From: a virus
Direction: 5' to 3' (one strand)
IMG/VR virus record: IMGVR_UViG_3300046713_000129
Span: 1-39,430 of that record
Length of the DNA stretch: 39,430 nt
Below the pieces are notes generated by a model that did no database searches, had not been told where the DNA came from, and worked only from the letters and a program-made list of their open reading frames with translations. The position numbers and the translations under genes are program-made. The number at the start of each line of letters is the position of its first letter. The first letter of the stretch is position 1. Of the stretch, positions 1-39,430 are shown in pieces.

Positions 1-127
1 TAGGACATTAAATTAATATGCCCTGCATGTGTTGGTATGATCCTCCTGAAGAGTCCAAAAGATTGATAAAGAGCCTTTGTCAGCAAATCGTTGATGAAGT
101 TCGTCGATTGGAGGAAATTGGAGATCC
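1..127. repeat. Left copy of 127-bp terminal direct repeat
   Basis: Bases 1-127 are identical to 39304-39430. Genes run correctly through the join: the gene starting at 38942 stops inside the repeat, and the first gene of the window starts in it. An exact 127-base overlap equals a common assembler k-mer length, so it most likely marks a contig that closes on itself rather than a biological terminal repeat of that size. Confidence 0.95.
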
Positions 128-215
128 CATAGGAATCTCAATTCGTCAAGTAAAAGAGCTTATAGATCATTTAGATAATAAATATATGTGTAAAGAAAAT
201 CCAAAAAATGAATAG
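18..215 (+). CDS. Small hypothetical protein (65 aa)
   Basis: Function not recognised. The protein is mostly helical and charged. Its N-terminus has a CxC pattern (MPCMCWYDPPEE), and the C-terminal half has the look of a short helical domain (IGISIRQVKELIDHLDN). On the circle it begins right after the stop of the lysine-rich gene at 38942, so it ends that rightward operon. No strong ribosome site is visible; AGGA in the preceding gene is a weak candidate. Its 5' third is repeated at the right end of the window. Confidence 0.65.
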   Translation: MPCMCWYDPPEESKRLIKSLCQQIVDEVRRLEEIGDPIGISIRQVKELIDHLDNKYMCKENPKNE

Positions 216-216
216 A

Positions 217-298
217 CAATTACCAATTCGGTAGAAACTGGTAGCAAATCGGTAATTGCAAATCATTTAATATAAATATTATATGAAATAATATTTAT
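217..298 (+). promoter_or_regulatory. Non-coding leader with two inverted repeats
   Basis: The gene-free stretch 216-350 precedes the resolvase gene. CAATTACC (217-224) is matched by GGTAATTG (251-258), with further GGTA words between them. ATAAATATTAT (272-282) is matched by ATAATATTTAT (288-298), an 11-bp perfect hairpin with a 5-base loop. The stretch is very AT-rich. It could be a promoter or leader, a protein-binding site, or part of an origin. No clear -35/-10 pair is assigned. Confidence 0.5.
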
Positions 299-316
299 TC
301 ATTTAATTTAAATACA

Positions 317-352
317 ATAACATCTATTTCTAAATCAAGAGATAGGTGTTAT
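317..352 (+). promoter_or_regulatory. 15-bp hairpin burying the RBS and start codon of rusA
   Basis: Bases 317-331 pair with 338-352 over 15 base pairs, including two U-G wobbles (323-346 and 328-341), around a 6-base loop. The right arm contains the AGG Shine-Dalgarno core and the first two bases of the ATG at 351. Both wobbles are allowed only in the rightward transcript, consistent with an RNA structure that limits translation of the downstream resolvase. Confidence 0.65.
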
Positions 353-785
353 GTTTATATTCGAAATTCAGGGCGACCCCGTACCACATCACGAGACAAG
401 ATGGAATCGAAAAACAGGCCATGCTTATTCCCCTGACAAAAAGTTAGAGCAATTCGCTAAATGGCAAATCAAGCCATTTGCACCACCAGAACCGCTCAAG
501 GGACGCTTTGAGATTGAGATCTGGTGCTATTTCCCTATTGCCAAGTCATACAAAGGGGAAAGACGCGCTCAAATGCTCAACGATGTCATTGGACACACTC
601 AAAAGCCTGATTTCGACAATCTAGCCAAGTTCTATTGCGATGTCATCAAAGGGATCATCTTGGACGATGATGCGCTTATCTCTGATGGCACATGCCGTAA
701 AAGATGGGCAGAGCGCGGTAAGGTCATAATCAAGCTGAATCCCATAGCCCAATCGCTCAAGACACAAGGGGACGCATGCGCCTAA
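351..785 (+). CDS. rusA: RusA-family Holliday junction resolvase
   Basis: Endonuclease of the RusA family, which cuts four-way DNA junctions made during recombination or replication; in phages it can trim branched DNA before packaging. The family signature is present: KPDFDNLAKFYCDVIKG near residues 84-100 followed by ILDDDALISD, supplying the acidic metal-binding residues. The length of 144 aa is slightly above the E. coli protein's 120 aa. It is the first gene after a structured leader that hides its own start codon, and its stop overlaps the next start. It probably acts with the ERF/nuclease pair at 33.6-36.0 kb. Confidence 0.9.
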   Translation: MFIFEIQGDPVPHHETRWNRKTGHAYSPDKKLEQFAKWQIKPFAPPEPLKGRFEIEIWCYFPIAKSYKGERRAQMLNDVIGHTQKPDFDNLAKFYCDVIKGIILDDDALISDGTCRKRWAERGKVIIKLNPIAQSLKTQGDACA

Positions 786-967
786 CATTCGAGCAAGATC
801 ATAAAGAAGATTATTTTGAGATCATCTTGACAGACAAGCAATTATTAGATATTAACACGGGAAAGGGCGCTTACGGATTTTGCCTTGGCGGTCTTTGGGA
901 TACGAAAAATCTCAGCATATTTATAAGAAAACAAAATTTTGGAGAGTTAGAAGATGCCATTGGTTAA
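776..967 (+). CDS. Small hypothetical protein (63 aa)
   Basis: Not recognised. A short mixed alpha/beta protein with no membrane segment. Its start overlaps the last 10 bases of the resolvase gene and its end overlaps the next mini-gene by 14 bases, which argues for translational coupling in one operon. Confidence 0.65.
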   Translation: MRLTFEQDHKEDYFEIILTDKQLLDINTGKGAYGFCLGGLWDTKNLSIFIRKQNFGELEDAIG

Positions 968-1112
968 AGGGAAAGCAGCTAAAACAAAGAAAGGATTTTC
1001 GGAAAACATTAAAAGAGAAATGGCCAGTGGAAAAAGCCAAAAGCAAAGCGTTGCAATCGCCTATAGCGAGGCTCGTGGCGGAAAAGCTCGCAAAAAGACT
1101 AAAAAGAGCTAA
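954..1112 (+). CDS. DUF6496-like basic mini-protein (52 aa)
   Basis: Reading from ATG at 954 gives a 52-residue lysine-rich protein whose core (KKGFSENIKREMASGKSQKQ followed by SVAIAYSEARGG) matches the pattern of the small DUF6496 family common in phage genomes. The function of that family is unknown. It overlaps the gene before it by 14 bases and stops one base before the next ATG. A longer open frame starting at 880 covers it out of frame and is not the gene. The very basic ends suggest nucleic-acid binding. Confidence 0.75.
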   Translation: MPLVKGKAAKTKKGFSENIKREMASGKSQKQSVAIAYSEARGGKARKKTKKS

Positions 1113-1113
1113 A

Positions 1114-1398
1114 ATGACCCGAGAAAGTGAGCTAATTTCAAATCGCTTCTCGCATTTAGAATCCGATTTATCTTGGACGATCAAAGATGCCAAGAGATTG
1201 CGCAGAGAAGCAGGGGTTTTCATGCGTCGGGTTAAAAAGGACATGGCCTCAATTGCTAAAGAGAATAAAGACCATCGAGCATTTTTAGAGAATATCTTAG
1301 AGGTTAATAAGTGCGTTGATGAGACGCTCTGCAAGGTGCTGCTGGCTATAAGACAAAATGAATATCTACAAGCATGGTATCCAAAAAAAGATGCGTGA
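1114..1398 (+). CDS. Hypothetical helical protein (94 aa)
   Basis: Not recognised. The chosen start at 1114 lies one base after the stop of the DUF6496-like gene. The frame stays open further upstream to 880, but that part overlaps two better genes. The product is strongly helical and charged, probably coiled coil, from residue 10 to 75, with a heptad-like run of basic and acidic residues. There is no signal peptide or membrane segment. Confidence 0.65.
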   Translation: MTRESELISNRFSHLESDLSWTIKDAKRLRREAGVFMRRVKKDMASIAKENKDHRAFLENILEVNKCVDETLCKVLLAIRQNEYLQAWYPKKDA

Positions 1399-1594
1399 AG
1401 AATTATATAATGAAGATGGTGGGCCTCTCTACATTCGCACTTGTGCTGATGATGATTGTTCCAAGATGCACTTGAGTTATTTTAAGGTTTCTGTAGATTG
1501 GAGATGTGTAGCTTGCGTAATTAAAACAGATAATGGTATTATACTTGGTTCAGGTGATATTGACAGGCTTAAAATTAATGGATCAAATGGCTAG
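1391..1594 (+). CDS. Hypothetical protein (67 aa)
   Basis: Not recognised. The start at 1391 overlaps the preceding stop by 8 bases; an in-frame ATG at 1358 is also possible but overlaps more. Four cysteines (CADDDC, CVAC) could bind metal or form disulphides. It is the last confident gene of the rusA operon. Confidence 0.55.
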   Translation: MREELYNEDGGPLYIRTCADDDCSKMHLSYFKVSVDWRCVACVIKTDNGIILGSGDIDRLKINGSNG

Positions 1595-1661
1595 ATTTAA
1601 CAAGAAAATGTTAAGATTGGCGAGCAAAAGAGCCAAAAAATCGGTTTCAAATATAATTTAG
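1578..1661 (+). CDS. Possible 27-aa basic peptide
   Basis: An open frame from ATG 1578 overlaps the end of the preceding gene and encodes MDQMARFNKKMLRLASKRAK plus a short hydrophobic end. It is highly basic and amphipathic. It could be a real mini-gene or chance; there is no convincing ribosome site. Confidence 0.25.
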   Translation: MDQMARFNKKMLRLASKRAKKSVSNII

Positions 1662-1745
1662 CATAAATATGACAAATAAAGATTTATTTTGTCGATCATA
1701 ATGGTTATTATCAGACTAAATAGGAAATAATTTAATAAAACACAC

Positions 1746-1949
1746 ATGATAACCAACATTACCGAAATAACAGCGACAGACGTTACGTTAATGGAATTGT
1801 CCGAAGAAATCCGTTACATGAAAAGGGATGTGAAGATCATGAGAGAAGATCTTTTCTCTATGAGCTGGCGATTAGATGAGTTTTTTAACCAAAAGAAGGC
1901 AGAAGCATGGAAGAGAAAAAAGCGCCTCAAAGCGTCGAAAAGAGTTTAG
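1746..1949 (+). CDS. Small coiled-coil protein (67 aa)
   Basis: Not recognised. Residues 12-50 form a likely coiled coil (SEEIRYMKRDVKIMREDL) followed by a basic tail. No good Shine-Dalgarno precedes the ATG. GATAACCA just after the start can pair with TGGTTAT about 50 bases upstream. The 150-base space before it (1595-1745) is AT-rich with short inverted repeats around GACAAA/TTTGTC. Confidence 0.55.
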   Translation: MITNITEITATDVTLMELSEEIRYMKRDVKIMREDLFSMSWRLDEFFNQKKAEAWKRKKRLKASKRV

Positions 1950-2059
1950 GGTACATTAGTTGGAGCCTAAAAGAGCTAGTGGCCGAGCTAAAAAAGGTCA
2001 ATGAGAGTTTGGGGTATATGATGAAGTTTACGAAAGACGGCGAAGCGACTCCCTTCTAG
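1907..2059 (+). CDS. Small helical protein (50 aa)
   Basis: Starts at ATG 1907 inside the end of the preceding gene, behind an AGAAGG-like ribosome site, and ends just before the terminator. It carries two similar segments, SLGYISWSLKELVAEL and SLGYMMKF, so it may be a short internal duplication. Function unknown. Confidence 0.55.
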   Translation: MEEKKAPQSVEKSLGYISWSLKELVAELKKVNESLGYMMKFTKDGEATPF

Positions 2060-2061
2060 TT

Positions 2062-2088
2062 AAAAACCCCTCCCAATCAAGAGAGGGG
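2062..2088 (-). terminator. Intrinsic terminator of the leftward small-gene cluster
   Basis: CCCCTC (2067-2072) pairs with GAGGGG (2083-2088). On the minus strand the stem is followed by five U residues (complement of 2062-2066), so it stops leftward transcripts. On the plus strand the stem is followed by A residues, so it is poor in that direction. It separates two convergent operons. Confidence 0.7.
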
Positions 2089-2138
2089 AAATTCCAACAT
2101 GCTTAATAAGGAGTACGATTTAGACTCTATCTTATGGG

Positions 2139-2288
2139 TTATTTTTGCTCAAGCTTTTCTACTTTAACCTCTAAAGCTCGAGTCCTTTCTTTCATGTCGG
2201 CTATATAAAAGAATAGGCTTGCTAAAGAAGCTCCAATCACAAGATAAACTCCGATCTTTTCCCAATCAATTCTTTTCTCATTTTCCAT
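2139..2288 (-). CDS. Small single-span membrane protein (49 aa)
   Basis: MENEKRIDWEKIGVYLVIGA begins a protein with one transmembrane segment (about residues 11-30) and a C-terminal charged coiled-coil tail. This N-in, short-helix, coiled-coil plan resembles XhlA/haemolysin-type phage accessory proteins, but similarity cannot be tested here. It overlaps the previous leftward gene by 11 bases and is the last gene of the leftward cluster. Confidence 0.6.
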   Translation of the reverse strand: MENEKRIDWEKIGVYLVIGASLASLFFYIADMKERTRALEVKVEKLEQK

Positions 2289-2352
2289 GTGGAAAGCTCC
2301 AATAAATTCCCCATCCGAGGATAAAAGTACATAAAACCATTGGCCAGATCAT
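2278..2352 (-). CDS. 24-aa membrane peptide
   Basis: A strong ribosome site (AAAGGAGTAAAATT) precedes the ATG at 2352. The peptide is almost entirely one hydrophobic helix (VLCTFILGWGIYW) with a short polar end. The excellent ribosome site and the overlap with the next start argue that it is real. Confidence 0.55.
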   Translation of the reverse strand: MIWPMVLCTFILGWGIYWSFPHGK

Positions 2353-2374
2353 AATTTTACTCCTTTTGTATTAA

Positions 2375-2539
2375 CTATACCTTAATGATCTCGATTTCGC
2401 AATATTTAGACACAAATTTCACCGCCTCGTCAACGGCGCGCTTAAAGCTATAGAACCGCTTAGGCTTCCCCTTGGTGTGTAGGTAACGTGGAGGAGAGTC
2501 TTTATAACGTAACAGGACACGGAATGTAGGTTTAGACAT
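2375..2539 (-). CDS. Small basic protein (54 aa)
   Basis: Reads from 2539 leftward and overlaps the end of the preceding gene by 8 bases. It is basic, with an apparent small beta-alpha fold (FRVLLRYKDSPPRY, then FYSFKRAVDEAVKFV). Its GC content looks higher than its neighbours', which may indicate a different source. Function unknown. Confidence 0.6.
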   Translation of the reverse strand: MSKPTFRVLLRYKDSPPRYLHTKGKPKRFYSFKRAVDEAVKFVSKYCEIEIIKV

Positions 2540-2714
2540 ATTTCTCTATTTCCTCTAGCAATGAAAGACAAAGATGACTACATGACGCGCACGTCCTAAA
2601 ATACGAAACTAATCCCTCTTTCGAAAAATTGTCTTTATGTCGTAAAATATCTAATAGGCGCTGGGTTTTATAAATTAATTCTATCTGCTTTTCTGTTAAT
2701 GTGTTGTTAGTCAT
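2532..2714 (-). CDS. Small helical protein with clustered cysteines (60 aa)
   Basis: Start at 2714 (MTNNTLTEKQ) is chosen because AGGG lies 6 bases upstream; an extension to 2774 would overlap the previous gene more. CASCSHLCLS near residue 45 puts three cysteines close together. Function unknown. Confidence 0.6.
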   Translation of the reverse strand: MTNNTLTEKQIELIYKTQRLLDILRHKDNFSKEGLVSYFRTCASCSHLCLSLLEEIEKYV

Positions 2715-2721
2715 TGTATCC

Positions 2722-2919
2722 CTATCTTGTTGCGTTGCATTTTTCTTGTCGGAAAACATAATGTCTAATGGCACTCAAGCTTTCCATTCGAGTGAATTTG
2801 GTGGCATATTCATTAAATAGAGCAATCTCCTTTACGGTGTATTGATGGGGATAAATAAGCGTATCTTGATAGACTGCTATTTCTGCTAGGTATTCAATTT
2901 CTTCATCAAAATTAATCAT
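2722..2919 (-). CDS. Small hypothetical protein (65 aa)
   Basis: Start at 2919 (MINFDEEIEY) is fixed by a strong GGGAGG site; the frame is open to 2991 but that region codes for the previous gene. Acidic N-terminus, mostly helical. It overlaps the previous gene by 8 bases. Not recognised. Confidence 0.6.
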   Translation of the reverse strand: MINFDEEIEYLAEIAVYQDTLIYPHQYTVKEIALFNEYATKFTRMESLSAIRHYVFRQEKCNATR

Positions 2920-3229
2920 TGTTGCCTCCCTTGCACTCGTTGCATCCCTCATCATTGAGCTGACAATCTTCTTCAAACCCTTCATGTCCACAATTGGGGC
3001 AACTATACCATATTTCGAGCCTATCTCCGTTCATCATGGCTACTTGACAATCTGAATTGGTTATAAAAACATAGCCTGAGTTTCTATTTAACATAGGATG
3101 CACTTCATTATTATAAAAATCTTGGGGCAATCCCTGAGAATTCATTGCGCGAATCAATTCTTCAAGCAAGCCATATTCCCTCGATCCAAAATCAGCTAAA
3201 TTTGTCGTTGTAATTTCTTGTGTATTCAT
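2912..3229 (-). CDS. Hypothetical protein with C-terminal zinc ribbon (105 aa)
   Basis: The C-terminus carries CPNC, an acidic stretch with another Cys, and CNEC (about residues 77-99), a pattern typical of a small zinc ribbon that holds one zinc ion. The N-terminal 70 residues have no recognised domain. A strong AGGAG lies before the ATG. A hairpin at 3264-3286 lies in the gap upstream, so its translation or mRNA stability may be set by that structure. Confidence 0.65.
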   Translation of the reverse strand: MNTQEITTTNLADFGSREYGLLEELIRAMNSQGLPQDFYNNEVHPMLNRNSGYVFITNSDCQVAMMNGDRLEIWYSCPNCGHEGFEEDCQLNDEGCNECKGGNND

Positions 3230-3263
3230 GTTTCACTCCTTTTGTTGGTTTAACTTCTCAATA

Positions 3264-3286
3264 CTCCCCTTGAGATTCAAAGGGAG
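3264..3286 (-). ncRNA. Intercistronic RNA hairpin, copy 2
   Basis: A 10-bp stem with a 3-base loop: 3264-3273 pairs with 3277-3286. The pair 3269/3281 is C-A on the plus strand but G-U on the leftward transcript, so the fold belongs to leftward RNA. It has the same design as the copy at 3517-3539, with two compensating base-pair changes. No U-tract follows, so it is not a terminator. Confidence 0.65.
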
Positions 3287-3295
3287 GGTGAGGGG

Positions 3296-3487
3296 TTAAG
3301 ATTTCTCGAGAAACTTTCGATTATATTCCAATTGCTCGACATAAATTAGAGCAGCTTTCAAAGAACGCAATGCTCTTTCAGTGTCATGGCTTTGAAGATG
3401 AGCCAATCCTTCTTCAACATGATCTTTTGCCCATTCACGCAAGTAGTTCACTTGGACTTTTTCATCTAATAGGTGCAACATTTTCAT
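3296..3487 (-). CDS. Small helical protein (63 aa)
   Basis: Not recognised. It is all helical; the pattern VEEGLAHLQSHDTERALRSL resembles a TPR-like helix pair. AAAGGAG lies 7 bases before the ATG. The gene is flanked on both sides by the two copies of the intercistronic hairpin. Confidence 0.65.
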   Translation of the reverse strand: MKMLHLLDEKVQVNYLREWAKDHVEEGLAHLQSHDTERALRSLKAALIYVEQLEYNRKFLEKS

Positions 3488-3516
3488 TCTCCTTTTGTTA
3501 GTTTAACAGTTCATAA

Positions 3517-3539
3517 CTTCCCCTGATATTCAGAGGAAG
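3517..3539 (-). ncRNA. Intercistronic RNA hairpin, copy 1
   Basis: A 10-bp stem with a 3-base loop: 3517-3526 pairs with 3530-3539. The conserved 3522/3534 pair is G-U only in leftward RNA. Flanking bases are also shared with copy 2 (GTTTAAC on one side, GGGTTAAG on the other). It lies between the stop of one leftward gene and the ribosome site of the next. Confidence 0.65.
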
Positions 3540-3548
3540 GTTGAAGGG

Positions 3549-3734
3549 TTAAGCTGTAATGTATTTCCTTTCTTTTGTGTCGATGATGTAAAAATTTTCT
3601 TCTGAAATATTCCAAAGTTGAGAGAAAAAAGCTTTCTTGGTAATCAAGTTTTTGCAGTCCTTATAGGCAGTAGAAACAGTTTGATGCGTGCCATCTGATT
3701 TTACTAGTCTTAGTTGGTATCTATAGTTTTTCAT
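3549..3734 (-). CDS. Small hypothetical protein (61 aa)
   Basis: First gene of the leftward cluster, with a very strong AAAAGGAGGG ribosome site. It is basic, with a beta-rich N-terminus (RYQLRLVKSDG). Not recognised. The AT-rich space 3735-3853 separates it from a divergent rightward gene and must hold promoters for both, though none stands out. Confidence 0.6.
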   Translation of the reverse strand: MKNYRYQLRLVKSDGTHQTVSTAYKDCKNLITKKAFFSQLWNISEENFYIIDTKERKYITA

Positions 3735-3853
3735 GTTAACCCTCCTTTTGTTGTATCGTTTTGTATATGATATGTAGAATACATAATCGCATGAATTTAA
3801 CGCTAGACGTAAATATTAATTTAATTTATTCATGGGGAAAAGAGGTAAATTTC

Positions 3854-4012
3854 ATGGATATTGACGACATAGAGAATCAAATTGCCAACCTTTCGATAAA
3901 AGGAATTCAATTGCCCAAAGATTCTCCCTTACATCCATTTATTGGCGATATCTTAGGGTGTTATCACGCTTTATTGGAAGAGGTGGAGAAAAATGATCCA
4001 CACAATTCATGA
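3854..4012 (+). CDS. Small acidic protein (52 aa)
   Basis: The start at 3854 (MDIDDIENQI) is preferred because GAGGT lies 7 bases upstream. The same frame is open from 3761, but the extra 31 residues look like translated promoter sequence. Acidic and helical; function unknown. It leads the rightward packaging operon. Confidence 0.55.
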   Translation: MDIDDIENQIANLSIKGIQLPKDSPLHPFIGDILGCYHALLEEVEKNDPHNS

Positions 4013-4028
4013 ATGGAGAGATAACATA

Positions 4029-4520
4029 ATGTATACCTGGAAATTGCAGCTATTCAGGGTTAGAGATCTCAAAGACTATCATAAGAATCCAAGGAGATTG
4101 TCTCGCATGCAATCCGAGCAGCTCATGGAGAGTATTCGGAAATTCGGATTGATTGACAAACCAGTTGTTACACAAGAAGGCGTTATCATTGGAGGCCATG
4201 CAAGAAAGAAAATTCTTGAAAAGCTTGAAATAAAAGAAGTCGAATGTTACGTACCAAGTCAAGAGCTAAGTGAGAAAGAAATAGAGGAATTGAACATACG
4301 CCTGAATAAGAATGGAGGCGAGTTTGACTTTGATATTTTAGCTAATCACTTCGACGCAGTTGAGCTTGTTAATTGGGGATTTATACCAGAGGAATTAGGG
4401 GTATTTTATGAGCAAGAAAGCGAAGGAGAAGATACCCCCGACAAGTGCGGTGAGTGCGGAAGAACCCTCAAAGGAAATAGAGGTAAAGGACAAAGGCGGA
4501 AGACCTCCAATTCCAGTTGA
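4029..4520 (+). CDS. ParB/Srx-fold protein
   Basis: ParB-like N-terminal domain. LQLFRVRDLKDYHKNPRR starts the fold, then KFGLIDKPVV and GGHARKKILEKL (near residue 60), the box II-type motif, follow. ParB-fold proteins bind DNA or nucleotides (CTP in true ParB) and in phages often sit beside terminase genes. Start at 4029 is supported by GGAGAG upstream; an ATG at 3993 lies inside the previous gene. The last 37 codons overlap the small terminase gene in another frame and add a CGECG motif. It could be a nuclease, partition-like or packaging accessory protein. Confidence 0.75.
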   Translation: MYTWKLQLFRVRDLKDYHKNPRRLSRMQSEQLMESIRKFGLIDKPVVTQEGVIIGGHARKKILEKLEIKEVECYVPSQELSEKEIEELNIRLNKNGGEFDFDILANHFDAVELVNWGFIPEELGVFYEQESEGEDTPDKCGECGRTLKGNRGKGQRRKTSNSS

Positions 4521-4812
4521 TCTTGATCTAGTTAAGAAATTGGCCTCTATCCATTGCACAAAGAGAGAGATCGCCTCTGTTGTTGGAATTGCTATAAATA
4601 CTCTTGAGCATGAGAGGTTTGTGGAGGTTCTGCAAAAAGGGCAAGATGAAGGCAAGATGTCTCTTAAAAGAAAGATGTTCGAGGTAGCGATGAAGGGCAA
4701 TACAGCAATGTTGATATGGCTATCTAAGCAGCATTTAGGAATGAAAGAAAGGCAGCCCGATGAGATAGCGCAGATGAATTATACCGTTGTCATCCATGAG
4801 GTTCCCAAGTGA
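4408..4812 (+). CDS. terS: Terminase small subunit (probable)
   Basis: Probable DNA-recognition subunit of the packaging motor. Residues 30-60 (GGRPPIPVDLDLVKKLASIH, then a helix-turn-helix around REIASVVGIAINTL) match phage small terminases. The segment GNTAMLIWLSKQHLGMKERQ near residues 98-117 is the hallmark C-terminal helix of this group. AGGGG precedes the ATG. It overlaps the ParB-like gene by 113 bases. The large subunit is 3.5 kb downstream, an unusually wide gap filled by small genes, GroES and an RNA ligase. Confidence 0.85.
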   Translation: MSKKAKEKIPPTSAVSAEEPSKEIEVKDKGGRPPIPVDLDLVKKLASIHCTKREIASVVGIAINTLEHERFVEVLQKGQDEGKMSLKRKMFEVAMKGNTAMLIWLSKQHLGMKERQPDEIAQMNYTVVIHEVPK

Positions 4813-5051
4813 GTGAGATTGATGAAACAATGAATGTAGAGCATTTTGATAAGTGCATTTTGAAGCTCTCTGATTTCATTGGATGGGCGCAGATAGAGGG
4901 TATGTCAATCCCATGCTGCTTGGCCTCTATGATTCACGTCATGCAATGCTCTTTCGAAACTTTGGGCATGAGCAGGTTAGACGTTAAAGAAATCCTTCAA
5001 TGCGTTATCAATCAATACGATGAGGAAAGCCGTGAAGCAAGTGAAGCGTAA
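4809..5051 (+). CDS. Hypothetical protein (80 aa)
   Basis: GTG start overlapping the stop of the small terminase (GTGA). Helical, with four scattered cysteines. It could be a small helical partner protein. Not recognised. Confidence 0.6.
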   Translation: MSEIDETMNVEHFDKCILKLSDFIGWAQIEGMSIPCCLASMIHVMQCSFETLGMSRLDVKEILQCVINQYDEESREASEA

Positions 5052-5334
5052 GAAAAAATCTATTGAAGATCATGCTAGAGATATTGCGTTCTTTGATGGC
5101 TCTTTAAATCCATTCCTACCCAACAAGATCAAGCTCACGGGAAAGAAGATTCGCTTTGTAAGGAATGGAAAGCTAACCGCTCCCCGAAAACAATCTCATC
5201 CCCGTCTTAGGCAAGCCCTATCCATGATTAAGAATGATTGTCTTATTCGAGACTTCCCCAATGCTATTCGCTTGATTATATGGGAGCTAATGAAGACACA
5301 AACGCGTATAGCGAGACTAGAGGGCAAGCCATGA
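5020..5334 (+). CDS. Basic hypothetical protein (104 aa)
   Basis: Overlaps the previous gene by 32 bases. The N-terminus is strongly basic (KQVKRKKKSIEDHARD), suggesting nucleic-acid contact; the C-terminal half is helical. Not recognised. Its stop overlaps the next ATG. Confidence 0.6.
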   Translation: MRKAVKQVKRKKKSIEDHARDIAFFDGSLNPFLPNKIKLTGKKIRFVRNGKLTAPRKQSHPRLRQALSMIKNDCLIRDFPNAIRLIIWELMKTQTRIARLEGKP

Positions 5335-5546
5335 CTTGGTATAAAGTTTGGGAAGAATTGCCTCCTTGCGATGGAGTTTACGAGGTTAGTTACGGCCCTG
5401 AAATTGAGTGCGAATATACTACGGGATATTTAGGCAAATACAATGGATTCGAATTTCATTGCATTGGGCAAAAAGGATTTCCTCGATATTGGCGTTATCC
5501 TGTAGTTGAGAATAGAGAAAAACGCTATGGAAAGGTAAGAGCATGA
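5331..5546 (+). CDS. Small hypothetical protein (71 aa)
   Basis: Start at 5331 (ATGA overlap with the previous stop); the frame extends to 5238 but that part is covered by the upstream gene. A tryptophan- and aromatic-rich small protein (MTWYKVWEELPPCDGVYEV) of the kind often seen in phage accessory regions, resembling DUF551-type proteins. Function unknown. Confidence 0.55.
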   Translation: MTWYKVWEELPPCDGVYEVSYGPEIECEYTTGYLGKYNGFEFHCIGQKGFPRYWRYPVVENREKRYGKVRA

Positions 5547-5779
5547 AGTGGATATCTAAAGAGCAGCCCGAATATGTATGGGATGAGGATATCTGGTTAG
5601 AAGAGGATTCCATGCAAGAGATGCGCGCTAATGTCAATACCAGAACATGGGAGCCAATTGACCAAGCATATCTTGAAATCCCTTTCCGAGAAAAGACTAA
5701 GTTCAGGTATTTAGGGAAGTGGTTCACAATGAAGAATGGCCAACTAGAGAGAGTTAAAACGAGGTTAAATGAGGACTGA
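5543..5779 (+). CDS. Small hypothetical protein (78 aa)
   Basis: Overlaps the previous stop by 4 bases (ATGA). Aromatic-rich, opening MKWISKEQPEYVWDEDIWLE, which resembles DUF551-like starts. Not recognised further. Confidence 0.55.
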   Translation: MKWISKEQPEYVWDEDIWLEEDSMQEMRANVNTRTWEPIDQAYLEIPFREKTKFRYLGKWFTMKNGQLERVKTRLNED

Positions 5780-6086
5780 TTATACCTGTCTTAGCTTTGT
5801 ATTAGCAGATCTTGAGCTTAATAGAGAATTAGGAGGCTTTCTTACCTCTACTAGAGTAGAAGAAGCCATCATGACGATTTTAGAGTATTTATTAGAAAAA
5901 GATAAACCAAAAAGGGAATTGATTCTTATGAAAAAAACAGCACCAGCTAAGAAGGCATTGAAGCCTAAATCCAAGATGAAGGCGATTAAGAAAGAAGTTA
6001 AGAAGTCTTTAAAGCCTCATGGGAAGGTTAAAACACTTATGGCTTCCAAGTCGTCTTCTAAAAAAAAGACTGCATCCCGTTATTAA
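5769..6086 (+). CDS. Protein with histone-like lysine/alanine-rich tail
   Basis: The first 50 residues form an ordinary small helical domain. Residues 54-105 are a lysine-, alanine-, proline- and serine-rich tail (KKTAPAKKALKPKSKMKAIK) like histone H1 or chlamydial Hc-type tails, and would bind DNA. An internal ATG at 5928 has its own AAAGGGA site, so the tail may also be made alone as a 52-aa peptide. The role is inferred: DNA compaction or host nucleoid binding. Confidence 0.6.
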   Translation: MRTDYTCLSFVLADLELNRELGGFLTSTRVEEAIMTILEYLLEKDKPKRELILMKKTAPAKKALKPKSKMKAIKKEVKKSLKPHGKVKTLMASKSSSKKKTASRY

Positions 6087-6122
6087 AAGACGTTAAATTG
6101 CCTAAAACATGGGGGATGGTAG

Positions 6123-6419
6123 ATGGACTCTATTTCTAATTTAAGACCAACGGGCAATCGCTTGCTGGTTAAACTTGTACCGCCTGAAACGGTAACTAAG
6201 CAGGGGATTATTCTCCCTGAATCGAATAAAGCCAAGCAGAACATAGCCGTTGTAGTCGCTCTAGGATATGGCTACAAAGAGATCAATGGCCTATGGCTAC
6301 CTTGGCCTGTCCAAGTTGGAAACACCGTGCTACTAGCCAAATATGCAGGAATTGAGGTAGGGGACGAGCATTTAATCGTAACCTCTGACGATGTTGTTGC
6401 GATCATGGTGGAGGGATAA
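6123..6419 (+). CDS. groES: GroES-like co-chaperonin (Cpn10)
   Basis: A 98-aa protein of normal Cpn10 length. LRPTGNRLLVKLVPPETVTK begins the beta-barrel; GIILPESNKAKQN covers the mobile loop that contacts GroEL; YAGIEVGDEHLIVTSDDVVA closes the barrel as in GroES. In the cell it would cap the host GroEL ring. Phages such as T4 (gp31) and RB49 (CocO) carry co-chaperonins so that GroEL can fold the capsid protein. No GroEL gene is present, so it must use the host's. The middle (INGLWLPWPVQVGN) is more hydrophobic than usual. Confidence 0.9.
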   Translation: MDSISNLRPTGNRLLVKLVPPETVTKQGIILPESNKAKQNIAVVVALGYGYKEINGLWLPWPVQVGNTVLLAKYAGIEVGDEHLIVTSDDVVAIMVEG

Positions 6420-6502
6420 TGGAAACGGTTGTTTATTGCTTTGTGTGCTTGTTTTTGGGTTGTATTTCTATTGCCTTCTTAAGAATGGCGTTCAATGATT
6501 AA
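6419..6502 (+). CDS. 27-aa membrane peptide
   Basis: The ATG overlaps the last base of the GroES stop. METVVYCFVCLFLGCISIAF is one hydrophobic helix. Tight coupling to the gene before it supports reality; function unknown. Confidence 0.45.
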   Translation: METVVYCFVCLFLGCISIAFLRMAFND

Positions 6503-6511
6503 CGGAGGATT

Positions 6512-6646
6512 ATGCAAGAAATTATTAATATCGTTGTAGCTTTCTCAATGAACTTTCTTCTAATTTGTTGGGGATTAAAGCATTACGGAGAATTCCGTAT
6601 GTCTACCTATGCAAGAAAGAAAGATGAAGAGATGAGAAGGTTATGA
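6512..6646 (+). CDS. 44-aa membrane protein
   Basis: CGGAGGAT precedes the ATG. One transmembrane helix (IINIVVAFSMNFLLICWGL) followed by a basic cytoplasmic tail. Unknown function; one of three consecutive tiny membrane genes. Confidence 0.55.
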   Translation: MQEIINIVVAFSMNFLLICWGLKHYGEFRMSTYARKKDEEMRRL

Positions 6647-6720
6647 CTGACGTTATGGCCGTATGCTTCACTATTGTGTTTGTGACTTGGCTATATTTTG
6701 CCTATACGAGTGATTATTAA
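6643..6720 (+). CDS. 25-aa membrane peptide
   Basis: ATGA overlap with the previous stop. The peptide is one hydrophobic helix (VCFTIVFVTWLYFAY). It is probably translated with its neighbours; role unknown. Confidence 0.45.
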   Translation: MTDVMAVCFTIVFVTWLYFAYTSDY

Positions 6721-6734
6721 AACAGAGAGGATTT

Positions 6735-6938
6735 ATGCAAATTTATATGATTATTCGTTTATTGAAGGAAAGCGAACAAGATGGCAATCTGAATCAGTCT
6801 AGCTATATGTGTGAATTTACATATTCAAAAGAATGGGTTGCCCAGATTCTTAAAAAAAATAATGTACGTTATGATGTTTTTATCTATGAATTTCCCTCTT
6901 TGAAGCAAGTCACCAAAGCGGAGATTTCAATAGAGTAA
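6735..6938 (+). CDS. Small hypothetical protein (67 aa)
   Basis: AGAGGA precedes the ATG. Predicted beta-alpha-beta small domain (MIIRLLKES ... FIYEFPSLKQV). Its TAATG junction couples it to the RNA ligase gene. Not recognised. Confidence 0.6.
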   Translation: MQIYMIIRLLKESEQDGNLNQSSYMCEFTYSKEWVAQILKKNNVRYDVFIYEFPSLKQVTKAEISIE

Positions 6939-7597
6939 TGGAATATTTCAAGATCAATAGCCTATGGAAGCGTGAGCAATACGTCAAAGATAAGCCGAAA
7001 GGGACGCATGGCGCTTTGATTATCGGGGACTATTCAGAGCCTGAATTCGGGAATATAAAGCGATGGCGTGTAGATGAGAAGATTGACGGGACAAATATTC
7101 GGATACGATTTTCTAAAGCCCTTCCCAATGCTCTCGGAAGCTTATCTTTCGATGGGCGTACCGATAGTGCTCAAATACCAAAAGAACTGCTCGTTTATCT
7201 TGAAAGAACATTTACGCGTGAAAAGCTTGGCGAAGTCTTTCCCGATGCTGTGGATGTAATCTTGTATGGAGAAGGATACGGCCCAAAGATTCAATCATGC
7301 GGTGGAAATTATCGCTCTGATCCCTCTTTCATTCTTTTTGATGTATTTGCTAATGGTTGGTGGCTAAAGCGATCAGATGTTGTAGAAATAGCTCTAAAAC
7401 TGTCTATCGACACCGTTCCCGACCTTGGGGTTATGTCAGAGGAAGATATCGTTGAATTCGTCAAGTCTAAGCCTCTCTCGCGTTGCTCTATGATTCCTCA
7501 AATGATGGAAGGCGTTGTTTGCCGTTCTGATCCATTGGTTTTGTTTCGGAATGGTAAACCATTAGTGTGGAAGCTCAAATGTAAGGAATTTGCTTGA
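6938..7597 (+). CDS. RNA ligase family protein (nucleotidyltransferase)
   Basis: ATP-dependent ligase of the RNA ligase class. Motif I is VDEKIDGTNIRI with Lys48 as the AMP-accepting residue. Motif III (ILYGEGYG, about 108-115), IIIa (FILFDVFANGWW), IV (MEGVVCRS, about 190) and V (WKLKCKEF, at the C-terminus) follow in order. At 219 aa it is a bare catalytic core without an added C-terminal domain, like the compact Rnl2-type enzymes. Such enzymes seal RNA nicks, for example in tRNA cut by host defence nucleases. It is coupled to the genes on both sides. A role with the tRNA-like genes at 11.5-12.0 kb is inference. Confidence 0.85.
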   Translation: MEYFKINSLWKREQYVKDKPKGTHGALIIGDYSEPEFGNIKRWRVDEKIDGTNIRIRFSKALPNALGSLSFDGRTDSAQIPKELLVYLERTFTREKLGEVFPDAVDVILYGEGYGPKIQSCGGNYRSDPSFILFDVFANGWWLKRSDVVEIALKLSIDTVPDLGVMSEEDIVEFVKSKPLSRCSMIPQMMEGVVCRSDPLVLFRNGKPLVWKLKCKEFA

Positions 7598-7782
7598 CTA
7601 AGGAAGAATTGCTTGCGTACTTGTTAGAAATTAAAGAAGGAAATTTGAGAGATAGAGATGGGCGTTCCATGAAAGGCGATGAAGAAGTACAACATATTTT
7701 TGCAGATCAAGCTCTTTTAGATTATATAAATGATCCCCAAATTACCGAAGCCTTTAGCTCAATCCGCAAATGGTATGCTTAA
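7594..7782 (+). CDS. Small acidic protein (62 aa)
   Basis: TTG start overlapping the RNA ligase stop (TTGA). Helical, acidic, opening MTKEELLAYLLEIKEGNLRD. Not recognised; probably translationally coupled to the ligase. Confidence 0.6.
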   Translation: MTKEELLAYLLEIKEGNLRDRDGRSMKGDEEVQHIFADQALLDYINDPQITEAFSSIRKWYA

Positions 7783-8028
7783 ATGCGCCTGACTGCAATA
7801 GAAATTATTCAGTCTTTAATAGATCGAAATAGGAATCTCCGAAAGGATTTAGAAATTGAGGGATCGGTTCTTGATATGGTCAGGTTAAAGTTTCTTGAGC
7901 AAGATAGAAAACACCATGTATTTGACGATAAAGATGAGTTACACATGGCTATGTTGAGCAATTTTAATCCTTATGACACGTTCGAGTTAAAAGATAAGAA
8001 GAGCAAGAAGTCAAAAAAAGGAATTTGA
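7783..8028 (+). CDS. Small hypothetical protein (81 aa)
   Basis: Begins immediately after the previous stop. Helical, ending in a lysine/serine tail (KKSKKSKKG). Not recognised. Confidence 0.6.
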   Translation: MRLTAIEIIQSLIDRNRNLRKDLEIEGSVLDMVRLKFLEQDRKHHVFDDKDELHMAMLSNFNPYDTFELKDKKSKKSKKGI

Positions 8029-8031
8029 TTT

Positions 8032-8298
8032 ATGGGTTTATATTGGGCAGCGGTTGACAACCATAACAAGAAATATTTTGAACCACCAAAAGGCTTTTCT
8101 AATAAAATCCCAGGATTATATCACGCAAGCAACCCCTTTCCTGCAATGTTAGTTATGATGAATTCAAGAGGGCACAACTTCGAAATAGAAAATGACTCTT
8201 CATGGGATTGTTATTATTCCAGAAATTACAGAGATATTACAGATGAAGTTTATAAAGAACTTTTAAATATTTTCCCTTTAGAAAAGGAATCTTCTTGA
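8032..8298 (+). CDS. Small hypothetical protein (88 aa)
   Basis: Not recognised. Aromatic-rich globular protein (YWAAVDNHNKKYFEPPKGFS). It overlaps the large terminase start by 4 bases, so it is probably co-translated with it. Confidence 0.6.
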   Translation: MGLYWAAVDNHNKKYFEPPKGFSNKIPGLYHASNPFPAMLVMMNSRGHNFEIENDSSWDCYYSRNYRDITDEVYKELLNIFPLEKESS

Positions 8299-9632
8299 AA
8301 GACGACGCTAAACAATCCGTAGTCATTGATCTTCCTCATAATTACAAATGTCGGGACTACCAAGAGAAGTTTTGGCTAGAGATGGCTAAGAAAAGACGTT
8401 GTTGCCTAGTATGGCATAGACGAGCAGGAAAGGAGAAAACATGCTGGAATTACATGATTGTCAAAGCCTGCCAAAAAGTAGGCGTGTATTACTATTTGTT
8501 TCCTCATTTCAGCCAAGGAAGAAAGATTCTATGGGATGGCATGGATGCAAATGGGAAAAAGTTCTTAGATCATATCCCGAAGCAGCTTATTTCAGGGGAT
8601 CCCAATGCAACCGAAATGAAAATAAGGCTGGTTAATGGATCCATCATACAGATCATTGGAACGAATAACGTGGACTCTATTGTTGGCACTAATCCTATCG
8701 GGTGTGTCTTTAGTGAATATTCTCTACAAAATCCTATAGCCTGGCAGCTAATTAGGCCCATCTTAACAGAGAACGATGGATGGGCGATCTTCAATTTTAC
8801 TCCAAGGGGTGCTAATCATGCCAAAGAATTATATGACATGGCTAATTCTAATAAGTCTTGGTTTTGCCAGCTTCTCACTGTGGAGGATACGGGGGCAATA
8901 TCCCCTAGTGCAATTGAAGAAGAGCGCTCTGGCGGAATGTCCGAAGATTATATCCAACAAGAGTTTTACTGCTCCTTCACTCTAGGGATTGAGGGATCTT
9001 ATTATGCAAAATACATGCAGGACGCAAGAGATGAAGACAGAATCGGAGCCGTTCCCTGGCAAAAGACGGGTAGAGTTTATACGGCTTGGGATATCGGGAT
9101 TGGAGACTCAACCGCAATCATTTTCTTCCAACTTGTCGGCAATTCAGTCCACATTATCGACTATTACGAAAATCAAGGAGAAGGACTGCCCCATTATGCA
9201 GAAATTCTTTTTCGCAAGCCGTACCTTTATGCAGATCATTATGCACCGCATGACGTACAAAACAGGCACTTTTCTAGTGGAATGTCAACCCTTGAAGTCG
9301 CTGGAGGACTTGGACTTAAATTTACCGTCTTACCGACTCTTCACATACGAATTGAGGAGGGTATCGAAGGTTTACGGGGCATCTTCCCGCGTATTTACAT
9401 GGATGAAGTTAAATGCAAGCACCTCATTAAGTGCATAGAGAATTACCGCAAGGAGTTCGATGACAACCACAAGGTTTACAAAAATCGTCCCGTTCACGAT
9501 TGGGCCTCTCACGGAGCCGATGCAGCGAGATATCTTGCAATTGCTGTTAAACGCTTTGTCGATAGCAAGGGTGGCCCTTCGGATTCTGACGTAGAGAAGA
9601 TGATGGATAAATATCAACCAAGGTTTAGTTAA
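8295..9632 (+). CDS. terL: Terminase large subunit
   Basis: ATPase and nuclease of the DNA packaging motor, docking on the portal at 12576. The Walker A variant VWHRRAGKEKT lies at residues 39-49, Walker B with catalytic Glu at CVFSEYS (about 135), and the coupling motif NFTPRGANH follows. The RNase H-like nuclease domain has Asp in AWDIGIGDSTA (about 267) and the final acid in WASHGADAARY. At 445 aa it has the usual length. The start is TTG at 8295, overlapping the previous stop. The next gene begins at its stop codon (TAATG). Confidence 0.95.
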   Translation: MKDDAKQSVVIDLPHNYKCRDYQEKFWLEMAKKRRCCLVWHRRAGKEKTCWNYMIVKACQKVGVYYYLFPHFSQGRKILWDGMDANGKKFLDHIPKQLISGDPNATEMKIRLVNGSIIQIIGTNNVDSIVGTNPIGCVFSEYSLQNPIAWQLIRPILTENDGWAIFNFTPRGANHAKELYDMANSNKSWFCQLLTVEDTGAISPSAIEEERSGGMSEDYIQQEFYCSFTLGIEGSYYAKYMQDARDEDRIGAVPWQKTGRVYTAWDIGIGDSTAIIFFQLVGNSVHIIDYYENQGEGLPHYAEILFRKPYLYADHYAPHDVQNRHFSSGMSTLEVAGGLGLKFTVLPTLHIRIEEGIEGLRGIFPRIYMDEVKCKHLIKCIENYRKEFDDNHKVYKNRPVHDWASHGADAARYLAIAVKRFVDSKGGPSDSDVEKMMDKYQPRFS

Positions 9633-10360
9633 TGACTGCAATACATTCAGGAGGACAAGGAGAAGTCTTGAGATTTAGAAAATGGGTAAATAAGGAAGAT
9701 TTATACAAAGAATTGCCTAATAGAAAAGATGCAAATTTAGAAAATTTGTACCGAGAATTCCATAAAAACCAGGCAACGGGAATTAGATTTTTGATAGAGA
9801 ATCTACAGAATGAATTTAGACCCTATAATTTCATTGCATCTCCGGCAATTGGGCATACGGTTCCAATACGAATAACAAACCCTGAATGGATCATAAATCG
9901 AAAATTTGTCTATGGATCGACTCCCGTTAGATCGGCATATTGGGATATAAGACCTAAAGAAAACTTCTTACAAAAAATCAAAACCAAGGTGAAAAACATG
10001 TTCTTCAAGAAAAGAAAACAAATGCAAGTGGAAATTCGATGCTTAAAAGAAAGATTGCTTCATCTTTGTGAGCAAGTCGGCAATATCAAGCAAAATGTTG
10101 ACAAACTAAATCATATTACAAATTCTCAGAATGATAATATAAAAGAAAATGCAGAAAAAACTCAGGGATTAGGGATCATTTGTAAGCAATCAACCGATTA
10201 TTTAACTAGGGACTCAGTCGATTATATTGATGATGTGGAAAGTTGGAAAAAGTCGGGATATGAATATATTTCCAGTTATGGTGATGGTAAAGAAATGTGG
10301 ATTAGACATAAAAAAAATAATAAAAAAGTAACTAAAACAAAATCTAAAAAGAAAAAGTAA
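9632..10360 (+). CDS. Hypothetical protein with coiled coil and basic tail (242 aa)
   Basis: Not recognised. Residues 1-115 appear globular. Residues 125-180 form a coiled coil (KERLLHLCEQVGNIKQNVDK). The last 15 residues are almost all lysine. It starts at the terminase stop codon, so it may be a packaging or virion accessory. A promoter follows its stop. Confidence 0.65.
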   Translation: MTAIHSGGQGEVLRFRKWVNKEDLYKELPNRKDANLENLYREFHKNQATGIRFLIENLQNEFRPYNFIASPAIGHTVPIRITNPEWIINRKFVYGSTPVRSAYWDIRPKENFLQKIKTKVKNMFFKKRKQMQVEIRCLKERLLHLCEQVGNIKQNVDKLNHITNSQNDNIKENAEKTQGLGIICKQSTDYLTRDSVDYIDDVESWKKSGYEYISSYGDGKEMWIRHKKNNKKVTKTKSKKKK

Positions 10361-10364
10361 TTTG

Positions 10365-10373
10365 TGTTATAAT
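10365..10373 (+). promoter_or_regulatory. Extended -10 promoter (TGTTATAAT)
   Basis: TG, one base, then consensus TATAAT at 10368-10373, with no clear -35. The same TGTTATAATACA word occurs at 24727, also in front of a gene block. It would drive the proline-rich mini-gene run and perhaps the tRNA-like cluster. Confidence 0.55.
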
Positions 10374-10390
10374 ACAATCATAGGATGATT

Positions 10391-10513
10391 ATGTTTATTT
10401 GGACTCCTGCTTTTATCGCTGCATATAAATTGGGAATGGTTGACTGGTCGCTCTGGTGGATAGCTTTGACTCTTTTCTTCGATCTTCCTATCAGAATATG
10501 CAGGGTGAAGTAA
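10391..10513 (+). CDS. 40-aa membrane protein
   Basis: AGGA lies 5 bases before ATG 10391; an in-frame ATG at 10385 is an alternative. Two hydrophobic stretches (IWTPAFIAAYKLGMV and WWIALTLFFDLPI). TAATG coupling to the next gene. Function unknown; a holin-like role is possible but unsupported. Confidence 0.5.
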   Translation: MFIWTPAFIAAYKLGMVDWSLWWIALTLFFDLPIRICRVK

Positions 10514-10674
10514 TGGCTAAAAACTCGGTAACTACTCCTATTCCACCAAGAACTAGAGAGAGGTTTTGGCCTGATCCACAGAGAACTTTGCCACAGCCAC
10601 CGCCCAATATGCCATCTGTAAACAAAAGCGCTCCTATTCTACCTAAACCGCCTGGAGGGGGAAATAACCCATGA
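10513..10674 (+). CDS. Proline-rich mini-protein (53 aa)
   Basis: Starts at 10513 (MAKNSVTTPIPPRTRERFW) by TAATG overlap; the frame is open further upstream but inside the previous gene. It is rich in Pro and ends PKPPGGGNNP, an ending like those of the proteins at 10971 and 38629. It is likely disordered. Confidence 0.55.
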   Translation: MAKNSVTTPIPPRTRERFWPDPQRTLPQPPPNMPSVNKSAPILPKPPGGGNNP

Positions 10675-10778
10675 CTCGAATCACAACACCCAAGCCACCG
10701 AAACCCAATGTTTCTTGGCCAAATGCGCCGTGGATTCCTCCTCTTACAAGGCCCATTACTGGCCCAATAAGGTCATAA
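10671..10778 (+). CDS. Proline-rich peptide (35 aa)
   Basis: ATGA overlap with the previous stop and TAATG overlap with the next. MTRITTPKPPKPNVSWPNAP starts a proline- and tryptophan-containing peptide similar in style to its neighbours. Confidence 0.45.
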   Translation: MTRITTPKPPKPNVSWPNAPWIPPLTRPITGPIRS

Positions 10779-10987
10779 TGACTCACCGCACAGATCCCAA
10801 ATTCATGCGTTGGGCATTTGGAGATGAATATGAATCATTGATTAATATAGATATTGTCCATTGCCTTAAAGCTTGGAATGAAAGACATGGTGATAAGTTA
10901 AGGATAAATCTCAATGGACATAGAACAACTGATGAAGAGGCCATGCTTAATCTATACAAAGAGACAAACGATGTCAAGGCTACCTAG
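10778..10987 (+). CDS. Small hypothetical protein (69 aa)
   Basis: Start at 10778 by TAATG overlap; upstream in-frame extension to 10715 overlaps the previous gene. Globular (FMRWAFGDEYESLINIDIVH). Not recognised. Confidence 0.55.
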   Translation: MTHRTDPKFMRWAFGDEYESLINIDIVHCLKAWNERHGDKLRINLNGHRTTDEEAMLNLYKETNDVKAT

Positions 10988-11183
10988 ATCTCAAACAGAG
11001 TCCAATGGCTTCTTAGATGAGATCCCAGAGTGTTTTATCCCCGAACAGGCCATAACTATTCCAATTCCTCCCAGAAAGACTCCGTATAGCCCTATGAGTC
11101 CTGTTTCTCCTGTTCCTGCGAATCAACCGCCTCTTTATATTCCTCCCCGTGTTCCCTCAATTCCTGGCGGGAATCCTAGATGA
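10971..11183 (+). CDS. Proline-rich mini-protein (70 aa)
   Basis: Start at 10971 inside the end of the previous gene. The N-terminus is polar; the C-terminal half is Pro-rich (PIPPRKTPYSPMSPVSPVPA) and ends PSIPGGNPR, matching the style of the mini-protein at 10513. Probably disordered; role unknown. Confidence 0.55.
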   Translation: MSRLPRSQTESNGFLDEIPECFIPEQAITIPIPPRKTPYSPMSPVSPVPANQPPLYIPPRVPSIPGGNPR

Positions 11184-11314
11184 AGCAAATATCTAAAAAA
11201 CTTCTAGCTAAGAAGAAATGTCCTGGTCACTTCGAAGGAAAATTTTTCTGTGATTGCTTAACTCGAAATATCCGAAAATGGCTAGGAATTAAACGATATG
11301 GGTGGTTGGATTGA
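11180..11314 (+). CDS. Basic Cys/His mini-protein (44 aa)
   Basis: ATGA overlap with the previous stop. Contains CPGH and CDC spaced as a possible metal site, in a basic protein (KKLLAKKKCPGHFEGKFFCD). Such CPGH...CxC mini-proteins could bind zinc and nucleic acid; this is inference. Confidence 0.5.
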   Translation: MKQISKKLLAKKKCPGHFEGKFFCDCLTRNIRKWLGIKRYGWLD

Positions 11315-11526
11315 GTTTATATATTAAAAACAATAAATATATAATAATAATTGAAGATGTTACTAGCGTAGTATTAGATAAAGTGCCTCATAATGGAAAA
11401 ACATGGGATGTAATACAGGTTAATTACAAAACTAATCCCGCCATACAAATGCCTTTTGATTCTGAAGAAGAGGCAAGACAGGCTTTTAGGCAGATAGCCG
11501 AGTATCTTTGTGATGATCCAAATTAA
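11311..11526 (+). CDS. Small hypothetical protein (71-74 aa)
   Basis: Starts at TTG 11311 overlapping the previous stop, or at GTG 11302. A beta-rich N-terminus and a helical C-terminus (EEEARQAFRQIAEYL) give a small alpha/beta fold like phage DUF-type proteins. Not recognised. Its end lies 7 bases before the first tRNA-like element. Confidence 0.5.
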   Translation: MSLYIKNNKYIIIIEDVTSVVLDKVPHNGKTWDVIQVNYKTNPAIQMPFDSEEEARQAFRQIAEYLCDDPN

Positions 11527-11533
11527 TTTGGTT

Positions 11534-11612
11534 TGTTGAATGGCTGAATTTCGGTAGGCGCGTTGTGCTTGATCTACACAGCGTTATGTTGGGTCAATAC
11601 CAACTTCAATAT
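11534..11612 (+). tRNA. tRNA-like element with enlarged anticodon arm
   Basis: A 7-bp acceptor (11534-11540 with 11605-11611), TG at positions 8-9, a D arm with GG in its loop (11543-11559) and a T arm (stem GTTGG/CCAAC, loop GTCAATA) are present. The anticodon arm is instead a 7-bp stem (CGTTGTG/CACAGCG) with a 9-base loop, and the T loop lacks T54. No CCA is encoded. It is either a decayed tRNA or a tRNA-shaped RNA; no amino acid is assigned. Confidence 0.4.
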
Positions 11613-11685
11613 ACGCGCAGTAGCTCTACTACTGCATAGGAGAAGAATTGACAAAGCACTTCTTAAACAAAAGCCCCGTTACCAT

Positions 11686-11757
11686 GCTAGAGTAGCTCAA
11701 TGGTAGAGCAGCGTTCCTGTAAATCGACGGTTGAGGGTTCAAGTCCTTTCTCTAGCA
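11686..11757 (+). tRNA. tRNA-like gene, nearest to tRNA-Thr(UGU)
   Basis: Normal length (71 bases plus discriminator A). Acceptor GCTAGAG/CTCTAGC, D arm GCTC-AATGGTA-GAGC and T loop TTCAAGT are canonical. By alignment the anticodon is UGU (Thr) in the loop CCTGTAA. However, position 33 is C instead of the near-universal U, and the stem has two mismatches (G-A, U-U). A slipped pairing (CGTT with GACG) gives a larger loop with GUA in frame. The anticodon is therefore uncertain. CCA is not encoded. Confidence 0.6.
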
Positions 11758-11762
11758 ATATT

Positions 11763-11862
11763 GTGAGAGTAGTTTAGAGTTCGGGCAAGTATACCACCCG
11801 AAACATGGTTAAAGCCGAGACTGACGGGTCTAATGATGCAGGTTCGAATCCTGCCTCTCACA
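11763..11862 (+). tRNA. 100-base tRNA-like element
   Basis: Acceptor GTGAGAG/CTCTCAC and T arm GCAGG-TTCGAAT-CCTGC are perfect. The interior can be read two ways. First, a D stem GTTT/AAGC (11772-11775 with 11812-11815) with a 6-bp hairpin TTCGGG/CCCGAA inserted in the D loop. Second, a class II tRNA with anticodon stem ACCA/TGGT, loop text CCCGAAA (Ser-CGA-like but C33), and a variable arm AGAC/GTCT. Neither is canonical; the amino acid is unassigned. Confidence 0.5.
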
Positions 11863-11902
11863 TTAAAGAGCCTATCAAAATGATAGTCATAATGATAGGT
11901 AG

Positions 11903-12004
11903 TCGATCCGGCAAGACTTGCACTTGCATCGTCCGTCATCATTGCAAAACGCCGTTTTCACTCTCGCATATATCCCAGTGATATAGCGATTAAACTACGG
12001 ATCG
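11903..12004 (-). tRNA. 102-base tRNA-like element, minus strand
   Basis: On the minus strand CGATCCG/CGGATCG form a 7-bp acceptor and GCAAG/CTTGC a T stem with loop TGCAAGT. GTTT and AAAC can form a D stem with a long inserted hairpin (TCGCTATATC with GATATATGCGA). The remaining arm reads TTGCAAT, which would be a Cys(GCA) anticodon loop with wobble-rich stem pairs. Its 5' end overlaps the last codons of the leftward gene ending at 11995. Confidence 0.4.
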
Positions 12005-12267
12005 GTTTTATATTCAGGATGTTTTTCTAATAATTCGCAAATAACCTCATCCATGATCTCTTGACTAGTTCTAGTGCAAATACAGGTAGGTAGGTGCTTG
12101 ATTTGGATTAAATCACCGCATTTTGGATGAGACATATAGAATTGGTCATGTCCTTCCACTTCCATTTTAATCCAGATTATCTCGATTGTGGGTTTTTGTA
12201 GAGAATCGCAGTCATTGGCGAAAGAAGAAGAAATAAGAAATAGTAAAGATGATATTAAGAGTTTCAT
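11995..12267 (-). CDS. Secreted small protein with four cysteines (90 aa)
   Basis: A clear Sec signal peptide (MKLLISSLLFLISSSFAN, cleavage after about residue 17) is followed by a mature part with cysteines at DCDS, KCGD and CIC, suggesting disulphides in the periplasm. Not recognised. It overlaps the next upstream gene by 4 bases and its stop lies within the minus-strand tRNA-like acceptor. It could be a superinfection or lysis-related envelope protein. Confidence 0.65.
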   Translation of the reverse strand: MKLLISSLLFLISSSFANDCDSLQKPTIEIIWIKMEVEGHDQFYMSHPKCGDLIQIKHLPTCICTRTSQEIMDEVICELLEKHPEYKTDP

Positions 12268-12467
12268 TCTTTTTCCGATAATATCTGAATGATTTGCTCT
12301 AAAGCTCCTTGTGGATCTGGTTGCCTTTCAATAATATCTTTAAGAATTTTCGATAAAACACTAGAAATCTCCCGATCAGAGTACCCAGTGCTAATGTACA
12401 TTCTAATGAAGGTGTCCATTCTTAGACATTCTGAGACAAAAAGCTGTATTTCTTGTTCATCGTTCAT
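12264..12467 (-). CDS. Small helical protein (67 aa)
   Basis: Not recognised. Acidic and all-helical (MNDEQEIQLFVSECLRMDTF). It forms a two-gene leftward unit with the secreted protein and is transcribed away from the portal gene. Both promoters must lie in the AT-rich 108 bases 12468-12575. Confidence 0.6.
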   Translation of the reverse strand: MNDEQEIQLFVSECLRMDTFIRMYISTGYSDREISSVLSKILKDIIERQPDPQGALEQIIQILSEKE

Positions 12468-12548
12468 AATTTAGTTTAAAAATTACTGTATTCCGCATTT
12501 ATAGCACAATTCAAATTATTTTTTACTGCATTATTCAAATAATTATTA

Positions 12549-12554
12549 TATAAT
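12549..12554 (+). promoter_or_regulatory. Possible -10 box for the virion operon
   Basis: Consensus TATAAT in a very AT-rich gap, 22 bases before the portal ATG. No good -35 hexamer is seen at 16-18 bases. It would start the long structural operon. Confidence 0.4.
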
Positions 12555-12575
12555 GAAGACAACAGAAGGTCACTG

Positions 12576-14651
12576 ATGGCTAACCCCATGTCGGGCTATG
12601 CTCGGTCGTCTGATTCTAGTGCTTTCCTCGAGCATTACCAGCGATCCATAGTCAAAAATACCCCACAATTAGACAATCGCAAAGATGTCATACAAGACTT
12701 TGGGGAAAGTTACGAACGCGCCTACATGCTCTGGAATACCTTCTACGCTGAGGCGTATAAGGATTTAAGCTATTATTTAGGCAACCAGTGGTCTCTTGAA
12801 GAGTTATCCTATCTAAACAATCAGAGGCGCTCTTCGTTCACCTACAACAAGATTAGAAGGCTTATCAATCTTGTGCAGGGATATCAACGCAAAAATAGAC
12901 TTTGCACCATCATTTCACCCGTTGAGGACTCTGCCAGCGCTACAGCAGATATCTTAACCGATGCAATGCAAAGCGTCATGACAAGATCCGGAGGCTATGA
13001 GATCATCTCAGATGCCTTTAAGGGAGCTTTAACAACTGGGCTTTCCTTCGTCTCCCCCTATATGGACTATAGAGACGATCCAGTTTCAGGGGATATTAAA
13101 TATCATTTAGATGAATGGAACGCGGTCATTTTAGACCCTTTCTTCACTAAGAGAGATCTTTCAGATTGTGGTTTTGTTTCCCGTAGAAAGTATTTAGGAA
13201 GAACTGAGGTTATTTCACTTCATCCCGATAAAGAAGATCTCATTATGGCTCTTCCTTGGGGATCAAGAGATGATAAGTTCACCTACATGCCTTTTGCTCG
13301 ACAATGGGGCATGCAAAAGCTCCTAAATTATACCGAATATTGGAAAACCAAGTGGGAAACTAAAGATGTCCTAGTGGACATGAATACGGGTGAAACACAG
13401 GAATGGAAAGGTGATCGGAAGCGGCTTAGACTCTTAACAGAGATGGTTCCTGAACTGCAACTCATCCGAAAACCCGTTAAAAGCGTGGAATTAGGCGTTA
13501 TCTGTGAGGGGGAGCTACTCTACTATGGCTCAGACCCAATGGGCCTTAATGACTACCCTTTCGTGCCGTTTACGGCGATCTTCGAGCCAAGTTATGATCT
13601 CTACACCTGGAAATTGCAATCTTTAGTCCGGATTGTTAGAGATCCTCAGACAGAGTTAAATAAACGTCGATCTAAGATGGTCGATATCATTGATGCTCAA
13701 TTAAATTCTGGTTGGGTAGCTAAAACCGGAGCCGTTAGCAATAACGCCTCTCTTTTCAAATCAGGCAATGGCCAAGTTATCTTCTTGAAGCCGGAAGCCC
13801 AAATGACCGACATTCAGCGCATTGAAGCCCCGCAGATCCCTGCCTCGATGTTCCAACTTGAAGCTGAATTTGAAAAAGACATTATGGAAATAGCGGGGGT
13901 CAATCCTGAGCTTTTTGGGATGGCAGAAAATGATAAGGTAGAAACGGCTGGTGTTTTAGCAAAGCAGCGTCAAGCAGCCGGACTTGTGAATTTGCAAGAT
14001 ATTTTCGACGGACTTCGACAATCGCAAAAGATTCTTGGTGAAAAAACCATGAAGATGATGCAGAAGAACTTCACTCCTGAAAAGATCAAGCAGATGACCA
14101 AGAAAGATCCGACACCGGAGTTTTTCAGTGGTCAATTCTCAAAATATGATGTGGTTGTAGAAGAAGGACTTCTTACCGACACTCAGAAACAGACTCAATT
14201 TATCCAGCTTACAGCCCTCAAGAGTCTTGGTGTTAGCATTCCAGATTCTCTCATCATCAAGAACTCTTCTCTGCAAAACAGAAAAGATCTGGAAGATTAT
14301 CTCAAGCAGCAAGCCGATGAAGCAGCAAAAGTTCAAAAGCAGCATGAACAACTTCAACTCCAAGAAATCCAAGTCGCAAATAATGCGATCAATGCAAAAG
14401 CTGCTTCCGATGAAGCTCTAGCAGCAGAACGAACAAATAAAATTTCATTAGATGCAGCACTCAGTGCTGAACGAATTAGCCGAGCGGAAGAAGATAGAAC
14501 CGCAGGCGTACTGAATTTAATCAAGGCGGTCAAAGAGCTTGAGTCTATCGACATTGAAACGCTTATGCGTAAGGTAGAGATACTCAAGTTAATCGAGTCA
14601 GGGCAAGAGGTAGATGAGAAAAAGTCTACTCCTGTTGCAGCCAATCAATAG
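12576..14651 (+). CDS. P22-type portal protein
   Basis: Forms the dodecameric ring at one head vertex through which DNA enters and leaves; partner of the large terminase. At 691 aa it is near P22 gp1 (725 aa). Family-typical segments include YYLGNQWSLEE (about 65), the basic FTYNKIRRLINLVQGYQRKN segment (about 88-107), a central domain with DPQTELNKRRSKM and the helical region PELFGMAENDKVETAGVLAK. The last 120 residues are a long alanine/glutamine-rich coiled coil, comparable to the P22 portal barrel. The virion operon starts here. Confidence 0.9.
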   Translation: MANPMSGYARSSDSSAFLEHYQRSIVKNTPQLDNRKDVIQDFGESYERAYMLWNTFYAEAYKDLSYYLGNQWSLEELSYLNNQRRSSFTYNKIRRLINLVQGYQRKNRLCTIISPVEDSASATADILTDAMQSVMTRSGGYEIISDAFKGALTTGLSFVSPYMDYRDDPVSGDIKYHLDEWNAVILDPFFTKRDLSDCGFVSRRKYLGRTEVISLHPDKEDLIMALPWGSRDDKFTYMPFARQWGMQKLLNYTEYWKTKWETKDVLVDMNTGETQEWKGDRKRLRLLTEMVPELQLIRKPVKSVELGVICEGELLYYGSDPMGLNDYPFVPFTAIFEPSYDLYTWKLQSLVRIVRDPQTELNKRRSKMVDIIDAQLNSGWVAKTGAVSNNASLFKSGNGQVIFLKPEAQMTDIQRIEAPQIPASMFQLEAEFEKDIMEIAGVNPELFGMAENDKVETAGVLAKQRQAAGLVNLQDIFDGLRQSQKILGEKTMKMMQKNFTPEKIKQMTKKDPTPEFFSGQFSKYDVVVEEGLLTDTQKQTQFIQLTALKSLGVSIPDSLIIKNSSLQNRKDLEDYLKQQADEAAKVQKQHEQLQLQEIQVANNAINAKAASDEALAAERTNKISLDAALSAERISRAEEDRTAGVLNLIKAVKELESIDIETLMRKVEILKLIESGQEVDEKKSTPVAANQ

Positions 14652-14666
14652 CAACATAGGTATTTT

Positions 14667-15548
14667 ATGAAAAGATGGTTTACATTTTTACTTCTGCCTT
14701 TCATGGGCATATTTGCTACAGAGCATCTTGTTGATGTCACTGTAACAGGTGGATATCCAAGAACCAAAGAAGTTAGTTCTGTAGAGTTGGATTATCGTCT
14801 TGTGAATGATTTTCAAAATTCTCATGTAATTGTTAATCCACGATTCAAACAACTTGGAAATAAAAACATCAATGCCGGAATAGGTTTTGGAGTTAGACAA
14901 GACCTAGATTGGGGAATGTTTGGCGCTCATTTAGCAGCGGATTATTCTTATATTTTGAAAACTCATAATCTCCAAATTGTTCCGACAGCAGAGTTTTTGA
15001 TGCGAAGATGGGATTTTAATATAAACGCTTATATTCCAATTAAAAATCTATCCTGCTATAAACCGATTGGCCAGGTTGTTTGTACTCATCGCTATTTCGA
15101 ATCAGAAGTAGTCTACAAATGGAAATATGCTCACTTTTCTCTAGGGCATAATTTCAATATTGAAAAAATGAAAAATGGATATATGGGAAAGGTCTCTAAG
15201 GAGATCGGCCCAGTAAATCTTGTCCTCAGTGGCGGACGTGACGGACATCACGGCGATCATGTTAAACTTTCTGCTGTTTATAACATACCTACAGGATCAT
15301 CCAAAGACGAATACCGTCGTATTAATCGTCATTGCGGTGCTGTCTATGATTGCAAGATACGGAAAGCATCCAACAAGCCCGTAGCTAAATCTAATACTTC
15401 GTTTATTTATGTTGATGTGCCTACGCCGATAGAGGTTGAAAAGACCGTAAAAGCAATCGAGAAGACACCTCCAAATACACAACCTACGACACCTTCCGAA
15501 ACTCACTGGTATGATTTTCTCTTTAAGCCAGCAAGAACTCAAAAATAG
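14667..15548 (+). CDS. Secreted beta-barrel protein resembling inverse autotransporter domain
   Basis: A signal peptide (MKRWFTFLLLPFMGIFA) is followed by about 190 residues of alternating beta strands: INAGIGFGVRQDLDWGMFGA, HLAADYSY and FNINAYIPIKN resemble the beta-barrel domain of intimin/invasin-type inverse autotransporters. The C-terminal 70 residues are Pro/Thr-rich and disordered. It would insert in the host outer membrane, not the virion, although it sits between portal and scaffold genes. Possible jobs are receptor masking or exclusion of other phages. Homology is judged by eye. Confidence 0.6.
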   Translation: MKRWFTFLLLPFMGIFATEHLVDVTVTGGYPRTKEVSSVELDYRLVNDFQNSHVIVNPRFKQLGNKNINAGIGFGVRQDLDWGMFGAHLAADYSYILKTHNLQIVPTAEFLMRRWDFNINAYIPIKNLSCYKPIGQVVCTHRYFESEVVYKWKYAHFSLGHNFNIEKMKNGYMGKVSKEIGPVNLVLSGGRDGHHGDHVKLSAVYNIPTGSSKDEYRRINRHCGAVYDCKIRKASNKPVAKSNTSFIYVDVPTPIEVEKTVKAIEKTPPNTQPTTPSETHWYDFLFKPARTQK

Positions 15549-15556
15549 AGGTTTTT

Positions 15557-15733
15557 ATGTCTTATTTTATGGGGCCACACCCAACACCACCCGAATCATT
15601 TAGCAGACAGCTCGATGAGAAGGTGCAAATGTCAGAAATGCCTTATGGGTATGAAGGAGAACCCCCTTCTGCCGATACGGGAGATTTTAACCAATCTAGG
15701 TTAGAAACTCACAAAATTCAAAGGGTAAAATAG
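15557..15733 (+). CDS. Small hypothetical protein (58 aa)
   Basis: AGAGG precedes the ATG. Polar, Pro-, Gln- and Met-containing (MSYFMGPHPTPPESFSRQLD), likely disordered. Unknown function; lies in the structural operon. Confidence 0.55.
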   Translation: MSYFMGPHPTPPESFSRQLDEKVQMSEMPYGYEGEPPSADTGDFNQSRLETHKIQRVK

Positions 15734-15740
15734 GTAAAAA

Positions 15741-15953
15741 ATGAAAAAATCAGCTCACTACGAAAATGAAGTAGAAAAGCCGAAAGTCGCCAAAGGTGGA
15801 CATCAAGAATCTGGCATGGGTTGCCATGAGTTCAAGAAAGAAGCTATGGACATCGCATACGGTCAAGCCGGAATGGGTGGTTGCAAGTCTGACTATCGTA
15901 AAATCGAGAGTCAAATGAAGCATTACGACTGGGAAAGTCCTTCAGAATATTAA
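15741..15953 (+). CDS. Small hypothetical protein (70 aa)
   Basis: Preceded by TAGGTAAAAA, the same spacer found in front of the next gene (15953-15963), which suggests a copied ribosome site. Glycine-, lysine- and His-containing. A C-terminal GQAGMGGCKSDYRKIESQMK segment looks like a short conserved motif of phage mini-proteins. Function unknown. Confidence 0.6.
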   Translation: MKKSAHYENEVEKPKVAKGGHQESGMGCHEFKKEAMDIAYGQAGMGGCKSDYRKIESQMKHYDWESPSEY

Positions 15954-15963
15954 TAGGTAAAAA

Positions 15964-16329
15964 ATGTCTGTAGAAATTGGAGAGGCACGAGAGAAATGGG
16001 GAACCGACGTTGTTACCCTAGTCACCGAATTTGCCCACAATATGCGACACGTCAAAGAACCTTTTTATATCGTATTCCATGCCAAACAAGATAGGGGACA
16101 ACCCAATACTTTCCGGCAGGCTATACGCGCTTACTATGAGAAGCCTCCATTTGTACTGGGACTTCTTGTTTGGTATGTCGATCATGCGAAGTCAGAAATC
16201 AGGTTCATGCCTGAACTCTCTTCACCTCCCGATGTGCCTCTTGATCCATCTTTGCTCTCAGATAAAGCCGAAGACGCTTTTTCTAGGGTGATGGAGACAG
16301 GAAATAAAGCGAAAATCTTATTGTCTTAA
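15964..16329 (+). CDS. Hypothetical protein (121 aa)
   Basis: Not recognised with certainty. A mixed alpha/beta globular protein (FYIVFHAKQDRGQPNTFRQA, FVLGLLVWYVDH). Genes in this position, between portal and scaffold, often encode conserved structural accessory proteins. An exact TTGACA begins at its stop codon. Confidence 0.6.
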   Translation: MSVEIGEAREKWGTDVVTLVTEFAHNMRHVKEPFYIVFHAKQDRGQPNTFRQAIRAYYEKPPFVLGLLVWYVDHAKSEIRFMPELSSPPDVPLDPSLLSDKAEDAFSRVMETGNKAKILLS

Positions 16330-16358
16330 TTGACAAGTCTTTTTTTTAAATCTAATTC
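16330..16358 (+). promoter_or_regulatory. Candidate sigma70-like promoter before scaffold and capsid
   Basis: Exact TTGACA at 16330-16335, a 17-base spacer and TAATTC at 16353-16358 (weak -10). It lies 44 bases before the scaffold ATG and could boost capsid transcription. TTGTC/GACAA also forms a short stem before eight T residues, so a weak terminator is an alternative reading. Confidence 0.4.
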
Positions 16359-16401
16359 CTAAATTGGGCGTAATTTAGCGGCCGCCACGCTACAGGATAT
16401 T

Positions 16402-17202
16402 ATGACGATAGATATGAAGAATTATGCGGGCGAATTAAAAGATCCTGCCGCCGAGGGTCAGCAGATACTTTCTAATTCTTATCAAAATGAATTGCAGACA
16501 GAAGAGTTTCCGGTCATTAGAGAACTCCTTGAGCCACCAGCGGAACCCGTCATTTCTACGGTTTCCCAAGAAGTGGTTCCAGATGAGCCTTCTAAACAGG
16601 AACTAAACTTCAAAGCACTAAGAGAAGAAGTAGATCGAATAAAAGCCGAAAGGGATGAATTTAAGCAAAACATAGAACTCCTGAAGGCTAATAGACAGCA
16701 AGAGCAATATCGACCTCCTGAAGCGCCAAAGAAGCTATTCAATGGCATGGAAGATGGAGATATCCCAAATGTTGCAGAAATTCGCAACGCATGGGCAGAG
16801 CGTGAAGCTGAATATTTAAGCCGAATAGAAGAACTTTCCGTTGCTCAACAACATCCTGATTATGCGGAGGTATTGGAAAAATATACAACACCTCTTATCA
16901 GAAATAAGCCTCATCTAGTCGAGGGAATCCAAGGGGCACGCAATAAAGCGTTATTTGCCTATGAGCTTGGAAAATTGTATCAGAACCAGCAACAGAACAT
17001 CTCTCAACCGCAACCACAGCAAGAAGTGCAGCAACCTACAACCCCTAGTGCTAAAGCACAACGGATAGTAGACAACGCACGCAAACCTGGGACTTTATCG
17101 TCTTCAGGTGGTCAAGGAGCCTTAAGCAAGGCCGATTTTATTGCCACGATGTCAGACAGAGATTTTATGGAAATGGCTTCGAAGCACCTCGAACAGATCT
17201 AA
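16402..17202 (+). CDS. Scaffolding protein (probable)
   Basis: Assigned by position directly upstream of the major capsid gene and by composition: 266 aa, Glu/Gln/Lys-rich, with a coiled coil at about residues 68-100 (LREEVDRIKAERDEFKQN), a Gln-rich disordered stretch near 196-220 and a C-terminal helical capsid-binding-like end (DFMEMASKHLEQI). Scaffolds guide procapsid assembly and then leave. Sequence similarity to known scaffolds cannot be shown by eye. Confidence 0.7.
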   Translation: MTIDMKNYAGELKDPAAEGQQILSNSYQNELQTEEFPVIRELLEPPAEPVISTVSQEVVPDEPSKQELNFKALREEVDRIKAERDEFKQNIELLKANRQQEQYRPPEAPKKLFNGMEDGDIPNVAEIRNAWAEREAEYLSRIEELSVAQQHPDYAEVLEKYTTPLIRNKPHLVEGIQGARNKALFAYELGKLYQNQQQNISQPQPQQEVQQPTTPSAKAQRIVDNARKPGTLSSSGGQGALSKADFIATMSDRDFMEMASKHLEQI

Positions 17203-17222
17203 ACAATCGAGATTAAATTCAA

Positions 17223-18164
17223 ATGGCAATTACTAACTTAGCACAATTACCACCAGAAGTACGGACATATTTTGACCGTCTTTTGTTGGCGTTAGCAAGA
17301 CCATACTTCATCTACGATCTTTTCGCCCAAAAGCGTCAAATTCCGCTCAATTCAGGCGATCAGATGGTATTCCGAAGATACGGAACCCTAACAGCAGCCA
17401 CAGTTCCTCTTACAGATGGTCAAACACCAACTGGAGATCAATTGTCTGTTACAGACTTTAAAGCAGAGATCCAATGGTACGGTTCATTCGTTACTATTAC
17501 AGATCAAGTTCAATACGTTGTCCAAGACAGAGTTCTTAATGAAGCGACAAAAGTCCTCTCATTACAACTCGGTCTCACAATCGACACCCTCATCCGCGAT
17601 ATGATGGTTTCTACGGCTTCAACAATCGCATGTTCTAATGGATTAAACGGAAATACCCCAACAGAGATCACCGATGCAGACATTCAAGATGCTATCGTAG
17701 CTCTACGTCAGGGAAATGCCCGTCTCATGACAAATCCTCTCCCTGGAGAAAATAAATTTGGAACTGCTCCCGTAAGAGCAAGTTTCTGGGGATTCATGAG
17801 TGTCGATATGCAAGCTGACCTGGAAGCAGTCGATTCCTTTATTTCTAGCGCGAACTATCCAAACCCTCTCAATGCTCTTGAGGCGGAATGGGGTTCTACA
17901 AGAAACGTTCGCTGGCTGTTGAACACAAACGGCTTCAGTAACGGCGCATCACCAAACGTCTACTCATCATTCCTCATTGGCCAAGAAGCCTATGGTGTTG
18001 TTCGTTTAGGTGCTAAAGAAGCCGAATTTATCGTCAAACCACTTGGCGCATCTGGAACAGCAGACCCCCTCAATCAACGAGGAACAGTCGGCTATAAATA
18101 TCCTTTTGCTACTCGTATTTTGAACGACAATTGGATCACTCGTTTAACTGCAACATTATCATAA
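17223..18164 (+). CDS. Major capsid protein, N4-gp56 family
   Basis: HK97-fold shell protein. The N-terminal pattern FDRLLLALARPYFIYDLFAQ, GDQMVFRRYGTLTAATVPLT and LSVTDFKAEIQWYGSFVTIT is typical of the N4 gp56 family. At 313 aa it is compact. The C-terminus (RGTVGYKYPFATRILNDNWI) is the usual closing strand. Its assembly may depend on host GroEL with the phage GroES at 6123. It follows the scaffold by 20 bases and precedes a decoration-like gene. Confidence 0.9.
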   Translation: MAITNLAQLPPEVRTYFDRLLLALARPYFIYDLFAQKRQIPLNSGDQMVFRRYGTLTAATVPLTDGQTPTGDQLSVTDFKAEIQWYGSFVTITDQVQYVVQDRVLNEATKVLSLQLGLTIDTLIRDMMVSTASTIACSNGLNGNTPTEITDADIQDAIVALRQGNARLMTNPLPGENKFGTAPVRASFWGFMSVDMQADLEAVDSFISSANYPNPLNALEAEWGSTRNVRWLLNTNGFSNGASPNVYSSFLIGQEAYGVVRLGAKEAEFIVKPLGASGTADPLNQRGTVGYKYPFATRILNDNWITRLTATLS

Positions 18165-18178
18165 GGAGTGATTAAATT

Positions 18179-18898
18179 ATGGCTATTATAAGAAAAGGTA
18201 CTTTGACTGTCGGAACTGGTGGAGTTGCTCAAAACCTAGTTTTGGGATTTATTCCTAGCTATTTCCGTATGGAGAACAAAACAAAAATCGTTGGCAACAC
18301 TAACGGCGTACAAATTGCCGAGTGGTGGGATGATAACGCGAACGCATCAGCATACATCCAAACAATGACTGCTGGCGCTCCTGTTCTCAGCTATATTTCT
18401 ACCAATGGTTTTACTCCCTATACGACTGTTGACGCTTCGTTGTACACATCAACGAATTTAACAATCACAGGGATTAGCAAAGCAGCTAATGCAAGCATTA
18501 CAGCAACACACAATTTCACTTCTGCTGATATTGGAGTGACTGTTGTAACATTCCATAATGTTGTTGGCATGACTCAGATTAATACGCTCTCTGGCGTTAT
18601 CCAATCTGTGACTAGCACAACAAGCTTCACTGTTAATATCAATTCAACAGCTTTCTCAACATGGGTAAGCGGTGGAATTGCAAATGTTATCACTGGAAGA
18701 CCAGCTTTACAAGGTGGATCTCTGACAAGCGGAAACGCTCTAGGATTCCCTCCTTTGAATCTGCCAACAAGCCAAGTCTTGAATACTGCTCTGTTTAACA
18801 ACGGAACAATTGGACTGACATTGGGAACTTCTTTGATGGTAACGACAAGTGATGTCTGGCAATTCTACGCATTGCTAGATACTCCTGTTACTAGCTAA
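18179..18898 (+). CDS. Virion protein with E1-FCCH-like domain (decoration or tail)
   Basis: 239 aa. The N-terminus (MAIIRKGTLTVGTGGVAQNL) looks like a capsid-associated beta domain. Residues about 94-165 form a beta domain (SITATHNFTSADIGVTVVTF then VVGMTQINTLSGVIQSV and FTVNINSTAFSTW) of the type annotated as E1-FCCH in phage structural proteins. The gene at 19094 has the same domain alone. AGGAG precedes the start. Position after the capsid gene suggests a head decoration protein. Confidence 0.7.
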   Translation: MAIIRKGTLTVGTGGVAQNLVLGFIPSYFRMENKTKIVGNTNGVQIAEWWDDNANASAYIQTMTAGAPVLSYISTNGFTPYTTVDASLYTSTNLTITGISKAANASITATHNFTSADIGVTVVTFHNVVGMTQINTLSGVIQSVTSTTSFTVNINSTAFSTWVSGGIANVITGRPALQGGSLTSGNALGFPPLNLPTSQVLNTALFNNGTIGLTLGTSLMVTTSDVWQFYALLDTPVTS

Positions 18899-18900
18899 AC

Positions 18901-19080
18901 AACGTGGAGTGGGGGTTACCCGCTCGGCAGACTAGCGCTTAGGACTGAGATTTCTCGGTCGCGTGATTGTTATAAAGCAGGCCGCATACTAGTCAATGCA
19001 CCTGAAGTCTTCTCTCGCGTTATGCGTGAGAAAAGTCGAGGGTGCTCTGGGGTTCCGTACCTCAGAGTTACCCCTTTCTT
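18901..19080 (+). ncRNA. Strongly structured RNA between two structural genes
   Basis: The 195-base gap has no gene but at least four stable hairpins: 18907-18925 (7 bp), 18943-18960 (7 bp), 19010-19032 (8 of 9 bp, enclosed by GCACC/GGTGC at 18998/19041) and 19045-19067 (9 bp). A long-range helix GACTAG (18930-18935) with CTAGTC (18989-18994) encloses the second hairpin, and GGGT/ACCC encloses the last. Wobble pairs (18910-18922, 18946-18957, 19050-19062) are U-G on the plus strand and mismatches on the other, so the RNA is rightward. GC content is well above its surroundings. No known RNA class recognised. Confidence 0.75.
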
Positions 19081-19093
19081 CTTATAGGACAAT

Positions 19094-19462
19094 ATGTCAA
19101 ATGCTATCCCTCCTTCAGTAACACCTCCCTCTCCGAATGAATGGCCTGAAACCATTCGTACTATCACGGGAATAACTAAGGCAAGAGAAGCAACTATCAC
19201 ATGTCCAACTCATGGTTTTACATCCGAAGATCTCAATGTAACAACAGTCGGATTTTTACAAGTCAAGGGAATGATCCAGATTAATGGACTCCCTGGTGTT
19301 ATTCAACAGGTCATAGATGCAAATAATTTCACTGTCAATATTAACACATCCCAATTCACGTCATACGTTAGTGATGGTGTCATCAGCATCGAAACCGGAA
19401 CCCCTCCCATCGAGCAAGTCGGATCTCAATGGTTTAATACCCCTTTCCAAAATATCTCATAA
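19094..19462 (+). CDS. Second E1-FCCH-like virion protein (122 aa)
   Basis: Residues 25-95 (ITGITKAREATITCPTHGFT, VKGMIQINGLPGVIQQV, FTVNINTSQFTSYVSDGV) match the domain in the protein encoded at 18179, so this is a tandem paralogue without the N-terminal part. Likely a decoration or stabilising protein on the head. It follows the structured RNA by about 15 bases. Confidence 0.65.
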   Translation: MSNAIPPSVTPPSPNEWPETIRTITGITKAREATITCPTHGFTSEDLNVTTVGFLQVKGMIQINGLPGVIQQVIDANNFTVNINTSQFTSYVSDGVISIETGTPPIEQVGSQWFNTPFQNIS

Positions 19463-19476
19463 CCCATAGGTGAAAT

Positions 19477-19869
19477 ATGGCTAAATCAAGAAGCAAATTG
19501 AATCATCTGCCTAAAGACGTTATCGAAAAAGAAGTTTTTAAAGAAAACCCTGAAGGAATTGCACCGATTAAAGAAAGCGTTATTGCGATAGCGACAGAGG
19601 TTCCTAGAATGGAGACCATCATATTTCGCAACGACAGAGACCCTGGAATCCCTTTAACCTTCCATTATGCCTCAAAAACCCATCCACTTCATCATTACAC
19701 CCTTTATCACGGCCAAGAACACACTCTTCCAGTTGAAGTGATAGAACATCTCGAAAATTGCGCTGTGCCTTTGTATGCCTATAGAAAAGGGGTAGATGGC
19801 CACCCAGAAATGTATTGCAATGGGAAAAAATATAATTTCACCTGTAAAGCCGTCCGTAAAGCAGCTTAA
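19477..19869 (+). CDS. Hypothetical structural protein (130 aa)
   Basis: Not recognised. A basic N-terminal arm is followed by a beta-rich body (FRNDRDPGIPLTFHYASKTH). Placed between head genes and the adaptor; probably a virion component such as a head-completion protein. Confidence 0.6.
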   Translation: MAKSRSKLNHLPKDVIEKEVFKENPEGIAPIKESVIAIATEVPRMETIIFRNDRDPGIPLTFHYASKTHPLHHYTLYHGQEHTLPVEVIEHLENCAVPLYAYRKGVDGHPEMYCNGKKYNFTCKAVRKAA

Positions 19870-19879
19870 GGAGATTTAA

Positions 19880-21013
19880 ATGGGTCTTACTTGGACATAT
19901 CTCGATATAGATGAAAAAGTCAGGAATTTAACGGGGTCTCCATCCATAGATCAAATTTCTGCGGCTAGTATGAGTAGATATATTAATAATTATTATACTC
20001 TGATGATGCCATTTGAGCTGAAGGAACAAATCCAACTTCAGTTCATCAAATTTGAAACATTTGCAGGGCAAGATGTCTATCCCTTCCCAGGCAACTTTTT
20101 AACAGATCAGCCAATGGCTTATGCTGATGGCTTCCCTCTCATTTTCTATCAAGATCCCGATATTTTCTATCAAGATTGGCCAATTCAGATCGCCGCCGAC
20201 AATTTAGGCACTGGAGATGGTGTTACATCAATTTTCTCAGGAGGGTTTCAAAGCCCTCCGATTATTATTGGCTCTATCACCCTAACGGATGGAAGTCAAA
20301 TCCTCAATGATACGGGAGAACCAGAAACATCTCAAATTATAGATGTAGGAACAGGGATAGCCGGATATTCTGGAACACTTGCAGCTTTTCCAATCAACCC
20401 TGGCTCTCTTTCCATTACCGATGGAGTAGAGACGTTTTCCGACAATGGCGCTGGGCTTTTGACGGGGAATTTAGGAGGCACTGGAACGATAAACTATACC
20501 ACAGGGGTGTGGAGCGTTACATTTAACACTGCTGTCGTGACAGGGACATCCATCGTCGGATCTTATACAGTTGTCGATTCTGTTGGTGTTTTAGAGGGAG
20601 ATGGGGCAGGAACCATCAACTATATCACTGGAGCCTATACCGCTCAATTTAGTTCAGCTCCACTTTCTGGCGCTACGATCTATAATAAATATCAAGGTTA
20701 TCAACCGACAAGACCTCAAGGTGTTTTATTCTTTAATAATGAATTCACTTTTAGGCCAGTTCCCGATCAAGTCTATCAAATCCAGATGCAGGGATATATT
20801 AATCCTATCAGTTTGGTAGCTTCTTCTGATGTTCCTCTTCTTCCTGAATGGGGACAACTTATCGCCTATGGAGCTGCTGTAGAAATTTTCGGAGATCGGG
20901 GAGATCTTGAGAATTATAACAGATTTTACGCTCTTTTAAAAAGATATGAAAATATCGCTCTAGCCAGAACTATTCAACAATTCCAAGCCGAACAAAGCGT
21001 TCCGAGGTTTTAA
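19880..21013 (+). CDS. Head-tail adaptor with inserted beta domains
   Basis: The N-terminus (WTYLDIDEKVRNLTGSPSID) and the C-terminus (PEWGQLIAYGAAVEIFGDRG to the end) form the helical bundle typical of P22 gp4-type adaptors that sit under the portal. Residues about 110-270 are an insertion of at least two beta modules with the pattern GS-x-TLTDG, GTINYTTGVWSVTF, then sY. The same module appears twice in the protein at 21586. Its length, 377 aa, is about double a plain adaptor because of the insertion. Confidence 0.75.
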   Translation: MGLTWTYLDIDEKVRNLTGSPSIDQISAASMSRYINNYYTLMMPFELKEQIQLQFIKFETFAGQDVYPFPGNFLTDQPMAYADGFPLIFYQDPDIFYQDWPIQIAADNLGTGDGVTSIFSGGFQSPPIIIGSITLTDGSQILNDTGEPETSQIIDVGTGIAGYSGTLAAFPINPGSLSITDGVETFSDNGAGLLTGNLGGTGTINYTTGVWSVTFNTAVVTGTSIVGSYTVVDSVGVLEGDGAGTINYITGAYTAQFSSAPLSGATIYNKYQGYQPTRPQGVLFFNNEFTFRPVPDQVYQIQMQGYINPISLVASSDVPLLPEWGQLIAYGAAVEIFGDRGDLENYNRFYALLKRYENIALARTIQQFQAEQSVPRF

Positions 21014-21586
21014 ATGACTTATAATGCAAATATCCCTCAAACAAATACCAATTTATCTGTTTCACAGGGACAGTTTTTAACTAATTTCAGTCAATTAAAT
21101 ACCATATTCGCTAAAGACCATTACACATGGGATGATAATACTTCAGCAAATAGAGGTTGGCAAAAACAGGTTACATTTCCTGCTGCTATTGCTGCTGCTG
21201 CTATGGGAGATATGGGAATTATTCATACAGTTTTAGGGACAGCAAATTCACAAAAGTTTAATACCAAGCCAATTCCATTTTTCTCAAACTCCATTGGAGA
21301 CTTTCCTATGATGGGAGATCCCCTTAAAGGAGCAGGAAATGATTATAGCTTCAAGATCGGAGCAATCATTTTTAACTGTGGATTTAATTCTTTAGTACCT
21401 GGCGCTCCTAGTACTAGGACTGTAACGTTCAATACTGCCATGTCAAATACGATTTTTGCTTCAGCATGCGTATTTGGAGCAGGAAATGCTACTCTGGCAA
21501 TCTCTTCTCCAGGTAATACACAAATGACAGTCGCAACAAGTACATTTACCAATTCAAGCTTTTATTATATAGCAATCGGTTATTAA
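21014..21586 (+). CDS. Tail or fibre-like virion protein (190 aa)
   Basis: The N-terminal 50 residues (VSQGQFLTNFSQLNTIFAKD) look like an attachment segment. The C-terminal 100 residues are a beta-rich, Ala/Thr/Asn-rich domain resembling phage tail knob or fibre tips. It lies flush between the adaptor and the gp10-like gene, sharing one base with the latter. Exact function unknown. Confidence 0.6.
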   Translation: MTYNANIPQTNTNLSVSQGQFLTNFSQLNTIFAKDHYTWDDNTSANRGWQKQVTFPAAIAAAAMGDMGIIHTVLGTANSQKFNTKPIPFFSNSIGDFPMMGDPLKGAGNDYSFKIGAIIFNCGFNSLVPGAPSTRTVTFNTAMSNTIFASACVFGAGNATLAISSPGNTQMTVATSTFTNSSFYYIAIGY

Positions 21587-23835
21587 TGACATCAAGTTAT
21601 AAACCACATCTAATCGCTGAATTTAAGACGGGTTTATTTAATTATCTTGAACCCTGGATAAGACCCAATGAAGCATTTCAGCCATTGATTAATGCCTTTA
21701 CTCAAAGAGGAGTTCTTCAACGACGTAATGGGTATACCGTTCTAGGTAGAATGTCTTATCGAGATGAGATAGCCACCGGAACTGGGGCTGGAGGGGTTTA
21801 TTCTGGAACAGTGGCTAGCCATCCCATTGTCACTGGATCTTTTGTTGTGAGCGTGGTTACAAGCGCAGGATTAGAGACTTTTAATGATAATGTGACACCA
21901 GGAACATTAGTCGGGAGTTTAGGGGATTCGGGAACAATTAACTATACTACAGGTGCATGGTCTATCACTATCGGTGGTGGAAGGACTGTTGCTCTGGGAG
22001 TTAATTTCTACGCTACTTTTACGCCAAGTCTTTCACGTCCGATAATGGGATTGAAAACCTGGACAAATGAGGTAGATGATTCTGAAATTTTAGTGGCGCT
22101 AGATACGCGTCGAGCTTCATATTATGACGCTTCTTCTGATGTGTTTTTCCCAATAGATCAAATCAGTCAACAAATCTGGTTGGGTGATGGATCAACCACA
22201 GCCATTACGATTAACACAAATTGGGCTGCCGTTTCTCCGTATACTCAAATTTTTGTACCTTTTACGGTAACGCTTACTGATGGGACAACAACAGTAACCG
22301 ATGATGGGGCAGGAGCTTTTCCACCTGCTGGAAACTTTGCAGCCGGAAATACGGTCAATTACGCCACCGGAGCTATTCATCTTGCTTTTACTGCTGCTCC
22401 CGCTAGCACAGTTAAAATCACCATGACAGCCACCATTCAGGGCGACTATTTTACAGGAAATAATACCAACTTCTTCAATTCTACAAATTGGCTGGGCTAT
22501 CTATTTTTAACAAATAATGCCGATCCGATCACTTTATTCAATGGCGTTAATAAAACACTATCACGACCGCCTTTTGCCACTACAGCCGCAGATCAAGCAA
22601 GTTTTACAAATGATATCTTAAAAACACTTGATGTTGATGTCTATAAAAACAGATTTATTGTTCAAAGGCCAACACTTAGAGACACCTCAATTGGGTTAGA
22701 ACCTCAAGGGTTTTACTGGAGTGCAATTGTTGCCTCATTCGGTGGAAATTTCGGCGGACAAGCTAGTCCTACAAATTTAGTCAATGATGTTGCCGGAAAT
22801 GGAGGTTTTTTGAACGCTCCTACCGATGATTTTATCGAATCTTCAGAGTTTTTAAGAGATTATCTTGTTGTTCAATTTAAGAGATCGACATGGACTTTCC
22901 GGTTTACAAACAACAATTTTGATCCCTTTAGATGGGATAAAATCAATGCCACTAAATCTACCAACGCTCCCTATGCAACCGTGCCTTATGATGAAAGAAT
23001 CACATCGGCTGGATCAACGGGATTGATTGCTTGCGATGGGATCAATGTTCAAAGATATGACATTCCGATCATTGACCAATGGCTTGACATCGACCAGCAA
23101 TTTTTCGGACAATGTTTCGGGTTAAGATCTGATAGCATCAACCAAACTTGGATGCTTTACCCCTCTATCAATACCGACAACAATGGGGCTTCAGATCGAG
23201 TATTAGTTTATAATTTTCTTGAAAATAGCTGGGCTGTTTATGACTGGCTTTTTGGACAACCGAACGTCTCTTTCTCCTGTTTAGGGCTTTATAACACTAC
23301 TAGAGATCGAACATGGGGTTCATTTGTTGATCCGATCCCAGCTAATACCTGGGAAGAGCAAACAGTCCCTTGGAATTTCTACCTCGAACAGCAACTCTCT
23401 CCCGATATCATCGGTGGTGATGTGCTAGGTGGAATTTGGACAATGGACGATGGAATTCAAGATGGATCGGGAAATTTTTCTTCTCAAGTGACCAGCACGC
23501 AGTGGAATCCTTTCTTTGGGTTGGGACAGAGAACAGATTTTGGATACATCGACTTTTACTATGAAAAAAGCCCTGGAACAGACGCAACCACGCCTTGGGT
23601 AGAATTGACCTTAACTTTCATGGTCAACAATGACGCTTCTACCGCAATCACAAGAACTCTGACCCTAGATGGCACAGACAATCAGACAAAGAATTGGAAG
23701 AGAGTGTATGTTCAGCTCAATGGCGAGTTCATTCAAATGACGATGCAGGATAATGCCTCTTCTTCATGGAAAATTTACGGAATGATCCTTTGGGCTAGAG
23801 AAGCTGGAAGATTGACACCTGGAGCGACGATTTAA
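21586..23835 (+). CDS. P22 gp10-like tail hub / DNA stabilisation protein
   Basis: 749 aa. The opening (LIAEFKTGLFNYLEPWIRPN, QRGVLQRRNGY) and the central propeller-like region (FKRSTWTFRFTNNNFDPFRW, RVLVYNFLENSWAVYDW) are typical of the phage stabilisation protein group, which plugs the portal channel and forms the tail hub. Two DG-x-F-x-D / GTINYTTG beta modules (about residues 85-145 and 225-285) are inserted in the N-terminal half. P22 gp10 itself is 472 aa, so the extra length is explained by these inserts and a C-terminal beta domain. Confidence 0.8.
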   Translation: MTSSYKPHLIAEFKTGLFNYLEPWIRPNEAFQPLINAFTQRGVLQRRNGYTVLGRMSYRDEIATGTGAGGVYSGTVASHPIVTGSFVVSVVTSAGLETFNDNVTPGTLVGSLGDSGTINYTTGAWSITIGGGRTVALGVNFYATFTPSLSRPIMGLKTWTNEVDDSEILVALDTRRASYYDASSDVFFPIDQISQQIWLGDGSTTAITINTNWAAVSPYTQIFVPFTVTLTDGTTTVTDDGAGAFPPAGNFAAGNTVNYATGAIHLAFTAAPASTVKITMTATIQGDYFTGNNTNFFNSTNWLGYLFLTNNADPITLFNGVNKTLSRPPFATTAADQASFTNDILKTLDVDVYKNRFIVQRPTLRDTSIGLEPQGFYWSAIVASFGGNFGGQASPTNLVNDVAGNGGFLNAPTDDFIESSEFLRDYLVVQFKRSTWTFRFTNNNFDPFRWDKINATKSTNAPYATVPYDERITSAGSTGLIACDGINVQRYDIPIIDQWLDIDQQFFGQCFGLRSDSINQTWMLYPSINTDNNGASDRVLVYNFLENSWAVYDWLFGQPNVSFSCLGLYNTTRDRTWGSFVDPIPANTWEEQTVPWNFYLEQQLSPDIIGGDVLGGIWTMDDGIQDGSGNFSSQVTSTQWNPFFGLGQRTDFGYIDFYYEKSPGTDATTPWVELTLTFMVNNDASTAITRTLTLDGTDNQTKNWKRVYVQLNGEFIQMTMQDNASSSWKIYGMILWAREAGRLTPGATI

Positions 23836-24269
23836 TGACATTTCCCATGACCACTCGTTCGGTTTTGCCCCCGAACACCGATATCCCTAAAGATGAAGAA
23901 TTATTTATTGACTATCTGAATAGATTATATGAGGATATCGCTTATGCGGTCAATGAGAGGGATTTTATCTATTTTCCAATGGCAATCACGAACACTGCTT
24001 CTCCTATCATCAATCTACCTAATTTTGGAGCTTATATTATATGCGTAAGCGGTGTGAATTCCGGTCTCCCTACAATTACTGCCAGCTTATGCAAGAGCGC
24101 TGTCGGTGGTGCAGGGGTTATAAATGTCTTAGGTTCTCAGGCGGGTACTGTTGCCCCCTTTGCGGCGGCTACGCTGACGATCACTTCATCTGCCACGAAC
24201 TTTTTGATAAATCATTCAGTAGCAGCCACCAGCGGGAATTTTAATATTCGAGTCATAGGAACTCAATGA
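23835..24269 (+). CDS. Small tail or fibre protein (144 aa)
   Basis: A helical N-terminal part (DEELFIDYLNRLYEDIAYAV) that may dock on the tail hub is followed by a beta-rich Ala/Thr/Ser tip. Its design matches the protein at 21014. ATGA-type overlap with the gene before; 4-base overlap with the GNAT-like gene after. Confidence 0.6.
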   Translation: MTFPMTTRSVLPPNTDIPKDEELFIDYLNRLYEDIAYAVNERDFIYFPMAITNTASPIINLPNFGAYIICVSGVNSGLPTITASLCKSAVGGAGVINVLGSQAGTVAPFAAATLTITSSATNFLINHSVAATSGNFNIRVIGTQ

Positions 24270-24703
24270 TAGAAGAGGCAGATCTGGAAAAGTTAGAATT
24301 TTTAAAATTAAAATTTCCAAGACTTATCCCCGTAGAACTGATTGAAAATGTCAAGGGGAAGACTTTCACGGCTGAACAGTTCTACAAATATCAAGAAGAC
24401 CAGGTTAAGTTTGAAAATCCTGGGAATTTACTCTATGCGTTGATTGATCCAGAAAAGAAGATACACGGTTTTCTTTGGGCTGAAATCAGCCAGCTAGATG
24501 GATCTATGTTCGTGAATACATTTTCAATAGATAAAGATTATTGGTTCAAGGGCAAGGCAATTCCTAAAGTCACTCAGTTTTTGGATGGACTCAAAGCCAA
24601 ACATCAATGTTCTCGCGTATTTTGGATCACATCAAACGAGAAGTTCTTTTTAAAACACGGCCTAAGCAGGTCGAAGAATGTTTTAATGGAATATCAATCT
24701 TAA
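24266..24703 (+). CDS. GNAT-fold acetyltransferase-like protein
   Basis: 145 aa with GNAT topology: YALIDPEKKIHGFLWAEIS (strands 2-4), FVNTFSIDKDYWFKGKAIPK with the pyrophosphate-loop region, a helix (VTQFLDGLKAKH), then VFWITSNEKFFLKHGLSRSK. The acetyl-CoA loop is not the classic Q/RxxGxG/A, so activity is uncertain. GNAT-like proteins next to tail genes occur in several podoviruses. The target, if any, is unknown. A terminator begins at its stop. Confidence 0.65.
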   Translation: MIEEADLEKLEFLKLKFPRLIPVELIENVKGKTFTAEQFYKYQEDQVKFENPGNLLYALIDPEKKIHGFLWAEISQLDGSMFVNTFSIDKDYWFKGKAIPKVTQFLDGLKAKHQCSRVFWITSNEKFFLKHGLSRSKNVLMEYQS

Positions 24704-24723
24704 AAGATTAAAATAATCTTTTT
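24704..24723 (+). terminator. Intrinsic terminator after the GNAT gene
   Basis: AAGATTA (24704-24710), a 3-base loop, TAATCTT (24714-24720), then TTT. A 7-bp AT-rich stem, so of modest strength. It is immediately followed by a promoter, giving a stop-and-restart within the virion operon. Confidence 0.5.
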
Positions 24724-24726
24724 ACA

Positions 24727-24735
24727 TGTTATAAT
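24727..24735 (+). promoter_or_regulatory. Extended -10 promoter (TGTTATAAT)
   Basis: TG at 24727-24728 and TATAAT at 24730-24735, identical over the core to the one at 10365-10373. It sits just after a terminator and 20 bases before the ATG at 24756, and would drive the ejection-protein and fibre genes. Confidence 0.6.
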
Positions 24736-24755
24736 ACAGATTAAGAGGTCAAATA

Positions 24756-25304
24756 ATGGGACAATCTAAAGGCGGGGGCTATGAAAAGCTTCCAACCCTC
24801 TCAAAGCCGCAACAAAGCATCTTAAATCAGCTTTTAGGCATGTCGGGACAGAATCTTCAGTCTTCAGGAAATATCGGTCAGAATCCGGCTTATCAGCAGG
24901 CTTTACAAGCTTTCCAATCCTTTTTGCCAGGTGGACAGGGGTTTCAACCTATCCAGCAAGAGGCACAACGCAATTTCCAGCAACAGACCATCCCTCAGAT
25001 CCTAAATGCGTTTGGATCGAATTCTAAGGGGTCTAGCGCGTTAAATCAGGCTCTAGCCGGAGCAGGAGCGAATCTTAACACCTCTTTGGGGTCTCAACTT
25101 GCACAAATGCAACTTGGGGCAGCAGGTCAGGCCGTCGGAGCTTCTCAGGTTCCTTATCAGCAGGCTCTTCAAGGCGCTCAATTGGGTCTTGGAAGGGATA
25201 CATTCGCTTATCAGCCAAGACAGCAACCTTTCTGGCAACAAGCTCTACTAGGTGGACTCCAAGCAGGCGGGAAAATCGGATCTGCCGCGTTAATGGTTCC
25301 ATAA
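24756..25304 (+). CDS. Ejection / internal virion protein (Gln- and Gly-rich)
   Basis: 182 aa, rich in Gln, Gly and Ala, with the opening GGGYEKLPTLSKPQQSILNQ and a central IQQEAQRNFQQQTIPQILNA that is typical of small podoviral DNA-ejection proteins (P22 gp7 position). The C-terminus has a hydrophobic Gly/Ala helix that could enter the membrane. Next two genes are the larger ejection proteins. Confidence 0.65.
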   Translation: MGQSKGGGYEKLPTLSKPQQSILNQLLGMSGQNLQSSGNIGQNPAYQQALQAFQSFLPGGQGFQPIQQEAQRNFQQQTIPQILNAFGSNSKGSSALNQALAGAGANLNTSLGSQLAQMQLGAAGQAVGASQVPYQQALQGAQLGLGRDTFAYQPRQQPFWQQALLGGLQAGGKIGSAALMVP

Positions 25305-25320
25305 TTAATTAAGGTAAAAT

Positions 25321-26439
25321 ATGGTTCAAGTTCTTCCAGCAGTTCCTAATTTTGGATCTAGTCTAGCACAAGTTTTGTCTGGTGTTGGCAGTGATATCGG
25401 AGAGGGATTAAAAAAACGTAATGCTTTTAAGGGATTACAGGCACTCGAAAATCAATCAACTAATCAAATACCAGCCGAAGCTAGTAGTGTTAATGCTAGT
25501 GGGAATCCAGCTCAAATGCAAGGGAACCAATCTCCAGCAAATCTATCTCCTATGCAAAATATCATGAGATATAATCTAGCAACAAAAGCTTTTGGAAAAG
25601 AGGGTGCTGATGCTTATTTAAAATCTGTTATGGCTAATCAAGACTTTGCTCAAAAACAACAACTTCAAGAACGAAAATTCCAGGAGCAAAGATCTCAAAA
25701 GTTAGAATCTGCTCAATTAGAAAGAGCGCAAAAATCCGCTTTAGAAATAGATAAAAAACGTGATGCTCTTAAAAACCAGAGAAGAGACACCAAACTTGGT
25801 TTAGAGGCGGTTCAAAGAGGAGATGTAGGCGGTTTAGACATAAATTATGTAGCCAATCTTTTTGGAGAAGCCGGACAACCATTTAAAAATTATTCCGCAC
25901 AACAGCTTGAAACAGCCATGAAGAATTTGACTATTGATGATCTTCAAAAAGTGACAGGTCAAAAGAATCAATGGCTAGATAAAATGGTAAAAAGCGCGAC
26001 TGCTGGTATAGGGAAATCTCAGGAATCTAATGAAATGATTCTTAAGACTAAACTTGCCACTTTAGATGTTCAGGAAAAGGAACTTGACGTTCATGATGAA
26101 TTACTGTCTTTCTATGAAAAACAAGGTGTTACACCTCCTTCAAATCTTAATAAACAGGTTAGTGATATTGTTAAGCCTTATGCCCAAATGATTGAAGATA
26201 GACTCTCGTATGACACTAGAGTTCTCTATGAAAAATCGAAGGGAGAAAGATTTTTAAATAATTTGAAACCTGTGTCTCCTGGAACTCCATTGACAATTCA
26301 AAAACGCAATGCTTTGTTGAAGAAATTTAATGGAGACAAATCAAAAGCCTTAAACGTAGCTAAGAGACTGAATTATTCCATTCCAAAATCTTATGTTTTT
26401 AATCAAAATATAGAAGAGCAGAATGTCGGCCAAGAATAG
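25321..26439 (+). CDS. Ejection / internal virion protein (372 aa)
   Basis: Coiled coil at about residues 110-160 (QKQQLQERKFQEQRSQKLES) with helical flanks and no beta domains, matching internal virion proteins of podoviruses that form the channel for DNA entry. Overlaps the next gene by 17 bases. Family assignment is by position and composition. Confidence 0.6.
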   Translation: MVQVLPAVPNFGSSLAQVLSGVGSDIGEGLKKRNAFKGLQALENQSTNQIPAEASSVNASGNPAQMQGNQSPANLSPMQNIMRYNLATKAFGKEGADAYLKSVMANQDFAQKQQLQERKFQEQRSQKLESAQLERAQKSALEIDKKRDALKNQRRDTKLGLEAVQRGDVGGLDINYVANLFGEAGQPFKNYSAQQLETAMKNLTIDDLQKVTGQKNQWLDKMVKSATAGIGKSQESNEMILKTKLATLDVQEKELDVHDELLSFYEKQGVTPPSNLNKQVSDIVKPYAQMIEDRLSYDTRVLYEKSKGERFLNNLKPVSPGTPLTIQKRNALLKKFNGDKSKALNVAKRLNYSIPKSYVFNQNIEEQNVGQE

Positions 26440-28033
26440 CGATTTAGATTTCTTTGATATTCCTACGCCAGAAAATGACTGGGCTAAATCCTCTCAACAG
26501 ACTCCTGCTGATATAAGCTCTAAAATAAGCGCTAAAAATGATGAGTTGGCTTTTTTTGATATGCCTGATCCTGAAAATAATTGGGTAAAACCTGAAGCTC
26601 CTCCTATTTCAGAGCAATTAGAAAATGCTCCTTTTTTTTGGGCTAAAGAGGCTGGAGCAGGATTATATGCGGCTCCATCAATTGCTGCTGAGACTTATAG
26701 ATTTCTGGCAAGTAAACTTCAAGGGTTAGGCAAAGAACAAGCACAAGAAGAGGGAAGAGAAGTCTCTGATTCAGAAACAGATCTTACAAATAAATTCGTA
26801 AACTATATTCCTGATTTAATCAAAGATTTGGGTGAGAAATTCCCAAATATATTTCCAACGCATGAAAAAGCTAGAGAATTTTTCCAAGAGAAAATCAAGA
26901 AAAATAGAGGTATAGAACTTCCAAAACAGCCTAGAGGGGCAATTGAAAGAGGAGCTGTTGGAGCTGGTGAATCAACTCTAGGCTTATTTCTTCCAGGTTC
27001 AGGATTAATTAAAGCTTCCTCTGTTGCTATACCTGCTGCAACAAAAGCAGCCGATCTTTCAGAAGGCCAGCAACTTGCCACAAACATTTCGGTTCCTGCT
27101 GCTATTTCTCTAATCGAATCTATTGTTAAACGCAGATATATCCCACCAAAGGGATTAGAAAAATTACATCAGGAAGCAAAAGCTTTGGGATTAACTGATA
27201 AGCAATTGGCTCCCATATTTGCCACTGAAGAGCAAATTGGTAGACATGGAAATCTTGCTAAAGGGGTTAAAAAAACAGGCAGTGCATTTGAAGTTACCAA
27301 TGAAGCTTTAGGGAATGTTATTGAGAATTTACATGAAAGACCGCAAAAATTCTCTACAGGCGATTTAGTTGAACAAATTCATTTAAATGACAAATTAGGC
27401 ACAACTCTAGTCGATGAATTGAAAGAAATCCAAAAAGATCTCGTTTCAGGCTCTCATGCTCAATCAACAAAGACTACAGAATTAGCAGATTTCATTAGCA
27501 GAACTATTAAAGATATTCAACAGAATGGCACAAATCCCTCAAAATTAATTGGAACCTGGCGAGAGATAAATAAGACAGGCCAAGGCAAAACAGCATTATC
27601 ACGAGTAAAACCTGCTTTATTGAAAACAATTGAAAAATTTGATCCTCAGTTGGCAAAAGATCTTGTCACAACCAATAAATTATATGAAAGATTTATAGGA
27701 AATATCAAAGAGATCAGTCCAGATCAATTTAATGCCTTTCTTCAAGCAGGCGATATCCAGCATCTAATCGGAGCTATTTTTTCTGGAGATCCAAAACATC
27801 TTACAAAAGGTATTTTGTCTACATTAACTAGGAAATCTTTTCAAAAAATCTCATCTAAAATTCTCACTGATCCAAATGCGCAATCTTTAGCAAGAAATTT
27901 TGGTAAAGCCATTAGAGATGGTAGAAGAGCTTCTGCCCAAGCATTAGTAATACAATTTAAGAATTATATCCAAAAAAATCTACCGAAAGAATACCAAGAA
28001 ATAGATTGGGATGAACTTGATATAGAAGACTAG
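26423..28033 (+). CDS. Large ejection protein with N-terminal direct repeat (536 aa)
   Basis: The N-terminus holds two copies of a roughly 22-residue unit about 32 residues apart: SAKNSDLDFFDIPTPENDWA and SAKNDELAFFDMPDPENNWV. Similar D-FFD motifs in other phages may bind a partner protein. An amphipathic Gly/Ala-rich region (residues 70-230) could insert in the membrane, and the C-terminal half is long helices. Likely the P22 gp16-position ejection protein. It ends with a very acidic tail. Confidence 0.6.
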   Translation: MSAKNSDLDFFDIPTPENDWAKSSQQTPADISSKISAKNDELAFFDMPDPENNWVKPEAPPISEQLENAPFFWAKEAGAGLYAAPSIAAETYRFLASKLQGLGKEQAQEEGREVSDSETDLTNKFVNYIPDLIKDLGEKFPNIFPTHEKAREFFQEKIKKNRGIELPKQPRGAIERGAVGAGESTLGLFLPGSGLIKASSVAIPAATKAADLSEGQQLATNISVPAAISLIESIVKRRYIPPKGLEKLHQEAKALGLTDKQLAPIFATEEQIGRHGNLAKGVKKTGSAFEVTNEALGNVIENLHERPQKFSTGDLVEQIHLNDKLGTTLVDELKEIQKDLVSGSHAQSTKTTELADFISRTIKDIQQNGTNPSKLIGTWREINKTGQGKTALSRVKPALLKTIEKFDPQLAKDLVTTNKLYERFIGNIKEISPDQFNAFLQAGDIQHLIGAIFSGDPKHLTKGILSTLTRKSFQKISSKILTDPNAQSLARNFGKAIRDGRRASAQALVIQFKNYIQKNLPKEYQEIDWDELDIED

Positions 28034-28092
28034 GTTTTTCCCATACATCCATAAATCACAAAAACGGCGATCACAGCCAAGATCAATTGCAT
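28030..28092 (-). CDS. 20-aa membrane or lipoprotein-like peptide
   Basis: On the minus strand GGAGGATTT precedes ATG, giving MQLILAVIAVFVIYGCMGKT. It is one hydrophobic helix ending in YGC, close to a lipobox. It overlaps the stop of the ejection gene in antisense. The perfect ribosome site is unusual for chance; it could be a toxin-like or envelope peptide. Confidence 0.4.
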   Translation of the reverse strand: MQLILAVIAVFVIYGCMGKT

Positions 28093-28182
28093 AAATCCTC
28101 CAAATTAATCCGATCTTAACGGATTTATCTATAGATCACAAGTGTCAAAAATAACAAAAAATTAATTTAACCAAGGAAATAT

Positions 28183-29406
28183 ATGACAGTACTCGGCGTA
28201 ACATGCCCTTATTATGGAGGCAGACAATCAGTCAATCCTCCTACAGTTTATCAACTTACAACAGCTCCTAGCGCAAACCTCAAAACAAGACCTGGGGATA
28301 TTGCCGTTGATACAGCAGCAGGAAATTACTATGGAGAAGTTACTCCAGGATCTTGGGTTTTACTCGGAGGATCTAGCGGAGCTATTTCCTCTGTTGTAGG
28401 AACAGCCAATCAAATTACAGTGATGACAGCAGGCAACGTGGCTACCGTCTCTATGCCTACAGCGATAACCACCCCTGGATCATTGACAACAACCTCATCT
28501 CTAGTCGCTGGTACAACATTTACAGCAACAGGCGGTCTAAGCACATTAGCAGCCCTGACCCAAGTCGGCACAGCAAGCATTAACGGAAGCGGCTCTGCTG
28601 TCACAACAATCGGCACAGGCGGTACAGGTGCGGTCAATATCGGAAATACGACAGGAAACACAGCGGTTACAGGCTCTTTAACGGCCTCAACTGGTCTGAT
28701 TGCCACAACAGGTGGAATCACCGCGACTGGCACGTCAAACATCAATACATCGGGATCAGCCGTCACAAGCATTGGGACTGGTGGCACTGGAGCTGTCAAC
28801 ATTGGAAACGCAACGGGAAACACAGCCGTGACAGGGTCTCTAACCGCTTCTACGGGCTTAGTTGCAACGACTGGCGGTATCACAGCAACAGGAACCTCAA
28901 ACATCAACACAAGCGGCGCTGGAGTGACTTCTATAGGTACTGGCGGGACTGGAGCAACCAATATTGGTAATGCGACAGGAAATACCGCGGTTACGGGGTC
29001 TTTGACAGCAACCACCACGCTGACAGCAACATTGGGTAATGTTACAGCAACGAACGGTAATTTCGTGGCGACTGCCATTGGAACTGGAATTCTTTTAAAT
29101 TCCTCTCAATCTTCTGGAGTTGCGGCTTCGCCTGTTGTTGTAAATGGACGGTCAGGCAGAGCGACATTCACAACGGTTTCTATTGCAGCAGCAGCCGATT
29201 TGACTTTGACAATCACTAATTCATCTATCACAGCTTCAACAACTGAAGTCATGCTTTCCATGAGTGGTGCAACAACAGGGGCAGCTCTCTGCATTAAGAG
29301 CTATACCGCTTCCGCTGGATCTCTAGCAATCATAGTCACAAACGGAACAGGCGCGACAACCTCAACCGCCGACATCCAAATCGACTTCTTAGTCCTCAAC
29401 GCTTAA
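28183..29406 (+). CDS. Tail fibre with 54-residue repeats
   Basis: 407 aa. After a 60-residue N-terminal attachment part come about three repeats of a 54-residue unit containing SIGTGGTGAVNIGNATGNTA and VTGSLTASTGL. This Thr/Gly/Asn pattern folds as a beta-helical or triple-stranded shaft in phage fibres. The last 110 residues are a beta-sandwich-like tip (TTVSIAAAADLTLTITNSSI). The 149-base gap before it (28034-28182) holds a short AATCCG/CGGATT hairpin. Confidence 0.8.
   Translation: MTVLGVTCPYYGGRQSVNPPTVYQLTTAPSANLKTRPGDIAVDTAAGNYYGEVTPGSWVLLGGSSGAISSVVGTANQITVMTAGNVATVSMPTAITTPGSLTTTSSLVAGTTFTATGGLSTLAALTQVGTASINGSGSAVTTIGTGGTGAVNIGNTTGNTAVTGSLTASTGLIATTGGITATGTSNINTSGSAVTSIGTGGTGAVNIGNATGNTAVTGSLTASTGLVATTGGITATGTSNINTSGAGVTSIGTGGTGATNIGNATGNTAVTGSLTATTTLTATLGNVTATNGNFVATAIGTGILLNSSQSSGVAASPVVVNGRSGRATFTTVSIAAAADLTLTITNSSITASTTEVMLSMSGATTGAALCIKSYTASAGSLAIIVTNGTGATTSTADIQIDFLVLNA
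28549..29043 (+). repeat. Tandem 162-bp coding repeats in the fibre gene
   Basis: About three tandem units of 54 codons. The protein copies differ at few positions while third codon positions differ widely, so the repeats are old or have been kept from being identical at DNA level. Boundaries are approximate. Confidence 0.75.
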
Positions 29407-29414
29407 GGAGATTT

Positions 29415-29723
29415 ATGGCTGCACATCCACATGATAGAATTGGGAATCGTCCTTTTAACAGGCTTGATGCGGGTGAAAGGCCCATCTATGACTCTGTAGA
29501 CGATCTCGCTTTTCAAGGGGAATATACCGCAAACAATCTAATTTATAAAGGCTTCGCTAGAACGGGAGCCTCTACATCTGCACCTGTTTGGCAAATTGCT
29601 AAATTAACCTATGACGGAAGCAATAACATTCTGAGTATTATCTGGCCTCATAATAGTGAAGGTAATGCAAGTAATGATTATGAGTTCGTCTGGGCGAATA
29701 GAGCCACTTATACCTACAGTTAA
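29415..29723 (+). CDS. Small virion protein (102 aa)
   Basis: An AGGAG site precedes the ATG. LNALDAG-type openings like NRPFNRLDAGERPIYDSVDD and the ending YTANNLIYKGFARTGASTSA are typical of small proteins encoded between phage fibre genes. Probably a fibre connector; no enzymatic motif. Confidence 0.6.
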   Translation: MAAHPHDRIGNRPFNRLDAGERPIYDSVDDLAFQGEYTANNLIYKGFARTGASTSAPVWQIAKLTYDGSNNILSIIWPHNSEGNASNDYEFVWANRATYTYS

Positions 29724-29763
29724 TATGTTGCGCTATCAGTCCATTCTTAAAAGGAAAACCTAA

Positions 29764-30708
29764 ATGTCAACACCACAATTTAAATTCAATCCATTCACCC
29801 ATAGACTAGATTATGTAGGCTCTGGCGGAAGTGGGCCGACGACTTATTATTCTTTAACTCCCTATATTGTTGGGCCGGATGTTAATTCTCAATATTCGAC
29901 TATTTCGTCAGCTATAGCGGCGGCAGTTGGAGCGGGGGTTAGTTCTTCAAATCCTGCTAATATATATATTAAACCTCAAAATGGTGGATACACAGAAGAT
30001 CCAGTGCTGGTGGATGGAATTAATCTAGTGGGGCAAAGCCCACAAACAGTGATTAACGGAAAGGTCTCAATGACGACTGCGGGTTCGGCTACGATAAATG
30101 GCTTGACGCTGCAAGACAATGGAGATTATTCACTGCAAATCGGTGGGAGTGCTGGGTCTTTTATTTCAGTTAACAATTGCAATTTTAACACTGTAGCTCA
30201 TACCCAAATAAATATTGGGCCTACTGCCAATGGATTAATTCATTTGAAAGATTGTACAGCATTAAGCGCAGGCGTAGTCGGTGCTACAATTTTCACTGTT
30301 CAGAGCGGGGGATTAAGAATATTGAATTGTTATCTCAATGGACACCCTGCTACAGCAAGTACCGCTGATGGATCAGGATTGGCAATAGATAATTCAGGTT
30401 TGTCATTAACAATTACAGCTTCCTCAGCAATTGAAATTAATAATTCAACTATCTCAGGTGGAACCTTAACAATGAATGGAGCCGGTGGCAATAACTTTGT
30501 AACAAATAGTTATATTGTTATGCCTGCTGGCCCTATAGCTATCACAATTGGTGCAGGGGCAATCGCCTATGTTTCACATTGTTTAATAGATTCAGCAGCA
30601 GTGAACGCAATAACAGGAGCGGGGACTATGAATTATGCGTTTCTTTCATTCGCAAATTCTTCCGGTGTTTCTGTAGCAACCGCAACCCCATTGGCAACAC
30701 TAATATAG
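29764..30708 (+). CDS. Tail fibre / beta-helix protein (314 aa)
   Basis: A short N-terminal docking motif (FKFNPFTHRLDYVGSGGSG, also typical of fibre starts) precedes a region with the pectate-lyase-like right-handed beta-helix pattern: YSTISSAIAAAVGAGV, TINGLTLQDNGDYSLQIGG, SFISVNNCNFN, and so on. Such beta-helices form trimeric spikes that bind or cut host surface sugars. No catalytic residues can be assigned. Confidence 0.75.
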   Translation: MSTPQFKFNPFTHRLDYVGSGGSGPTTYYSLTPYIVGPDVNSQYSTISSAIAAAVGAGVSSSNPANIYIKPQNGGYTEDPVLVDGINLVGQSPQTVINGKVSMTTAGSATINGLTLQDNGDYSLQIGGSAGSFISVNNCNFNTVAHTQINIGPTANGLIHLKDCTALSAGVVGATIFTVQSGGLRILNCYLNGHPATASTADGSGLAIDNSGLSLTITASSAIEINNSTISGGTLTMNGAGGNNFVTNSYIVMPAGPIAITIGAGAIAYVSHCLIDSAAVNAITGAGTMNYAFLSFANSSGVSVATATPLATLI

Positions 30709-30715
30709 GAAAATT

Positions 30716-31396
30716 ATGACAATAGGAACAAATTCAAGCGGCCACTTCTTCGATACGACATTGGCAAATGCGACTTCATTATCAGCGGATGTTAATGGCG
30801 TTATTCAGGCTGGTTCAGGTGGTGGTGGTGTAACAGGGCCAATGTCTTCCACAAATACAGGAATAGCCACCTGGAATGGCACAGGAGGAACGGCTCTAAA
30901 TAGCCCTCCTACTCCCTTAGTGAGTTCTGCTGGCATTATGACGAATTCTAATCAACCTGCTTTCCTTGCCTATCTTTCAACTAATACAGGAAGTGTGACA
31001 GGAGATGGAACAGTTCTTTTAGTTCCTTTCGATACAGTTTCTTTTGACCAAGGAAGTAATTTCAATACGGGATCTAATTATTATGTCTGTCCTGTAGCTG
31101 GTTTATATCAATATAATATTAATATTTTTTTAGCTCAATCTGCTCCAGGAACAAATACATATTTTGATATAGTTCTTCTAGTAAACGGAAGTACATCATA
31201 TATATTATATAATCAAAATTTGTATCCAACAAGTGGTACATTTTTCCTAGATGCAAACGCATCTATTCTTATACAAAATGCTGCTAACGATCAAGTCGCA
31301 GTACGAATTGATGTTGCAGGAAACGCAACCAAAAACATCGTTGTTGGCGGTGGTGGTGCGCAATATACAACATTCAGCGGCTATCTCGTATGCTAA
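30716..31396 (+). CDS. Tail fibre with C1q-like tip (226 aa)
   Basis: The N-terminal 75 residues hold fibre-like repeats (GPMSSTNTGIATWNGTGGTA). Residues about 95-226 match the C1q/TNF-like jelly-roll: NQPAFLAYLSTNTGSVTGDG, VLLVPFDTVSFDQGSNFNTG, then YYVCPVAGLYQYNINIFLAQ. This domain forms trimers and is used for receptor binding, so this is the best candidate for a host-recognition tip. Confidence 0.75.
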   Translation: MTIGTNSSGHFFDTTLANATSLSADVNGVIQAGSGGGGVTGPMSSTNTGIATWNGTGGTALNSPPTPLVSSAGIMTNSNQPAFLAYLSTNTGSVTGDGTVLLVPFDTVSFDQGSNFNTGSNYYVCPVAGLYQYNINIFLAQSAPGTNTYFDIVLLVNGSTSYILYNQNLYPTSGTFFLDANASILIQNAANDQVAVRIDVAGNATKNIVVGGGGAQYTTFSGYLVC

Positions 31397-31524
31397 AACT
31401 CTTAGTCATCATCTTCACATCCCTCTTCCTGGGATCATTCTTGGGATGGTTCGGCCACGATCTTCTCTCAAAGCATATTCCCTTGGCCTATCCATATTCC
31501 CTTATGGGTGGCTATTTAGATTAG
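31390..31524 (+). CDS. 44-aa membrane protein (holin-like size)
   Basis: ATG overlaps the end of the fibre gene. One hydrophobic helix (LLVIIFTSLFLGSFLGWFG) followed by a short polar tail. It ends the rightward virion operon and overlaps the converging replication gene by 4 bases. A lysis role is possible from position but no endolysin is seen nearby. Confidence 0.5.
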   Translation: MLKLLVIIFTSLFLGSFLGWFGHDLLSKHIPLAYPYSLMGGYLD

Positions 31525-32465
31525 GCGTTTGCCTCTTCCATCGTCAATTCTTTAATGAGATCTTCGCAAAAACGGATGAAAAACTCTTCTTTAAATTCAA
31601 TTTTATCAACTTTTTTCCCGTCTTTTGATCGAAATTCCCATCCATTGCTGTAGGGTCTTATTAACTCCTGCTTTATTAGATGAAAGACTTTCGATTCCAT
31701 TGAGCTTGCCCAGCTTCGATGATCCCCTTCGACTTCAGATCTGTGCTTTGCTCCCACTCCTTGAGTGGCTGCATCAATCTTGCTATCCCAGGGCTTTCCA
31801 GCCTTTATTGCCTTTCCCTTCTCTTTATCCTCCCTAATCCACTTTCGAATGACCGTAGCGTGACAGGCGTATTGCTTGAATCGCTTAGGGTTGATGTCGG
31901 CGTATTCATCTAGTCGATCCATCATCTCGTTGACCCTTTCGTTCCCAAATTCAACTAAAAGCTTGTCAATCTTTTCCTGATCCATCTTCACTCTTTTGTA
32001 TTTAAAAAGAGGGTGTGGGGGCGCTTGCGCCTCCTCTCTCTCTTTAAGATGTTCTTCTTTAGGATTGCTATTCTTAATATAGTCCGTGTTTTCGGGATCC
32101 CCACTTTCGGGATCCTGGTTTTCAGGACGTCGGAAACATTTTTTGAATTTTGGGGTTTCTGAGACGTAATACCTTGATCTATTTAAATTATTTATTTTAA
32201 AAAGGTCTCTCTTCATATATCCCGCATCAATAGCCTCTTTGATGACGCTCAGAATTTTATCTCTTCCCATAAACCCTTCTAAATGATTTCTGAGTTGTTT
32301 TGTTTTGACAACCCATTTTCCATCATTGCTCAGAAGATAGATCAAAAGCCATCGACATTCAGGAGAAATGTTTTTATCTCTGATTAGGTCACGGCTTATG
32401 ATGGCATAAGGATTTTCTTTATCGTGAGGACATCTTTCAATGGTATCGAATTCGTGGTCTGACAT
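31521..32465 (-). CDS. Helix-turn-helix replication-type protein (putative initiator)
   Basis: 314 aa. The N-terminal winged helix (YAIISRDLIRDKNISPECRW, LLSNDGKWVVKTKQLRNHLE, KEAIDAGYMKRDL) is the type found in phage and plasmid replication initiators. The linker is charged; the C-terminal part (FKQYACHATVIRKWIREDKE) resembles DnaD/O-like replication proteins. No helicase or primase motif. It probably binds an origin, and the structured element just upstream (32488-32609) is the natural candidate. Start ATG at 32465 has a GGAG site. Confidence 0.65.
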   Translation of the reverse strand: MSDHEFDTIERCPHDKENPYAIISRDLIRDKNISPECRWLLIYLLSNDGKWVVKTKQLRNHLEGFMGRDKILSVIKEAIDAGYMKRDLFKINNLNRSRYYVSETPKFKKCFRRPENQDPESGDPENTDYIKNSNPKEEHLKEREEAQAPPHPLFKYKRVKMDQEKIDKLLVEFGNERVNEMMDRLDEYADINPKRFKQYACHATVIRKWIREDKEKGKAIKAGKPWDSKIDAATQGVGAKHRSEVEGDHRSWASSMESKVFHLIKQELIRPYSNGWEFRSKDGKKVDKIEFKEEFFIRFCEDLIKELTMEEANA

Positions 32466-32487
32466 TTTGGGTCTCCTATTTGTTTGG

Positions 32488-32609
32488 AAACCCCTGGCAA
32501 ACCTAGATTTATAACCTTTCGACTTGCATTAAATCCGAAAGCACCCTTAAGATGGTGGCATCTGCTTAAGATACCGTGTTATAAACCCTTGGTTCGTTGC
32601 CAGGGGTTT
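32488..32609. other. Four-helix nested inverted-repeat element (candidate origin or ncRNA)
   Basis: An outer perfect 13-bp inverted repeat (32488-32500 with 32597-32609) encloses an 8-bp one (TTTATAAC 32508-32515 with GTTATAAA 32578-32585), which encloses two hairpins: CTTTCG/CGAAAG (32516-32521, 32536-32541) and AGATG-GTGG-CATCT flanked by CTTA/TAAG (32546-32570). The gap 32466-32693 has no gene. It lies directly upstream of the putative initiator gene. Confidence 0.65.
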
Positions 32610-32616
32610 TCTTTTT
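32583..32616 (+). terminator. Strong rightward intrinsic terminator
   Basis: AAACCCTTGG (32583-32592), a 7-base loop, CCAGGGGTTT (32600-32609), with one U-G pair, then TTTTCTTTTT overall. The likely stop for the virion operon after it reads antisense through the replication gene. Its right arm can instead pair with 32488-32500 over 13 bp. Confidence 0.75.
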
Positions 32617-32708
32617 CTGGCTTAACTCTATCCCAAAGAATAATTTCACTTCTAGCCTAAAATCTTTAGTCTCTGTAATATCCCTGAGTATTAATGGAGG
32701 GATTTTGT

Positions 32709-33128
32709 ATGTCCAAATCATATTTTAGTTTAAAACTTGAACAGTTTAAAGAGAAGTTTATAGGATTCTTAAGGCATAAGAAGAAGGTCACGGCCTTGGA
32801 AAACCTAAGTTCTTGCAAAAGATTCGCCAATTGGGGGTATATCCAGCTTCTAAAACAGTGCCTAAACTCAGGATTTCTTGAGGAACCAGAGGAAAAGTTC
32901 TTAGATCACATGATCCAAAAGAACTTTGAAGAGCTTGAATATCTGTCTTGGGCGCATAAAACTAAGTGGCTGAAGGCAAAAATGAGGGAATTAAAGGCTA
33001 CATTCGCACCGGAGCCTGAAAAACAGCTTTATATGCCCCTAGATAGGCTTGATTCGATTCAGGCAGGTCAAATGCCCATAAACATTGTTATTGGCTCAAA
33101 ACAGCCTATAAAGGGGATTAGAGCATGA
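32709..33128 (+). CDS. Hypothetical protein (139 aa)
   Basis: Start at 32709 is chosen because GGAGGG lies 7 bases upstream; an in-frame ATG at 32694 is possible. Helical and basic (FKEKFIGFLRHKKKVTALEN), with a conserved-looking LEEPEEKFLDHMIQKNFEEL. Not recognised. It forms a two-gene rightward island inside the leftward replication region. Confidence 0.6.
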   Translation: MSKSYFSLKLEQFKEKFIGFLRHKKKVTALENLSSCKRFANWGYIQLLKQCLNSGFLEEPEEKFLDHMIQKNFEELEYLSWAHKTKWLKAKMRELKATFAPEPEKQLYMPLDRLDSIQAGQMPINIVIGSKQPIKGIRA

Positions 33129-33619
33129 TCTATCTATTTTTAGCGCTTTTCTCCTTTGGGTTGATTTATTGGCATCGGATTTTCTTTAAGGGGCAGTCTG
33201 AGCTTCAAGAAAAATATTTAGTTTTGAACTTGGATCTGGCAAAAAAACAGACTAACAAAATTGAAGGATTACATGCCATCCTCGCTTTAAACACCCAAGA
33301 ATTGAATGTTTTGAGGCAATATATTATCAGACCGCTGCCTCCTGAGACTATTGTTGGTTTTGCTCCCACCCCTAGAGATCTCAAGCCTCCAGAACCCGCT
33401 TCTGAAAAAGACGAGAAAAGAGAGAAAAGAAAGGCCGAAAATAAGAAGAGGAAGGCTATTTCTGAGAGAACGAAAGCAAGATGGGCTTCATATTCTCCTG
33501 AAAAAAGAAAGTCCATTGTGGACAAGATGAGATCGGCTGGATCTAAAAGAAAAAAGGCTGCCCCAGGGGAGCAGCCCCAACAAGAAGGAAACACAAAAAT
33601 CGCTACTGAGCAAACTTAA
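33125..33619 (+). CDS. Membrane-anchored coiled-coil protein with basic tail (164 aa)
   Basis: One N-terminal membrane helix (MIYLFLALFSFGLIYW), a helical region, a Pro-rich linker (LPPETIVGFAPTPRDLKPPE) and a lysine/arginine-rich C-terminus with the ARWASYSPEKRKSIVDKMRS segment, reminiscent of small DNA-binding NUMOD-type helices. It could be an inner spanin by its plan, but the basic tail does not fit well. It overlaps the end of the ERF gene by 17 bases, converging. Confidence 0.55.
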   Translation: MIYLFLALFSFGLIYWHRIFFKGQSELQEKYLVLNLDLAKKQTNKIEGLHAILALNTQELNVLRQYIIRPLPPETIVGFAPTPRDLKPPEPASEKDEKREKRKAENKKRKAISERTKARWASYSPEKRKSIVDKMRSAGSKRKKAAPGEQPQQEGNTKIATEQT

Positions 33620-34343
33620 GGAGCCATGCTGAATAGGTCTCAAAAAACTTGTTCAGCATCATATCAGATGAGAAAATTGTATCTAAAATCTTCTCAAAAG
33701 AAGTGCCACTTACTTTTACTCGATAGAGGATATATTCCTCAAGGCGTTCAATCTCCATGTCTTGTTGGAGGATTAAAAACTTGAGCTTCCCAATGGTTTT
33801 ATCGGCAGAAGTTATTTGCGGGGCTTCAAGTTCCTGTTTTTGTTTTGACGCGGGCTTCCAATTTAGATTCGGAGAAGGCTTCTCCGAGACTTCTTTGGGA
33901 GCCGTCTTTATGGGAGCTGGAGTTCTTGCCGATTGATTGGCAAGTTGCCCATCTTCATCTTCATCTGTTGCAATACCCAAAATAGAGGACAATCCATAGC
34001 GACGAAGATAGGTCATTTCGCTGCCAAGCTCTTGTATTTTCTCATGAGAATGTAACTCTAGTGAGCTTTTAATCCACTGTCCTGAGCTATGCAGAACGGT
34101 GGTTTGGAGGCATGTTTTATGTTCACCCTCAACAAAAAGCTGAGTAATTGCAAGTTCATTATCGTATAGAGGCTTGCGAATCGCTTCCCATATATCTCCT
34201 AAGTCGGCATAGCTGTAGTTATATTTCCCACCCGACTTCATTAAAATGCTCGCGGTTTTTGTTTTTGGGATCAGTCCAACAGTTCCTTGTACCCTTGAGA
34301 GGGCAAATGCTAATTTTGATACATCTTGGCTCATGTTTTCCAT
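33603..34343 (-). CDS. erf: ERF family single-strand annealing protein
   Basis: Pairs complementary single strands in phage recombination, as in P22 Erf. The ERF core is clear: YNYSYADLGDIWEAIRKPLY (about residues 41-60), then GSEMTYLRRYGLSSILGIAT with the acidic DEDEDG (about 105-130). A Pro/Lys-rich linker (residues 138-175) leads to a helical C-terminal domain. AGGAG precedes the start at 34343. It works with the nuclease encoded at 35409, which would supply single strands. Confidence 0.9.
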   Translation of the reverse strand: MENMSQDVSKLAFALSRVQGTVGLIPKTKTASILMKSGGKYNYSYADLGDIWEAIRKPLYDNELAITQLFVEGEHKTCLQTTVLHSSGQWIKSSLELHSHEKIQELGSEMTYLRRYGLSSILGIATDEDEDGQLANQSARTPAPIKTAPKEVSEKPSPNLNWKPASKQKQELEAPQITSADKTIGKLKFLILQQDMEIERLEEYILYRVKVSGTSFEKILDTIFSSDMMLNKFFETYSAWLLKFAQ

Positions 34344-34344
34344 A

Positions 34345-34947
34345 TTAACGACTCCTTAATACTGTTTTTTGTTCTTCATAAATCTCAATTCCTGGGATCT
34401 GAGTGCATCCCTGCTTAATGGCCACCTGGATGGCCTCTTCATCTACTTTCAAAAACTGACGTGGAACAGATAGAGCCTCCACGACCTTAAATTTCTTCTC
34501 GATCTTGGTATAGGCCAAAACGCCTCCTTCCCTGGATATTCTTTTCTCTTCAATTCCTTGAGCTGGAAGCTCACACCCTAAAATGTTGGCAGCTTCCTTT
34601 TGCACCTCTATCTCGTGCTTTTTTTCAATTTCCAATAAAGACTGGTATTGCCCAATCTTCTGTTTCAAGATCTCCTCGGCCTCTTCAAGCTGCTCAGTGA
34701 TCTTCTTAGAAGCATCATTGACAGCGCTGATTTCCTTTCTCCAAGGCTCTATTTTTTCTTTCCTTTGCGATTCTACACTCTTTCTAAACTCTTTAGACTG
34801 TTCCCATAGCTGCTTGGCTGCCGTCTCTGCCTCTTCCGTCGTAATGACGCACAAAGAGGCTTGATTCTTCATCGAGGAAGCAACCATCACAGCTATTTGG
34901 TATTGATTCACAGAGGCCATATCATTTGATACTGGGTCTAATGTCAT
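34345..34947 (-). CDS. Coiled-coil recombination-associated protein (200 aa)
   Basis: A long coiled coil (residues 40-125, EKIEPWRKEISAVNDASKKI) followed by the C-terminal pattern VPRQFLKVDEEAIQVAIKQG / IPGIEIYEE, a combination often encoded between phage exonuclease and annealing genes. No catalytic site visible; it may act like a Gam-type or scaffold factor. Two bases separate it from ERF and it overlaps the zinc-ribbon gene by 4. Confidence 0.65.
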   Translation of the reverse strand: MTLDPVSNDMASVNQYQIAVMVASSMKNQASLCVITTEEAETAAKQLWEQSKEFRKSVESQRKEKIEPWRKEISAVNDASKKITEQLEEAEEILKQKIGQYQSLLEIEKKHEIEVQKEAANILGCELPAQGIEEKRISREGGVLAYTKIEKKFKVVEALSVPRQFLKVDEEAIQVAIKQGCTQIPGIEIYEEQKTVLRSR

Positions 34948-35147
34948 AAATACCCCGCTGCTTTCAGTTTGTCTTCAAAGGCTTGATCTAGCCAGTCTTC
35001 AAAACTTTCTACAAAATTGCTTGTGTCCCTACAGATATATTGGTTGCAGTCACGGCAGAAAGAGAAATTCAGTGCTAGATTTCCCCTTCCACAATATCGG
35101 CAGATTCCCAAAGTCTCTTCTTGAGGCTCTAATCTTGGTTCTTTCAT
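34944..35147 (-). CDS. Zinc-ribbon mini-protein (67 aa)
   Basis: Four cysteines in two pairs (CRYCGRGNLALNFSFCRDC, about residues 16-34) form a rubredoxin-like zinc knuckle. The rest is acidic and helical. Encoded in the recombination operon with overlap to the coiled-coil gene. Partner or nucleic-acid binding is inferred. Confidence 0.65.
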   Translation of the reverse strand: MKEPRLEPQEETLGICRYCGRGNLALNFSFCRDCNQYICRDTSNFVESFEDWLDQAFEDKLKAAGYL

Positions 35148-35149
35148 AT

Positions 35150-35359
35150 TTACCCCTTATTTTGTTTTTTAGAGGATATTTCTGAATAGGTCAAGTGAGC
35201 CTGTCTTAAATGATCTGCTAACTCATAGACGGCTTTATTAAACTCAATGAGAGTTAATGCCAGAGATTTATAATCACAGGTGTGATTATCAAATATTTTA
35301 TTTATTGAAGCAGGGCTTTTCTTAAATATAGCCTTAGATGTAATATCAAACTTGTCCAT
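35150..35359 (-). CDS. Small helical protein (69 aa)
   Basis: Not recognised. Basic N- and C-termini around a helical core (YKSLALTLIEFNKAVYELAD). AAAGGA precedes the start. It lies between the nuclease and zinc-ribbon genes of the leftward operon. Confidence 0.6.
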   Translation of the reverse strand: MDKFDITSKAIFKKSPASINKIFDNHTCDYKSLALTLIEFNKAVYELADHLRQAHLTYSEISSKKQNKG

Positions 35360-35379
35360 ATAACGTCCTTTTTACTTTG

Positions 35380-35405
35380 CCCAGGGTTCGCTCCCTGGGT
35401 TTTTT
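35380..35405 (+). terminator. Rightward intrinsic terminator inside a leftward operon
   Basis: CCCAGGG (35380-35386), loop TTCGCT, CCCTGGG (35393-35399), then six T. On the plus strand it is a good terminator; the leftward transcript lacks the U-tract and would simply carry a 7-bp hairpin between two genes. It would stop antisense RNA coming from the rightward island at 32.7-33.6 kb. Confidence 0.65.
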
Positions 35406-35408
35406 AAC

Positions 35409-36017
35409 TTACAAATGTGAGTCTACATTTTCCTGAGAATTTAAGTCTACATTTTTGTTTTCTTCCCAATATTTATCGACCTGAGAAAGACAATATTTTG
35501 TGGTTTCCTCTTCAATTTTATAAGTCAAAACCTTTGGGAGCTTTCCATTGGGATCTAATTTTATAAACATGACTCGATTGGCTATGAAAGAAATGCCATT
35601 TTTAAGAAGAAGATGGTGATAAAAGTGCGCCTGATAGGGCCATACTATGGGAGATTCTTGAGAAGAGGTTTTCCAATCCACGAGAACAGGAATTTTCTCA
35701 AAACTTAGTTTCACGACTGCATCAACTTTCCCCGTCAACATTTTGTCATCGTCATAGTATCTCAATTCTTGAATGACCATTTTAGGGTTGGTAACGCCAT
35801 GCCATTTAAGAAATGAGGTGAAATATCCATTTTCTTTAGGTGGAAGAAGCGGCATTTTGCCCTTGCAATAGCTTTCAATGCCCTCGTGAACACGAGTCCC
35901 TATTTCTGCTTTCGCATCCAAAACGACATTAGAAATGTGTGAAAAGTCTTGGAGGGGATTGCCTTTAGAGTCTTTCATCCACGACAGAATCGTAGAAACG
36001 CGAACATGATTTTTCAT
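35409..36017 (-). CDS. PD-(D/E)XK nuclease (RecB/Cas4-like exonuclease)
   Basis: Family motifs in order: GTRVHEGIESY (helical motif I region), LTGKVDAVVKL (catalytic Asp), VLVDWKTSSQ (D-x-K core) and PYQAHFYHHLLLKN (the QxxxY helix). Such enzymes resect DNA ends for the annealing protein ERF, which is encoded in the same operon. The start at 36017 (MKNHVRVSTILSWM) has AGGA upstream; the frame is open to 36101 but that part is the promoter. It is the first gene after the divergent promoter, and its C-terminal codons contain a second operator-like palindrome. Confidence 0.85.
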   Translation of the reverse strand: MKNHVRVSTILSWMKDSKGNPLQDFSHISNVVLDAKAEIGTRVHEGIESYCKGKMPLLPPKENGYFTSFLKWHGVTNPKMVIQELRYYDDDKMLTGKVDAVVKLSFEKIPVLVDWKTSSQESPIVWPYQAHFYHHLLLKNGISFIANRVMFIKLDPNGKLPKVLTYKIEEETTKYCLSQVDKYWEENKNVDLNSQENVDSHL

Positions 36018-36042
36018 TGAGCGATTCCTTTGTTGAGATCTT

Positions 36043-36089
36043 AATATAACAACATAACATTTGCAGTAAAATGTGTCTACATTTATAGT
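36043..36089. promoter_or_regulatory. Divergent promoters with an overlapping operator
   Basis: Rightward: TTGCAG (36061-36066), 17 bases, TATAGT (36084-36089). Leftward: TTTACT (complement of 36065-36070), 16 bases, TATATT (complement of 36043-36048). The palindrome AAATGT-GTCT-ACATTT (36069-36084) fills the rightward spacer. A repressor bound there would block both directions, and the HTH protein encoded at 36114 is the obvious candidate. A related palindrome AAATGT-N6-ACATTT lies at 35413-35430. Confidence 0.65.
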
Positions 36090-36113
36090 TAAGGTCAGCA
36101 ACCAGGAGATTGT

Positions 36114-36392
36114 GTGAATCTAAAAGATTATTTTGACAAATATCAGATAAATAAAACAAAATTTGCAGCTAGATTGGACACAAATCCAGCGGCGATTTAC
36201 CATTACTTATCTGGCAGAATGAAGCCGAGACAAAAATTAGCCGAAAGAATCGAAAAAGAGACTGACGGCTTAGTGACAGTTATAGAATTGAGGGGAAAAG
36301 ATGAAAGAATCAAAAAAAGAAAGGCTGACAGTAGCGCAGGCGAGCAAGATGTTCGGACTGAAAACGTTGTCAGCGATTTACATGGCGATTAA
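36114..36392 (+). CDS. Cro/CI-type helix-turn-helix regulator (92 aa)
   Basis: GTG start behind CAGGAG. The small XRE-like HTH (residues 13-48: NKTKFAARLDTNPAAIYHYL, then SGRMKPRQKLAERIEKETDG) resembles lambda Cro/YdaS proteins that bind palindromic operators. The last 30 residues come from the region shared with the next gene in another frame and look unstructured. It is the first gene after the divergent operator, so it probably regulates the early switch. Confidence 0.75.
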   Translation: MNLKDYFDKYQINKTKFAARLDTNPAAIYHYLSGRMKPRQKLAERIEKETDGLVTVIELRGKDERIKKRKADSSAGEQDVRTENVVSDLHGD

Positions 36393-36723
36393 AAAAGGGA
36401 GATTGAAGGCAATCTATGAAAAAAAACGATTCTGGGTCGAGAAAGAAGAACTTATCCGATACCATGAAACAAAATATTCCCGCTTGGAGACTAAGTTTCA
36501 GGGCGAGCCTTTATACGATCTGGATAATGGAGAAATCTCGGTTGTCCATGCAGCAAAGTTATCTGGGGTTCGCACGTCCTGCATCTATTTCCACCTCAGA
36601 AAAGGAAACTTGAGGGGAAAGAGAAAGGGACATCATTGGATTCTGAATCACACAGATGTTTGTAATTTTCATAAAGAATTGCATAGCAAGAAAGAAGATC
36701 CGAGACAAATCAAATTTGCATAG
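36301..36723 (+). CDS. Double excisionase-like HTH protein (140 aa)
   Basis: Two similar winged-helix domains: LTVAQASKMFGLKTLSAIYM (residues 10-29) with WVEKEELIRY, and ISVVHAAKLSGVRTSCIYFH (about 78-97) with WILNHTDVCNF. This is the MerR/Xis/HTH_17 DNA-binding plan, here duplicated. GAGGGG lies 7 bases before the ATG. It overlaps the preceding regulator by 92 bases in another frame. No integrase exists, so it is more likely a transcription or replication regulator. Confidence 0.7.
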   Translation: MKESKKERLTVAQASKMFGLKTLSAIYMAIKKGRLKAIYEKKRFWVEKEELIRYHETKYSRLETKFQGEPLYDLDNGEISVVHAAKLSGVRTSCIYFHLRKGNLRGKRKGHHWILNHTDVCNFHKELHSKKEDPRQIKFA

Positions 36724-36735
36724 GGAAAATTGAAG

Positions 36736-37014
36736 ATGAGTTCCATAATTTTTGACTCTTTCAAGAGCCTTTACAACTACTATTATCAGACAGGGAAAGA
36801 TTGGACTTCTCCAAATCAAGCTATGCCAGACAAAGGGTATGCTTGTCTCATTAAGATCCAAGTAGATTTTGATATGTTCAAATGCGTAAAAGGATCTTTT
36901 ACTGAAAAAGGTTGGGTGGATAATAAAGGAACTGAAATAGATAAAATATACACTCACATGCCTATAGAATGGAAATATGACGCCTCAACCAAAAGTCAAT
37001 GCACGATACTTTAA
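36736..37014 (+). CDS. Hypothetical protein (92 aa)
   Basis: Start at 36736 (MSSIIFDSFKSLYNYY); TTG at 36730 is possible. Aromatic-rich, globular, no motif recognised. It follows the two regulators in the same operon. Confidence 0.55.
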   Translation: MSSIIFDSFKSLYNYYYQTGKDWTSPNQAMPDKGYACLIKIQVDFDMFKCVKGSFTEKGWVDNKGTEIDKIYTHMPIEWKYDASTKSQCTIL

Positions 37015-37035
37015 ATTTAAATACGGAGACGAAAA

Positions 37036-37344
37036 ATGGCATCTTCTACAGGCTCAGTAGCTCAAAAACACAATCACACTGATTGTTGTGGCTGTTTTGT
37101 GAAAAGGAAAGAGAAACTAGAGAAAGACAATCCTCTTAGATTGGCAACTCCCCCTCCTTTAACTAGATCAACGCATAGACTCACCGAAAAAGATATTATG
37201 GCCTTTTCTAAATTAGTCAGAGTAGATGAAGCCGATCATAAGGCAGAAGATCATAACGCTGATGAGTCGATCTCATCTGAAGAGGTTAAAACGATTGAGG
37301 TGGTTTTTAGTAAGATTCATGGGGTTAGGGAAGACAAGAAATGA
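37036..37344 (+). CDS. Hypothetical protein (102 aa)
   Basis: The N-terminus has HNHTDCCGCF, a Cys/His cluster that could bind metal, followed by a charged helical C-terminus. ACGGAGA precedes the ATG. Four-base overlap with the next gene. Not recognised. Confidence 0.6.
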   Translation: MASSTGSVAQKHNHTDCCGCFVKRKEKLEKDNPLRLATPPPLTRSTHRLTEKDIMAFSKLVRVDEADHKAEDHNADESISSEEVKTIEVVFSKIHGVREDKK

Positions 37345-37748
37345 ACGAATTACCAAATTGGATGAAAGAACTTTCGCTAGAAAAGAATAATGAAGAATTT
37401 TCACTTCTTTGTCATCAATACTTCAAACTCGCAACGATGAGAGTCATGCAAGAAATGAGGGAGAAACATCAAATACCACCATATGATATCCCTACCATTA
37501 CCATCGCTATTTTTGCGAGATTTTTGAATGAAGCTTGTTATGCTATAGGGGCTGCCATTATGAATGGAATGAAAATTGATGAAATCTTTGACAAAGAACA
37601 ACGCTTGAATCTTTTAAATGTTTTGATGGGAAAATTCTTAGACCCCAGAAAAAGATCAGACATTAACACCAATTTGGAGGAATCTCTGGAAGAATTTAAA
37701 TCTTTTATTAGAGTTAATGCCAGAGACTTCTATGTGGAACAGACATGA
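37341..37748 (+). CDS. Hypothetical helical protein (135 aa)
   Basis: Not recognised. All-helical (ITIAIFARFLNEACYAIGAA in the middle) and acidic at the end. It overlaps the previous and the next gene by 4 bases each, as expected in a coupled operon. Confidence 0.6.
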   Translation: MNELPNWMKELSLEKNNEEFSLLCHQYFKLATMRVMQEMREKHQIPPYDIPTITIAIFARFLNEACYAIGAAIMNGMKIDEIFDKEQRLNLLNVLMGKFLDPRKRSDINTNLEESLEEFKSFIRVNARDFYVEQT

Positions 37749-37924
37749 ATGAGAAAATGGTTCATGAAAGCGAACTCAATTACCTGCTCTCTATGCTCTT
37801 TGAATATTGCATGGAAAAAGGCAATCAGGAAGTTTGGGAAATAATATTTCCTTATATGCAGAGTCGCATATTACAAATCGTCCCCGATTATATCAAAAAA
37901 AAACAATCGGAATCCGATGAATGA
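37745..37924 (+). CDS. Small helical protein (59 aa)
   Basis: ATGA overlap with the preceding stop. MNEKMVHESELNYLLSMLFE starts a compact helical protein with an acidic end. Not recognised. Confidence 0.55.
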   Translation: MNEKMVHESELNYLLSMLFEYCMEKGNQEVWEIIFPYMQSRILQIVPDYIKKKQSESDE

Positions 37925-37976
37925 GTGCCATAAAAATGGCCATAGAGTGAAGAAACCAAGATAACAAGGAAAAAAA

Positions 37977-38162
37977 ATGGATAGTAAATTAATGGACAGG
38001 TTTATGAGAATAAATAAAGAATTGAACACCGAGAAGCTTAGAATAGAGGTTATGAAAAAAATAGAAGGAATTATGTCTTCTACAGAACCGAGTGATGAAC
38101 AGAAAGAAAATATTTTTAAAGAAGCGTTATACGCTGGATCTAATATTTATGATAATGAATGA
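37977..38162 (+). CDS. Small helical protein (61 aa)
   Basis: AAGGAAAAAAA precedes the ATG. Charged, helical (MDRFMRINKELNTEKLRIEV). Overlaps the next gene by 8 bases. Not recognised. Confidence 0.55.
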   Translation: MDSKLMDRFMRINKELNTEKLRIEVMKKIEGIMSSTEPSDEQKENIFKEALYAGSNIYDNE

Positions 38163-38346
38163 ATGTCAGAAAAGAGGCCATCGAGTCATCAAGATGATCT
38201 GCGATGAATGTGGGCAAGAGGTCAATAGAGCCACGTTTACATCTCCACTGGACAAGGCCATACAAGAGCTTGTAACTTTACATAAGATCATTCATGAACT
38301 ACATACAAAGATTGCAGACCTAGAAAACAAAAGCGAAATGAAATGA
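38155..38346 (+). CDS. Small Cys/His protein (63 aa)
   Basis: Start at 38155 (MNECQKRGHRVIKMICDECG) is preferred over the upstream ATG at 38092, which lies inside the previous gene. C-x(4)-H plus CDEC forms a plausible zinc knuckle; the C-terminus is a helix. Possible nucleic-acid binder. Confidence 0.55.
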   Translation: MNECQKRGHRVIKMICDECGQEVNRATFTSPLDKAIQELVTLHKIIHELHTKIADLENKSEMK

Positions 38347-38519
38347 AAAAAATGCGATTCGAAACAATTGAGATGATGATGACAATGGGTCTTTCTCTTG
38401 AAGAGGGGATCAAGCTGGCTTTCAAAACATTAGATGACGTTTATGGACAACTTCCTAGAATGGAGAAGCCCGAGTTTGTCATTCTGAATGGCAGGGAATA
38501 TCCAAGGCGACCGAAATGA
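38343..38519 (+). CDS. Small helical protein (58 aa)
   Basis: ATGA overlaps on both sides. Methionine-rich start (MKKMRFETIEMMMTMGLSLE). Not recognised. Confidence 0.5.
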   Translation: MKKMRFETIEMMMTMGLSLEEGIKLAFKTLDDVYGQLPRMEKPEFVILNGREYPRRPK

Positions 38520-38632
38520 AATACGTCACCATCATCATACTTTTTGGCATTACCCTCATTTTCCTCTTTGATCTTTGGTGCAGAATTCGTACAATTCAAG
38601 ACGGACAAGTTGAGATTTTGGAGAAGTTATGA
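38516..38632 (+). CDS. 38-aa membrane protein
   Basis: ATGA overlap with the previous gene. One transmembrane helix (VTIIILFGITLIFLFDLW) then a short cytoplasmic end. Unknown. Confidence 0.5.
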   Translation: MKYVTIIILFGITLIFLFDLWCRIRTIQDGQVEILEKL

Positions 38633-38823
38633 TTAAAATATTTATATATTCGATTCTTGGAGGGCTATTCATATTCTCAGCAGCCCAGCCCGTAGCCATG
38701 TCTATTCATACGGGGTTAAAATTGGATTGCTTCAAGAAGCCTAAATACCCTAAACCACAAAAACCGCCTCCAAATCCTAAACCAGATAAACCAATTCCAC
38801 CACCAGATGGAGGCAATATATGA
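38629..38823 (+). CDS. Secreted proline/lysine-rich mini-protein (64 aa)
   Basis: Signal-like N-terminus (MIKIFIYSILGGLFIFSAAQ) then a PK-rich tail (PKYPKPQKPPPNPKPDKPIP) ending PPDGGNI. The C-terminal style (Pro-rich then GGN) is shared with the mini-proteins at 10513 and 10971, which have no signal. Function unknown. Confidence 0.55.
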   Translation: MIKIFIYSILGGLFIFSAAQPVAMSIHTGLKLDCFKKPKYPKPQKPPPNPKPDKPIPPPDGGNI

Positions 38824-38945
38824 AACCTTTGCTTTATTTATTTATTGCTATCGCTATACTAGCCTATGGAGCGATAAAATTTGACCAGGCAATGGGATGG
38901 GAAGAAGCTCGCGCTAAAAAATCAACATACACAGGAACTGTATGA
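38820..38945 (+). CDS. 41-aa membrane protein
   Basis: ATGA overlaps on both sides. Transmembrane helix (LLYLFIAIAILAYGAIKF) followed by a polar tail. Unknown function. Confidence 0.5.
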   Translation: MKPLLYLFIAIAILAYGAIKFDQAMGWEEARAKKSTYTGTV

Positions 38946-39319
38946 AAAATATACATGGAGTATCTAGTCAGTTATTCGCATATCTTAGGGTTATCTCGTT
39001 TTCTATTGTCGTAATTATCATGGTTTTTGCAGGCATTAAAGGTTCGGCGCTCGGTTTTGCCCCTCATACGCCAGATATAGCGTTGGACGTAGAAATACAA
39101 CACCATCGAGAACAAACAGAGAAATATAGAGACCAAAAAGCAAGCGAAAAGGTCGATAAATATAAGCACCACAAAGAAGAAAAGAAGAAAGCGCCTCCCA
39201 AGCAGAAAAAGCCTAAAGAGAAAAAACATGGGCATAAAACAAAGACCCCAAAACCTCCAAAGCCATCGAAAGCCGAGAAGAAAAAAGCTGCCAAGCATAG
39301 AGCTAGGACATTAAATTAA
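38942..39319 (+). CDS. Membrane-anchored lysine-rich protein (125 aa)
   Basis: Residues 12-38 form a membrane or signal helix (LFAYLRVISFSIVVIIMVFA). Residues 50-125 are a long lysine/proline-rich, histone-like tail (EEKKKAPPKQKKPKEKKHGH). The stop at 39317-39319 lies in the terminal repeat, so the gene is complete only across the circular join. The tail would bind DNA or acidic polymers; membrane-linked DNA handling is speculation. Confidence 0.6.
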   Translation: MKNIHGVSSQLFAYLRVISFSIVVIIMVFAGIKGSALGFAPHTPDIALDVEIQHHREQTEKYRDQKASEKVDKYKHHKEEKKKAPPKQKKPKEKKHGHKTKTPKPPKPSKAEKKKAAKHRARTLN

Positions 39320-39430
39320 TATGCCCTGCATGTGTTGGTATGATCCTCCTGAAGAGTCCAAAAGATTGATAAAGAGCCTTTGTCAGCAAATCGTTGATGA
39401 AGTTCGTCGATTGGAGGAAATTGGAGATCC
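39304..39430. repeat. Right copy of 127-bp terminal direct repeat
   Basis: Exact copy of bases 1-127. Collapsing the two gives a unit of about 39,303 bp. It carries the last codons of the gene at 38942 and the first third of the gene that is complete at 18-215. Confidence 0.95.
39321..39430 (+). CDS. Truncated second copy of the gene at 18-215
   Basis: First 36 codons of the same gene, cut by the end of the window because of the terminal repeat. Not a separate gene. Confidence 0.85.
   Translation, partial: MPCMCWYDPPEESKRLIKSLCQQIVDEVRRLEEIGD

What the first reader, a model, noticed from the sequence alone, without database searches (positions are those of the whole stretch)
18901..19080. 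Unrecognised, highly structured RNA inside the head-gene operon
The sequence shows at least four long hairpins plus two enclosing helices, one of them long-range, packed into a 195-base gap. All wobble pairs are consistent only with the rightward strand, and GC content jumps above the neighbours. The flanking genes are paralogues, so the element sits exactly between a duplicated domain. No known phage RNA (tRNA, pRNA, riboswitch) is recognised. It could be a packaging-type RNA, a processing signal or a translation regulator.
Basis: partly seen in the sequence, partly recalled or inferred. Interest (0 to 1): 0.85.

Follow-up and report, generated by a model that had tools for sequence, protein, structure and literature searches.

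The report
Covarying structured RNA behind phage capsid genes
Between two head genes of an uncultivated phage lies a roughly 175-base RNA whose letters change almost completely from one relative to the next while its base pairs are kept; it matches nothing in the RNA library and probably separates the highly expressed capsid message from the genes that follow, although its function is untested.

Summary
The 195-base gap between p1 (18179-18898) and p2 (19094-19462) encodes a plus-strand RNA filling the space from p1's stop codon to p2's ribosome-binding site. It has no Rfam match. BLASTN finds almost nothing even in close relatives, but relatives whose capsid protein is 90-96% identical keep the fold: helix P1 closing a four-way junction (H1, H2, H3), then H4, AA, H5, and H6 inside an outer helix P7. 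The loops of H2 and H4 are complementary. On a hand-made structural alignment of nine full copies, 97.5% of cells pair and 41 of 54 pairs show compensatory changes (slid controls 35-42%). The long-range helix that single-sequence folding draws with p2's ribosome-binding site is not conserved. The H4 loop is always a six-base palindrome, so the RNA might dimerise. The element is patchy; 90% of relatives' gaps here carry a strong hairpin, neighbouring head-gene gaps rarely do. Best reading: an elaborate cis-acting boundary element ending or protecting the capsid/p1 message. A free small RNA, a riboswitch-like regulator or an oligomerising RNA remain open; a phi29-type packaging RNA is unlikely. 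RNA and structure are well supported; function is inferred.

The parts
17223..18164 (+). major capsid protein gene upstream of the element
   Evidence: PHROG 1357 major head protein E 3e-41; Pfam Phage_capsid_4
18179..18898 (+). p1, head-operon gene with an E1_FCCH-like domain; its stop codon overlaps the start of the RNA
18898..19073 (+). whole conserved structured RNA
   Evidence: homologues with compensatory changes; fold z -3.6
18898..18904 (+). P1, 5' strand (AACAA + CG), pairs with 18962-18963 and 18967-18971
   Evidence: swap test 4 of 362880
18907..18925 (+). hairpin H1
18927..18938 (+). hairpin H2 (only two pairs in the window, three or four in relatives); loop bases ACTAG 18931-18935 complement the H4 loop
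18943..18960 (+). hairpin H3
18962..18971 (+). P1, 3' strand (CG, bulge TGA, TTGTT)
18978..19004 (+). hairpin H4; its loop holds the six-base palindrome ACTAGT 18988-18993
19005..19006 (+). invariant AA between H4 and H5
19007..19037 (+). hairpin H5, base GTC...; inner length varies between homologues
19040..19073 (+). P7, outer helix around H6 (GGGT 19040-19043 with ACCC 19070-19073)
   Evidence: exact complement in 11 of 11 homologues, 29% when swapped, 0 of 100000 permutations
19045..19067 (+). hairpin H6, GC-rich, where other relatives carry a single hairpin
19084..19089 (+). ribosome-binding site of p2 (ATAGGA), left outside the conserved structure
   Evidence: sequence; pairing with 18883-18888 not conserved
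19094..19462 (+). p2, gene sharing the E1_FCCH-like domain with p1

Best explanation
The gap encodes a real, conserved structured RNA inside the late mRNA: P1[H1 H2 H3] - H4 - AA - H5 - P7[H6], with a contact between the loops of H2 and H4. It most likely works in cis as a boundary element between cistrons. It can form once ribosomes leave the p1 stop codon (P1 starts at or within about 14 bases of it) and ends about 11-23 bases before p2's start. It protects the 3' end of, or partly ends, the abundant capsid/p1 message, and keeps p2's ribosome-binding site free. Shown: the conserved structure, its strand, the loop complementarity, its fixed position, and that the same site carries a hairpin in nearly all relatives. 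Inferred: the transcript-end or stability function, the role of the loop contact, and any dimer.
For: Structure: 97.5% of 437 cells paired and 41 of 54 pairs with double changes on A6, 0 of 500 shuffles, slid controls 35-42%; P1 swap test 4 of 362880; P7 in 11 of 11. Function: the p1-p2 gap is the one regularly hairpin-bearing junction around the capsid genes: 90% of 40 distinct gaps have a hairpin below -10 kcal/mol (median -23.4) against 4-5% before and after the capsid gene, 25% for p2-p3 and 1-3% further on. Some relatives have a stem plus T-run there (L038, L065). The element is single-copy and always in this gap. No gene family accompanies it, so no dedicated partner protein is indicated. 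The conserved helices end before p2's ribosome-binding site.
Against: A plain hairpin suffices in most relatives, so a boundary role does not explain the four-way junction, the loop contact and the invariant unpaired bases. H6/P7 in L010, L029, L095 and L153 is not followed by a T-run, so it is not a standard intrinsic terminator. No expression data exist.
Confidence: 0.47

Rival explanations
1. A free-standing small RNA is cut out of the capsid mRNA and acts in trans, for example on host RNAs, ribosomes, nucleases or a defence system.
For: Compact fold of about 175 bases with defined ends and invariant unpaired bases; patchy accessory distribution; no partner gene needed.
Against: No plus-strand promoter or terminator is predicted in the gap. 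Apart from loop bases explained by the loop contact, no long unpaired seed is conserved.
Confidence: 0.25
2. A translation regulator or riboswitch-like element for p2: a ligand or protein stabilises the junction and the H2-H4 loop contact and so changes p2 expression.
For: Four-way junction plus kissing loop to a following hairpin is the layout of B12 riboswitches (PMC11260477); the element ends next to p2's ribosome-binding site.
Against: The conserved helices leave the p2 ribosome-binding site free and its long-range pairing is not conserved; few invariant bases although ligand pockets are usually conserved; mid-operon site; no Rfam riboswitch match.
Confidence: 0.14
3. An oligomerising RNA: H4 loops of two molecules kiss through their palindrome, or H2 and H4 loops join molecules head to tail, and the RNA serves head assembly or packaging.
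For: All 11 full and half forms have a self-complementary hexamer in the H4 loop; its first base follows its last base (permutation p 0.015), which the H2 loop cannot explain; half forms without H2 keep it. Comparable covariation within one loop marks symmetric intermolecular contacts in OLE and GOLLD (PMC12286853).
Against: The intramolecular H2-H4 contact explains most of the loop. Canonical terminase and P22-type portal; many close relatives lack the element, so it is not an essential packaging part. No dimer was tested.
Confidence: 0.08

Closest known systems
Single terminator-like hairpin in the same gap of related phages
   Same: Same position after p1; H6 sits where the single hairpin sits.
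   Different: The full RNA adds P1, H1-H5 and the loop contact, and often lacks a T-run.
Capsid-gene boundary terminators of other phages (T7 Tphi after gene 10, M13 terminator after gene VIII; own knowledge, two literature searches returned nothing to cite)
   Same: Placed just after highly expressed coat genes, where expression must step down.
   Different: Those are simple hairpins; this is a covarying multi-helix RNA without a consistent T-run.
Cobalamin riboswitch (RF00174)
   Same: Helix closing a four-way junction, one arm of which kisses the loop of the next hairpin (PMC11260477).
   Different: No Rfam match; not at an operon's 5' end; H5 and H6 lie between the kissing hairpin and the start codon.
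phi29 packaging RNA (pRNA)
   Same: Phage RNA of similar size with complementary loops and drifting sequence (own knowledge).
   Different: No Rfam match; terminase-type packaging genes; absent from close relatives.
GOLLD, ROOL and OLE RNAs
   Same: Ornate RNAs of mostly unknown function, GOLLD and ROOL in phages, with loop-loop contacts (PMC12286853).
   Different: Much larger, GOLLD and ROOL often near tRNA islands; no Rfam match here.

Membership tests
Any Rfam 15 family | covariance model match | tested here: not met
   No match up to E = 5 for 18850-19120; none over the element in homologues
Cobalamin riboswitch | B12 box and ligand-binding core (RF00174) | tested here: not met
   no RF00174 match up to E = 5
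Cobalamin riboswitch | four-way junction with a kissing loop to a downstream hairpin | tested here: met
   same order of helices by covariation as described in PMC11260477
phi29 pRNA | Rfam family match | tested here: not met
phi29 pRNA | RNA is part of the packaging motor | not testable with these tools
   terminase large subunit found and relatives lack the RNA, which argues against it
GOLLD / ROOL / OLE | Rfam family match | tested here: not met
Intrinsic terminator | GC-rich stem followed by a T-run | tested here: inconclusive
   window P7/H6 is followed by CTTTCTTCTT; L010, L029, L095, L153 have no T-run; the scan calls no plus-strand terminator in this gap
tRNA or tRNA-like | cloverleaf recognised by ARAGORN or RF00005 | tested here: not met
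Group I intron | P3-P8 / P4-P6 core with J8/7, interrupting a gene | tested here: not met
   p1 and p2 reading frames are uninterrupted; the consensus fold lacks the P4-P6 domain and J8/7; no Rfam match

The most novel reading that the evidence does not exclude
A new class of phage noncoding RNA that switches between a monomer held by the H2-H4 loop contact and a dimer held by the H4 palindrome, used in head morphogenesis or against the host; relatives without the 5' domain could only dimerise.
Probability: 0.12. Interest if true: 0.85.

Novelty: new variant of a known kind. Interest (0 to 1): 0.6.

Why it matters
It is a well-supported RNA structure family without a library entry, found in a group of uncultivated phages by structure where sequence search finds almost nothing. 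It sits where a phage would be expected to step down from very high capsid expression to the next products, so it gives a concrete handle on how such ratios are set. The mix of full, half, short and single-hairpin forms in near relatives is a natural series for asking why an RNA becomes elaborate.

Tried and rejected
BLASTN of the element against phage records: no match; against IMG/VR loci, one 48-base piece besides itself. The long-range helix with p2's ribosome-binding site was rejected. Gene-content association gave no candidate partner; the RNA ligase gene is present with and without the element. Capsid relatives in bacterial genomes: none found, so the host is unknown. Straight MAFFT alignment of the gaps misplaces variable hairpins, hence the N-padded hand alignment, checked letter by letter against the sources; it favours the structure it was built for. 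The bootstrap model R1 was built from trimmed, N-padded copies of the same nine sequences, so its scores for them are by construction. The P1 and P7 swap tests use fixed or near-fixed positions and are fairer. With thermodynamic scoring P7 is only weakly separated from swaps (p about 0.03-0.05); with exact complements it is clear, though there the 5' four-mer was chosen by eye.

Full report
WHAT WAS CHECKED. The window is a 39.4-kb virus record with a P22-type portal, a terminase large subunit and a PHROG 1357 major head protein. The finding lies in the 195-base gap between p1 and p2, two head-operon genes that share an E1_FCCH-like domain. The plus strand folds significantly better than shuffles, the minus strand does not, and the gap is the most stable 200-base stretch sampled in the window. 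Rfam has nothing for it.

RELATIVES. Capsid-protein searches in IMG/VR gave about 100 contigs. BLASTN of the element finds only one 48-base piece outside the window itself, although capsid proteins are up to 96% identical. Reading the gaps directly showed the same order of hairpins in L001, L002, L010, L014/L015, L019, L029, L079 and L095/L145. A covariance model of the P1-H4 core recovers these; its scores for them are by construction. In 91 sources the only other match of note is the half form L153 (E 0.0055), with L007/L009 weak (E 0.64). In 23 whole records the element is single and always in this gap.

STRUCTURE. A hand alignment of nine full copies, checked against the source letters, gives P1 closing H1, H2 and H3; then H4; invariant AA; H5; and H6. 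Across 54 pairs, 97.5% of cells pair, 41 pairs have double changes, and 0 of 500 shuffles reach this on any measure; sliding the partners drops pairing to 35-42%. The alignment was fitted to the structure, so a fairer test was made for P1: with fixed windows on either side of the junction, own strands beat swapped ones in all but 4 of 362880 permutations. The outer helix P7 around H6 is an exact four-base complement in 11 of 11 sequences against 29% for swaps. G-U cells number 30 against 4 A.C cells, which fixes the strand. The contact between loops 2 and 4 is paired in 95.6% of cells, with three of five pairs changing on both sides; its swap test gives p = 0.005.

LOOP 4. The hexamer is ACTAGT, GCTAGC, ACCGGT or GCTAGT, self-complementary (one G-U) in all 11. 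Loop 2 accounts for most bases but not for the first base of loop 4, which follows the last base of loop 4 (permutation p 0.015, not corrected for relatedness). Half forms L007 and L153 lack H2 yet keep the palindrome. In OLE and GOLLD, covariation inside one loop was read as a symmetric contact between molecules (PMC12286853). A dimer is therefore possible here but not shown.

SITE. Around the capsid genes only the p1-p2 gap carries hairpins regularly: 90% of 40 distinct gaps, against 4-5% on either side of the capsid gene and 25% or less downstream. A few relatives have a clear stem plus T-run there. Full, half, short (H4-AA-H5-H6 without the 5' domain, e.g. L060, L084, L068, L004) and single-hairpin forms alternate among close relatives; well-supported branches of a capsid-gene tree force at least three changes of the full form. 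No gene family goes with the element among the genomes compared.

MECHANISM. Position, strand, orientation and the hairpins that other relatives carry at this site favour a cis-acting boundary element that ends or protects the capsid/p1 message while leaving p2's ribosome-binding site open. That step is inference. The elaborate fold is not explained by it, so a free RNA, a riboswitch-like regulator and an oligomer remain rivals. The arrangement of junction and kissing hairpin matches the B12 riboswitch layout (PMC11260477), but the family test fails, so only the resemblance stands.

LIMITS. All relatives found are metagenomic contigs, the host is unknown, and there is no expression or probing data. 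Nine full and two half forms are few. In the window itself H2 has two pairs and P1 is A-U rich, and the minimum-energy fold prefers another long-range helix that relatives do not keep.

Noticed in passing
L145:4516-4761 and 4999-5215, L143:6541-6760 and 6959-7134, L080:8682-8920 and 9035-9249, L063:8871-9078, L068:8289-8519, L030:4548-4778; larger inserts in L048, L055, L060, L066, L074, L076, L150, L153: Capsid genes of many relatives are interrupted at a dozen or so different codons. The small inserts (about 170-250 bases) show a group I-like core (GACTA ... P8 hairpin ... AAGCGATAGTC), yet Rfam finds no intron at gathering score, nor up to E = 1 in the L145 inserts.
   Followed up: partly
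window 11685-11862: Two adjacent tRNA-like genes; ARAGORN reports one of undetermined type with a four-base anticodon gtaa, Rfam reports two tRNAs, the second 100 bases long.
   Followed up: no
window 6938-7597: RNA ligase gene (PF09414 E 5e-15; PHROG 548), present in relatives with and without the structured RNA.
   Followed up: partly
window 17223-17480: The start of the capsid gene folds unusually well for coding sequence: z -6.3 for 17251-17450 in the scan (25 shuffles), -3.3 on refolding 17223-17480.
   Followed up: partly
L002:8371-8695: After the RNA, this relative has about 300 extra bases before p2 that seem to hold a small reverse-strand reading frame (read by eye).
   Followed up: no
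L153, 74 bases upstream of 8345: The half form L153, lacking H2, has a second ACTAGT near the end of p1 that could pair with its H4 loop; L007 has none, so it may be chance.
   Followed up: partly
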